From: Deltaproteobacteria bacterium
Lineage (GTDB): Bacteria; Desulfobacterota; Syntrophia; Syntrophales; JACQWR01
Length of the DNA: 40,991 nucleotides
Direction: 5' to 3'
Assembly: GCA_026388415.1 (NCBI GenBank)
Contig: JAPLJV010000059.1
Coordinates: forward strand, 1-40,991
Below the pieces are notes generated by a model. The model did no database searches. It was not told the DNA's origin and saw only the letters and a list, made by a program, of their open reading frames with translations. Shown in pieces: positions 1 to 40,991 of the stretch (positions within the stretch are counted from its first letter, which is position 1; each line of letters starts with the position of its first letter). The position numbers and the translations under genes were made by a program.

Positions 1-375
1 TGCGAGTGCGAAAAACCGATCGTCTATCATCTGGTCAAGGACTACGACCTCATTGTCAATATCTTCCGCGCCAAAGTAACCCCGGAAGAAGAGGGCTATC
101 TGGTGCTGGACGTCACGGGCACGGAAGAGGCGATCCAGAACGGCATCGATTTCGTCAAGACGTTCAATGTGACCGTCAATTACACCGGCAAGGGGGTCAC
201 ACGCGACGAAGAGCTCTGTTCCCACTGCGGCTACTGCGTGACCTACTGTCCCACCGAGGCGCTGACCATCGGTGACAGCGCAACCCGCAAGGTCTCCTAC
301 CGGGAATCCGAATGCATCGAGTGCATGGCATGCGTCCGTATATGTCCCTTTGGGGCTTTCGCCTCGGCGTTTTAG
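1..375 (+). CDS. NIL-domain 4Fe-4S ferredoxin-like protein (5' end outside window)
   Basis: The frame is open from the first base, so the start lies upstream of the window. The visible 124 residues begin with CECEKP and a stretch typical of the NIL ligand-binding domain (about residues 8-62). Two 4Fe-4S motifs follow: CSHCGYCVTYCP and CIECMACVRICP. In methanogens and anaerobic bacteria such proteins act with COG1900/DUF39 proteins and UPF0280 proteins in homocysteine synthesis from aspartate semialdehyde and a sulfur donor. The UPF0280 gene immediately downstream supports that role; the COG1900 gene would be expected just left of the window. The product should be a cytoplasmic electron or sulfur carrier. 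Family assignment is firm, the pathway is inferred from context. Confidence 0.85.
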   Translation, partial: CECEKPIVYHLVKDYDLIVNIFRAKVTPEEEGYLVLDVTGTEEAIQNGIDFVKTFNVTVNYTGKGVTRDEELCSHCGYCVTYCPTEALTIGDSATRKVSYRESECIECMACVRICPFGAFASAF

Positions 376-478
376 TAAGTTAGAAATTATTTTTTGCGTT
401 TTTCTACCCATCAAGGGGGGCACTGAAAAGAGTAGCAAAAAATAATTTCGTAAACTTACTTATCCCGTTTATCGGGGT
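374..478. repeat. Imperfect palindromic element, copy 1
   Basis: Left arm 374-397 and right arm 435-460 form a long stem interrupted by an asymmetric internal loop (AG on one side, CGTA on the other). A small CCCG/CGGG hairpin follows at 464-478. The reverse complement matches the element at 7672-7746 in layout. Stem bases differ but remain paired. The element starts inside the stop codon of the preceding gene. It could act as a transcription terminator or be a dispersed repeat. Confidence 0.6.
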
Positions 479-487
479 TAGGTCTCC

Positions 488-1183
488 ATGAGCCGCAAGC
501 GGGTTTACAGAACGTTCATCCACAAGGAGGCGGTCTTCCGCATCTGCTGCGAAGCCTTCACTGCCGTCACGCGGGAGATCGTCCGGCAACGGGCAATCCT
601 GGAAGACTATGTCCGGCGGGATCTCATTTTCAGGCATACACTGGAACCGCTCGAAGTTCCAGCCGACGCCCCCGAGGTGGCAAAGCGGATGGCCCGCGCG
701 GCCAAGATTGCGGGCGTGGGGCCGATGGCTGCCGTAGCCGGCGCGATGGCCCAGCTCGCCGTCGAGGCTGGTCTTGAGGCCGGCGCCGAAGAGGCTATCG
801 TGGACAACGGAGGAGATATCTATCTGAAGACCACCGGGCCGGTCGTCATAGGCCTTTTCCCCGGCGGTTCCGGAAAGATCGGCCGGCTTGCCTTTTCGCT
901 TCAGGCATCCGACACCCCCCTTTCCATCTGCTCCTCCTCCGGGAAAATGGGTCATTCGCTCAGTCTGGGCCTGTGCGATCTGGCTACCGTGGTCGCGAAG
1001 GACGCCGCCCTTGCCGATGCCGTAGCGACGCGGGCCGCCAATCTCGTCAGAACCGTGGAGGATGTGGAAAAGGCTTTGGATACGATGGTGGCCATCGCCG
1101 GCGTGAGCGGTTTGCTGATCGTCAAAGACGGCCACGTGGGGTTGGCCGGCAGGGTTCCCCCTCTGGTCAGGATGGGCCGATAA
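488..1183 (+). CDS. UPF0280 family protein (ApbE-like fold)
   Basis: A 231-residue protein with the hallmarks of UPF0280 (COG2122): the N-terminal Y-R-T-F-x-H-K-E-A-V-F-R-I segment, the glycine/alanine-rich GPMAAVAGAMAQ motif near residue 78, and the DNGGDIYLK motif near residue 106. No signal peptide or membrane segment is seen. Family members are distant relatives of the flavin transferase ApbE. They co-occur with COG1900 and NIL-ferredoxin genes and are linked to sulfide use in homocysteine synthesis in Methanosarcina. The gene lies about 110 bases after the ferredoxin, with a palindromic element between them. The ATG at 488 is the first in frame and lacks a strong ribosome binding site. 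The exact biochemical role is unknown. Confidence 0.8.
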   Translation: MSRKRVYRTFIHKEAVFRICCEAFTAVTREIVRQRAILEDYVRRDLIFRHTLEPLEVPADAPEVAKRMARAAKIAGVGPMAAVAGAMAQLAVEAGLEAGAEEAIVDNGGDIYLKTTGPVVIGLFPGGSGKIGRLAFSLQASDTPLSICSSSGKMGHSLSLGLCDLATVVAKDAALADAVATRAANLVRTVEDVEKALDTMVAIAGVSGLLIVKDGHVGLAGRVPPLVRMGR

Positions 1184-1452
1184 CGCGCCATCGAGCATCG
1201 CCTGATAGTAATGGCAATACAAAAGAAAAACGTTACAAATAGCTATTTTTTTGATCAAGGTATATTACTGAGCACCAGATGAAAGGTGGCGTTATTTGGG
1301 GATGATCGGGGGTGAGCATAACTTCCTGTACTACACACCTGCCAGTCGAACCGGATTATACATGATTTCAGATGGGAATGATGCCGTCCAACGTCATCTC
1401 AATTTTTAGTGAACATTAAAAAAATCCCTTGAGAGATAATAAGGATAAGAGT
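1184..1452. other. Non-coding gap
   Basis: No convincing gene is seen between the UPF0280 gene and the leader element starting at 1453. The stretch becomes AT-rich toward 1400-1440, where TTGAGA (about 1429-1434) could serve as a -35 box for the leader RNA. No good -10 hexamer was assigned. Confidence 0.4.
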
Positions 1453-1567
1453 ATCGGTTAACAAATGTGGTAAATGGTTGAGTGATTTATAACCCTACGC
1501 CCTGGGAGGGTGCTATGGACTGATTACTGAACCCCGTTTTCCAAAAGAGAGCGGGGCTTCCTTTTAT
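1453..1567 (+). promoter_or_regulatory. Structured leader RNA with terminator hairpin, copy 1
   Basis: The segment opens with ATCGGTTAACAA (1453-1464). It then has an AACCCT/AGGGT hairpin (1491-1511), a GCTATGGAC stretch, and GAACC (1529-1533). The last element can pair either with the 5' GGTT or as the start of a terminator-like hairpin: CCCCG (1532-1536) to CGGGG (1552-1556), about ten pairs with a CAAAA loop, followed by a pyrimidine-rich tail. The same ordered elements occur at 32307-32400, before the other caspase-superfamily gene. Mutually exclusive pairing of this kind is typical of riboswitch or attenuator leaders. I could not match it to a riboswitch class I know. Confidence 0.5.
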
Positions 1568-1727
1568 GGAGTGCATCAATATGGCCGTGTGCCCGAATTG
1601 CGGTTATGAAAGACAAACAAAGGATGAGGGATTTTATGTTCTTGAATTGTCTGTTCCTGATGAGACAAAAGGTAAATACAAAGGAATTTTCGAGGAATCT
1701 GTGAAATCATTCTTACCGGAGAGATAA
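1566..1727 (+). CDS. Small ORF, single CPNCGY motif
   Basis: An open frame of 53 codons from ATG 1566, or 48 from ATG 1581, ends 30 bases before the caspase gene. It encodes a short charged protein with one CPNCGY knuckle near its start and no second cysteine pair. It could be half of a zinc ribbon that needs a partner, or a leader peptide. It lies directly after the terminator-like hairpin and runs the same way as the caspase gene. No clear ribosome binding site is visible, so it may not be translated. Confidence 0.35.
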   Translation: MECINMAVCPNCGYERQTKDEGFYVLELSVPDETKGKYKGIFEESVKSFLPER

Positions 1728-1757
1728 ACGTCATGGAGATAAATGAACGGAGATAAT

Positions 1758-4700
1758 ATGTTTAGAATTAAGAGGTTATCCTTTTTTTTGTCGATCTGCT
1801 TTGGAATTATTTTCATACTATCCATAAGTTCAGCTTCTGCTTTTGCCGCGGAAGGGCCGGAAATATTTGTGCAAATGGGGCATTCCGGGATTAACTCTAT
1901 CTCCTTTTCTCCAGATGGCAAGTATATCCTGTCAGGGAGTTCGGACAAGACTGCTAAACTTTGGGATGTTGCAACGGGTAGAGAATTAAGAACGTTCGCA
2001 GGTCATACCGACGGAGTTACCTCCGTGGTTTTTTCTCCAGAGGGGAAATATGCCTTGTCGGCAAGTCGTGACGGGACACTTAAACTCTGGGACGCGAACA
2101 CGGGGCAAGCGATAAGGACATTTAAAGATGAGAGTCGAAACGTTGACTGTGTTTATTCCGTGGCGATATCCCCAGACGGTAAAAATGCCCTTGCCGGACA
2201 CCAGAATGAACTTATCCTTTGGAACACAGCAACGGGGGAAAAGATTAGAAGTGTAAAGGAAGGAGGTGTTCACGCCATCGCATTTTCTGCCGATGGCAGG
2301 TATGCCGCAACAGGCGGCGGCAGTAGCCCGCTCAAACTCTGGGATGTAAAAACCTGGGCACAGATCAGAATATTAATATCTCCCGACCTGATTAATTCTG
2401 TTGCGTTTTCTCCTAACGGCAGGTTCGTTTTGGCCTCATATTGGGAAAGCTCTGGAAACCATCGTCATGTTACACTGTGGGATGTTAAAACCGGAAAGGC
2501 AATATGGACGTTGAATCCCACAAGTTCCGGCGCAGCGGCCTTTTCTCCCGATGGGCGATATGTTTTATCATTTTTTGATAAAAGACAACTCAATCTGATC
2601 GAAACAGAAACAGGTAAAGAGATCGCGGCCTTTTTAGTATCAGGAGATGACTATCATGCTGGGCCAATAGCCTTTTCGCCCGACGGAAGATATGTAATAT
2701 CAGGGATGTCGGGTGGTATTATCAAACTCTGGGATATTGAAACACAAAAAGAAATGAGAGTCTTTAAAGGGTATATGAAAAAGGTTGCCTCTATAGCCGT
2801 GTCTGCTGATGGCAGGCGTGCACTTTCTGTTAGTATTGATGTTTTGGATAAAGACTATTTCGTGGTTTGGGATATAGTGGCAGGAAAAGAGGTGAAAACT
2901 TTTCCCCTGGGGGGGAACAATATTTCGACACACTTCCCTCAGGCAGCAGCTTTTTCCCCGGATGGAAAATATGTGCTCTCTGGAGGGAGAAATCTCAAAC
3001 TTTGGAATGTAGAGACGGGGAAGGAAATTAAGTCTTTTGTAAAAGAAGTAAGTACTATTGGCGCGGTAGCTTTTTCTCCAGAAGGTAAGCAGGCACTATC
3101 TGAAAATGTGGAAGGCATCAAACTATGGGATGTCATAACCGGAAAAGAGATCAGGACATTCAGCGGCAGTAAACATCCTGGATCCGTCGTCTTTTCGCCC
3201 GACGGCCGTTATGCATTGTCGGGAAGCGAATATAATACCACCCTCAAACTATGGGAAGTATCGACAGGAAAGGGAATAAGGACATTCGCCGGGAAGCATT
3301 TTACAAGTATTGACTCCATAGCCGTTAGTCCTGATGGACGCTACGCATTGTCAGGCAGCGGCGATCGTACCATCAAGTTATGGGATATTTCAACAGGAAG
3401 AGAGATAAGACAATTTACCGGACATGCTGACTTTGTTTACGCTGTCGCCTTTTCCCCTGATGGTAAATATGTATCGTCGGGAAGTGCAGACAACACCGTT
3501 AAATTCTGGGACATTTCCACAGGACAAGAGGTATGGGCATCCAGACATTCCTCTTCCGTCGTCTCTATTGCGTTCTCACCTGATGGCAGATATGTCCTCT
3601 CCGGGAGTGAAGACGGCACGACTCGTTTCTGGGACAGTGCCACCGGCAAAGAGATTGCTCAATTCATCAGCTTCACCGACGGAGAATGGGTAGTCATCAC
3701 GCCGAATGGATATTTTAACGCCTCACCTAATGGCGCCAAACATCTCAATGTGCGGGTCGGCAACAACGTCTACGGCATTGATCAGTTTTATGCAAAGTTT
3801 TACCGGCCGGAGCTTGTTCAGTTGGCCCTTGCCGGCAAGGAAATGCCCCAAGGCGAGTTGATTACGGATATTGCCGCCCAAAAACCCGCTCCCAACGTTC
3901 AGATCCTGTCACCCGTCACCAACAGCTCCGTGGACCAGGATAACGTTGCCGTCACCCTGAAAATCACGGACAGCGGCGGCGGGATCGGGATTGTGAATGT
4001 TTATCTTAACGGCGCTCAGGTCGCCAATGATACGCGGGGCGTCATCGTCAAGGGCAAGGCCTCGGCCAACGAAAGGATTCTGTCGTTCACCATACCTCTC
4101 ATCAAAGGACAAAACGAAATCAGGGCTGTCGCTTTCAATGGGGAGAACTCCATGGAGTCGAATCCCGCCCTGATCAGCGTTATTTCCAGGGCCGCTATGC
4201 AGAAACCCAATCTCTATGCCCTGGTTATCGGCATCAATACATACAGGAACCAATCCATCTCGTTGACCTACGCGGTTCCCGATGCCATTGCCTTTGCCGG
4301 GACGTTGCAGAAGGTTGCATCCCCTTTGTTTGAGAAGGCTGACATCCGGACGCTGATTACGCCTGAGGCCACGACTAAAGAGGCCATCACCAAAGCCTTT
4401 GAAGAAGTACGGCAGATGGTCAAGCCCAACGACCTTTTTATATTCTACAATGCTTCCCACGGTATGGTTGACGTGGTGAATGGCGAAGAGCAGTATTTTT
4501 TACTGACGAGTAATGTCCGGCTCCTTTCCTCTCAACATATCAGCAAAGACGCCCTGAGTCACAAAGACCTTGTGAGTCTTATCGGAAGCATCCCGGCGCA
4601 GAAGAAACTCGTGATCCTCGACACCTGCAATGCCGGCAAAGGGGGCAAGGAAATTCAGATAGCTCTCTTGCAGCAGACACGAGGCCTCACCGACGCAACA

Positions 4701-4988
4701 GCGGTCAAGCTCCTGCAGCGGGCTGTCGGCTCATCAGTCTTTTCCGCTTCCGCCGATACGCAACAAGCACTTGAAGGTTATAAAGGACACGGCCTATTCA
4801 CCTATGTGCTCCTGGAAGGATTGCAGGGCAAGGCGGACTTCAAGAAAGACGGTTTCATAACCGTGAAGGGGCTTGCCCTGCATACAGAGGAGCGGGTGAT
4901 GACGCTCTCCGAGGAAGTCTTCAAGCGTCAACAGAACCCGATGATTGAGACGGGCGTAAATGATTTTCCGATCGGGAGGGTAAGGTAA
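1758..4988 (+). CDS. Secreted WD40-repeat protein with C-terminal caspase-like (C14) peptidase
   Basis: From ATG 1758 (GGAG six bases upstream) the product has 1076 residues. An ATG at 1743 would add five. An N-terminal signal peptide has a hydrophobic core and an ASAFA-AEG cleavage site. About fourteen WD40 repeats follow, counted from SPDG...LWD.TG motifs between roughly residues 40 and 640, enough for two seven-bladed propellers. A linker with a possible beta-sandwich leads to the caspase fold, which begins at YALVIGIN near residue 818. The catalytic His lies in NASHG (codon 4458-4460) and the catalytic Cys in DTCNAG (codon 4626-4628), so the enzyme looks active. Bacterial homologues are often called orthocaspases or metacaspase-like. 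The periplasmic location and the propellers suggest a sensor-protease. The substrate is unknown. A lipoprotein gene follows 99 bases later. Confidence 0.88.
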   Translation: MFRIKRLSFFLSICFGIIFILSISSASAFAAEGPEIFVQMGHSGINSISFSPDGKYILSGSSDKTAKLWDVATGRELRTFAGHTDGVTSVVFSPEGKYALSASRDGTLKLWDANTGQAIRTFKDESRNVDCVYSVAISPDGKNALAGHQNELILWNTATGEKIRSVKEGGVHAIAFSADGRYAATGGGSSPLKLWDVKTWAQIRILISPDLINSVAFSPNGRFVLASYWESSGNHRHVTLWDVKTGKAIWTLNPTSSGAAAFSPDGRYVLSFFDKRQLNLIETETGKEIAAFLVSGDDYHAGPIAFSPDGRYVISGMSGGIIKLWDIETQKEMRVFKGYMKKVASIAVSADGRRALSVSIDVLDKDYFVVWDIVAGKEVKTFPLGGNNISTHFPQAAAFSPDGKYVLSGGRNLKLWNVETGKEIKSFVKEVSTIGAVAFSPEGKQALSENVEGIKLWDVITGKEIRTFSGSKHPGSVVFSPDGRYALSGSEYNTTLKLWEVSTGKGIRTFAGKHFTSIDSIAVSPDGRYALSGSGDRTIKLWDISTGREIRQFTGHADFVYAVAFSPDGKYVSSGSADNTVKFWDISTGQEVWASRHSSSVVSIAFSPDGRYVLSGSEDGTTRFWDSATGKEIAQFISFTDGEWVVITPNGYFNASPNGAKHLNVRVGNNVYGIDQFYAKFYRPELVQLALAGKEMPQGELITDIAAQKPAPNVQILSPVTNSSVDQDNVAVTLKITDSGGGIGIVNVYLNGAQVANDTRGVIVKGKASANERILSFTIPLIKGQNEIRAVAFNGENSMESNPALISVISRAAMQKPNLYALVIGINTYRNQSISLTYAVPDAIAFAGTLQKVASPLFEKADIRTLITPEATTKEAITKAFEEVRQMVKPNDLFIFYNASHGMVDVVNGEEQYFLLTSNVRLLSSQHISKDALSHKDLVSLIGSIPAQKKLVILDTCNAGKGGKEIQIALLQQTRGLTDATAVKLLQRAVGSSVFSASADTQQALEGYKGHGLFTYVLLEGLQGKADFKKDGFITVKGLALHTEERVMTLSEEVFKRQQNPMIETGVNDFPIGRVR

Positions 4989-5087
4989 TTTTACGACAAG
5001 CCCGGTCATTAAATAATTAGCGACAGCGCCCTTTTGCTCGGTGATGTCAAAAGTTACATGAAAACCAGCGAAAGGAGGAGGGTTAAG

Positions 5088-5624
5088 ATGAAAACAGCAA
5101 AGTATTTCACAAGAATAATGCTTCTGTTTATTTTTGGCATCTGTTTTTATTCCTGCATAGGCCCGGTTCCGGTTGATGTGGTAATGATAGACAATGAACT
5201 GTTTTTTGTGCTTGAGGAAGAGCATGAGATTACCTCCCTGGAGGTAAGTACTTTAATAGATAAAAACAAAAGTGGCCCTGATAAATGGAGGTACGAGAAT
5301 CTTAAGGTGATGTGGTTGCTTGGTTATGATATGAAAACCGAGGTTAAGAAAAGAAAATATCTAAAGTTGCAACAGATAAGATACGGACAGAAGTTTGAAG
5401 AGTTTCAAATAACAAAAGGCCCTGTTGAACTGCAAAAAAACGTGGAATATTTTGTCAAAATCAACATGGGGAATAAATTCGCAGGAGAAACATTTATTAT
5501 CACAAGTGACAACAAAATAGTTATGCCGTCCCCCAAGTTTGTTCGTCAGAAAAAACGCACTTATTCGGTTTCGGTTGATAAGGATGGCAATAAAACACTT
5601 ATTCTTGAGCCTGTTTCAAAATAG
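5088..5624 (+). CDS. Predicted lipoprotein of unknown function
   Basis: A 178-residue product starts at ATG 5088, chosen because AGGAGG lies seven to eight bases upstream. A longer frame from 5034 has no such site. The first 25 residues form a lipoprotein signal peptide ending in FYSC, so Cys is probably acylated and the protein anchored in the inner or outer membrane. The rest is charged and beta-rich with no family I recognise. It directly follows the secreted caspase-like gene on the same strand with no obvious terminator between. It may therefore be co-transcribed and could be a partner, substrate or inhibitor of that peptidase; this is inference from position only. Confidence 0.65.
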   Translation: MKTAKYFTRIMLLFIFGICFYSCIGPVPVDVVMIDNELFFVLEEEHEITSLEVSTLIDKNKSGPDKWRYENLKVMWLLGYDMKTEVKKRKYLKLQQIRYGQKFEEFQITKGPVELQKNVEYFVKINMGNKFAGETFIITSDNKIVMPSPKFVRQKKRTYSVSVDKDGNKTLILEPVSK

Positions 5625-5768
5625 GGGTGCATAAGTGGAAGGCAAGAAGAAATAAAGAAAGACCTTGATAACTTAAAGTGATTTTTCCATTGAGGCAACA
5701 TTGTTCAGGAGCGAGGGCCGGTGTTCATCATTCCTCCGAACTGCTCCAAAACAATTCTGGCAAACTCC

Positions 5769-6383
5769 TCAGAGTTTAATTCCATATCCAGTTCCACGCC
5801 TTGATAGCCTGATCTCTTCCCGCGCCAGCTTTTTGCCGGTCTCTGTAAAAAACCAGGGAGCGATCTGCTGTTCCAGCCAATTGATGTGAGCGGTCCTATC
5901 TACCCGGAAACGCTCTATATCAATTTCTAAACCGACTTGATCAAAGCGCCACAGCTTATCCGCATCTTTGACAATTTCATCGCTGGGCGAAAGCGCCGTC
6001 AAGCGGGTATCGTGTCCCTCGATGATGGCCAGTATTTCCGCTGTCTTTTGCGGTTCATAATCCACCTCCAGTAAAATCTCCTGCGCCAGCTTTACCCCCT
6101 CAATCTCATGCAGGCGGGTCAGCGCCGGGTCAAACGTGGGCCCGAAGGCCTTCAACTGCAACTCCTCCGGCACCTTGCTCCAACCTACGTCATGGCAGAT
6201 AGCCGCCGGTAAGGCTACCGAGGCATCGCCTGGCTCACTCGCAAGTAGCCGGGCCGCAAAACGATAAACGATTTCCGTATGAATATCGTTTCTGCGAGTA
6301 TTCAAGTAGGGCTTGGCTAATTGAAAAATATGGCGGTACTCAGCGTAACCAATGTTGTCCTTAATTTCTTTCCGGCCCAACAT
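5769..6383 (-). CDS. HD-domain hydrolase
   Basis: A 204-residue protein with an HD metal-dependent phosphohydrolase core. HTEIVYRFAARLL carries the first His (about residue 35), ICHDVGW the HD pair (about 64-65), EGHDTR a further histidine-aspartate pair, and DADKLWRFD the downstream Asp. No signal peptide. The start overlaps the stop of the preceding PEP-synthase-like gene by one base (TGATG), which implies translational coupling and makes this the last gene of the catabolic operon. HD enzymes of this size act on nucleotides or other phosphate esters. Since an upstream gene appears to make a phosphorylated intermediate, a role in removing or recycling phosphate is possible but unproven. Confidence 0.75.
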   Translation of the reverse strand: MLGRKEIKDNIGYAEYRHIFQLAKPYLNTRRNDIHTEIVYRFAARLLASEPGDASVALPAAICHDVGWSKVPEELQLKAFGPTFDPALTRLHEIEGVKLAQEILLEVDYEPQKTAEILAIIEGHDTRLTALSPSDEIVKDADKLWRFDQVGLEIDIERFRVDRTAHINWLEQQIAPWFFTETGKKLAREEIRLSRRGTGYGIKL

Positions 6384-7408
6384 CAGTCAAACATTCCCAC
6401 CATGAGATTGATAATGTAGTCAACATCTTTGGACTTATCCGCTTTTGTATAATTCGCCGGTCTGGCCTGAACCCAGAATATATTTTCCGGAAAGGGGAGG
6501 TTTTTATCAACAACCCATTCCATATCCTGGGGAACACCGAAGTGGCTCTCTACATCAAGGGCGGTTTTGGCAATAGCGATCAGCTCTTCATCGTCGAGAC
6601 AGGGTTTCTCCTGTAACTCTTCGGGGACTTGCACGTACTTTGTCCCGGAAACTTCCCGTACCACCATCCCCTGTTTACGGGTAACCACTCTGCTCACGAT
6701 CTGCAAATCGTCTTTCTCCACTGTAAACAAATCGGGGGTGACCTCACCGCTGACGACGCTCTCTCCCAACCCCCAATTCCCTTCGATCACCACCTTCGTC
6801 GTATCTCCCGTCGTGGGCAATACTGTCAGGACAACGCCCGCCGATTTCGCATCAACCAGTCTCATTACTGCCACGCCGATGGGCGCCCACTCTACCGGCA
6901 GGCCCTTTTCGATCCGGTACATCATGGCCCGCACCGTATAAGAACTGCTCCAGACCTTCTTGATATGTTCAATAACCGCATCCGCTCCGGTAATATTCAG
7001 ATACGTATCCATATGTCCGGGCATACTAACCACGCCGCTCGAACGGACCGCTACCGGTACGTCCGGCAGTCCCACCTTCAGGCACAACTCCCGGTAATAA
7101 TTGGCTATCTCTTGCCCCATCGGCTCAGGCATCGCCGCAGTCTCAATGAGACGCTGGACGGCACGGCTCTCATCCTGGCATACTTCCACCCTTTTAGACA
7201 TGTCAAGGCACGGCTCGATACGCTCCCTGACCAAGCGGGCCAGGCCGGTAAGATTCATGAACTCCTCAAATCCTCGCACAGATATGGCAAAGCCGTCGGG
7301 CACTCTCATGCCGATCTGACTCATCTCGCCAAGGTTGGCGCACTTCTTCCCTACCAGATCGTTACAATCGGCGCCCAGTTCTTCGAACCTATATATCCAT
7401 TGCTCCAT
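6383..7408 (-). CDS. PEP synthase-like ATP-binding subunit (phenylphosphate synthase beta-like)
   Basis: The 341 residues correspond to the N-terminal ATP-grasp (PEP/pyruvate-binding) domain of PEP synthase and PPDK: VGKKCANLGEM near residue 20, VAVRSSG near 121, GNWGLGESVVSGEVTPD in the middle, and the closing VQARPA near residue 316. The swivelling phosphohistidine domain is absent and is instead found in the gene at 9867-11549. Such a split matches the PpsA/PpsB arrangement of phenylphosphate synthase, where this subunit uses ATP to charge the histidine of its partner. It is separated from that partner by three genes. A PpsC-like CBS protein and a phenylphosphate carboxylase are not seen in the window, so the substrate need not be phenol. 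Confidence 0.8.
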   Translation of the reverse strand: MEQWIYRFEELGADCNDLVGKKCANLGEMSQIGMRVPDGFAISVRGFEEFMNLTGLARLVRERIEPCLDMSKRVEVCQDESRAVQRLIETAAMPEPMGQEIANYYRELCLKVGLPDVPVAVRSSGVVSMPGHMDTYLNITGADAVIEHIKKVWSSSYTVRAMMYRIEKGLPVEWAPIGVAVMRLVDAKSAGVVLTVLPTTGDTTKVVIEGNWGLGESVVSGEVTPDLFTVEKDDLQIVSRVVTRKQGMVVREVSGTKYVQVPEELQEKPCLDDEELIAIAKTALDVESHFGVPQDMEWVVDKNLPFPENIFWVQARPANYTKADKSKDVDYIINLMVGMFD

Positions 7409-7455
7409 ATCTAGGACTCTTCATCATCTTACCGACCTCCCCGGCCAATAACGTT

Positions 7456-7480
7456 GGGACGTGTTGCAACGTGCCCCTAC
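7456..7480. repeat. Imperfect palindrome around GTTGCAAC
   Basis: GGGACGTGTTGCAACGTGCC and flanking bases form an imperfect palindrome centred on GTTGCAAC. It contains the stop codon of the small gene at 7477. It resembles intergenic palindromes of deltaproteobacteria and may act as a terminator or be a repeat. Confidence 0.4.
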
Positions 7481-7656
7481 AGCACTAATATCGCATCGGA
7501 TATGTTGAGCTCCAGCATCTTGGTACTCGCGAGGAGCCGAACCAGATTCTTTTTTACGGCCTCGATATCTCCCCCCATTTTCTGGAGTTCTTCGGCGGCT
7601 TTCCTTATCTCTTTGATCTTGGCATCCATTTTTCTGATGTCGTACTTGGCTTTCAT
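7477..7656 (-). CDS. Small helical protein of the catabolic operon
   Basis: A 59-residue product starts at ATG 7656, where AGGAG lies eight bases upstream. A longer in-frame extension to 7689 lacks a site. The sequence is rich in Lys, Ala and Glu with heptad-like spacing (IRKMDAKIKEIRKAAEELQ), suggesting a short amphipathic helix or coiled coil. No cysteine or membrane segment is present. It lies between the CoA-ligase gene and the PEP-synthase-like gene on the same strand, and so may be an accessory subunit. I do not recognise the family. Confidence 0.6.
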   Translation of the reverse strand: MKAKYDIRKMDAKIKEIRKAAEELQKMGGDIEAVKKNLVRLLASTKMLELNISDAILVL

Positions 7657-7671
7657 AATAAATTCTCCTAA

Positions 7672-7746
7672 CCCCGCTACGCGGGACAAGCAAGTTTACG
7701 AAATTGCTTGCTGCATAAAGACGCAGCAAGCAATTTCTAACTTGCT
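7672..7746. repeat. Imperfect palindromic element, copy 2
   Basis: A small hairpin CCCGC-TAC-GCGGG (7673-7685) is followed by a long stem. Left arm 7689-7714 pairs with right arm 7723-7746 across an eight-base loop, with an internal asymmetry TTTACG versus TCTAA. The last bases contain the stop codon of the CoA-ligase gene. The layout and the unpaired bases match the reverse complement of 374-478, while many paired bases differ in a compensated way. Confidence 0.65.
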
Positions 7747-9073
7747 AATGTTCTCTAAGATCCTTGAATCTCTTCGCCTTCAAGACGTACCTGGGCAAGC
7801 TTTCATAGGGGTGAATTTCCATTTTATACCCGAGATTCGTTTTGACCCGAAGCTGATCTTTTAAACGCCTGAGAATATCCGCTTCATTTTTCTCGCATCC
7901 CGGCTTGATCTCTATCCTAAGAAGGATATCATCAATGTCGCCCTTCTTGCTCACCACAACTTCGTATTCGTCACTAAGCTCCTCAAAGCTCCTCACCACT
8001 TCTTCGATAGCCGTCGGGGCCAGAAGTACGCCCTTCACCTTGGTAATGTCATCGGCCCGGCCGACGACACCACCGTCAATACTCCGGAAGGTGCGTCCGC
8101 ACTCGCAGTCATAATCAGCCCAACGGATCACGTCTTTCGAGTCGAAACGGATGCAGGGCTTAGCAATCCGGTCCAGGGCCGTGATAATCATTTTGCCGTT
8201 CTTTCCGGGCGTATCTATGATTTCACCGGTATCAATATCCTCTATCTCGACGAGGAAGAAGGCCTCGTTTATGTGGAGGCCTTTCTGGAAGGTGCAATTG
8301 TAACTCCACGCACCTATCTCCGTGGCGCCGATGTGATCATATACCTTCGCTCCCCAGGCATCCTCGATCCTCTTCTTCGTGGTAGGAATGCTGGCGCCTG
8401 GTTCACCGGCGCAGGTGATTCTCTGGATGCCGATCGAGCGGGGATCAATCCCGATCTTTCTCGCCGTGTCGGCCATGCCGAGCACATAAGTCGGGGTAGC
8501 TCCGAAGGCGGTGCACTTGAGTTCCTGCATCTTCATGATCCGGGCCTCCGTGTCCAGCACACCGCCCGGTACGACTTCGCAGCCGAGCTTCTCTGCGCCA
8601 TAGTGACAGGCCCAGAAGGCAACAAAAATGTTGTAACCGAAGGGGATAAACATCCTGTCCGTATCGCGGTAACCCTGGGCATAAAGTATATAGGCCCAGC
8701 ACTCCGCCCACCATTCCCAGTCTTGCCAGGTATCGGCCTGATATACAGGGGTTCCCGTGGTACCGCTGGTTTGCCGGAACTCCGTAACCTGGCTGAGCGG
8801 CACAGCCAGCATATCACCATAAGGGAAGGGCGGCCGGGTCTGGACGTCTCTCAACATACCCTTATCTGTCTTGGGAACCTTTTTGATGTCCTCGTAGGTT
8901 TTGATGTCGCCCGGCTCCATGCCGGCATCCTGGTAAATTTTCCTGTAAAATGGCGAGTTCTCGTAAGCCCAGGTAAATATCCTCTTGAACTTCTTCACCT
9001 GAAGCTCCCGCAGCTTTTCGCGCGGCATCGTTTCCATGACAGGGTTCCAGTAAATACTTTCATTCTTGGCCAT
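7745..9073 (-). CDS. Phenylacetate-CoA ligase family protein (PaaK-like)
   Basis: The 442 residues fit the size and motifs of the PaaK family of AMP-forming CoA ligases. The nucleotide-binding loop QTSGTTGTPVY is near residue 101, AGEPGASIP near 230, YDHIGATEIGAWSYNC near 250, and the C-terminal AMP-binding domain begins around residue 340 (GRADDITKVKGV). It should join CoA to an aromatic or alicyclic carboxylate in the cytoplasm using ATP. In this operon it would act after the alcohol or aldehyde steps catalysed by the FAD and SDR enzymes. The exact acid cannot be read from sequence. ATG 9073 is preceded by GAGG. Confidence 0.88.
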   Translation of the reverse strand: MAKNESIYWNPVMETMPREKLRELQVKKFKRIFTWAYENSPFYRKIYQDAGMEPGDIKTYEDIKKVPKTDKGMLRDVQTRPPFPYGDMLAVPLSQVTEFRQTSGTTGTPVYQADTWQDWEWWAECWAYILYAQGYRDTDRMFIPFGYNIFVAFWACHYGAEKLGCEVVPGGVLDTEARIMKMQELKCTAFGATPTYVLGMADTARKIGIDPRSIGIQRITCAGEPGASIPTTKKRIEDAWGAKVYDHIGATEIGAWSYNCTFQKGLHINEAFFLVEIEDIDTGEIIDTPGKNGKMIITALDRIAKPCIRFDSKDVIRWADYDCECGRTFRSIDGGVVGRADDITKVKGVLLAPTAIEEVVRSFEELSDEYEVVVSKKGDIDDILLRIEIKPGCEKNEADILRRLKDQLRVKTNLGYKMEIHPYESLPRYVLKAKRFKDLREH

Positions 9074-9165
9074 AGCATCATCCTCACTTAAAATTATTTC
9101 GTGCAGTCCTATGTCAGTCCCGATAACATGTCGGTGTTGTTATCCTTTGCCACCGGGACTATCCC

Positions 9166-9822
9166 CTATAGCGCTTTCGTCATCTCGCCTAAAAGATAGG
9201 CAAGCTCCACTCTCCCCGTCGGCGCCAGAATTCTGCTGCTGTAGTCGCCCGCAAAATTGGCCAGCAACCGGCGTCTCTGGAGGCGGTATTCATCCGTGAT
9301 CATCGCCTTCGCAACATCCACGAGGTTGGTAGTGACTCCTTCCAAAAGAATGCGCAGGGTGTTGCCAATGATGACCTGCCACTCTGCATGAACCAGGATA
9401 CCCAATTTTGCCAGCATTGGTATATACTCATTCTTCAGGAAGTCCGAGTATTCCGCTTCCGTACCCGGCACTAATTTAAAATACTGGTTAAATCGCCAAG
9501 TTCCGAGAGCCATGTTGTAATTAGCCATGGCCACCCGGCCCGTGTCCTTGAGGACGGCGTTGCTGTAACTGTGAACATATTCATGCAGCTCTTTAGTTAC
9601 TTCCAGAAACTCATCGCCCTGCATGGCCTTTTGCAGGCTCACGAAATCGTCGGTCACTGCCGCGGAGGTGATCCTCGGACCGGATCCCAGAATAACATGG
9701 AATCCACCGATGACGTTGAGACCCATCCTCGTCATGGCAGGGAGATGTTTCCGCAGGATAAAATTAGAGTAGTCAACCTCCTTGCCCTTTCTGACTTCAA
9801 ATTGCTGAACGAACAGAAACAT
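9166..9822 (-). CDS. Protein with two tandem ferredoxin-like (dimeric alpha/beta barrel) domains
   Basis: A 218-residue product starts at ATG 9822 with GGAGGTGA upstream. The sequence is an internal duplication. Residues about 4-97 (FVQQFEVRKG... DTGRV) align with about 113-207 (FNQYFKLVPG... PTGRV). Each half has the beta-alpha-beta pattern of NIPSNAP or antibiotic-monooxygenase-type dimeric barrels, including a K/N-x-x-L/I-P-M/A-x-x-x-x-G segment. Such domains bind small hydrophobic molecules or act as cofactor-free enzymes. No cofactor motif is visible. It lies between the two halves of the PEP-synthase-like pair, suggesting a substrate-binding or auxiliary role. Family naming is tentative. 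Confidence 0.65.
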   Translation of the reverse strand: MFLFVQQFEVRKGKEVDYSNFILRKHLPAMTRMGLNVIGGFHVILGSGPRITSAAVTDDFVSLQKAMQGDEFLEVTKELHEYVHSYSNAVLKDTGRVAMANYNMALGTWRFNQYFKLVPGTEAEYSDFLKNEYIPMLAKLGILVHAEWQVIIGNTLRILLEGVTTNLVDVAKAMITDEYRLQRRRLLANFAGDYSSRILAPTGRVELAYLLGEMTKAL

Positions 9823-9866
9823 AACTCACCTCCACTTAAATTATAACCTGCCTTGCCGGGATGCGG

Positions 9867-11549
9867 TTACGACAGAATTACTACTGTTCCCAGATTGGCA
9901 TCTACCTTTATTCTCTGGCCCGATTTAATCTTCGTCGTTCCTTCGAATACGTTCATCACCACGGGGATGCCGTATTCTCTGCCTACGATGGCGGCGTGGG
10001 AGAGACTGCCGCCTCTGTCCACCACCACGCCCTTGATCATTCCGAAGATCGGCGTCCAGGCCGGCGATGTACTCACCGCTATGAGGATATCCCCACGCTG
10101 TATGGTGGCGAGATCTTCTTCCTTGAAGACGACCCGGGCGATGCCTTCGGCCACACCGGTGGACCCGCACGTTCCGAAGAGGTCGGCCTTAATATCAGGT
10201 CGGGCCGTCGGCATTGTGCCTACGACTACTTTGAGGGCGATCGGGTCCATGGCTTTTATCATCATATCCATGGCTTGCGGCATACTGAAACCATCCCTTA
10301 AAATGATGGGCGGGTTCCCGTCCTTGTTCCACTGCGTCCATTCGGCCCGGCGGCGATCTACAATACCCTTAAGATTAAATCTCACGGGGTTGATTCCTGC
10401 CTTGCGGACTTCATCCGGCATGAGGAAAAAAATGTCATCCCGTTCGGCGATAGTTCCCGCGGCCGCAAACCGCTTGCCAATATCAATACATGTCTTGCGC
10501 AGCAGAGCATGGGTACTCTGGTCGAGGTAGTGGTTATGCTCTTCACTGAAACGGCTGCAGTTCTGAGCAATTTTCATAAGCGTGGAAAACCATCCCCTCT
10601 GTTCGGGTGAGACCTTGTTCAGCAACTCCACTTCTGTTTTTTTTCTTTCCTGTTCGAGAGACAATCTCTTCTTTTCGAGATCAAACGCCTCTCCCGCCTT
10701 CAGATAAACCAACACCTTGTCGAAGGCCTGAGCTATATCTTCCGACCACGTGGGCAAGCAGATCTCTGCCATTCTTTCCATCCGCCAGCCGGCTTTCGTG
10801 TCCAGGAACACCGCGAAGTCTTTGAGAAAATCGCGCCCCTTGTCGGTTGCCTGGAGCTTGGCCTCCCAATCTTTGGGGGCAGTCGCCTGCAGTGTTGCTT
10901 CCATGCCGATATCCCTTAACTTCTGGGCATAGTCGCACAGACCGCGGTCAACACGGAAACTCTCATTATCGAAGCCACTCATGAGCTTCTGGAAATCAGG
11001 ATGGGTATCATCAATGTTCAGCAGATGCTTGCAGAGCTTTTCAAACAGTACGAAGGGCGTGTAGGTGCCGTACATCATATACATGTGGATTTCCCACATT
11101 CTACGGCATGTGGCGATTGCGTATTCGAAGTTTTCCAGGAGTTCTATCTGGGTCGCTTTTTCGCCGTCCACCGCCTTAATTTTCCGGTAACGGACGAACA
11201 GCTCCTCCAGTAAGCCCGTCCAGAGTTTGTCATAGTCCTCCACGAAAGGCCGGATCGCCTGACTGAACTTCGCCTCCCGGGCCCGCTTTTCTTCCTCCGA
11301 GCCCACCAATAACAGCGTCAGGTAAGCGCCGCCATCTTTAAAACGCCAGTCCCAGCCATTGACGGTGGGCAACTGCAGAGTCTCAGCCCCGTACTGCATC
11401 CCGTGACGGCAGAAATTGATCCAGAACCACCCGAACATCGGCGTCCAAGGAGGAACAGAGTGGGTACCGTCAAGAAACCAGGCGGGGGACTGTTCAAGAT
11501 CTGTTTTCTCATCAAATTCAAATCCCGGCACACAATCATAAATCTTCAT
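9867..11549 (-). CDS. PEP-utilising phosphohistidine protein (phenylphosphate synthase alpha-like)
   Basis: The 560 residues comprise a large N-terminal region (about 1-470) and a C-terminal swivelling domain. The latter contains RGGSLSHAAIVGREYGIPVV with the phosphoryl-carrying His, and ends in IKVDANLGTVVIL. The ATP-grasp part is missing and is supplied by the gene at 6383-7408. The N-terminal part should bind the acceptor, as in PpsA of phenylphosphate synthase or the middle domain of rifampin phosphotransferase. The pair would phosphorylate a hydroxyl group of the growth substrate or an intermediate. ATG 11549 has GGGAG upstream. It is the fifth gene from the promoter-proximal end of the operon. 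Confidence 0.8.
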   Translation of the reverse strand: MKIYDCVPGFEFDEKTDLEQSPAWFLDGTHSVPPWTPMFGWFWINFCRHGMQYGAETLQLPTVNGWDWRFKDGGAYLTLLLVGSEEEKRAREAKFSQAIRPFVEDYDKLWTGLLEELFVRYRKIKAVDGEKATQIELLENFEYAIATCRRMWEIHMYMMYGTYTPFVLFEKLCKHLLNIDDTHPDFQKLMSGFDNESFRVDRGLCDYAQKLRDIGMEATLQATAPKDWEAKLQATDKGRDFLKDFAVFLDTKAGWRMERMAEICLPTWSEDIAQAFDKVLVYLKAGEAFDLEKKRLSLEQERKKTEVELLNKVSPEQRGWFSTLMKIAQNCSRFSEEHNHYLDQSTHALLRKTCIDIGKRFAAAGTIAERDDIFFLMPDEVRKAGINPVRFNLKGIVDRRRAEWTQWNKDGNPPIILRDGFSMPQAMDMMIKAMDPIALKVVVGTMPTARPDIKADLFGTCGSTGVAEGIARVVFKEEDLATIQRGDILIAVSTSPAWTPIFGMIKGVVVDRGGSLSHAAIVGREYGIPVVMNVFEGTTKIKSGQRIKVDANLGTVVILS

Positions 11550-11573
11550 CGCATGCTCCCTGCATAATTACTT

Positions 11574-11602
11574 CTGGGGACAGAATTCAATTCTGTCCCC
11601 AG
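11574..11602. repeat. Perfect palindrome CTGGGGACAGAATT, copy A
   Basis: Two 14-base arms (11574-11587 and 11589-11602) are perfect inverted copies separated by one C. They lie in the gap between the SDR and the PEP-utilising gene. A near-identical palindrome is at 15098-15122. These resemble dispersed REP-like repeats and could also form a hairpin in the operon mRNA. Confidence 0.7.
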
Positions 11603-11624
11603 GGGTTAAATGTCTTACAGCTTC

Positions 11625-12380
11625 TTAGTGCATGGCCCGTCCACCATCCACGAGTATTATCTCCCCCGTGATAAAGTCAGCGTCATCAGAAGCCAGAAAA
11701 AGTGCCGCTCCAACGATGTCTTCGGCCGTGCCCAGTCTCCGGAGCGGTGTCTTCGATGTGTCATATTTTGTCACATCCGCTATGGTGCGGCTCGCCTCGG
11801 TGTCGGTAAAACCCGGCGCTACTGCGTTAACCGTGATGTTGTTCGGTCCCAGTTCGGCGGCCAGAGCCCTGGTTAATCCCACCACCCCGCCTTTGGAGGC
11901 AACATAATGGACAAAACCATTAGAACCGGTGAAAAATACCTCGGAGGTCAGGTTGATGATCTTCCCCTTCCCCTGTGCCTTCATACTGGGAAAGACCGTC
12001 CGGGCACAGATCCAGGGTCCCTTGACGTTGATGTTCATCATCAGATCCCACTCTTCAGGCGGGACCTTATCGAAGGGTTTCCGCTCGATGCCAAAATAGT
12101 AGGCGGCATTATTGACCAGTACATCTATTCTTCCGAACTTCTTCAAGGTCTCATCAGCCACTTTCTGCATATCATCGAGTTTCGTAACGTCCGCCTGGAA
12201 AAAAATACATTCCGCGCCTTTGGCTTTTACTTCCGCTGCTGCTTTATTGAGGCCATCCATGTCTTTCCGAGTCACGAGTACCAGCCGGGCGCCTTCCTCG
12301 GCAAACCTCACGGCAAAGGCCTTGCCCAGCCCTTTCCCAGCTCCCGTAATGATTACCACTTTCCCCTCTAATCTTTTCAT
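11625..12380 (-). CDS. Short-chain dehydrogenase/reductase
   Basis: A 251-residue classical SDR. The cofactor motif TGAGKGLG is at residues 12-19, NNAA near 90, the catalytic Ser in LTSEVFF near 145, and the YVASK active site near residue 158. The end VDGGRAMH is typical. It should oxidise or reduce an alcohol/ketone or hydroxyacyl group with NAD(H) or NADP(H); the residue after the second strand (T-R-K) hints at NADP but is not decisive. Within the operon it may oxidise the product of FAD-dependent hydroxylation, or a beta-hydroxyacyl-CoA after activation. ATG 12380 is preceded by GGAGG at a slightly long distance. Confidence 0.85.
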   Translation of the reverse strand: MKRLEGKVVIITGAGKGLGKAFAVRFAEEGARLVLVTRKDMDGLNKAAAEVKAKGAECIFFQADVTKLDDMQKVADETLKKFGRIDVLVNNAAYYFGIERKPFDKVPPEEWDLMMNINVKGPWICARTVFPSMKAQGKGKIINLTSEVFFTGSNGFVHYVASKGGVVGLTRALAAELGPNNITVNAVAPGFTDTEASRTIADVTKYDTSKTPLRRLGTAEDIVGAALFLASDDADFITGEIILVDGGRAMH

Positions 12381-12436
12381 AGGTTATTGATATTACCTCC
12401 TTTAATGATTTTTACTCACATCTAAGATTAAGATGT

Positions 12437-13327
12437 TCACGTTTTAAGTGTTGAAGCGCTGTCAAGTTTGACAACAAATCGTCCCTCGCGTATGCCCATA
12501 CCCCTGGCGACCGGATCGCACTTGATTTTCAAAAGGTAGAGCGCAGGCTTTCCCTGTGTTTCTCCACGCAGGGCATCATAGTTTCCGGTTCCTTTCGAAA
12601 TCACGAGATCGCTCTCACGAAAAGCCCGGTCGGCGGCAGAGTTGCCTTTCCCGGGGACAAAAACCTTGTTGACCGTCACCACCTTATCTGCCGTGCGGTC
12701 GAGGTTGTAAAAGACCGCATCCGCCCGCGTAGCATCCTCAAAATAAGCCGGTTTCTTAACCACCAGGGTTACGTTCTTGCCCATTTCCTTCAGTTGTGTC
12801 ACCAGGAGCGAGTCAAAACCGATCTCGCCTGCGTTATCGGTTACATAGAAGATATGGCGTGACTGGAGAGCGGCTTGGTACACGTCGCCCACAACGACGG
12901 GCAAGGGACCCGTCCCATCCATAATGGCAAGGACTTCCGGAAAGGCAAAGGCTTTCCCCCCGGTGGGTGCGCCCATGGGGGATACGTTCCCGGCGGCAGC
13001 AAGAAAACATGCCCTTTTGAACCTTCCCGACGACGTTCTGGCCTTATTGATATATAATTTAGCCTGCGGCAGTAATCCCGCGACGTACTCATTCGTCTCC
13101 TGCTTGATCCCCTCCCAAAAATCCGACTGCGGGGTAACAAACTCGTAGATTAATTCCACCGCCTGGTTACACAGGACACCCATGTTGGCAGAGGCCTTGA
13201 TTTCGTGGGAAAGGAGCCGGGCGATATTCTTGAACAGTTGGGGAATGTCCTTATTCCCATTCTGCGCTATCGCCCGACCGTAAACCCACTCCAGAATACA
13301 CAATCCACATTTTACGTCCGGTTTCAT
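12437..13327 (-). CDS. DUF89 family protein (metal-dependent phosphatase type)
   Basis: A 296-residue protein of the DUF89/COG1578 family. It has an N-terminal CGLC motif near residues 8-11, DNAGEIGFDSLL near residue 165, and the SKGTGNYDAL segment near residue 243. The conserved Asp and Asn of DNAGEI bind the metal in solved family members, which are linked to phosphatase activity on damaged sugar phosphates. In this operon a phosphatase would fit beside a phosphotransferase and an HD hydrolase. The substrate is unknown, and a housekeeping damage-control role is equally possible. The start at 13327 is the first in-frame ATG. Confidence 0.75.
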   Translation of the reverse strand: MKPDVKCGLCILEWVYGRAIAQNGNKDIPQLFKNIARLLSHEIKASANMGVLCNQAVELIYEFVTPQSDFWEGIKQETNEYVAGLLPQAKLYINKARTSSGRFKRACFLAAAGNVSPMGAPTGGKAFAFPEVLAIMDGTGPLPVVVGDVYQAALQSRHIFYVTDNAGEIGFDSLLVTQLKEMGKNVTLVVKKPAYFEDATRADAVFYNLDRTADKVVTVNKVFVPGKGNSAADRAFRESDLVISKGTGNYDALRGETQGKPALYLLKIKCDPVARGMGIREGRFVVKLDSASTLKT

Positions 13328-13357
13328 GTGCTGGCCTCTATCCGGTATTTTCTTGTC

Positions 13358-13382
13358 ATCCCCGAGTGCTTTTATCGGGGAT
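13358..13382. repeat. Short hairpin ATCCCCGA/TCGGGGAT
   Basis: An eight-base perfect inverted repeat (13358-13365 and 13375-13382) with a nine-base loop sits between the DUF89 and FAD oxidoreductase genes. The arm resembles the small CCCCG hairpin that accompanies the larger palindromic elements. It may be a partial copy or an mRNA hairpin. Confidence 0.45.
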
Positions 13383-13386
13383 ATTG

Positions 13387-15069
13387 CTACCAGCCGCGTT
13401 CTTCCCAGGGCTTGTATTTCAGACCCAGATCCTCGGCAATAACCTTATAACAGTTGTAACTGCTGCCGCGACCGATGCCGTGGCCAGAATGCGCCGCCGA
13501 TGAACAGAGGTAGTAATTCTTCACGGGCAGACGATAACCCGATATCTCCGGGAAGGGTCTCAATCTTCCAGAACACTCATAGTGGGCATCGAGCGCTCCC
13601 CAACCGCCCTGAGGCATACAGGGATTTCTGTTGACCACATCGTCCGGCGTGGCAATCCATCCGGAAATGAAGTTATCCATCGTCACATTGGGGGCGTATT
13701 TACCCCATTCTTCCACCATGCGGAACTCAATCTCTTTCTTCATTCTCAGCCACTCTCTCTCCGAGAATTGTCTCCAGGGACACGTGAACTCCTCTACGAG
13801 GGCCGCGAATCTCCCTGCCGGGGCGCGTGTCTTATCCCACTGTACGTCCGGCGCCACCAAGAGATAAAGCTGATCGGCAATCCCTTTTTCCCAGCGTTCC
13901 TTCTGATAACGGCCGCTCAGGAAATACTCGGGATCCGCCTTGCCGAAGTATAACCTGGGAACCATTCCCAATTCCGCGTTCATCGGGTACACGGGGGCTT
14001 CCATCAGGGCAATATTCCCCCACATAAGCTGAGTCCGCTCATAACCCTTTTCTTCCAACGTCGCCGGTTTTACCTTCAGTTTCTGCGCCTTATCCCAGAG
14101 CTCATCGGGCGTCCACTCCTTGCCCACGGCTTCCAAGGTTAGTTCTACGCTCAAATCGCTCACGACGATGTCTGCCAGCACCCGGTCGCCATTCTTCAAT
14201 TCGATTCCGTAGGCCTTGTTGTTATCTACCAGGACTTTCTTTACTTCGTTGAGAACAAAAAATTCTCCTCCGTACTGCTCAAAAGCCCGGAGAAGGGCAT
14301 GGGTAATACTGTGCGTCCCGCCCGTTACGATCGCCGCGGCATCCATGGAGAGGATGAGGCCCAGGGCGTGAACATGCCAATATGGTCCCGGTCTGTCGCA
14401 GGGCAGCAGGCCGTTGGAGGTCTGGATAGCCCGCATGTAGAAGGTCTGCATCTCAGGACTCTTAAACATCCTGGTGGCGATCTCTCCGACGGTTGCCATA
14501 CACATATCTTTATCCAGACCATCTTTCGGATCGTCAAACAGTGCCTCGAGGGGATCAGGTCCCGTGCCCCATTCGCCAGGTCCCGTGTAACGGTAAAGTC
14601 CAAAAGCCTTTTTCCACTTATTTTTGAAGCGCCTGATGATATCCTCAACCGTATTGGCATCGTCCTGGTTGATCTTGGCAATCTCTTTGATCGTGTAGTC
14701 GGCCGCCGACTGCGAGAATTCCGCCCGGCCCGTGAGAGGATCCACTACCGGAAAGATCGTTTTTCCCATAATGTAGCTACCGTCAGGATAAATCCACGCC
14801 TCGTTGTTCTCCGGGAACAGGTAAACCAACCCGTAGTCTCGCAAATTAAAATCGGCGTACGCCGGATTCGTATAAAATCTCGTAAAGTGCGCACATACAT
14901 TCTGTATGAAACCCGGCAGCGGCAACTCTTCACCGCAGGCGCCTCCACCCATCTCGTGCCACCGCTCAAACATTGCTGTCTTGAGACCGGCCCGCTGCAG
15001 ATAACACGCGATTATAGTTGCGTGATGCCCACCTCCGACTACAACTGCATCATACTTTTTATCTGGCAT
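13387..15069 (-). CDS. Phytoene-desaturase-type FAD oxidoreductase 1
   Basis: From ATG 15069, chosen for its GGGAGGG site, the product has 560 residues. The N-terminal FAD-binding Rossmann motif reads VVVGGGHHATIIACYL, so the third glycine of GxGxxG is alanine. It is followed by FERWHEMGGGACGEE, as in COG1233. The C-terminal FAD contact region lies near SAAHSGHGIGRGSSYN. No signal peptide. Together with the gene at 15573-17213 it forms a pair resembling limonene dehydrogenase CtmAB of Castellaniella defragrans, in which two such flavoproteins hydroxylate an allylic methyl group without oxygen. A comparable C-H activation or dehydrogenation is inferred here. Carotenoid synthesis is less likely because no other carotenoid gene is near. 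Confidence 0.8.
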   Translation of the reverse strand: MPDKKYDAVVVGGGHHATIIACYLQRAGLKTAMFERWHEMGGGACGEELPLPGFIQNVCAHFTRFYTNPAYADFNLRDYGLVYLFPENNEAWIYPDGSYIMGKTIFPVVDPLTGRAEFSQSAADYTIKEIAKINQDDANTVEDIIRRFKNKWKKAFGLYRYTGPGEWGTGPDPLEALFDDPKDGLDKDMCMATVGEIATRMFKSPEMQTFYMRAIQTSNGLLPCDRPGPYWHVHALGLILSMDAAAIVTGGTHSITHALLRAFEQYGGEFFVLNEVKKVLVDNNKAYGIELKNGDRVLADIVVSDLSVELTLEAVGKEWTPDELWDKAQKLKVKPATLEEKGYERTQLMWGNIALMEAPVYPMNAELGMVPRLYFGKADPEYFLSGRYQKERWEKGIADQLYLLVAPDVQWDKTRAPAGRFAALVEEFTCPWRQFSEREWLRMKKEIEFRMVEEWGKYAPNVTMDNFISGWIATPDDVVNRNPCMPQGGWGALDAHYECSGRLRPFPEISGYRLPVKNYYLCSSAAHSGHGIGRGSSYNCYKVIAEDLGLKYKPWEERGW

Positions 15070-15097
15070 AATACCCTCCCTGTACATGTATCCTTAT

Positions 15098-15122
15098 GGG
15101 GACAGAATCGAATTCTGTCCCC
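15098..15122. repeat. Palindrome GGGGACAGAAT, copy B
   Basis: Eleven-base arms (15098-15108 and 15112-15122) are perfect inverted copies around CGA. This is the second copy of the palindrome at 11574-11602, again in a short gap of the same operon. Confidence 0.7.
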
Positions 15123-15137
15123 TGTAATGTTAAAAAA

Positions 15138-15551
15138 TCACTTTTTCCTTACGGGAATGGACATGGGACCTGCTGACGCCGGTCCGGAGCCAACAGCTTT
15201 CGACGGAACGGCCGGAGCCGACAGGTTCGCGGCGGCGGCGTCAGACTTCCCGGCCGACGCTGCCACATTATAATCCGGTCCCTTCATAAAGAGGAACTTA
15301 AGGCATTTGAAAATCAGTCCCGGACTGCTGAGGATGATCATTATCATTTCCCTTAAATCAGGCGGGTCAACAAATGCTCGCACCGTCCAGTGAACGGGAT
15401 TAGTAATTTCGACCTCCACCAGGAGCCGCATCGGTTCTTTAGAACCGTCTGTGGGCTGCTCCAGGGTTGAGGGGACTACAGTAGTGGTGATAATCTTGTC
15501 GATTCTCCCCGTCAGCAATGTCCTACCTAAGCCGGTGGATCTTACAAACAT
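15138..15551 (-). CDS. Small protein between the two FAD oxidoreductases
   Basis: A 137-residue product starts at ATG 15551 with AGGAG eight bases upstream. Residues 1-60 have alternating hydrophobic strands (RIDKIITTTVVP, MRLLVEVEITNPVHW). A hydrophobic segment lies at about 70-90 (MIMIILSSPGLIFKCLKFLF). The last 45 residues are low-complexity Ala/Ser/Pro/Gly. I do not recognise a family. Its fixed place between the two flavoproteins suggests an accessory subunit, possibly membrane-contacting. The Ala-rich tail may be a linker or disordered. Confidence 0.6.
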   Translation of the reverse strand: MFVRSTGLGRTLLTGRIDKIITTTVVPSTLEQPTDGSKEPMRLLVEVEITNPVHWTVRAFVDPPDLREMIMIILSSPGLIFKCLKFLFMKGPDYNVAASAGKSDAAAANLSAPAVPSKAVGSGPASAGPMSIPVRKK

Positions 15552-15572
15552 GGCATTCTCCTTTCTATGAAA

Positions 15573-17213
15573 TTAAAATAACCCGAGGTCTCTCGCCTCT
15601 TTAACGCCGCGCGGCTCGGGCCACCATTTCTTGACCCCCAGATCCTCGGCAATCTTTTCGGCGGCGTTGAAGCCGGGCCCATAGGTAATCATGCCGCCCG
15701 AATGGGTGGATGATCCGCCGATGTAGAGCTTCTTTATCGTCGTATCATGCTGGCTGCAGTATTCGTTGGGCCGGAAATAACCCATCTGCAACGGAAGATA
15801 GGCGCCCTGTTTGAAACAACCCTGCTTCATGTCGGGGAACTTGTTTTCCGTATCTAACGGCGTGCCGATGTAATCCCAGACGATCGAATCCTTGTTCATG
15901 TTCGGCGCGTACTTGGCAAGGGTGGCCTTGCATTGTTCCGCATAGGGCCTTCTCATCTTGTTCCACGCCAAGGCGCCTCCGTCTTTCAGGTTGTAGGGGG
16001 CGCACTCCATAGAAATGAGACCGATATGTTTTACGAAGCTGCCGGGATGGCGATGCATGCGGACCGGGTCATGGATGGACGGAAAGCAGCAGTTGAAGCC
16101 GCCGTTGTGCAGTTCCCCTCGCTTGGAAGCCTCAAAGTGGTTGATCAGGTCCTGCTCGCATTCATAGTCCATAACATAAATCAGGGCATCGGCGAGTTCC
16201 GGATGCTGATCGAATATCTTGAAGTGTGGTCGCTCCGTAAGGGCCAGATGGACGGTGAAAAAGCTCATATCGGAATACTTCCACTGATCCAGCCTGGTTA
16301 TCATTTCCGGTTCAAGATACTCCTTGCCCACATAGTCATAGAAGGTCTGATGAGGGTTAAGGGTGCTGCAAACGAATTTGCTGGCCTTGATTATCGTCCC
16401 GTCATCAAGTTCCACGCCTTTGGCTTCATTGTTTTCGATGATGATTTTTTTGATTACGCAGCCGCTGATTACCCGGCTGCCGTTCTCGGAAATATACTTT
16501 CCCATCAGGTGGGCCACATGATGCGAGCCCATGTGACTCAGGCGGAAATGCCACCCCCGGTTGATCATCAGGGGCACCAGATAACCCAGACCTTCGAGGT
16601 CGTAATCCAGCCCCCACATGGTGGCAAGATAGAGAAAGAGTGTCCGTACCTTGTCGTTTTCAAACCAGGTGTCAACGATCTGGCGGGGCGTGTATCCCGT
16701 CAATTCGTCATCCCACTTCGTCGCCGGATGGAGCTCCAACTTGGCCGCCTGCTCCAAACTCGGCAGCGGATTGACGTAACTTGCCGGAGCAAGGAAAACA
16801 TCCATCGCCTCATCGGAAATGCCGACGAAGTTGAGGAAGGACTCGGCATCCTTCTCAGAAAACTTTCTAATGGACTCGGCTGACTTTACCGGGTCACTGT
16901 ACAGGGCCAAGTAGGTGCCATCCTGAAAGGGCATGACGATCTGGAGATCGGGATATATCCATTTCAGGTCATACCTCGTTTCGAGCTCGAAATCCCTCAA
17001 GGGCGGCGCGTACTCGCACATCATGTGGTAGATGGCGTGACTGTCCACCAGCATGCCCGGCAGCAGCAGGTTTTCCGTGGCCAGCCCCCCTCCGATCTCG
17101 TATCTCCTCTCCAGAACCGCAATTTTCAACCCTGCCTTGGCGAGATATCCCGCCGTAGTGAGTCCATTTGGACCGGCGCCGATGATAATGCCATCAAATT
17201 CCAATTCCCTCAT
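15573..17213 (-). CDS. Phytoene-desaturase-type FAD oxidoreductase 2
   Basis: A 546-residue flavoprotein of COG1233. The N-terminal dinucleotide motif IIIGAGPNGLTTAGYL is intact, followed by LERRYEIGGGLATE. The C-terminal FAD region includes GGSSTHSGGMITYGPGFNAAEKI. ATG 17213 is preceded by GAGGAGG, and this is the first gene of the operon, opposite the LysR gene. It is related to, but clearly different from, the gene at 13387-15069. Such pairs work as heterodimers in anaerobic limonene hydroxylation. Other relatives desaturate carotenoids or saturate retinol. The likely reaction is removal of hydride next to a double bond or ring of the substrate, passing electrons to an unknown acceptor. 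Confidence 0.82.
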   Translation of the reverse strand: MRELEFDGIIIGAGPNGLTTAGYLAKAGLKIAVLERRYEIGGGLATENLLLPGMLVDSHAIYHMMCEYAPPLRDFELETRYDLKWIYPDLQIVMPFQDGTYLALYSDPVKSAESIRKFSEKDAESFLNFVGISDEAMDVFLAPASYVNPLPSLEQAAKLELHPATKWDDELTGYTPRQIVDTWFENDKVRTLFLYLATMWGLDYDLEGLGYLVPLMINRGWHFRLSHMGSHHVAHLMGKYISENGSRVISGCVIKKIIIENNEAKGVELDDGTIIKASKFVCSTLNPHQTFYDYVGKEYLEPEMITRLDQWKYSDMSFFTVHLALTERPHFKIFDQHPELADALIYVMDYECEQDLINHFEASKRGELHNGGFNCCFPSIHDPVRMHRHPGSFVKHIGLISMECAPYNLKDGGALAWNKMRRPYAEQCKATLAKYAPNMNKDSIVWDYIGTPLDTENKFPDMKQGCFKQGAYLPLQMGYFRPNEYCSQHDTTIKKLYIGGSSTHSGGMITYGPGFNAAEKIAEDLGVKKWWPEPRGVKEARDLGLF

Positions 17214-17298
17214 AGTTCCGCCTCCTCACTGTTTCAATAACTATTTTTCTATCACCATTGTACTATAAAAAATAACTGGCCTGTTAAATCTTGGTGCG

Positions 17299-17345
17299 TG
17301 TTTATATTTTAAATCTTGACAGGTCAAGACAATTAATTTTATAGT
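17299..17345. promoter_or_regulatory. Divergent promoter region with a 16-bp operator-like palindrome
   Basis: TCTTGAC-AG-GTCAAGA (17314-17329) is a perfect inverted repeat between the operon and the LysR gene. Rightward, TTGACA (17316-17321) and TATAGT (17340-17345) are 18 bases apart and could drive the regulator. Leftward, TTGACC (complement of 17322-17327) and TAAACA (complement of 17299-17304) are 17 bases apart and could drive the catabolic operon. Both -35 boxes fall inside the palindrome. A protein bound there would control both directions; the LysR product is the obvious candidate. Confidence 0.6.
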
Positions 17346-17382
17346 TTGCTTAATTAAATTGTAACACCTCGGGTTGTTCGGA

Positions 17383-18315
17383 ATGATGAATCTTAATCAG
17401 TTGCGGGCGTTGTACTGCGTTGTCAAGCAAGGCACCTTTGCCAAGGCAGCGGCAGAGCTATGCGTCACCGAGCCGGCCGTTTACATCCAGGTGCGCTCCC
17501 TGGAGCGTGATATGGGCTTCACCCTGCTCGACAGATTCGGCAAGGAATTGCGTCCCACCGAGATCGGCAAGCTTCTCTTTGATTACGCCGAGAAGATATT
17601 CAGCCTCGTCGAGGAAGCGGCGTATGCGGTGAAGGAGCTGCAGGATCTCAAAAAAGGCTGTTTACGCCTGGGCGCCGCCAAGGCCCTGGCCCAGTACCTC
17701 TTGCCGGTCATCGTCTCTTCTTTTCAGGACCGGTACCCGCATATAGCCGTCCACCTTGACGAAAGGAGTTCCCGGGGGCTGGTTGACGGCATCCTGCACC
17801 ATCGGTTTGAGCTGGCAATTGTAGCCAGGGTCCCCTACCCGGAAAGTTTGGCCATCATACCTTTCACAAGAGACGAGCTAGTCCTTGTGGCTTCACCGCG
17901 CAGTAAGTTGCTCAAGAAAGCCAGGGTGACCCTTCAAGATCTGACCACAGAGCCCATCATTCTCACCGACGCCAAATCGGCCACCAAATTTACCATCTGG
18001 CATGAATTTGAGCAGAGAGGTCTAACGCCTGCGTCCATCATTGAAGCCGGGAATACGGAATTCATCAAGTCCCTGGTAAAAAAAGGCAAGGGATATGCCT
18101 TTCTTTCCAGCATCTGTGTCAGGGAGGATATACGGAATGGGACGCTCGTTGCCATACCCCTTGATGAAGGCAGCATTACCATGGGCATAGATATCATCCA
18201 TCTGAAGGGTAAGACACTGTCCCCGGCGGCGGCGACATTTCTCTACTTTCTTCAGGAAAACAAGGGATCACGCAACTTGACAACGCTTGCGGATGATTTG
18301 TTGGAAATGGTTTAA
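17383..18315 (+). CDS. LysR-type transcriptional regulator
   Basis: A 310-residue LTTR. The N-terminal winged helix-turn-helix covers LRALYCVVKQGTFAKAAAELCVTEPAVYIQVRSLE (start of the domain, in two parts). The effector-binding domain begins near residue 90 (GCLRLGAAKALAQYLLP). ATG 17383 or 17386 is preferred over the in-frame TTG at 17374. The gene diverges from the catabolic operon across a 160-base region with a palindromic operator. It probably activates the operon in response to substrate or an intermediate and represses itself. Its Nudix neighbour follows after 20 bases. Confidence 0.88.
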   Translation: MMNLNQLRALYCVVKQGTFAKAAAELCVTEPAVYIQVRSLERDMGFTLLDRFGKELRPTEIGKLLFDYAEKIFSLVEEAAYAVKELQDLKKGCLRLGAAKALAQYLLPVIVSSFQDRYPHIAVHLDERSSRGLVDGILHHRFELAIVARVPYPESLAIIPFTRDELVLVASPRSKLLKKARVTLQDLTTEPIILTDAKSATKFTIWHEFEQRGLTPASIIEAGNTEFIKSLVKKGKGYAFLSSICVREDIRNGTLVAIPLDEGSITMGIDIIHLKGKTLSPAAATFLYFLQENKGSRNLTTLADDLLEMV

Positions 18316-18335
18316 ACGGCCCCGGAAGGAAGAAT

Positions 18336-18890
18336 ATGTTCAGTATGAATCCCAAGCCCTGGACGCTGATATCCACTGAGCGCAGTAAATCCTGTCGCAT
18401 CTTCGACCTGCGCACGGATCGGGCCTGCTCGCCACGCACCGGCCAGGCTCATGATTTTTTTATCATTGAGTCGTCGCCGTGGGTGAATATTCTGCCGCTG
18501 ACGCCCGATAACAACGTCGTCATGGTGCGTCAGTACCGCCATGGCACGCGCGAGGTGACGCTGGAGCTTCCGGGCGGACTCGTGGAAAGCACTGATTCAC
18601 CGGCGAGCGCCGCCTTGCGGGAGCTGCAGGAAGAGACGGGCTACGGGGCGGATGCGGTTATTCCGCTTTCGTCCGTCCATCCCAATCCGGCCCTGCAGAA
18701 TAATCTCTGTTACGCATTTCTGGCCGAGAATGTTTACTCCATTGGTGCTCAAAAGCAGGACGAGCGGGAAGATATTGCCGTCGTACTCGAACCGCTGGCC
18801 GACATCCCGCGCCTGATCAGGGAAGGAGTGATTACGCACGCCCTTGTTGTTGCGGCCTTTTATCGCTACTATATCGAGTATAAAATTTGA
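18336..18890 (+). CDS. Nudix hydrolase, ADP-ribose pyrophosphatase type
   Basis: A 184-residue protein with a Nudix box GGLVESTDSPASAALREL continuing as QEETGYG (about residues 82-106). The first acidic residue of the box is Asp instead of the usual Glu; the REL-QEE core is intact. The upstream MVRQYRHG segment is typical of ADP-sugar hydrolases. It should cleave ADP-ribose or a related nucleotide-sugar diphosphate in the cytoplasm. It starts 20 bases after the LysR stop, with GGAAGGA upstream, so the two are probably co-transcribed. A direct link to the catabolic locus is not evident. Confidence 0.82.
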   Translation: MFSMNPKPWTLISTERSKSCRIFDLRTDRACSPRTGQAHDFFIIESSPWVNILPLTPDNNVVMVRQYRHGTREVTLELPGGLVESTDSPASAALRELQEETGYGADAVIPLSSVHPNPALQNNLCYAFLAENVYSIGAQKQDEREDIAVVLEPLADIPRLIREGVITHALVVAAFYRYYIEYKI

Positions 18891-18923
18891 TTGTCTCGCC
18901 AAAGGTCAAAAATGCCCAAGAAT

Positions 18924-19003
18924 CGTCATTCCGGTGAACACCGGAATCCAGAAATTTCAACGCGTTACAAAAACACTGGACACCGGTTTTCACCGGTGTG
19001 ACG
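18924..19003. repeat. Dispersed hairpin repeat (CGTCATTCCGG type)
   Basis: Two short hairpins, ATTCCGGTG-AA-CACCGGAAT and CACCGGTTTTCACCGGTG, are enclosed by outer arms CGTCA/TGACG and CCAG/CTGG. This is the layout of the common proteobacterial intergenic repeat with CGTCATTCC...GGAATCCAG arms. It lies between the convergent Nudix and MFS genes and may also serve as a terminator for both. Confidence 0.65.
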
Positions 19004-19019
19004 ACTTTTGTCGAGGTCG

Positions 19020-20288
19020 TCAAATTTTGTGCCTTTTTTCCTTAACCAAAGCCATGCTCACCACCGCCACCAAGGCCAGGAGCGCCGAGAGCATGAAGGT
19101 CAACTGGTAATTGCCCGTCCGGTCAAAAATCAACCCGGCCATGAAAGCCCAGAACCCCCCGCCCAGAAAATGCGCTGCATTGATCAGACCGGTAATGGCG
19201 CCCAAATGCGCTGTGCCGAAGAGTTTCCCGATCAGCATCGGCGTGAGGGGCGCCGTGATCAGATGGGTGAAGCCAAAGGCCAGGGCAAAGACGTAAAAAG
19301 ACATGGCGCTCTTGTATCTTAAAATCAGCATATACAGGCAGATCCGCAGGGTAAAGGTGAGGATGATGGGGATCTTGCTCCCGATAAAATCAGCGGCCGG
19401 CCCCGCAATGAGGATGCCGGCCAGACTCATGAGCCCGTACAACCCAAGCATTTTACCCGCCACCAAGGGCGGAATACCGTAGTCGGTAGCCAGGGGAATC
19501 AGGTGGGTGGTGGCAAAATAATCTCCGCTGCCGCAGATCGCCATAACGATCAGGAACAGCCAGAAGGAAGATGTGCCCATGGCCTGCTTTAGGTTCATGT
19601 CCGGAGAAATGATATTCGTGCCCGTGCCAATCTCGTGGGTCAGGTCTTTCTTTTTTGCCTCGGCCTTATCGCGGCCAAACGGCATCAGGCCCAGATGGGC
19701 GGGATCGCCCTTGATGACGAGCCAGGCAAGCGCGGTATTCACCACGAGCATGATAGTTCCGATATAGAGATAGGACGATCGCCAGCCCAGATTCAAGACC
19801 AGAGAGCTGAAGAGCGGAATCAGGACAAACTGCCCGATCGAGTTGCCCGATATGGCGAGGCTGATGGCGAGGCCGCGCCACTTGTCAAACCATTTGCTCG
19901 TCAGGGTCGCAATCATGGGAACCGACGTCCCGGCCATGCCGAGGGCGGCCAGGATTCCATAGGAGAAAAAGAATTGGCCGAGGGAATTAATGAAAGATGT
20001 CAGGGCAAATCCCGCCGCAATAAACAGGGTGGAGACCAGGATGACCCACCGGGGGCCGAAACGGTCATACAGTTTGCCCACGATGAACAGAGCCAGCGCA
20101 AAGACAGCCATGTTGACAAAAAAGACGGCCGAGACGGCCCCGCGACTCCAGCCGAATTCGGCAATGATGGGCTTCATCATCACGCCAAAGGCATACCGGG
20201 CGCCGGAGTTGAAAAAAAGAATCCCGAAGGAAGCGGCGACGATATACCAGCCGTAGAAGATGCGATTATGTTGTCTGTTATCAGTCAA
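19020..20288 (-). CDS. MFS transporter (oxalate/formate antiporter-like family)
   Basis: A 422-residue protein with twelve predicted hydrophobic segments and the GWYIV start and WSRGAVS loop of the OFA/monocarboxylate-type MFS group. The loop between segments 2 and 3 (GKLYDRFGPR) is the MFS signature. A hydrophilic central loop lies near residues 200-225. The first usable start is TTG 20288; no ATG precedes the first segment. It is an inner-membrane carrier for an organic anion. It follows the outer-membrane protein gene and lies beside the catabolic operon, so it probably imports the growth substrate or exports a product. Confidence 0.8.
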   Translation of the reverse strand: MTDNRQHNRIFYGWYIVAASFGILFFNSGARYAFGVMMKPIIAEFGWSRGAVSAVFFVNMAVFALALFIVGKLYDRFGPRWVILVSTLFIAAGFALTSFINSLGQFFFSYGILAALGMAGTSVPMIATLTSKWFDKWRGLAISLAISGNSIGQFVLIPLFSSLVLNLGWRSSYLYIGTIMLVVNTALAWLVIKGDPAHLGLMPFGRDKAEAKKKDLTHEIGTGTNIISPDMNLKQAMGTSSFWLFLIVMAICGSGDYFATTHLIPLATDYGIPPLVAGKMLGLYGLMSLAGILIAGPAADFIGSKIPIILTFTLRICLYMLILRYKSAMSFYVFALAFGFTHLITAPLTPMLIGKLFGTAHLGAITGLINAAHFLGGGFWAFMAGLIFDRTGNYQLTFMLSALLALVAVVSMALVKEKRHKI

Positions 20289-20300
20289 GAGCTTCTTGGT

Positions 20301-20351
20301 GGAATAAAGGAGTTAGAAATTCTCCCCTCCCACGGGCGGGAGGGGAGAACA
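20301..20351. repeat. Degenerate copy of the palindromic element; hairpin between transporter genes
   Basis: CTCCCCTCCC (20321-20330) and GGGAGGGGAG (20337-20346) form a strong hairpin. One arm keeps the GTTAGAAATT flank (20311-20320) seen in the elements at 374 and 7672; the expected TTTACGAAATT flank on the other side is lost. It sits just before the TTG start of the MFS gene on the minus strand. Confidence 0.5.
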
Positions 20352-20362
20352 GGAGAGATTAA

Positions 20363-21289
20363 TTAAAACGCGTACATGAATTTAAGCCAGAGTTTGTTGC
20401 CTTCCACGGTGTTTTTCGCGTTCGAATCCCACTGATACTTGGCGTTGAAAAACATATTCTTGTAGTTATACTGGATTGCCGGTCCATAGGAAATAGACTG
20501 GAGTCTATTACCGTCCGTACCAACCGTGACACCATTGACTTCATCATCGGTAATCTGCCTGTGATAAAAACCGTTCAAGCCGACATTCCAGTTGCCGAAA
20601 TGCTGACCGATCAGATAATCCAAAAGGAATTCATTACCCGATTTGTATTTGGTATCATTGTTTTCCGTATTAAAGAAGTACTGGAACTTGCCCGAAATCT
20701 CGAACCCGCCGTCGCTGATATAGGTAGCATCCAAGATGGGAGCGATGGTCCAGTAGTTGCGGCCGATGCTGGATTCATCGTACTGGTCATACTGCCCCGT
20801 CGGCGCCATGAAGTCAACCGTTCCGACAAGGTGCATGTTCTTGCTGAAATGCCAGCCAAGGATCGGGCCGGAGAACTCAATGTCGCCAAGGCCAGAAGAT
20901 TTTTTATCTACACCGGCTGCATCGATTTTTACCTTCTGATCAACCAATGGCACAATAACATGCCAGGCCAAGTCGGCGCCCAAGAGTTTCATTTTGGAGA
21001 CATAGATGAAACGGAATGCCAAGGCATTCGCATCCAGCTTGAAACCGATGGGGATATCGTTACCATCATTATCTTTGAGCTTATTGGCGGAATAATTCAC
21101 ATAGTAAACAATAGGATACATCCCCGGAGGAGGCAAGGCGCCAGACATGAAATCTTCATTGCCACCAACATAATGGGACCCCCCGCCTTCCGTCGCAAAT
21201 ACCGGCGCACCAGAAAGAACCAATGTTAATACAAATGCCATTAAGATTAACTTGACAAAATTACCGCTCATACTACCATTCTTTTTCAT
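20363..21289 (-). CDS. Outer-membrane protein, phenol MetA-pathway type (PF13557-like)
   Basis: A 308-residue protein. The signal peptide ends near LVLSGAPVFA-TEG. The rest alternates short amphipathic strands with turns and ends in the aromatic residue of KFMYAF, the usual C-terminal signal for outer-membrane barrels. The opening HYVGGNEDFMSGALPPPGMY pattern and GDIEFSGPILGWHF match the family called putative MetA-pathway of phenol degradation. Such barrels admit hydrophobic or aromatic compounds. A good sigma-70 promoter lies upstream. With the MFS gene downstream it forms an uptake pair for the catabolic locus. ATG 21289 has GGGAGGGAG before it. Confidence 0.8.
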   Translation of the reverse strand: MKKNGSMSGNFVKLILMAFVLTLVLSGAPVFATEGGGSHYVGGNEDFMSGALPPPGMYPIVYYVNYSANKLKDNDGNDIPIGFKLDANALAFRFIYVSKMKLLGADLAWHVIVPLVDQKVKIDAAGVDKKSSGLGDIEFSGPILGWHFSKNMHLVGTVDFMAPTGQYDQYDESSIGRNYWTIAPILDATYISDGGFEISGKFQYFFNTENNDTKYKSGNEFLLDYLIGQHFGNWNVGLNGFYHRQITDDEVNGVTVGTDGNRLQSISYGPAIQYNYKNMFFNAKYQWDSNAKNTVEGNKLWLKFMYAF

Positions 21290-21351
21290 ACTCCCTCCCT
21301 TTGTTAAGTTGAAATGCTAACCAATTCTGATAACAACTCTCCTGACTGCGG

Positions 21352-21381
21352 ACTATAGACGAGGACATAATTGTCTGTCAA
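21352..21381 (-). promoter_or_regulatory. Sigma-70-type promoter of the outer-membrane protein gene
   Basis: On the minus strand TTGACA (complement of 21376-21381) and TATAGT (complement of 21352-21357) are 18 bases apart, about 65 bases before the ATG. The hexamers and spacing equal those found before the LysR gene, and CTTGACAG followed by ACAATTA is shared by both sites. Confidence 0.6.
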
Positions 21382-21399
21382 GCAAATTTTATCAATTTA

Positions 21400-22740
21400 T
21401 TATAATTTTCTTAACAATGCTTGAGCGGCATTGTGAATGATATCCCAGGAGCCGCTGAAGGGCGGGGCATAGGCAAGATCAAGGTAGCCAATTTCTTCGA
21501 GGCCCAGACCAGACCACAGGGTGGCAGAAAGGGTGTTGATGCGGCTGACGACACCGGCCTCACCGACCGCCTGGGCGCCGATCAGCCTGGCCGTAGCCCT
21601 GTCGGCAATAAGCTTGAGACCTATCTTTTTCGGATCTGGCAGGGAGTTGGCGATGGCATTTCCCCAGGAGATCACGCTGACAGGATGGAAACCGCTTGCC
21701 CTGGCCTCCTGTTCAGTAAGGCCCGTTGCCGCCGCCGCCAGACTGAAAATCCGGAAAGACTGGGCCCCGACAACACCGGGGAAGAGCATGGGTTTGCCGC
21801 CGATGTTGCTGCCGGCAACGCGGCCTTGCTTGTTGGCGATGTCGCCCAGGGGAATGTTGCCCCACCGCTTGCTGACCCTGTTAAATGACTCGCAGCAGTC
21901 GCCGGCGGCATAGATATTTTCTACGGAGGTTTGTTGGGAGAAATTAACGGCAATAGCGCCGGACTTACCAATGGCCAGACCCATCGCCCGGGCAAGGGTA
22001 GTATCGGGTCTAACGCCGACTGCCAGAAGGATCAGATCGCCCTCCGTGGGGCCATGATTCGTGTTCAAGCGTAACCGGTAGGCAGATCCTTTCTCGATGG
22101 ACCGGATTTCCGTATCCGTAGTGAAGGCGACGTCATGCTTTTTGAGTTCGTCTAAAATAATCAGGCCCAATTCCGGATCCCAGCGGTTGACGGGTAGCTT
22201 GCCCCGGAGGACAATCTCGGTGACAATTCCCTTCGTCACGAAAGCCTCGCAAACTTCCATGCCGATAAAACCGGCCCCGATGATGATCGCCTTCCGGCAG
22301 GGCGTTTCTTTGAGGTAGTCTTTTATCCTCAGGGCATCGCTCAGTCTTTTAAGGAGAAACACCCCTTCCATATCCTCTCCGGGTATGCCCGGCATGATGG
22401 ACGCTGCTCCGGTTCCCAGGGCGAGGAAATCGTAGGGGAGGGAGGCGCCACCGCCAAGACGGATAACCTGAGCAACCGGATCTATCTCTTCGACCCTGGT
22501 ATTGATAAGGACTTCAATTCCTGATTCCCGGAATTTTTCCGGGGTGCGTGCCGTCAGTTTCCGTTCATCCTTGATTACATCACCGATGTAATAGGGCATG
22601 GGTCAGGCGGCGGTTGCTACATGTGGCCCCTGCTCGATCATGGTGATAGAAAGACCGGGGTCGCTTCTTTTTGCCTCGGCAGCTACGGAACCGCCCGCGG
22701 CGCCCGCGCCGACAATGACTAATGTCTTGCTCTTGCTCAT
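21400..22740 (-). CDS. CoA-disulfide reductase-like flavoprotein, probable selenoprotein (in-frame TGA = Sec46)
   Basis: The frame from ATG 22740 (GGGGGAGG upstream) to 21400 is open except for one TGA at 22603-22605, giving 446 residues if read as selenocysteine. Before the TGA: VIVGAGAAGGSVAAE (FAD site) and MIEQGPHVATAA. After it: PMPYYIGD. In CoA-disulfide reductases and NADH oxidases this position reads S-x-x-x-C-x-x-PYY, where Cys is the redox centre, so TGA replaces exactly that codon. An eight-base perfect stem with a GGU loop follows (22574-22592), with its loop 18 bases after the TGA, as expected of a bacterial SECIS. The NAD site IIIGAGFIGMEVCEAF and AAGDCCE near the FAD site are intact. 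It probably reduces disulfides or polysulfide/persulfide with NAD(P)H. Confidence 0.85.
22574..22592 (-). promoter_or_regulatory. Candidate bacterial SECIS hairpin
   Basis: Read on the minus strand: AUUACAUC-GGU-GAUGUAAU, a perfect eight-pair stem with a three-base loop starting with G. Ten bases separate it from the UGA. Bacterial SECIS elements lie inside the coding region just downstream of UGA and have a small G-containing apical loop that SelB binds. Confidence 0.75.
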
Positions 22741-23078
22741 AGATAATCCTCCCCCTTATTTCCCCACTGGGAGCGTAGAAATTCTTCCAGTTCCCGATCA
22801 AAATGCGTAGAAATATGGCCCTCCCTCACGGCGTCCTCTTTTTTTGTCCCGGTGGATATATAGTCGTTTTTAGACGGTTAAGCAACCACTTTATAAAGCC
22901 GATTATTATTTCTTTTGTGAAATTTGACCGACATATCAGGTGATCGGCACTGTTTCATTTCTCGAAAAAATGAGATATAGAAAAACAAGTTTGAGTAATC
23001 CCTAAACGTCTTCTACGTCGCCCGAAGGTATCACAGTAATTAAGGAAAACCTCGACACTTTTCAGAAAGGGGAAAAAG
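22741..23078. other. Divergent intergenic region
   Basis: This 338-base AT-rich stretch separates the selenoprotein gene (leftward) from the polyamine genes (rightward). It should carry both promoters. I see only the two ribosome binding sites and a weak GCCGAT/ATCGGC inverted repeat (22898-22903, 22943-22948), and no gene or known riboswitch. Confidence 0.4.
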
Positions 23079-24263
23079 ATGAAACAGAGGAAAACAGAAT
23101 GCCCCGGCAAATTAAAATATCTTGCCGGTAAAAGGATTCTTCCCGAGCCAATCTCAGGGAAGACGGATATCGTGCAATTGATTGATAACATGGATGCCTA
23201 CAACGGCGGGCGCTTAAGGGCCGCCTGTCAGTTGTTGAGAGACAAATATTCCGCCAATGACGTCACCGTGGGGTTAAGTCTGGCAGGGGCGCTGACCCCG
23301 GCCGGTCTGGGGCCTGCGGCGATTATTCCCCTGATGAACCACGGTTTTGTTGACTGGATGACCGCCACGGGCGCGAATATGTACCACGATCTGCATTTTG
23401 CCTTCAACCTGCCGATGCATCGCGGCACTCATGTTGTCAACGATGTTGATTTGCGGGACAAGGGAGTAACCAGGATTTATGATATTCTGTTTGATTATGA
23501 AGACGTGCTGATGGAAACGGATCGCCGCTTGAGAAAAATCCTGCTGCAGCCGGAGTTTCAGAAAGAAATGGGAACCCGTGAATTTTATTACCACCTGGGA
23601 AAGGTGATGAATGAATACGAAGAGAAAAACAAACTGGGCGAAGTAAGCGTCGTTGCCGCCGCCTATAGAAACGGGATTCCCGTTTTCACCTCCTCTCCCG
23701 GTGATTCCACTATCGGCATGAATGTCGCCGGCCTGGAGCTTTTAGCGGAAACCGCCGGACTGAGAGATAAATTCAGACTGAAAATTAACTCAAGCATGGA
23801 CGTCAATGATTCAACCGCCATCATCTTGAATGCCAAGCGTTATGAACAGGGAAAAACCGGCGTTATCCTGATCGGCGGCGGCAGCCCAAAAAACTTCATG
23901 CTCCAGACGGAACCGCAGATTCAGGAAGTCCTCATGATCCCCGAAGTGGGGCAGGATTATGACATCAATATTACCGATGCCAGACCGGATACGGGCGGAT
24001 TGTCGGGCGCCCCGCCCAGCGAGGCGGCAAGCTGGGGCAAGATAGACCCGACGAAGCTGGAAGAAGCCGTCACCGCCTATCTCGACGTTACGGTAGCCTT
24101 GCCGCTGATGGTCGCCTATGTCACGCATACTACCAAGCCCAAAAAACAAAAAAGGCTTTATCACCGGGGGGAAGAGTTGCATGCAAAGCTGGTTAAATCT
24201 TATCTGGAAAATAACAAAGAAGTGGAATCTTTGAAAAAACTTATGAAAAAGCTCCCGGTATAA
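23079..24263 (+). CDS. Deoxyhypusine synthase-like protein (probable homospermidine-forming)
   Basis: A 394-residue homologue of deoxyhypusine synthase. The NAD-binding and active-site motifs are visible: GLSLAGALTPAGLG near residue 67, ILIGGGSPKNF near 266, and EAASWGKIDP near 313, where Lys matches the catalytic lysine that carries the aminobutyl group. Bacteria lack eIF5A, so bacterial members are thought to transfer the aminobutyl group to a small amine, giving homospermidine or a relative. ATG 23079 has AAAGGGG upstream. The ornithine decarboxylase gene starts ten bases after its stop, so the pair should make putrescine and then a longer polyamine. The product has to be measured. Confidence 0.85.
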   Translation: MKQRKTECPGKLKYLAGKRILPEPISGKTDIVQLIDNMDAYNGGRLRAACQLLRDKYSANDVTVGLSLAGALTPAGLGPAAIIPLMNHGFVDWMTATGANMYHDLHFAFNLPMHRGTHVVNDVDLRDKGVTRIYDILFDYEDVLMETDRRLRKILLQPEFQKEMGTREFYYHLGKVMNEYEEKNKLGEVSVVAAAYRNGIPVFTSSPGDSTIGMNVAGLELLAETAGLRDKFRLKINSSMDVNDSTAIILNAKRYEQGKTGVILIGGGSPKNFMLQTEPQIQEVLMIPEVGQDYDINITDARPDTGGLSGAPPSEAASWGKIDPTKLEEAVTAYLDVTVALPLMVAYVTHTTKPKKQKRLYHRGEELHAKLVKSYLENNKEVESLKKLMKKLPV

Positions 24264-24272
24264 AGGTGGAAA

Positions 24273-25418
24273 ATGGCCATGAAAAAGCAATTTATCAAAC
24301 TTATCGAGCAGTACGGGACACCCTTATTTATCCTGGATCACAAAAAGCTCAGGGATAATTACCGGACCTTCAAAACAAATCTGCCCAGGATTCAATGCTA
24401 TTATGCAGTCAAGGCCAATTCCCATTCCGAGATCATCAAGACCCTGTTCCTGGAAGGGTCGAGCTTTGACGTCGCTTCCTACAACGAATTCATGCAGATT
24501 TACGAATACATTAAGCATTTCGAAGAAAAAGATAAGGACTTCTTCATCTGGGACAAGATTATTTTTTCCAATACCATCAAGGACAAAGAGACACTCAGCA
24601 AGATAAAACGATACCGCCCCCTGGTCACTTTCGACAACCGCGAGGAGTTGAAAAAAATAAAGGATTACTGCGACACGGCCGGTTTAATTCTCCGGCTGAA
24701 GGTGCCAGATTCGGGCTCACAGGTCGAGATGAGTTCGAAATTCGGCGCCGAGCCAGGAGATGCCGACCTTCTGATCCGCCAGGCAAACGATGCGGGGCTT
24801 GTGGTGGAAGGGCTGAGCTTTCATGTGGGCAGCCAGTGCACCAATTTTGACAATTACACGGCAGCGCTCGCCATTACATCGGCAATACTCAAGGATGCCC
24901 GGCAAAGGGGCTACCACCTGAAAATCATAGACATCGGCGGCGGATTTCCCGTGCCCTATGATGCGCAGATGCCTGAATTCGAAAAGCTGGCGAATGTCAT
25001 TAATGCCGAATGTCAACGACTTTTCCCGTCAGATATCGAGATTATAGCGGAACCGGGGAGATTCATCGCCGCGACGGCAGCAACGCTGATCACCGAAATC
25101 GTCGGCAAGTCCAGGCGAGACGGCAAGATGTTTTATTACATCAATGACGGCGTTTATCATACCTTTTCGGGCGTTATTTATGATCATTGGCTCCCCAATT
25201 TCACTTCTTTCCGGCAGGGGGAAAAAGAGGTTTGTGCGGTGGTCGGACCGACCTGCGACAGTTTTGACAAGATATCCCTGTCCGTTCAGTTGCCGGAAAA
25301 TCTGGCCGTCGGGGATTATCTGCTGACGAAAAATATCGGCGCCTACAGCATTGCTTCTTCAACAAAATTTAACGGTTTCGACGGCGCCAAAATTATCCAT
25401 ATCAATCTCAGACGTTGA
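24273..25418 (+). CDS. Ornithine/lysine decarboxylase, alanine-racemase fold (group IV)
   Basis: A 381-residue PLP enzyme. The PLP lysine is in CYYAVKANS near residue 47. The phosphate-binding GGGFPVPYD is near residue 223, EPGRFIAA near 264, and the active-site Cys in VGPTCDSFD near 329. The length and the GPTCDS motif fit eukaryote-type ornithine decarboxylase and its bacterial relatives rather than diaminopimelate decarboxylase. It should convert ornithine (or lysine) to putrescine (or cadaverine). It is coupled to the deoxyhypusine-synthase-like gene upstream. ATG 24273 or 24279 are both possible starts. It converges on the serA-like gene with a 59-base gap. Confidence 0.87.
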   Translation: MAMKKQFIKLIEQYGTPLFILDHKKLRDNYRTFKTNLPRIQCYYAVKANSHSEIIKTLFLEGSSFDVASYNEFMQIYEYIKHFEEKDKDFFIWDKIIFSNTIKDKETLSKIKRYRPLVTFDNREELKKIKDYCDTAGLILRLKVPDSGSQVEMSSKFGAEPGDADLLIRQANDAGLVVEGLSFHVGSQCTNFDNYTAALAITSAILKDARQRGYHLKIIDIGGGFPVPYDAQMPEFEKLANVINAECQRLFPSDIEIIAEPGRFIAATAATLITEIVGKSRRDGKMFYYINDGVYHTFSGVIYDHWLPNFTSFRQGEKEVCAVVGPTCDSFDKISLSVQLPENLAVGDYLLTKNIGAYSIASSTKFNGFDGAKIIHINLRR

Positions 25419-25477
25419 TTCAGGCTGCTGTCTCGTTGATACTTTCTTTATAAATGGAGGACATGCCAGAGGTATTC

Positions 25478-26638
25478 TTAAATCACCCTGACCCCTATGA
25501 TGCCCTCTGTCGAACCAATCTTCTTTACAAGGTCATTAGAAATCTCGCCGTCTATATCTATGATGTTATAGGCGATACTCCCTTTGCTCTTGTTGATCAT
25601 GTTCGTGATGTTGATCTTGTTTTCGGCCAGGAAATGCGTGATCTTTTCGATCATGCCCGGCAAGTTCTGATTCGCGATGGTAAGCCGCTGATTACCAGAA
25701 CGATCAAGGGAACACTCTGGGAAATTGACTGAGTTCTTGATGTTGCCATTTTCCAGGAAATTCATGAGCTGTTTAACCGCCATAAACGCGCAGTTTTCCT
25801 CGGCCTCCTCCGTGGAGGCCCCCAGATGCGGAATGGCTATGACCTTGTCCGTCTTGATGACTTCTCCATCGGGGAAATCCGTCACGTAGCACGCCACGAT
25901 GCCGTCGGCAATAGCCTTCTTCAGGGACGGGGTATCCACAAGTCCCCCTCTGGCGAAATTAAGGATTACTACGCCCTTCTTCATGACCGCGAATTTATTG
26001 GCATTGATGAATCCCTTGGTATCCTTGTTCTGAGGGACATGCAGCGAGATGAAATCGCACTCGGACAGGAGCTTGTCCAGGCTTGGTGCCTGCTTGGTAT
26101 TGCGGGACAGGCTCCAGGCCGCCTCGATGGACAGGAATGGATCGAATCCCCAGACTTCCATGCCCATGCCCTCGGCGGCACTGGCCACCATGGTGCCGAT
26201 GGCTCCCAGACCCACCACTCCGAGCTTCTTGCCCAGGATCTCGGTGCCGCCGAACTTGGATTTGCCCTTTTCGATCAGGTCCGGCACCTTGTCGCCTTCA
26301 CCCACCAGGCCTTTGGCCCAGGCGATTCCTTCAACCACCTTGCGGGATGCCAGCAGCATGCCCAAGACGACTAATTCTTTTACGCCGTTTGCGTTTGCTC
26401 CCGGGGTATTAAAAACAACAATGCCTTTCTCCGAACATTTGTCGATGGGAATATTGTTGACACCGGCGCCGGCGCGAGCAATTGCTTTCAGACTCGACGG
26501 CAGGCTTACCTCTTTCATTTCCTTGCTTCTTACCAAGATGCCGTCAGGATCGGGAATATCAGTACGATACTCATACTTCTCAGTAAAAATGCTAAGCCCT
26601 TTTTCCGAAATTTTATTTAACAGATCAATCTGATACAT
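25478..26638 (-). CDS. serA: D-3-phosphoglycerate dehydrogenase, short form with ACT domain
   Basis: A 386-residue D-isomer 2-hydroxyacid dehydrogenase. ARAGAGVNNIP is near residue 71, the NAD site VGLGAIGTMVASAAE near 142, the catalytic Arg in NFARGGLVD near 229, and the His in IPHLGASTEEAEENCA near 271. The last 70 residues (RLTIANQNLPGMIEKI to GVRVI) form an ACT domain for serine feedback. The intervening domain of long SerA is absent. It catalyses the first step of serine synthesis. ATG 26638 has AGGAGG upstream. A partner serC is not in the window. Confidence 0.85.
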   Translation of the reverse strand: MYQIDLLNKISEKGLSIFTEKYEYRTDIPDPDGILVRSKEMKEVSLPSSLKAIARAGAGVNNIPIDKCSEKGIVVFNTPGANANGVKELVVLGMLLASRKVVEGIAWAKGLVGEGDKVPDLIEKGKSKFGGTEILGKKLGVVGLGAIGTMVASAAEGMGMEVWGFDPFLSIEAAWSLSRNTKQAPSLDKLLSECDFISLHVPQNKDTKGFINANKFAVMKKGVVILNFARGGLVDTPSLKKAIADGIVACYVTDFPDGEVIKTDKVIAIPHLGASTEEAEENCAFMAVKQLMNFLENGNIKNSVNFPECSLDRSGNQRLTIANQNLPGMIEKITHFLAENKINITNMINKSKGSIAYNIIDIDGEISNDLVKKIGSTEGIIGVRVI

Positions 26639-27055
26639 AAAAACCTCCTATTCTTTTTCATTAGAGAGTTCTCTGATAGTACAGAATGCTCAGTTGTGCC
26701 ACTATTGTCCAAAACAAATTGTCCTTATGACATTTTTTTGATGAGAATTTTCATTTTGTGGGATGGGGTATAGCATTGACATTCTTGTGTGTCAAGGAAA
26801 TCTTGGCCAAAAAATGTGGGTGTGCGATGCCTATGTTTGTCTGGCGTGAACAGTGTTTATTACAGGTTGGAATGTTGTATGAATTGATACTACATTATTT
26901 TAACCTTGTATCCGTTGGCTCCGGCACCTCACGTTACAGGTCTTCGTATCATAATGAGCGTGGAAATAATACGATGATATCATGATAGTGACGCCCCTTA
27001 TCGAGTAAGTACGCATCAACCGGATGAATCATATTTTCGTTATGGGACGCGAAAC
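26639..27055. other. Gap without a gene
   Basis: About 417 bases between serA (leftward) and the end of the peptide ABC gene. It includes the serA ribosome binding site, an inverted repeat TTGACA-N8-TGTCAA (26776-26795), and a small ATGATATCAT palindrome near 26974. A 75-codon frame beginning near 26758 has no ribosome binding site and no recognisable content, so I do not call it. Confidence 0.4.
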
Positions 27056-28069
27056 TTAATCTTCCAGGTGACAGGCCGCAAAGTGGCCATTCCCTCTCTC
27101 CCGAAGCTCGGGTTCGAGCTTATCGCAAATGTCCAGGCGAAAGGAACAGCGGGGGTGAAAGGCGCACCCGGCCGGAATGGCAAGAGGGTTGGGCATTTCG
27201 CCGGCCAGGATGACCCGCTCCTTTTTCCGGCCCGGCTCCGGCACGGGCACGGCGGAAAGAAGCGCTCTGGTATAAGGATGCAGGGGGCGGGCGAAAAATT
27301 CCTGATTGTCCGCCCAATCTACGATTCTCCCCAGATACATGACGGCGATCCGGTCGCCCATGTAACGCACCACGCTCAGATCATGGGTAATGAAGAGGTA
27401 GGTCAAAAAGAAATTCCTCTGCAGGTCCTTGAGCAGATTCAATATCTGGGCCTGGATGGAAACGTCCAAGGCGGAGACCGGCTCATCGGCAATGATGAGT
27501 TTTGGTTTTAAAGCGACCGCCCGGGCAATGCCGATGCGCTGTCTCTGGCCGCCGCTGAACTCATGCGGATAACGTCCCATCTGCGACGGCGACAGCCCTA
27601 CGACCTCCATGAGGCGGGCCACTTCTTCCTTTCTCTCACGACGGCTCCCCGGCTGATGGATGATAAAGGGTTCCGCGATGATGTCTCCCGCCGTCCGGCG
27701 CGGATTCAGCGAGGCGTAAGGGTCCTGAAAGATGAACTGCACCTGGCGGCGATAGTTTTTTAGCGCGGTAGAAATTGTTTTCTCTTTATTGATGTCTTCA
27801 CCATCGAAAAGAATGGCGCCGGCCGTTGGTTCCTCAAGCCTGGCAAGCATGCGCCCCAAGGTGGACTTGCCGCAGCCGCTTTCTCCCACCAATCCCAGCG
27901 TTTCGCCGCGATAAATTTTCAGGTCCAGGCCGTTGACGGCCTTGACCGTCCCGAGGCGCCCCGCCAAGAATCCCTGGCGCAGCGGAAAATATTTTTTCAA
28001 TCCTCTGGCCTCCAGCAAGGCCTCGCCCTGCTGATCAGCGACCGGATGGCAAGCTTCCTTTTCATACAT
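27056..28069 (-). CDS. Oligopeptide/dipeptide ABC transporter ATP-binding protein (OppF-like)
   Basis: A 337-residue ABC ATPase. Walker A is GESGCGKST near residue 62, the signature [14 protein letters not shown] near 167, Walker [13 protein letters not shown] near 190, and the C-terminal oligopeptide-transporter extension contains [10 protein letters not shown]. It starts eight bases inside the end of the OppD-like gene, implying coupled translation. It should energise uptake of peptides or similar solutes. No permease or binding protein gene lies nearby, so its partners must be elsewhere or the pair is an orphan. Confidence 0.87.
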
Positions 28070-29039
28070 ATTGCCAGCACCTTACCCAGTGTCCGGGCCT
28101 TTCCTCCGTCAGGGCCGGTTCCGCGCTCCGGCAGATATCCATTACCTTCAGGCACCGTTCCTGGAAACGGCAACCCGGGGGAAGATTATAAAGGGGGGGT
28201 ACGCTGCCCGGAATCGTTTGCAAATATCCGTCCTTATTGCCGCGTTGGTCTACCCGCGGCAGGGAGAGAAGCAGGCCTATGGTATAGGGGTGCAGGGGAA
28301 AAGAGAAGAGGTCCAGGGCGCTGCTCTGCTCGACAATCTTCCCGGCGTACATGACTGCGACGAACTGGGCGGCTTCGGCAACCACTCCCAGATCATGGCT
28401 GATAAGAATCATCGAGGCGCCGAATTCGTCTTTGAGTCGGCCGATCAGCTCGATAATTTGCGCCTGGATGGTAACGTCCAGTGCGGTCGTCGGTTCATCG
28501 GCCAACATCAGCCGCGGATGGCAGGACAGGGCCATGGCAATCATCACCCGCTGCCGCATCCCGCCGCTCAACTGGTGCGGATAGTCACGGATGCGCCGTT
28601 CCGGCGCCGCCATCCCCACTGATTGCAGCATCTCCACGGCCCGATTCAGGGCCTCCTTGCGGGAGAGCCCCTCGTGAAAACGCACCACCTCGGCAATCTG
28701 CTCACCCACTTTCAGCACCGGATTGAGAGAGGTCATGGGCTCCTGAAAGATCATGGCAATTTCCTTGCCCAAATACCGGTGCATATCTTTCTGATTAAGC
28801 GCGAGCAGGTCTGTGCCGTCCAGAAAGACGCTGCCGGCGACGATCCGGCCGGGCGGCGTTGGCACCAGCCTCATTATGCTCAGCGCCAGCACCGTCTTGC
28901 CGCAACCGGATTCGCCCACCACACCCAGCGTCTCACCGCGGCCGACGGTAAAATCCACCCCGTCCACCGCCCTGATGCAGCCTTCCTGCGTCTCAAAATG
29001 AGTGGTCAGGTTGGTAACCCTGAGGAGAGGTTCGCTCAA
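28062..29039 (-). CDS. Oligopeptide/dipeptide ABC transporter ATP-binding protein (OppD-like)
   Basis: A 325-residue ABC ATPase. Walker A is [13 protein letters not shown] near residue 39, the signature [12 protein letters not shown] near 153, Walker [13 protein letters not shown] near 174, and a cysteine-bearing C-terminal extension [15 protein letters not shown] is present. The start is a TTG at 29039, only three bases after the stop of the aminopeptidase gene, with AAAGG adjacent; no ATG fits better. It works with the OppF-like protein as the ATPase pair of a peptide importer. Its position right after a leucyl aminopeptidase suggests peptide uptake and hydrolysis. Confidence 0.87.
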
Positions 29040-29042
29040 CCT

Positions 29043-30557
29043 TTACGTTCCCCCATCTTTAACCAAATCACGCAAATACCGGATAAAGAGCCTCACCCCC
29101 ACGCCCGAGGCCCCTTTCGGACAATAAGCTTTATCCTTGGCCAGCCAGGCGGGGCCGGCAATATCCAGATGCGCCCAGGGCCAGGGGCCGACGAATTTGC
29201 TCAAAAATGCCCCCGCCGTAATCGTCCCGCCGGCCCGTCCCGAGGCATTCTTATAGTCTGCGACCTCGCTCTTGATCAACTCATGATACTCTTCCCAGAA
29301 GGGCAGCTCCCAGACCCTTTCCCCGGTAGTTTCCGCGGCCGCCTTCAGGCCGGCCTTCAATTTCTCATCCGTACCCAGCAAGGCGATGACATTATCTCCC
29401 AGGGCGATAATGCAGGCGCCCGTCAAGGTGGCGATATCAATGATTGCGGCCGGTTTGAATTTGCCCGCATAGGTCAGGGCATCGGCCAGGATAAGGCGGC
29501 CTTCGGCATCGGTATTCAAAACCTCGATCGTCAGACCGGACAGCGATTTCAGAATATCACCGGGTTTATAGGCCTTGCCGCCGGGCAGATTTTCCGTGGC
29601 CGGGATCAAACCCACCACATTGACCGGCAGATGCAGATCGTGAATGGCCATGATCGCGCCCATAACCGCCGCTCCCCCCGCCATATCGGATTTCATCTCA
29701 TCCATCTTCTCGGAAGGCTTGATGGAAATCCCCCCGCTGTCGAAGGTCAAGCCTTTGCCCACCAAAGCCACCGGCGCCTGCCCCTTGCGGCCGCCCCGAT
29801 ATGAAAGGACGATGAATTTTGGGGGCTGGCAACTGCCACTCGCCACTGCGAGGAGGGCATTCATCCCCAATTTCTTCATATCCTGAACATCAAGAATCCG
29901 GACCTGGACTTTTTTCCGGGCGGCGGCCATTGTTTCGGCCTCCCGGGCCAGATCCGAGGGCGTCATTTCATTGGCCGGCGTGGAAACCAGATCCCGGGCA
30001 AAACAAACGGCGTGGCAGATGTTCTCAGCCGTTTTTACCGCCGCTTTTACCTTGGGAATGTTTTCTTCCTTTTCCTCGATGATCACGAACTCCTTTATTT
30101 CTTTTATCTTGTCCCGCTCCAGCGTTTTGAAAGGCGTAAACTGATAGAGGCCGAGATACACCCCCTCGACCATAGCCTCTGTCACCTCTGCGTCCGGAAG
30201 AGAGGAGATGCCCAGATCACTCGCGACGGCGAATTTTTTCACATTGAGACCCCTGATCTCCCGGGCGGCTTTGGCAAAAGCGCCGCGCAGCTTTTCCCGG
30301 TCCAGCTCTGCCCGTTTGCCCATACCGGTCAAAACGATGCGCTGGGCCGGGATGGCGCCCTGGGTATAGATGACGGCGATCTGGTTTAACTTCCCCTCAA
30401 AATCGCCCGCCGCAATGACTTCCGCGATCAGACCGTGCATTTTTTTGTCGAGGAGCTTTGCCCCGGCGCTCAGTTTTTTGTCACCCTCGCAATGCAGCGC
30501 CACCAGCGCCTCAGTAGCAAATTCGGCAGCTTTCCCCTTTTTAACAATAAACTCCAT
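29043..30557 (-). CDS. pepA: Leucyl aminopeptidase (M17)
   Basis: A 504-residue cytosol aminopeptidase. The two-metal site is intact: GKGLTFDSGGISIKP near residue 264, MKSDMAGGAAV near 286, and NTDAEGRLILADAL near 346. The C-terminal segment has the family's SGRAGGTITAG-A loop. It removes N-terminal residues from peptides in the cytoplasm; some homologues also bind DNA. The gene heads a three-gene unit with the two peptide-transport ATPases and has GGAAGA before ATG 30557. Confidence 0.9.
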   Translation of the reverse strand: MEFIVKKGKAAEFATEALVALHCEGDKKLSAGAKLLDKKMHGLIAEVIAAGDFEGKLNQIAVIYTQGAIPAQRIVLTGMGKRAELDREKLRGAFAKAAREIRGLNVKKFAVASDLGISSLPDAEVTEAMVEGVYLGLYQFTPFKTLERDKIKEIKEFVIIEEKEENIPKVKAAVKTAENICHAVCFARDLVSTPANEMTPSDLAREAETMAAARKKVQVRILDVQDMKKLGMNALLAVASGSCQPPKFIVLSYRGGRKGQAPVALVGKGLTFDSGGISIKPSEKMDEMKSDMAGGAAVMGAIMAIHDLHLPVNVVGLIPATENLPGGKAYKPGDILKSLSGLTIEVLNTDAEGRLILADALTYAGKFKPAAIIDIATLTGACIIALGDNVIALLGTDEKLKAGLKAAAETTGERVWELPFWEEYHELIKSEVADYKNASGRAGGTITAGAFLSKFVGPWPWAHLDIAGPAWLAKDKAYCPKGASGVGVRLFIRYLRDLVKDGGT

Positions 30558-30587
30558 ATCTTCCTCCCACAGGTCATGCCTGTCTAT

Positions 30588-31607
30588 CTATATAAAACCA
30601 ATTTCTTCTGAATATATAAACTGCCGCTGCCACCGGATACCGGGATGGGCCTTTTCAAAAGGTGCGGCGCCGACTATTTCCAGGGACGCCCGGTCTATCG
30701 CCAGGGGGTGATACCCGCCCACAAAACCAAAGTCCGGCGCTATAACGGGATGAGTGCCCGGCAGACAGTCGCAGTCGGTGGTAATTTTGACTACGGCATT
30801 GATGAAGACGGTCCTGTCTTTGATGATCTTCCAGAGGGCCGCCGCCGTTTCCACGAGTTTTTCCTGGAAGGCTCCGCTGTCGTCGCCCCAGAGGATGCGC
30901 AGCGCTACTTCGGGACACAGCGCGATACACTGGGCGCAGCCTATGCAAAGTTTACGGTCATAGGCTGGATAGCCACTTACCGCGATATGGGCGGCGCCGG
31001 TGGGACAGGCCGCAACGCAATCGCCGCAGCGGCTGCAAGTGCCCGTATCAAGCTCGGGATAGACATCGGCGTGCATGCGCTGCTTTTGCGCCCGTGAGGC
31101 AAACCCCATGGAGATATTCTTCAGGGCGCCGCCAAAACCGGAAACCATGTGACCCTTGAAGTGAGAAAAGATCACAAATCCATCGGCCTTTTCGACCTGA
31201 GCCGCCACCTGCACCGCCGTAAAATGTTTATAACCCGCCGGTATCTCGATCACATCGCGCCCGTCCAGACCGTCCGCGATGATAACCGGACAACCAAGAA
31301 ACTCTTCGTGGTAACCATGCTCCGCCGCCGTCGCGAGGGCATCTTTCCCCGTGCGGCGACCCCCGGAATACAGAACGGTAGTATCAAAAACGAAGGGAGA
31401 AACCCCCATTTCCTTAAGCCACCGGACAATTTCTTTAGCCAGGTCCGGGGGCAGAAAAGTATGATTCCCCCTCTCACCCCAGTGGAGCTTGATCCCCACC
31501 CTCTGACCGGGGGTAAAGGGAGTTTTCAGCTCCTTGAGCAACATACGCAGGGACTCAACCGTTCCCCCTTTCGCTGTGCAGATGCCCTGCCGCAAGCTTT
31601 CCTGCAT
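30588..31607 (-). CDS. DUF362 protein with two 4Fe-4S clusters
   Basis: A 339-residue protein starts at ATG 31607, chosen for AGGAGG nine bases upstream. A longer frame to 31640 has no site. The DUF362 core covers about residues 35-180 (GIKLHWGERGN, FSHFKGHMVSGFGGALKNISMG in parts). A ferredoxin domain with CSRCGDCVAACP and CIGCAQCIALCP follows, then a further region with TTDCDCLPG. Such proteins are common in anaerobes and are redox proteins of unknown substrate. It lies 30 bases before the aminopeptidase gene and may be co-transcribed with it. Confidence 0.82.
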   Translation of the reverse strand: MQESLRQGICTAKGGTVESLRMLLKELKTPFTPGQRVGIKLHWGERGNHTFLPPDLAKEIVRWLKEMGVSPFVFDTTVLYSGGRRTGKDALATAAEHGYHEEFLGCPVIIADGLDGRDVIEIPAGYKHFTAVQVAAQVEKADGFVIFSHFKGHMVSGFGGALKNISMGFASRAQKQRMHADVYPELDTGTCSRCGDCVAACPTGAAHIAVSGYPAYDRKLCIGCAQCIALCPEVALRILWGDDSGAFQEKLVETAAALWKIIKDRTVFINAVVKITTDCDCLPGTHPVIAPDFGFVGGYHPLAIDRASLEIVGAAPFEKAHPGIRWQRQFIYSEEIGFI

Positions 31608-32057
31608 GATCGTTTCCTCCTGCCATATCGAATAGAACACGCCTTGCCGCTCCTTACTACCAAAAATGACACCCCATTGCCATAAAAAACCTTCCCCCCT
31701 CGTGGTTTGAGTCAGTTAATTTGTCCGTTGCCGAAGTAGCGAGCCTGGCCGCTAAAAAGGATTATCGTTTGGGTCGTTTGTCAAAAGAACAGAGTGTGTT
31801 AGTTCACGAACCACGGTCCATGGGCAGATTTTGCTGTGTATTGCAGTTTCGTGAGGAGCGGCTGGTGTCCGCAAAGTATATAACGACTAACTGCCTGATC
31901 GGGTAGCAGGGAGGGATCGCTATAGCCCGCATTACTTGTCATAGCGGGTCAGCACCGGTAGGTTATTTTAGGCGAAGATAGCTTCCTGAAAGCATTAACT
32001 CATCACATTTCGAGGATATAATAGATTCCTAATGGGAATGTTGATACTAATAAATAT
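31608..32057. other. Gap without a convincing gene
   Basis: About 450 bases between the leftward DUF362 gene and the rightward small ORF. It must contain the DUF362 promoter. A CCCGC/GCGGG inverted repeat is visible near 31927-31948. A 61-codon frame at 31721-31906 starts with TTG, lacks a ribosome binding site and matches nothing I know. Confidence 0.4.
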
Positions 32058-32225
32058 ATGGGACATGTAGATAGCCATATAAAACCCGATAAAAGTAAAC
32101 GCAAATGGGGATGTCTGATCTTTCTTGTTTTTATGTGTGTTTGCGCTTCAGTACTATACATGCCCTATATAGGCAAAGAGAAGGCTGCCGATACTGTAAT
32201 CGAATCCATATCTCCAGAGATATGA
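32058..32225 (+). CDS. Small single-pass membrane protein (55 residues)
   Basis: The frame from ATG 32058 to TGA 32223-32225 encodes 55 residues. It has a basic N-terminus (DKSKRKWG), one hydrophobic segment (CLIFLVFMCVCASVLYMPYI) and a charged tail. This is a normal small inner-membrane protein or signal-anchor pattern. No strong ribosome binding site is seen. It precedes the leader RNA and CHAT gene on the same strand. Confidence 0.4.
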   Translation: MGHVDSHIKPDKSKRKWGCLIFLVFMCVCASVLYMPYIGKEKAADTVIESISPEI

Positions 32226-32306
32226 AAGTTTTCAATTGGTTATCAATAAAAGATTCCCTTGACTTCTCAACTCATTAAGAACATGAGTTTAAATGAAGCA
32301 TTGCCA

Positions 32307-32400
32307 ATCGGTTAACAACCACTTTGAACCCTTTTTTGAAGGGTAATGCCATGAAGAGATTTTACGAAACCTTCTTACTCAAAAAAGTGCGGGGTTTTTA
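32307..32400 (+). promoter_or_regulatory. Structured leader RNA with terminator-like hairpin, copy 2
   Basis: ATCGGTTAACAA (32307-32318) is followed by an AACCCT/AGGGT hairpin (32327-32344), AATGCCATGAAGAGATT, and GAAACC (32366-32371). The last element can pair with the 5' GGTT or with GGTTT in a terminator-like hairpin ending in a T run (32393-32400). The order matches 1453-1567. It ends 20 bases before the lipoprotein start at 32420. A TTGACT near 32259 could be a -35 box. Confidence 0.5.
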
Positions 32401-32419
32401 TTCAATCTTCGGTGTTACG

Positions 32420-35400
32420 ATGATCAAACGCAATCCCCTCAGAGCGGCTTTCCTGCTTGGATTGATTCTCCCCCTAATGTCAGGTTGCGCCACAAAAATG
32501 TCTCTGGAGGAAGCAAAAAAGGTTACCATCTCCATGGCGGAATCGCCGGCCTTTATTCCCCCCCCCCCGCAGAATTAACGATATTCTCTCCGTTCTGGAC
32601 CAGCCCGGTCAGTTCGAATCTCAGATTACAGCGAAATTCAAGAAACAGGCTGACGCCAAACCACCCGATACGGAAGATCCGAGGACTCTCAAAACATTTT
32701 ACAGGGACCGCGGGGGGGCCGCCTTTGAATTGAACCGCTTCGGGCAGGCCAGGGATGATCTACAGAAGGCATTAGCTTATAATATTAAGGATGATTCCGA
32801 TGGATTCATCAAATGCCGTCTCGGCATTATAGAACACAGTTATGGTAATTTTCAAAAAGCGATTGCATTATATAAAGATAGTTCAACATATCCAGTAGTC
32901 ATTATCCCATTATATGAGACTCCTTCCAGCCCTGTGAGAGCTTATTTTCAACTGGTCTTTCTCTACGCCACGATTGGCGATCTGGAGTCTGCTAAAAGCG
33001 CCAGGCAGAGCGGTGTTGAATTCATTAACAAAAGTAGACAGGGGCCGACAGGAGGATTCTTGCATGAGATGCAGCTGCATTTGATGGATGTCTTCATTTT
33101 GGAGGCACAGGGAAACTACGCGGAAGCTGATGCAGAATATCGAAAGATCAAGAACCTCGGGACGGGGCCGGGCCGGGTGCTCCTGGAAAAATATCCGACG
33201 TCTTTTATCTCTGTGGATATGTTCCATGCACGGAATTTATTGAATCAGCAACGCCTGCTGGAGGCGGAGGTAGAAGCCAGAAATGTCCTGAAAGCCTCTC
33301 TGGCGCATACCGGCAAGGAATCAGCGCTTACGGGACAGGCACTGATATTGCTTACCCGCATATTGCTGGTGCAGGGTCGCATGGAAGAAGCGGAACGGCT
33401 AGCTGATGCCTCCATTCGTATTCTTGAAGCTGCGCGTACCCCTGCTGATTCCCCCTTCGTGACCCTTGCCAGGATCACAAAGGGTGATATCCTGGCGTCA
33501 ATGGAGAATTACGTCGGCGCCATGTCACAATACGATCTGGCCCAGGTCGGTATGAAAGAAAATCCGTTTTTCTCTGAAAGATCCTTTACACAGGATCCCT
33601 TGATGGTTTTATCCATGCTCATGACCGGCCGTTATGACGACGCGAAGAAACAGGCTTCACAAAACTACGAGAAACTCAGGTTACGCTTTGGTGAAAGGAA
33701 CGATAAAACAGCGGAGATGCTGGCGCTCAGGGGCATGACTGAGGAACACTTGAACCATTATCGCGAAGCCGTCAGGGACCTTTCCACCGCAACAGAAGTA
33801 CTTATGGAACACCGAACGGAAGAAGGTGAATTTGCCAGTCACAAAAAACTGCGGAGAATAATCATTGATGACTATGTCTCTTTACTGGCGAAGATTCAGG
33901 GCACTCCCCTTGAAAAGGAGCTGGGGATCGATGCAGTGGCCACATCGTTCAATCTGGCAGAAGCAAATAGAAGCAGGAGCGTCCAGGGAGCTCTCGTAGC
34001 AAGCAGTGCCCGTGCCGCAGTGACAGATCCGGAACTGGCTGACCTGGCCCGTAAGGAACAGGATGCAGACAGACAGATCGTCATCTTGGAAAGCGCGATT
34101 CTGAATCTTCTAGCGGCGCCGGCCGGTCAGCAGGACCCGAATGCCGTTCGGAATCTACAAATTAATATCGAAAAGCTGCGCGATGCCCGGAATACCATTC
34201 TGGGTGAAACCAAGCGCCGCTTCCCCAGATATGCTGATTTTGTAAATCCATCGGCACGATCCATTTCTTCTATCCGGACGATAATGCGTCCGGGGGAAGT
34301 GCTGCTGTCCCTTTATACCACTAAAGATCAGACCTTTATCTGGGCCATTCCTCATGGAAAAAATGCACAATTTGTTTCCGTCGGCATGGGTAGAAACAAT
34401 CTCATCCCCGTTGTGGCAAAGCTGAGAAAATCACTTGATTCGGAACCGGGAACGCTGGGAGATATTCCCGATTTTGATATCTCTCTGGCCTATGACCTTT
34501 ATTTGAAATTATTTTCTCCTGTTGAATCGGCATTGAAGGATGCCACCGACCTTTTTATTGTCACAAATAATCCCCTGGATCAGATCCCCCTGGCTATTCT
34601 TCCGACGGCGCCATTTCACCTTGATCGTGAACGTGAGGAGCTTTTTGCCCTTTACCGGCAGGTTCCATGGTTGATACGCAGGGTTTCCATTACCATGGAG
34701 CCTTCTGTGTCAGCCCTTTTCAATCTGCGGACGATGCAGGCCGCTGATCCCGGTCGTAAGGCCTTTCTGGGATTCGGTGATCCCCTCTTTAATCGGGAAC
34801 AGCTGGCGTTTGTGAAAGCAGAGCAGAACAGGTTAGAAGAACATACCACAAGAAAAATAGCTGCTATCGACAAAATAAATGCAAGTAGTGTCCAAGTTAG
34901 GGGTATCCGCATTACTGCGAAGGGAACTCTCGATAATCAGAAGGTCGCATCCATTCAGACCGAGAATCTGGACCGTCTGCCCGACACGGCAGAAGAAATT
35001 AAAACCATTGCGCAGGTATTGAACGCAGACCTGACAAAAGACGTCTTTTTACAGGAGCAGGCTTCCAAGCACCGGGTTAAAACAATGCCCCTGTCGGACC
35101 GGAAGGTCATTGCATTTGCCACCCATGCCCTGGTTCCCGGGGATCTGGACGGCTTGGATCAGCCTGCTCTTGCCCTGTCCTCATCTTCCGTCACAGGAGA
35201 CCAGGAGGATGGCTTGTTGACGATGAAAGATATTATGAAGTTGAAGCTGAATGCCGATTGGATCGTTCTTTCAGCGTGTAATACGGGAGCTGCGGGTGGC
35301 GCCGGAGCGGAAAGTCTGTCGGGACTTGGTCAGGCCTTTTTCTATGCCGGTAGCCGGGCGATCCTGGCCAGTATGTATCCTGTTGAAACGACGTCGGCCC

Positions 35401-35597
35401 GGAAACTGGTCACCGGCCTATTCAGGTTTCAAGTTGATGATGCTAAGCTGACCAGATCACAGGCGCTGAGGAGATCTATGCTGGATCTGATCGACAGGGA
35501 GACGCTGAAGGATCAAGCCACGGGCAAGATCATCGCCAGTTACGCCCATCCCCTTTTCTGGGCACCTTTTGTACTGATGGGCGATCCTGGCCCATAA
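32420..35597 (+). CDS. Lipoprotein with TPR repeats and C-terminal CHAT peptidase; frame broken at a C11 tract
   Basis: The N-terminus (from ATG 32420) is a lipoprotein signal peptide ending in LMSGCATKM. This frame stops at 32576-32578, just after a run of eleven C. The next frame is open from within the run (RRINDILSVLDQPG...) through to 35597. With ten C the product would be a 1058-residue lipoprotein. The middle holds helical TPR-like repeats (RFGQARDDLQKAL, YAEADAEYRKI). The C-terminal CHAT domain has the catalytic His in FATHALVPG (codon 35124-35126) and Cys in LSACNTG (codon 35277-35279). It is a caspase-superfamily protease, probably membrane-anchored in the periplasm. As sequenced only truncated pieces could be made. 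This is either phase variation, a fixed frameshift or a sequencing error. Confidence 0.8.
32558..32568 (+). repeat. Homopolymer of eleven C in a coding region
   Basis: The run begins after FI in the lipoprotein frame and is followed by GC. Eleven C leads to a stop two codons later. Ten or thirteen C would join the signal-peptide frame to the TPR-CHAT frame. Such tracts are classic slipped-strand phase-variation sites. Confidence 0.8.
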
Positions 35598-35800
35598 ACA
35601 CTATCGCTTGCGGTGATCGGCTCGATGGATTTACCTGCCATAGAAAGCATCGTTTCCAAGTGGCAATCCTCACCTCAATCCCGCATCGAAAACCGTTTAG
35701 TTGTAAGTGTAAGAGATCGCCAGCGATGTCTTTTTGGTCAAGCAGTACGGATTGAAGTCTGCTATAAAAACGCGTCAGCCTCCATCATTGACTTCAATAA
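35598..35800. other. Remnant or non-coding DNA after the CHAT gene
   Basis: An 88-codon frame (35613-35879) runs across this stretch but joins unrelated sequence of the next fragment, so it is unlikely to be a gene. I see no known domain in its first 65 residues. Confidence 0.35.
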
Positions 35801-36019
35801 ACTATACGTAACCTGCCCTTTTGCTACTTCGAGACCCGCAAGGTGGGGAACATCATCGCCCGGGTCCGGCAATTCATGAACAACATCTTGCTAAAGGTAC
35901 TTCTCAACACGATCTTCTCCCCGAGCTTTGTCATTGTCATGGCCGTCTACAGTTGCTATGCCAATATTGCCGCAGCTATTCGAGATATGGCGCCAATCCG
36001 CAGCGGCTGGAGAAGATGA
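35801..36019 (+). pseudogene. Fragment of an HlyB/PrtD-type secretion ABC transporter membrane domain
   Basis: One frame reads NLPFCYFETRKVGNIIARVR, then a hydrophobic stretch (FSPSFVIVMAVYSCYANIAA). This resembles the LP-x-x-YFE-x-R-x-VGD-x-x-ARVRE segment and following helix of type I secretion ABC exporters. No start, no ATPase domain and no upstream part are present, and the frame stops at 36017-36019. It is a gene remnant. Confidence 0.55.
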
Positions 36020-36180
36020 TCGGCAACGCCGGTGCGCAATGGATTATCATTGGTGAAATACAAAGAATTCCGGCGCTGCTGCACGGGGTTCATTGGCTTA
36101 TTGAAGCTAAGAAGCATCGCTTTATCCTTATTAATCTCCTTGGCAGACAAAACCGTTTTCCGTATCCCCAATCCACGTAA
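36007..36180 (+). pseudogene. Fragment of a DUF4143-type AAA ATPase
   Basis: The frame reads LEKMIGNAGAQWIIIGEIQR followed by IPALLHGVHWLIEAKKHRF and ILINLLGRQ. It matches the Walker B region of predicted AAA ATPases of this group, normally WVVIDEIQ-x-VPxLLxxVHxLIE then FxLTGSSAR. The Walker B Asp is Gly here, and both ends are missing, so it is a decayed fragment. It overlaps the previous fragment in another frame. Confidence 0.5.
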
Positions 36181-36182
36181 TA

Positions 36183-36304
36183 GCAACTATTTATCAATCG
36201 ACCGGGCCTATATCCTGGAAACAGGGCGGGTGGCCTTGAGCGGCGCTGCGGTGGAACTCCGGGAGAACGACCAGGTGAAAGCAGGCGATCATTCACCGCC
36301 ATGA
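36183..36304 (+). pseudogene. C-terminal fragment of a LivF-type ABC ATPase
   Basis: The frame reads SIDRAYILETGRVALSG, AAVELRENDQVKAG and a stop. It matches the C-terminal end of branched-chain amino acid transporter ATPase LivF (x-x-RAYVLETGRxxLxGxxxELxxxxxV). All nucleotide-binding motifs are absent. Confidence 0.6.
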
Positions 36305-36469
36305 CCGGGGCAGATGTGCGCGGTGGACTTTCTCGCGTGATAAAATTATTGATTTTAATAAAATATTTGGTTAGTTTCAATAAACGGGAATTGAAACCGG
36401 CGCCGGCATCCACTTTGCTCTGGCCAGGTATGGACGCTGTTTCTGTTACTGATAACAAAGGAGGAGAAG

Positions 36470-37288
36470 ATGTTGAAAGGGAAAAAGATTGCGATTATCG
36501 GCGGAGGGAAAATGGGCGGGGTGATTATCAACGGCATCGTTTCCCGCCAATTGGCGCCGGCCGCTAATGTTACGGTGGCCGATAAGGTAAGGGGGTGCCT
36601 GCTGGGACTTAAGGATGCTTACGGGGTTGCGACAACGGAGAACAACAAAAAGGCGGCGCAAGCAGCAGCGGTGGTTGTTCTAGCGGTAAAACCCCAGGAT
36701 ATGGGAAACGTTCTCCAGGAGCTGAGCCCCGTCATAGACAATAAAAAAGTGGTGATTTCGATCGCGGCGGGTATTTCCACGGGGTTTATCGAAGGCTGTC
36801 TTAAAGAGGGAGTAAGGGTCATCAGGGTCATGCCCAACACCCCGGCCCTGATCGGTGAAGGGGCAGCCGCCCTGACGCGCGGCAAAAATGCCTCGGAGAA
36901 AGATCTGGAGCTGGCGGAACTGATCTTCAGAGCTCTCGGGATTACGGTGGTCGTCAAAGAAGAACTGATGGACGCCGTCACGGGACTGAGCGGCAGTGGT
37001 CCCGCCTATGGATTCGTCATTATAGAGGCACTGACGGACGCCGGCGTGCTGATGGGGCTGAGCCGGGATGTGGCCCTTAAACTGGCGTCCCAGACCATGC
37101 TGGGGTCAGCCAAGCTTTGTCTGCAAAGTGGCAAGCATCCGGCGGAGTTGAAGGATATGGTAACCTCGCCGGGAGGTACTACTATAGCCGCCCTGAAGGT
37201 ATTAGAGGACGGCAAGATCAGGGCGACCTTGATGGCGGCGGTGGAGGCGGCAACCTTACGTTCCAGGGAGCTGGGCGGGCACAGGTAA
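36470..37288 (+). CDS. proC: Pyrroline-5-carboxylate reductase
   Basis: A 272-residue P5C reductase. The NADP-binding motif IAIIGGGKMGGVIINGI is at residues 7-23, LAVKPQDM near 71, VIRVMPNTPALIGEG near 120, and the signature AVTGLSGSGPAYGFVIIEAL near 165 followed by SPGGTTIAAL near 230. It reduces pyrroline-5-carboxylate to proline in the cytoplasm. ATG 36470 (second codon TTG) is preceded by AAAGGAGGAG. It appears as a single gene. A GTTTCAA/TTGAAAC hairpin lies about 80 bases upstream. Confidence 0.92.
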   Translation: MLKGKKIAIIGGGKMGGVIINGIVSRQLAPAANVTVADKVRGCLLGLKDAYGVATTENNKKAAQAAAVVVLAVKPQDMGNVLQELSPVIDNKKVVISIAAGISTGFIEGCLKEGVRVIRVMPNTPALIGEGAAALTRGKNASEKDLELAELIFRALGITVVVKEELMDAVTGLSGSGPAYGFVIIEALTDAGVLMGLSRDVALKLASQTMLGSAKLCLQSGKHPAELKDMVTSPGGTTIAALKVLEDGKIRATLMAAVEAATLRSRELGGHR

Positions 37289-37316
37289 GTCGGCAGCACT
37301 TCCCCTTTAGTAATAT

Positions 37317-37477
37317 GGGGACACCATACTAGTTTTTTGCATTCTTGGCCTTCCGCCCCTTTATCAAGATGAAGAGTTTATCGCCGATGGTACTAATCTG
37401 TCGCCAACAGCAGGCTGGCTTCGGTTTGAGAACGCATTATCATGTGGACGTAATTCTAAAACTAGTATGGTGTCCCC
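37317..37477. mobile_element. 161-bp miniature element derived from a REP-associated transposase
   Basis: The ends are perfect 20-base inverted repeats, GGGGACACCATACTAGTTTT (37317-37336) and its complement (37458-37477). The interior, read on the minus strand, encodes decayed pieces of a RAYT: NYVHMIM...QTEASLLL with stops, joined to the last residues before AKN-stop. These align with NHVHLIVVPQTEDSLRL and the C-terminus of the transposase at 40400. It is therefore an internal-deletion, non-autonomous derivative whose ends match that transposase. Confidence 0.8.
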
Positions 37478-37505
37478 CGAATTCCGGCTTGTGCCCCCGC
37501 GGTTT

Positions 37506-38348
37506 TTATGGAAATACAAGAATATCTGGAGAAACATTCCACTCTGTTGCAAAATAACGCTCTAATTGTTTCGTAGATTTTTCATCAGATGTAATTACAG
37601 CTTTCAGATCCTTTTCTTCAAAGTTCAAATAATCTTCATTGCTTTGAGAAGATATTCGCCATTCATTTTCTTTACAGAATTCATAACCTATTGGATATCG
37701 TTCATACACATCAGCAATTCTTACACCATTATTATTTACAGCAAGCTTCCTGCTTTCTGAAAAACTATTAAAGAGCGTATGAGGTTTTCTATAAGCTAAA
37801 ATCTGTTCTTCCAGCTCTTTTTTGCGAAGAATCTCTATAGGCGACAGATTGGATTTATATGCAAAATAATGGTTCCATTGCAGAACTATGGGGTCATAGA
37901 AAAGAGATTCTTCCTTATAGTAATAAACTTTTCTTATTTTGTTTTTACTCAAGTATTCATTGTCAAAGACCAGTCCGAGTTTGCCATATTGCTCTTTGTG
38001 CGGGTGCATAGGCAGTTGCTCAAAAGAAACATCGAAAAGCATAACATCCTGACATCCATATCCAAATAATAGATGTCATATTTCGGGCTTATCGGTATAT
38101 TTTTTTCTCAATTCTGCCAATCCATCATTCTCTGAAAGAAAACCCTCCAGCGGCAGATTCAGTACAGTTGTATCTATAAATCTTGAGTCGTTAAAGATTT
38201 TTGCGTGAATGTGGGGCTGAAACACGGGTATAAACTCAGGGTTTGCCTTTAATAACAATCTTTTTTTTTGCAGAACGTCATCTATTACTGAGTTAGTTTG
38301 GATCTGAATGTCATTTTTATACGCACCAAATGCAAAATGAATATACAT
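37506..38348 (-). pseudogene. AbiGi-like abortive-infection protein, broken by an in-frame TGA
   Basis: Two frames on the same register are separated by one TGA at 38076-38078: 90 codons from ATG 38348 (GAGG upstream) and, after 11 further sense codons, 178 codons from ATG 38042. The second part has VMLFDVSFEQLPMHPHKEQY-GKLGLVF and, near the end, YEFCKENEWRIS and LNFEEKDLKAVI. These resemble the ICFCDIPL..H..KYG-x-x-GIGF and E-x-EWR segments of AbiGi-type putative antitoxins. Normal members continue upstream of the VMLFD point, so the two parts are probably one gene with a nonsense mutation. A short active form from 38042 (AGGA upstream) cannot be excluded. The DNA is more AT-rich than the operons to the left. 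Confidence 0.55.
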
Positions 38349-38554
38349 TGATCTACCTCGCAGGAGAACGAATAATATCTACCTACTCTGTACCGAAAAG
38401 CTTTTGGCCAACTCGTATAGACCTGAAGGAGCCTTATCACAGGCAATTACGACATGGATATCCAATTTTCAGTTTCTTCAACTACATCGAGGCACAGATG
38501 CCACCGAAATGCCAGTTTTGACCACGTAGATTACCCGTCTGGAGATTGCCGAGT
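38349..38554. other. Spacer between ParB-like and AbiGi-like genes
   Basis: About 206 bases with no open frame of interest on the minus strand. It carries the ribosome binding site of the downstream gene. Nothing else was recognised. Confidence 0.35.
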
Positions 38555-39031
38555 TCATTCTCTGATGATTTCAATTCGCAACTGTACTAAAGCACATTTT
38601 ACGTCGCCACGGCACTTTCTAATCGTCTCCCAGATCGTTTCTTTTTCACTGTCTGTTAATGAATATTTTTCTATTACGATTGCATCAACTTCGCAATTTT
38701 TCAAATAATGACAAGCCCATAGCCGATGGCCGCCATCCAGAATGGTATAATCATTGTATAGCAGTAAAGGTTTTCTCCAAATTCCCTTGTCAGCTATTGT
38801 TGCGATTCTATTGATGTGATATTTTTTCTGTAAAACAATGGATGTATCTTCATCTACTGATTCCCATTCGGTCTGGAGTTCTCTAAAACAACCCTGAAAT
38901 GACCTGAACTCCCATTCTTTGTTCATGATTGCTTCATCGATATCAGCAAAACCGAACTCGACAGGAGTGGACTTGCCTTTATGGACTGCGTTATAAGGCA
39001 CCAGTTGTAACTTAGCAATTGGAATCTTCAT
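38555..39031 (-). CDS. ParB/sulfiredoxin-fold domain protein
   Basis: A 158-residue protein with the ParB N-terminal-like motif PLLLYNDYTILDGGHRLWAC at residues about 87-106 and a following strand CEVDAIVIEKYSL. In this superfamily the G-H-R segment binds a nucleotide phosphate; members include ParB CTPases, nucleases and accessory proteins of DNA modification or defence. No helix-turn-helix is present, so it is not a partition ParB. It lies upstream of the broken AbiGi-like gene on the same strand, in AT-rich DNA bounded by transposase-related elements. A defence or mobile-element role is plausible but not shown. Confidence 0.65.
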   Translation of the reverse strand: MKIPIAKLQLVPYNAVHKGKSTPVEFGFADIDEAIMNKEWEFRSFQGCFRELQTEWESVDEDTSIVLQKKYHINRIATIADKGIWRKPLLLYNDYTILDGGHRLWACHYLKNCEVDAIVIEKYSLTDSEKETIWETIRKCRGDVKCALVQLRIEIIRE

Positions 39032-39203
39032 TCAAGCTCTCATCTTGGCATGTTCGCGTCGTATACCGAACTCCCATGGCAGGACTTTACCGACAAGTCA
39101 TAAGTTTTACAAGGTATACCCTACAAACAGATACTTATCGGATTTCTTGGAAAACGTGTATTATGGACGGAGACGTGTATTTAGTAACGCCTCTACCTTA
39201 ATT

Positions 39204-40283
39204 TTAGTATCCCAGCCTTCTTGCACTATTAAGAGCCCAGTTTTTCTCTTCCCCTGAATAATCAGATCTAACATATGCATCGTATGCCATTCTGAAATAC
39301 CTCCCTGCCGTGTCAAGCTGGCCCTTCTCCCCGTAAACATTGCCGATGTTCGCCATGATACCGGCATAACCGGCGGTATTCTGTAACCCGAGCTTGTCAT
39401 AAATGGATTGGGAGTTCAGGAAGTATTCCAGCGCACGGTCAAGCTGGCCCTTGCTCACGTAAATATTGCCGATGTTCATCATGAGGCGGGTATAACCGGA
39501 CGATTTGGTATCATTACGGCCCTTAAAAATTCTCTCAGCTTTTTCAAGATATCCGAGGGCCTCGCTAAAGAGGTTAAATGTAATACCCGTAGTAAAACCT
39601 GCGGTTATCAATGCATCGGTATAGTTCGGGTCAATATCGAGTGCCTTCTTGAAATTGTTAAGCGCCTCTTTGGGGTCGGTATCCTCAACCTCTAAGCCTT
39701 TTGCATACCATTCATAGGCGCTTAATTTTAATTTGGGTTTCTCCGCTATCTTCTTCCTGTCTTGTTTGATAAACTTTACAGGTATAATGTCGGCTATGGT
39801 GATTTTTTCTGTCTCACCCATTAAGGTAAATACCACCTTATCCTGTAGGTCAAAGATCCCATTTAGGGTGCCGTCTATCTTGGTGGAGCTTTCTACCTTG
39901 CCCGTCTCTACATTGACAAGCCTTGCATGGACCCTTATGCGGGAATCTGATACGAGATAGCTTCCCGTGAAGATAACGTTAGCACCTGTGAGCTTGCCGA
40001 GTTTAATCATCCTGTCTTCTTCTGCAAGACCTGAGAAGATAAACTTCATCTCTTCAAGTATCTTCTTCCTGTCTTGATTCGAGACAACACTGATATTTTG
40101 AATACGCGTGAGGTCGGATATGACGGTATCTGTCATGCCTGCCGATATCCAGGAGTATTCCTTATCTCCTGTGTTCTCAAAAGGGTGTACCAGTATGTTC
40201 ATTTGTTTTGCTGGGCATGGGGTGGTGAATAAAAAGAATAAGAGGGAAAAGGTAAATGGTATTAAGAAAAACAGCTTTTTCAT
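39204..40283 (-). CDS. Secreted FlgO/CsgG-like domain protein with TPR repeats
   Basis: A 359-residue product starts at ATG 40283, chosen for the GGGGG site five bases upstream; an in-frame extension to 40337 lacks one. A signal peptide (KKLFFLIPFTFSLLFFLF, then CPA-KQ) is followed by a domain resembling FlgO/CsgG lipoproteins (about 25-150): NILVHPFENTGD, ISVVSNQDRKKILEEM, GANVIFTGSYLV, VHARLVNVETGKV. From about 190 there are TPR motifs (DPKEALNNFKKALDIDPNYT and two repeats with IGNIYVSKGQLDRALEYF and IGNVYGEKGQLDTAGRYF). It is probably a periplasmic scaffold. No catalytic motif is visible. Confidence 0.75.
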   Translation of the reverse strand: MKKLFFLIPFTFSLLFFLFTTPCPAKQMNILVHPFENTGDKEYSWISAGMTDTVISDLTRIQNISVVSNQDRKKILEEMKFIFSGLAEEDRMIKLGKLTGANVIFTGSYLVSDSRIRVHARLVNVETGKVESSTKIDGTLNGIFDLQDKVVFTLMGETEKITIADIIPVKFIKQDRKKIAEKPKLKLSAYEWYAKGLEVEDTDPKEALNNFKKALDIDPNYTDALITAGFTTGITFNLFSEALGYLEKAERIFKGRNDTKSSGYTRLMMNIGNIYVSKGQLDRALEYFLNSQSIYDKLGLQNTAGYAGIMANIGNVYGEKGQLDTAGRYFRMAYDAYVRSDYSGEEKNWALNSARRLGY

Positions 40284-40354
40284 CGTACCCCCTTTATTTT
40301 GTGATATATTTTTTACATTGACCAAAAAGCAGTGCAATTCAAGGGGAAATTACC

Positions 40355-40392
40355 CGAAATCAAGGGACGAAATCAAGGGCGAAATCAAGGGA
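40355..40392. repeat. Three tandem copies of CGAAATCAAGGG(A)
   Basis: The unit CGAAATCAAGGG occurs at 40355, 40368 and 40380 with one extra A after the first and third copies. The array ends at the outer edge of the transposase terminal repeat. It may be a target-site or slippage product. Confidence 0.6.
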
Positions 40393-40407
40393 CACCATAC
40401 TAGTTTT
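40389..40407. mobile_element. Terminal repeat of the REP-associated transposase
   Basis: GGGACACCATACTAGTTTT is identical to the ends of the miniature element at 37317-37477. The stop codon of the transposase gene lies within it. The other end of the element is outside the window. Confidence 0.75.
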
Positions 40408-40991
40408 TTTGCTTTTTGGGTCTCCCGCCCTTTCGTGGCGTCAATATTTTTCCCAACCCACTTTCCAACGTCTCTGTAAACTTTATATTTCCAAGCGGAC
40501 GCCCTGTTCTTTCATGTCTGCGAAGATCTTCATACTCTTCCTCCGGCAGACCGGCTGTGAGAAAGCTCCTCCAATCACCAACTAATTCCAGCAACGGCTC
40601 TGCGGTCGCTAAACCATCGCCCGCGCCTGTTAAATGCACCCCCGCACTGCTCCAGGGATATTCAGCCGGATCTGCTACCAGCCTTGCCCTTACCGGATTG
40701 AGTTCAACATACCGCGCCGCCGCCAGCAAATACTTCTCGTCCATCACATAGGAGGAGAACCGCCCCTGCCATAAATGCCCACGCCAGTTCTCTCTAAAGT
40801 TGATATGACAAGTGTAGCGCCGATGGGCCTCGCCTATCGCCAATCGCAGGCTGTCCTCGGTTTGAGGAACCACTATCAGGTGAACGTGATTCGGCATGAG
40901 ACAGTATGCCCATACTGCAATCCCATGGAAAGAACACCATTCCGCCATAAGCTGCTTATATAGACGATAGTCCTCCTCACGGAAAAAGGTC
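40400..40991 (-). CDS. REP-associated tyrosine transposase (RAYT, IS200-like); 5' end outside window
   Basis: The frame continues past the right edge (TFFREEDYRLYKQL precedes the first visible Met), so 197 codons including the stop are seen. The HUH motif is PNHVHLIVVP, and the region AARYVELNPVRARLV holds the expected catalytic Tyr. CHINFRENWRGHLWQGRF and YPWSS are typical of this family. The basic tail ends GGRPKKQKN. RAYTs are single-strand transposases linked to palindromic REP sequences. The gene ends inside its own terminal repeat, and a miniature derivative with identical ends lies 2.9 kb away. Confidence 0.88.
   Translation of the reverse strand, partial: TFFREEDYRLYKQLMAEWCSFHGIAVWAYCLMPNHVHLIVVPQTEDSLRLAIGEAHRRYTCHINFRENWRGHLWQGRFSSYVMDEKYLLAAARYVELNPVRARLVADPAEYPWSSAGVHLTGAGDGLATAEPLLELVGDWRSFLTAGLPEEEYEDLRRHERTGRPLGNIKFTETLESGLGKILTPRKGGRPKKQKN

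Follow-up and report, generated by a model that had tools for sequence, protein, structure and literature searches.

A putative selenocysteine codon at the catalytic position of a CoA-disulfide-reductase-like flavoenzyme gene in Syntrophales

Results and discussion

An interrupted reading frame and its surroundings

The window, i.e., the whole stretch of 40,991 nt analysed here, carries on its minus strand a gene at positions 21400–22740 (ATG at 22740, stop at 21400), whose otherwise open frame is interrupted by a single TGA at 22603–22605 (minus strand, codon 46). A Shine-Dalgarno-like GGGGGAGG (22748–22755, minus strand) lies 7 nt 5′ of the ATG. If the TGA is read as selenocysteine (Sec, U), the product comprises 446 aa with Sec46 at the catalytic chalcogen position and represents a full-length FAD/NAD(P)H disulfide oxidoreductase of the CoA disulfide reductase (CoADR)/NADH-oxidase type, according to its Pfam domains (Pyr_redox_2, Pyr_redox, Pyr_redox_dim) and the matches of its AF2 model in the PDB. 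The 45 codons 5′ of the TGA (22606–22740, minus strand) encode the FAD-binding VIVGAGAAG segment. A mechanical ORF call begins at 22599 (MPYYIGD...) and drops both this segment and the TGA codon. An earlier sequence-only reading had proposed a selenoprotein here; all its coordinates for the gene and the TGA hold on the minus strand, and so does its prediction that a gene caller would start at MPYYIGD and lose the FAD-binding segment.

Several other features of the window were recorded. The divergent pair at 23079–25418 (plus strand), in which a gene of the homospermidine-biosynthesis/deoxyhypusine-synthase family adjoins one for a diaminopimelate/ornithine-type decarboxylase, likely belongs to a polyamine pathway. 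A 1081-aa protein consisting largely of WD40 beta-propeller repeats is encoded at 1743–4988 (plus strand), and a TPR plus CHAT-domain protein at 32730–35597 (plus strand). A second TGA-split ORF (37506–38348, minus strand, 280 aa), with one TGA at codon 91 (KPEI-U-HLLFGYGC), was considered as another selenoprotein and not supported: Pfam gave no hit for it, the other searched genomes of the order contained no relative, and since its TGA lies inside the ORF's own predicted hairpin, a broken orphan gene is the more likely reading.

The TGA occupies the catalytic cysteine column

Homologues drawn from whole genomes and the GTDB contig collection were aligned on the catalytic-Cys column. The first set of 109 loci, some of which were one gene fetched twice, had 79 TGA, 19 TGT and 11 TGC codons in this column. 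After addition of phylum-wide homologues and removal of duplicates, 181 distinct sequences remained, with 122 TGA, 36 TGC and 23 TGT; no other codon occurred in the column in this final set. The proposed placement of the TGA at the active-site Cys is borne out by this comparison of TGA forms with 59 Cys forms, and the hallmark of a selenoprotein gene, an in-frame TGA aligned with a conserved redox Cys, is present. The suggested motif S-x-x-x-C-x-x-PYY was correct for the catalytic position and wrong for its first residue, as the window protein has Ala42 where Ser is the family norm. In L062, a record under the title S. aciditrophicus, the Cys form occurs.

A nonsense mutation that broke the gene at codon 46 would also place a stop codon in frame. 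Such a pseudogene would, however, have to explain a TGA at the identical column in 122 distinct sequences from many genomes, with no second stop. In those TGA homologues for which stops were listed, the TGA of the catalytic column was the sole in-frame stop, and none of the 122 Sec homologues has another stop within 40 codons 5′ of it. The occurrence of TGA on the catalytic column as the only in-frame stop in 122 distinct sequences is far beyond chance. Moreover, differences between the upstream 40 codons of the window gene and those of 29 relatives are concentrated at third codon positions (295/237/700 for positions one, two and three), from which we conclude that the codons 5′ of the TGA are still translated. 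The probability of a pseudogene is therefore vanishingly small.

The same segment bears on the idea of two ORFs, with translation restarting at ATG 22599 and the short MPYYIGD... form as the real protein. This ATG sits one codon past the neighbour of the TGA and is what automatic callers pick, but it is poorly kept: only 63 of the 122 Sec homologues possess it, the others having ACN, ATH, CTN, GAG etc. at this place, which is a strong argument against a conserved restart. As the upstream 45 codons also include the FAD-binding motif and show a coding pattern of evolution, we consider a restart highly improbable and prefer continuous decoding through the TGA.

A SECIS-like stem-loop follows the TGA

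The RNA 3′ of the UGA folds as AUUACAUC-GGU-GAUGUAAU, corresponding to a putative bacterial SECIS (bSECIS) upper stem-loop at 22574–22592 (minus strand; arms 22592–22585 and 22581–22574, loop 22584–22582). Its eight pairs, its GGU loop and its start 10 nt 3′ of the TGA are exactly as described in the sequence-only reading. Published bSECIS rules ask for a loop of 3–9 nt, a stem of 4–16 bp, a G in the first two loop positions, a spacing of 16–37 nt and an MFE of −7.5 or lower (PMC13188914). With a 3-nt loop, 8 bp, the G, a UGA-to-loop spacing of 18 nt and −9.1 kcal/mol, the window stem-loop lies within all of them. A search of Rfam at this stem-loop returned no SECIS-type family even with a permissive E-value, the hits being chance matches.

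Compared with shuffled sequences, the energy of the stem gave a z-score of −1.45, which is weak taken alone; we therefore relied on comparative evidence. Within the clade sharing at least 50% identity, all eight pairs are intact in 71 of 72 Sec homologues vs 2 of 28 Cys homologues. The local folding energy in this clade is −8.15 kcal/mol for Sec and −3.49 kcal/mol for Cys genes (Mann-Whitney p ~4e-12, a value that is only indicative as the rows are related). At codon 55, all Sec genes but one (71 of 72) have GTA, whereas Cys genes show a wide mixture of codons and also differ in the amino acid encoded. Among 94 distinct sequences with type-A SECIS, 99.5% of the pair cells are standard, and compensation was seen at three pairs in which both sides had changed, in one case in 12 sequences.

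Most TGA homologues at 35–39% identity have a second geometry with a 4-nt loop (arms at +17..+24 and +29..+36), whose stem begins 4 nt further downstream than the window type; it is 98% paired and shows compensatory changes. Two loci (L203, L205) have folds unlike either geometry.

These patterns also speak to the possibility that a true TGC or TGT is masked by a sequencing or assembly error, for which the fragmented state of the assembly (66 contigs) could be cited. The nearest independent relative (L032/L218, 86% identity) likewise has TGA, and the SECIS tracks TGA vs Cys among the relatives, so that we assign an error a negligible probability.

Selenium machinery in the host and its order

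The earlier reading had named selA, selB, selC and selD as the genes to look for, and all of them were found in the host genome (G000, 66 contigs): SelA at 597 bits, SelB, a tRNA-Sec with anticodon TCA, and SelD. The SelD gene itself contains one in-frame TGA (context GAGUACK). Following this TGA, the locus (L121) has a stem whose loop is rich in G, and on both grounds SelD is probably a selenoprotein, too. Taken with the codon column and the stem-loop, we regard decoding of the in-frame TGA of the Syntrophales gene as selenocysteine as almost certain.

SelB was surveyed in 155 genomes of the class, all from one order, using the SelB wing domain as the marker, which was not detected in 14 of them. 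Only two of these 14 genomes, G026 and G086, reach a completeness of 90% or more with no more than 5% contamination, and both have the Cys form only. Three others (G046, G055, G126) carry the TGA form with SelB undetected; as these are MAGs of 68–87% completeness, the gene was likely missed. Sec and Cys copies exist side by side in four genomes.

Enzyme identity and possible substrate

The FAD, NAD and dimerisation domains together with the whole-length fold place the protein in the CoADR/NOX/NPX-type superfamily. Its AF2 model (mean pLDDT 92.8) matches CoA disulfide and persulfide reductases in the PDB over the whole length, with TM 0.92–0.94, and a single catalytic Cys/Sec stands in the (S)xxxC/UxxPYY motif as in CoADRs. 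The active site of S. aureus CoADR uses a Tyr pair from the partner subunit, Tyr361 and Tyr419. Judging from the alignment, we take the YYPG Tyr of known CoADRs to be Tyr361; the window clade has Ser366/Leu367 at this position, so the Tyr pair is incomplete, and Tyr424 (419-like, by alignment) is invariant in the clade. The score against TIGR03385, the CoA-disulfide reductase equivalog, was 372.3 bits and hence below the cut-off of 578.8. The earlier label "CoA-disulfide-reductase-like" holds for family and fold, and the function that it suggests is putative. Because of this low score and the replaced Tyr, we infer a mechanism that is CoADR-like only. The protein ends after the dimerisation domain and lacks the C-terminal rhodanese domain of the NADH-dependent persulfide reductase (Npsr).

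Enzymes of this family use a catalytic Cys facing the FAD to reduce CoA disulfide, persulfides or polysulfides (PMC7969121). For the window protein a sulfur-type substrate appears fairly probable, with a low-molecular-weight persulfide, polysulfide or CoA-type disulfide as our leading guess for the natural one. It might instead be a selenoprotein that reduces O2 or peroxide as an NADH oxidase or peroxidase, without sulfur chemistry. The fold matches NADH oxidases and NADH peroxidase as well, and "NADH oxidase" is the label of the Sec form in earlier surveys. Yet CoA disulfide/persulfide reductases are the top matches in both structure and sequence, and with water-forming NADH oxidases and NADH peroxidase the protein shares less identity (23–26%). 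Furthermore, the known Syntrophales are strict anaerobes. We therefore consider an oxidase or peroxidase function unlikely, though far from negligible, and favor sulfur chemistry.

Under the almost certain decoding as Sec, SelB with Sec-tRNA would bind the stem-loop just 3′ of the UGA, and insertion of Sec at residue 46 would yield the full-length 446-aa flavoenzyme of homodimeric type. Going by fold and family, the selenolate of residue 46 would attack the disulfide, persulfide or polysulfide substrate, NAD(P)H would reduce FAD, and FAD in turn the mixed chalcogenide at residue 46. Replacing Cys by Sec may offer higher nucleophilicity at neutral pH and easier re-reduction in an anaerobe.

Gene neighbourhood and evolution of selenocysteine in the family

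The order trxB–lgt–Sec/Cys CoADR-like gene was found in 44 of 60 Syntrophales-type loci (e.g., L058 1047–4326); in the single locus with scanned neighbours, trxB and lgt scored above the curated cut-offs. A gene for a TerC/Alx-type membrane protein sometimes follows 3′ of this set. The window copy is without the trxB–lgt neighbourhood and is followed by genes for a Phenol_MetA_deg protein and an MFS transporter. Four loci (L081, L087, L089, L093) have a different gene 5′ of the Sec gene; the small, Cys-containing product of this upstream gene (NYNCAECV...CGALAGAV) resembles the C-GCAxxG-C-C family.

A quick maximum-likelihood tree, calculated with the catalytic residue masked, needs at least 17 Sec/Cys changes, 13 of them forced by well-supported branches. 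With rooting on a Cys outgroup and near-equal costs, parsimony favours several Sec gains (3–6) together with 11–14 losses in the family, while one gain and 19 losses fit if a gain costs at least three times as much as a loss. The clade of the window protein, which has the motif UPxP, is separate from the UGxP proteins, widespread in Syntrophales and characterized by its own SECIS geometry. A more far-reaching proposal is that Sec arose in this clade, with its own SECIS, separately from the UGxP proteins of Geobacter, and that the clade constitutes a distinct enzyme, which, after loss of the second catalytic Tyr, acts on a substrate other than CoA disulfide and is mostly encoded behind trxB and lgt in Syntrophales loci. 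We put this forward tentatively, at somewhat short of an even chance.

Standard gene callers cut the FAD-binding segment and the catalytic residue from TGA-bearing copies, and this mis-calling affects most Syntrophales genomes in the sample examined. At the same time, natural Sec/Cys pairs are numerous in the clade, among them the four genomes with two forms and the two near-complete, SelB-less genomes with Cys only. These pairs constitute a test bed for why anaerobes retain Sec in a sulfur-redox enzyme and for the gain and loss of SECIS elements.

Comparison with known systems

A Sec-containing "NADH oxidase" of Geobacter metallireducens was listed in 2006 and found once in GOS data; reviews from 2022 and 2026 list a "FAD-dependent oxidoreductase (CoA-disulfide reductase)" with the motif UGxP (example WP_011365774.1), and the 2006 survey described the selenoproteome of Syntrophus aciditrophicus without a CoADR-like Sec protein (PMC1794560, PMC9312934, PMC13188914). 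Like the G. metallireducens protein, the window protein belongs to the TIGR03385/COG0446 family and has Sec in place of the catalytic Cys; unlike it, the window clade has UPxP instead of UGxP. The UGxP homologues found here, at 35–39% identity to the window protein, mostly have the SECIS geometry with the 4-nt loop, and from its motif alone we infer that the Geobacter protein falls into this group.

Structurally, the window protein shares its whole-length fold (TM 0.92–0.94, 36–39% identity) with the CoA persulfide/polysulfide reductase of Pyrococcus horikoshii (4fx9, 5l1n) and the NADH-dependent CoA disulfide reductase 6ruz, all of which use Cys at the catalytic position and possess the YYPG Tyr that is absent from the window clade. 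With Npsr of Archaeoglobus and Shewanella it has the core fold and the catalytic chalcogen position in common, whereas Npsr additionally carries a C-terminal rhodanese domain (PMC7969121). Our search of the open-access literature yielded no description of this UPxP clade or of how widely it occurs in Syntrophales. Sec in a CoADR-type family has been known since 2006, and the UPxP clade is an added member of this family.
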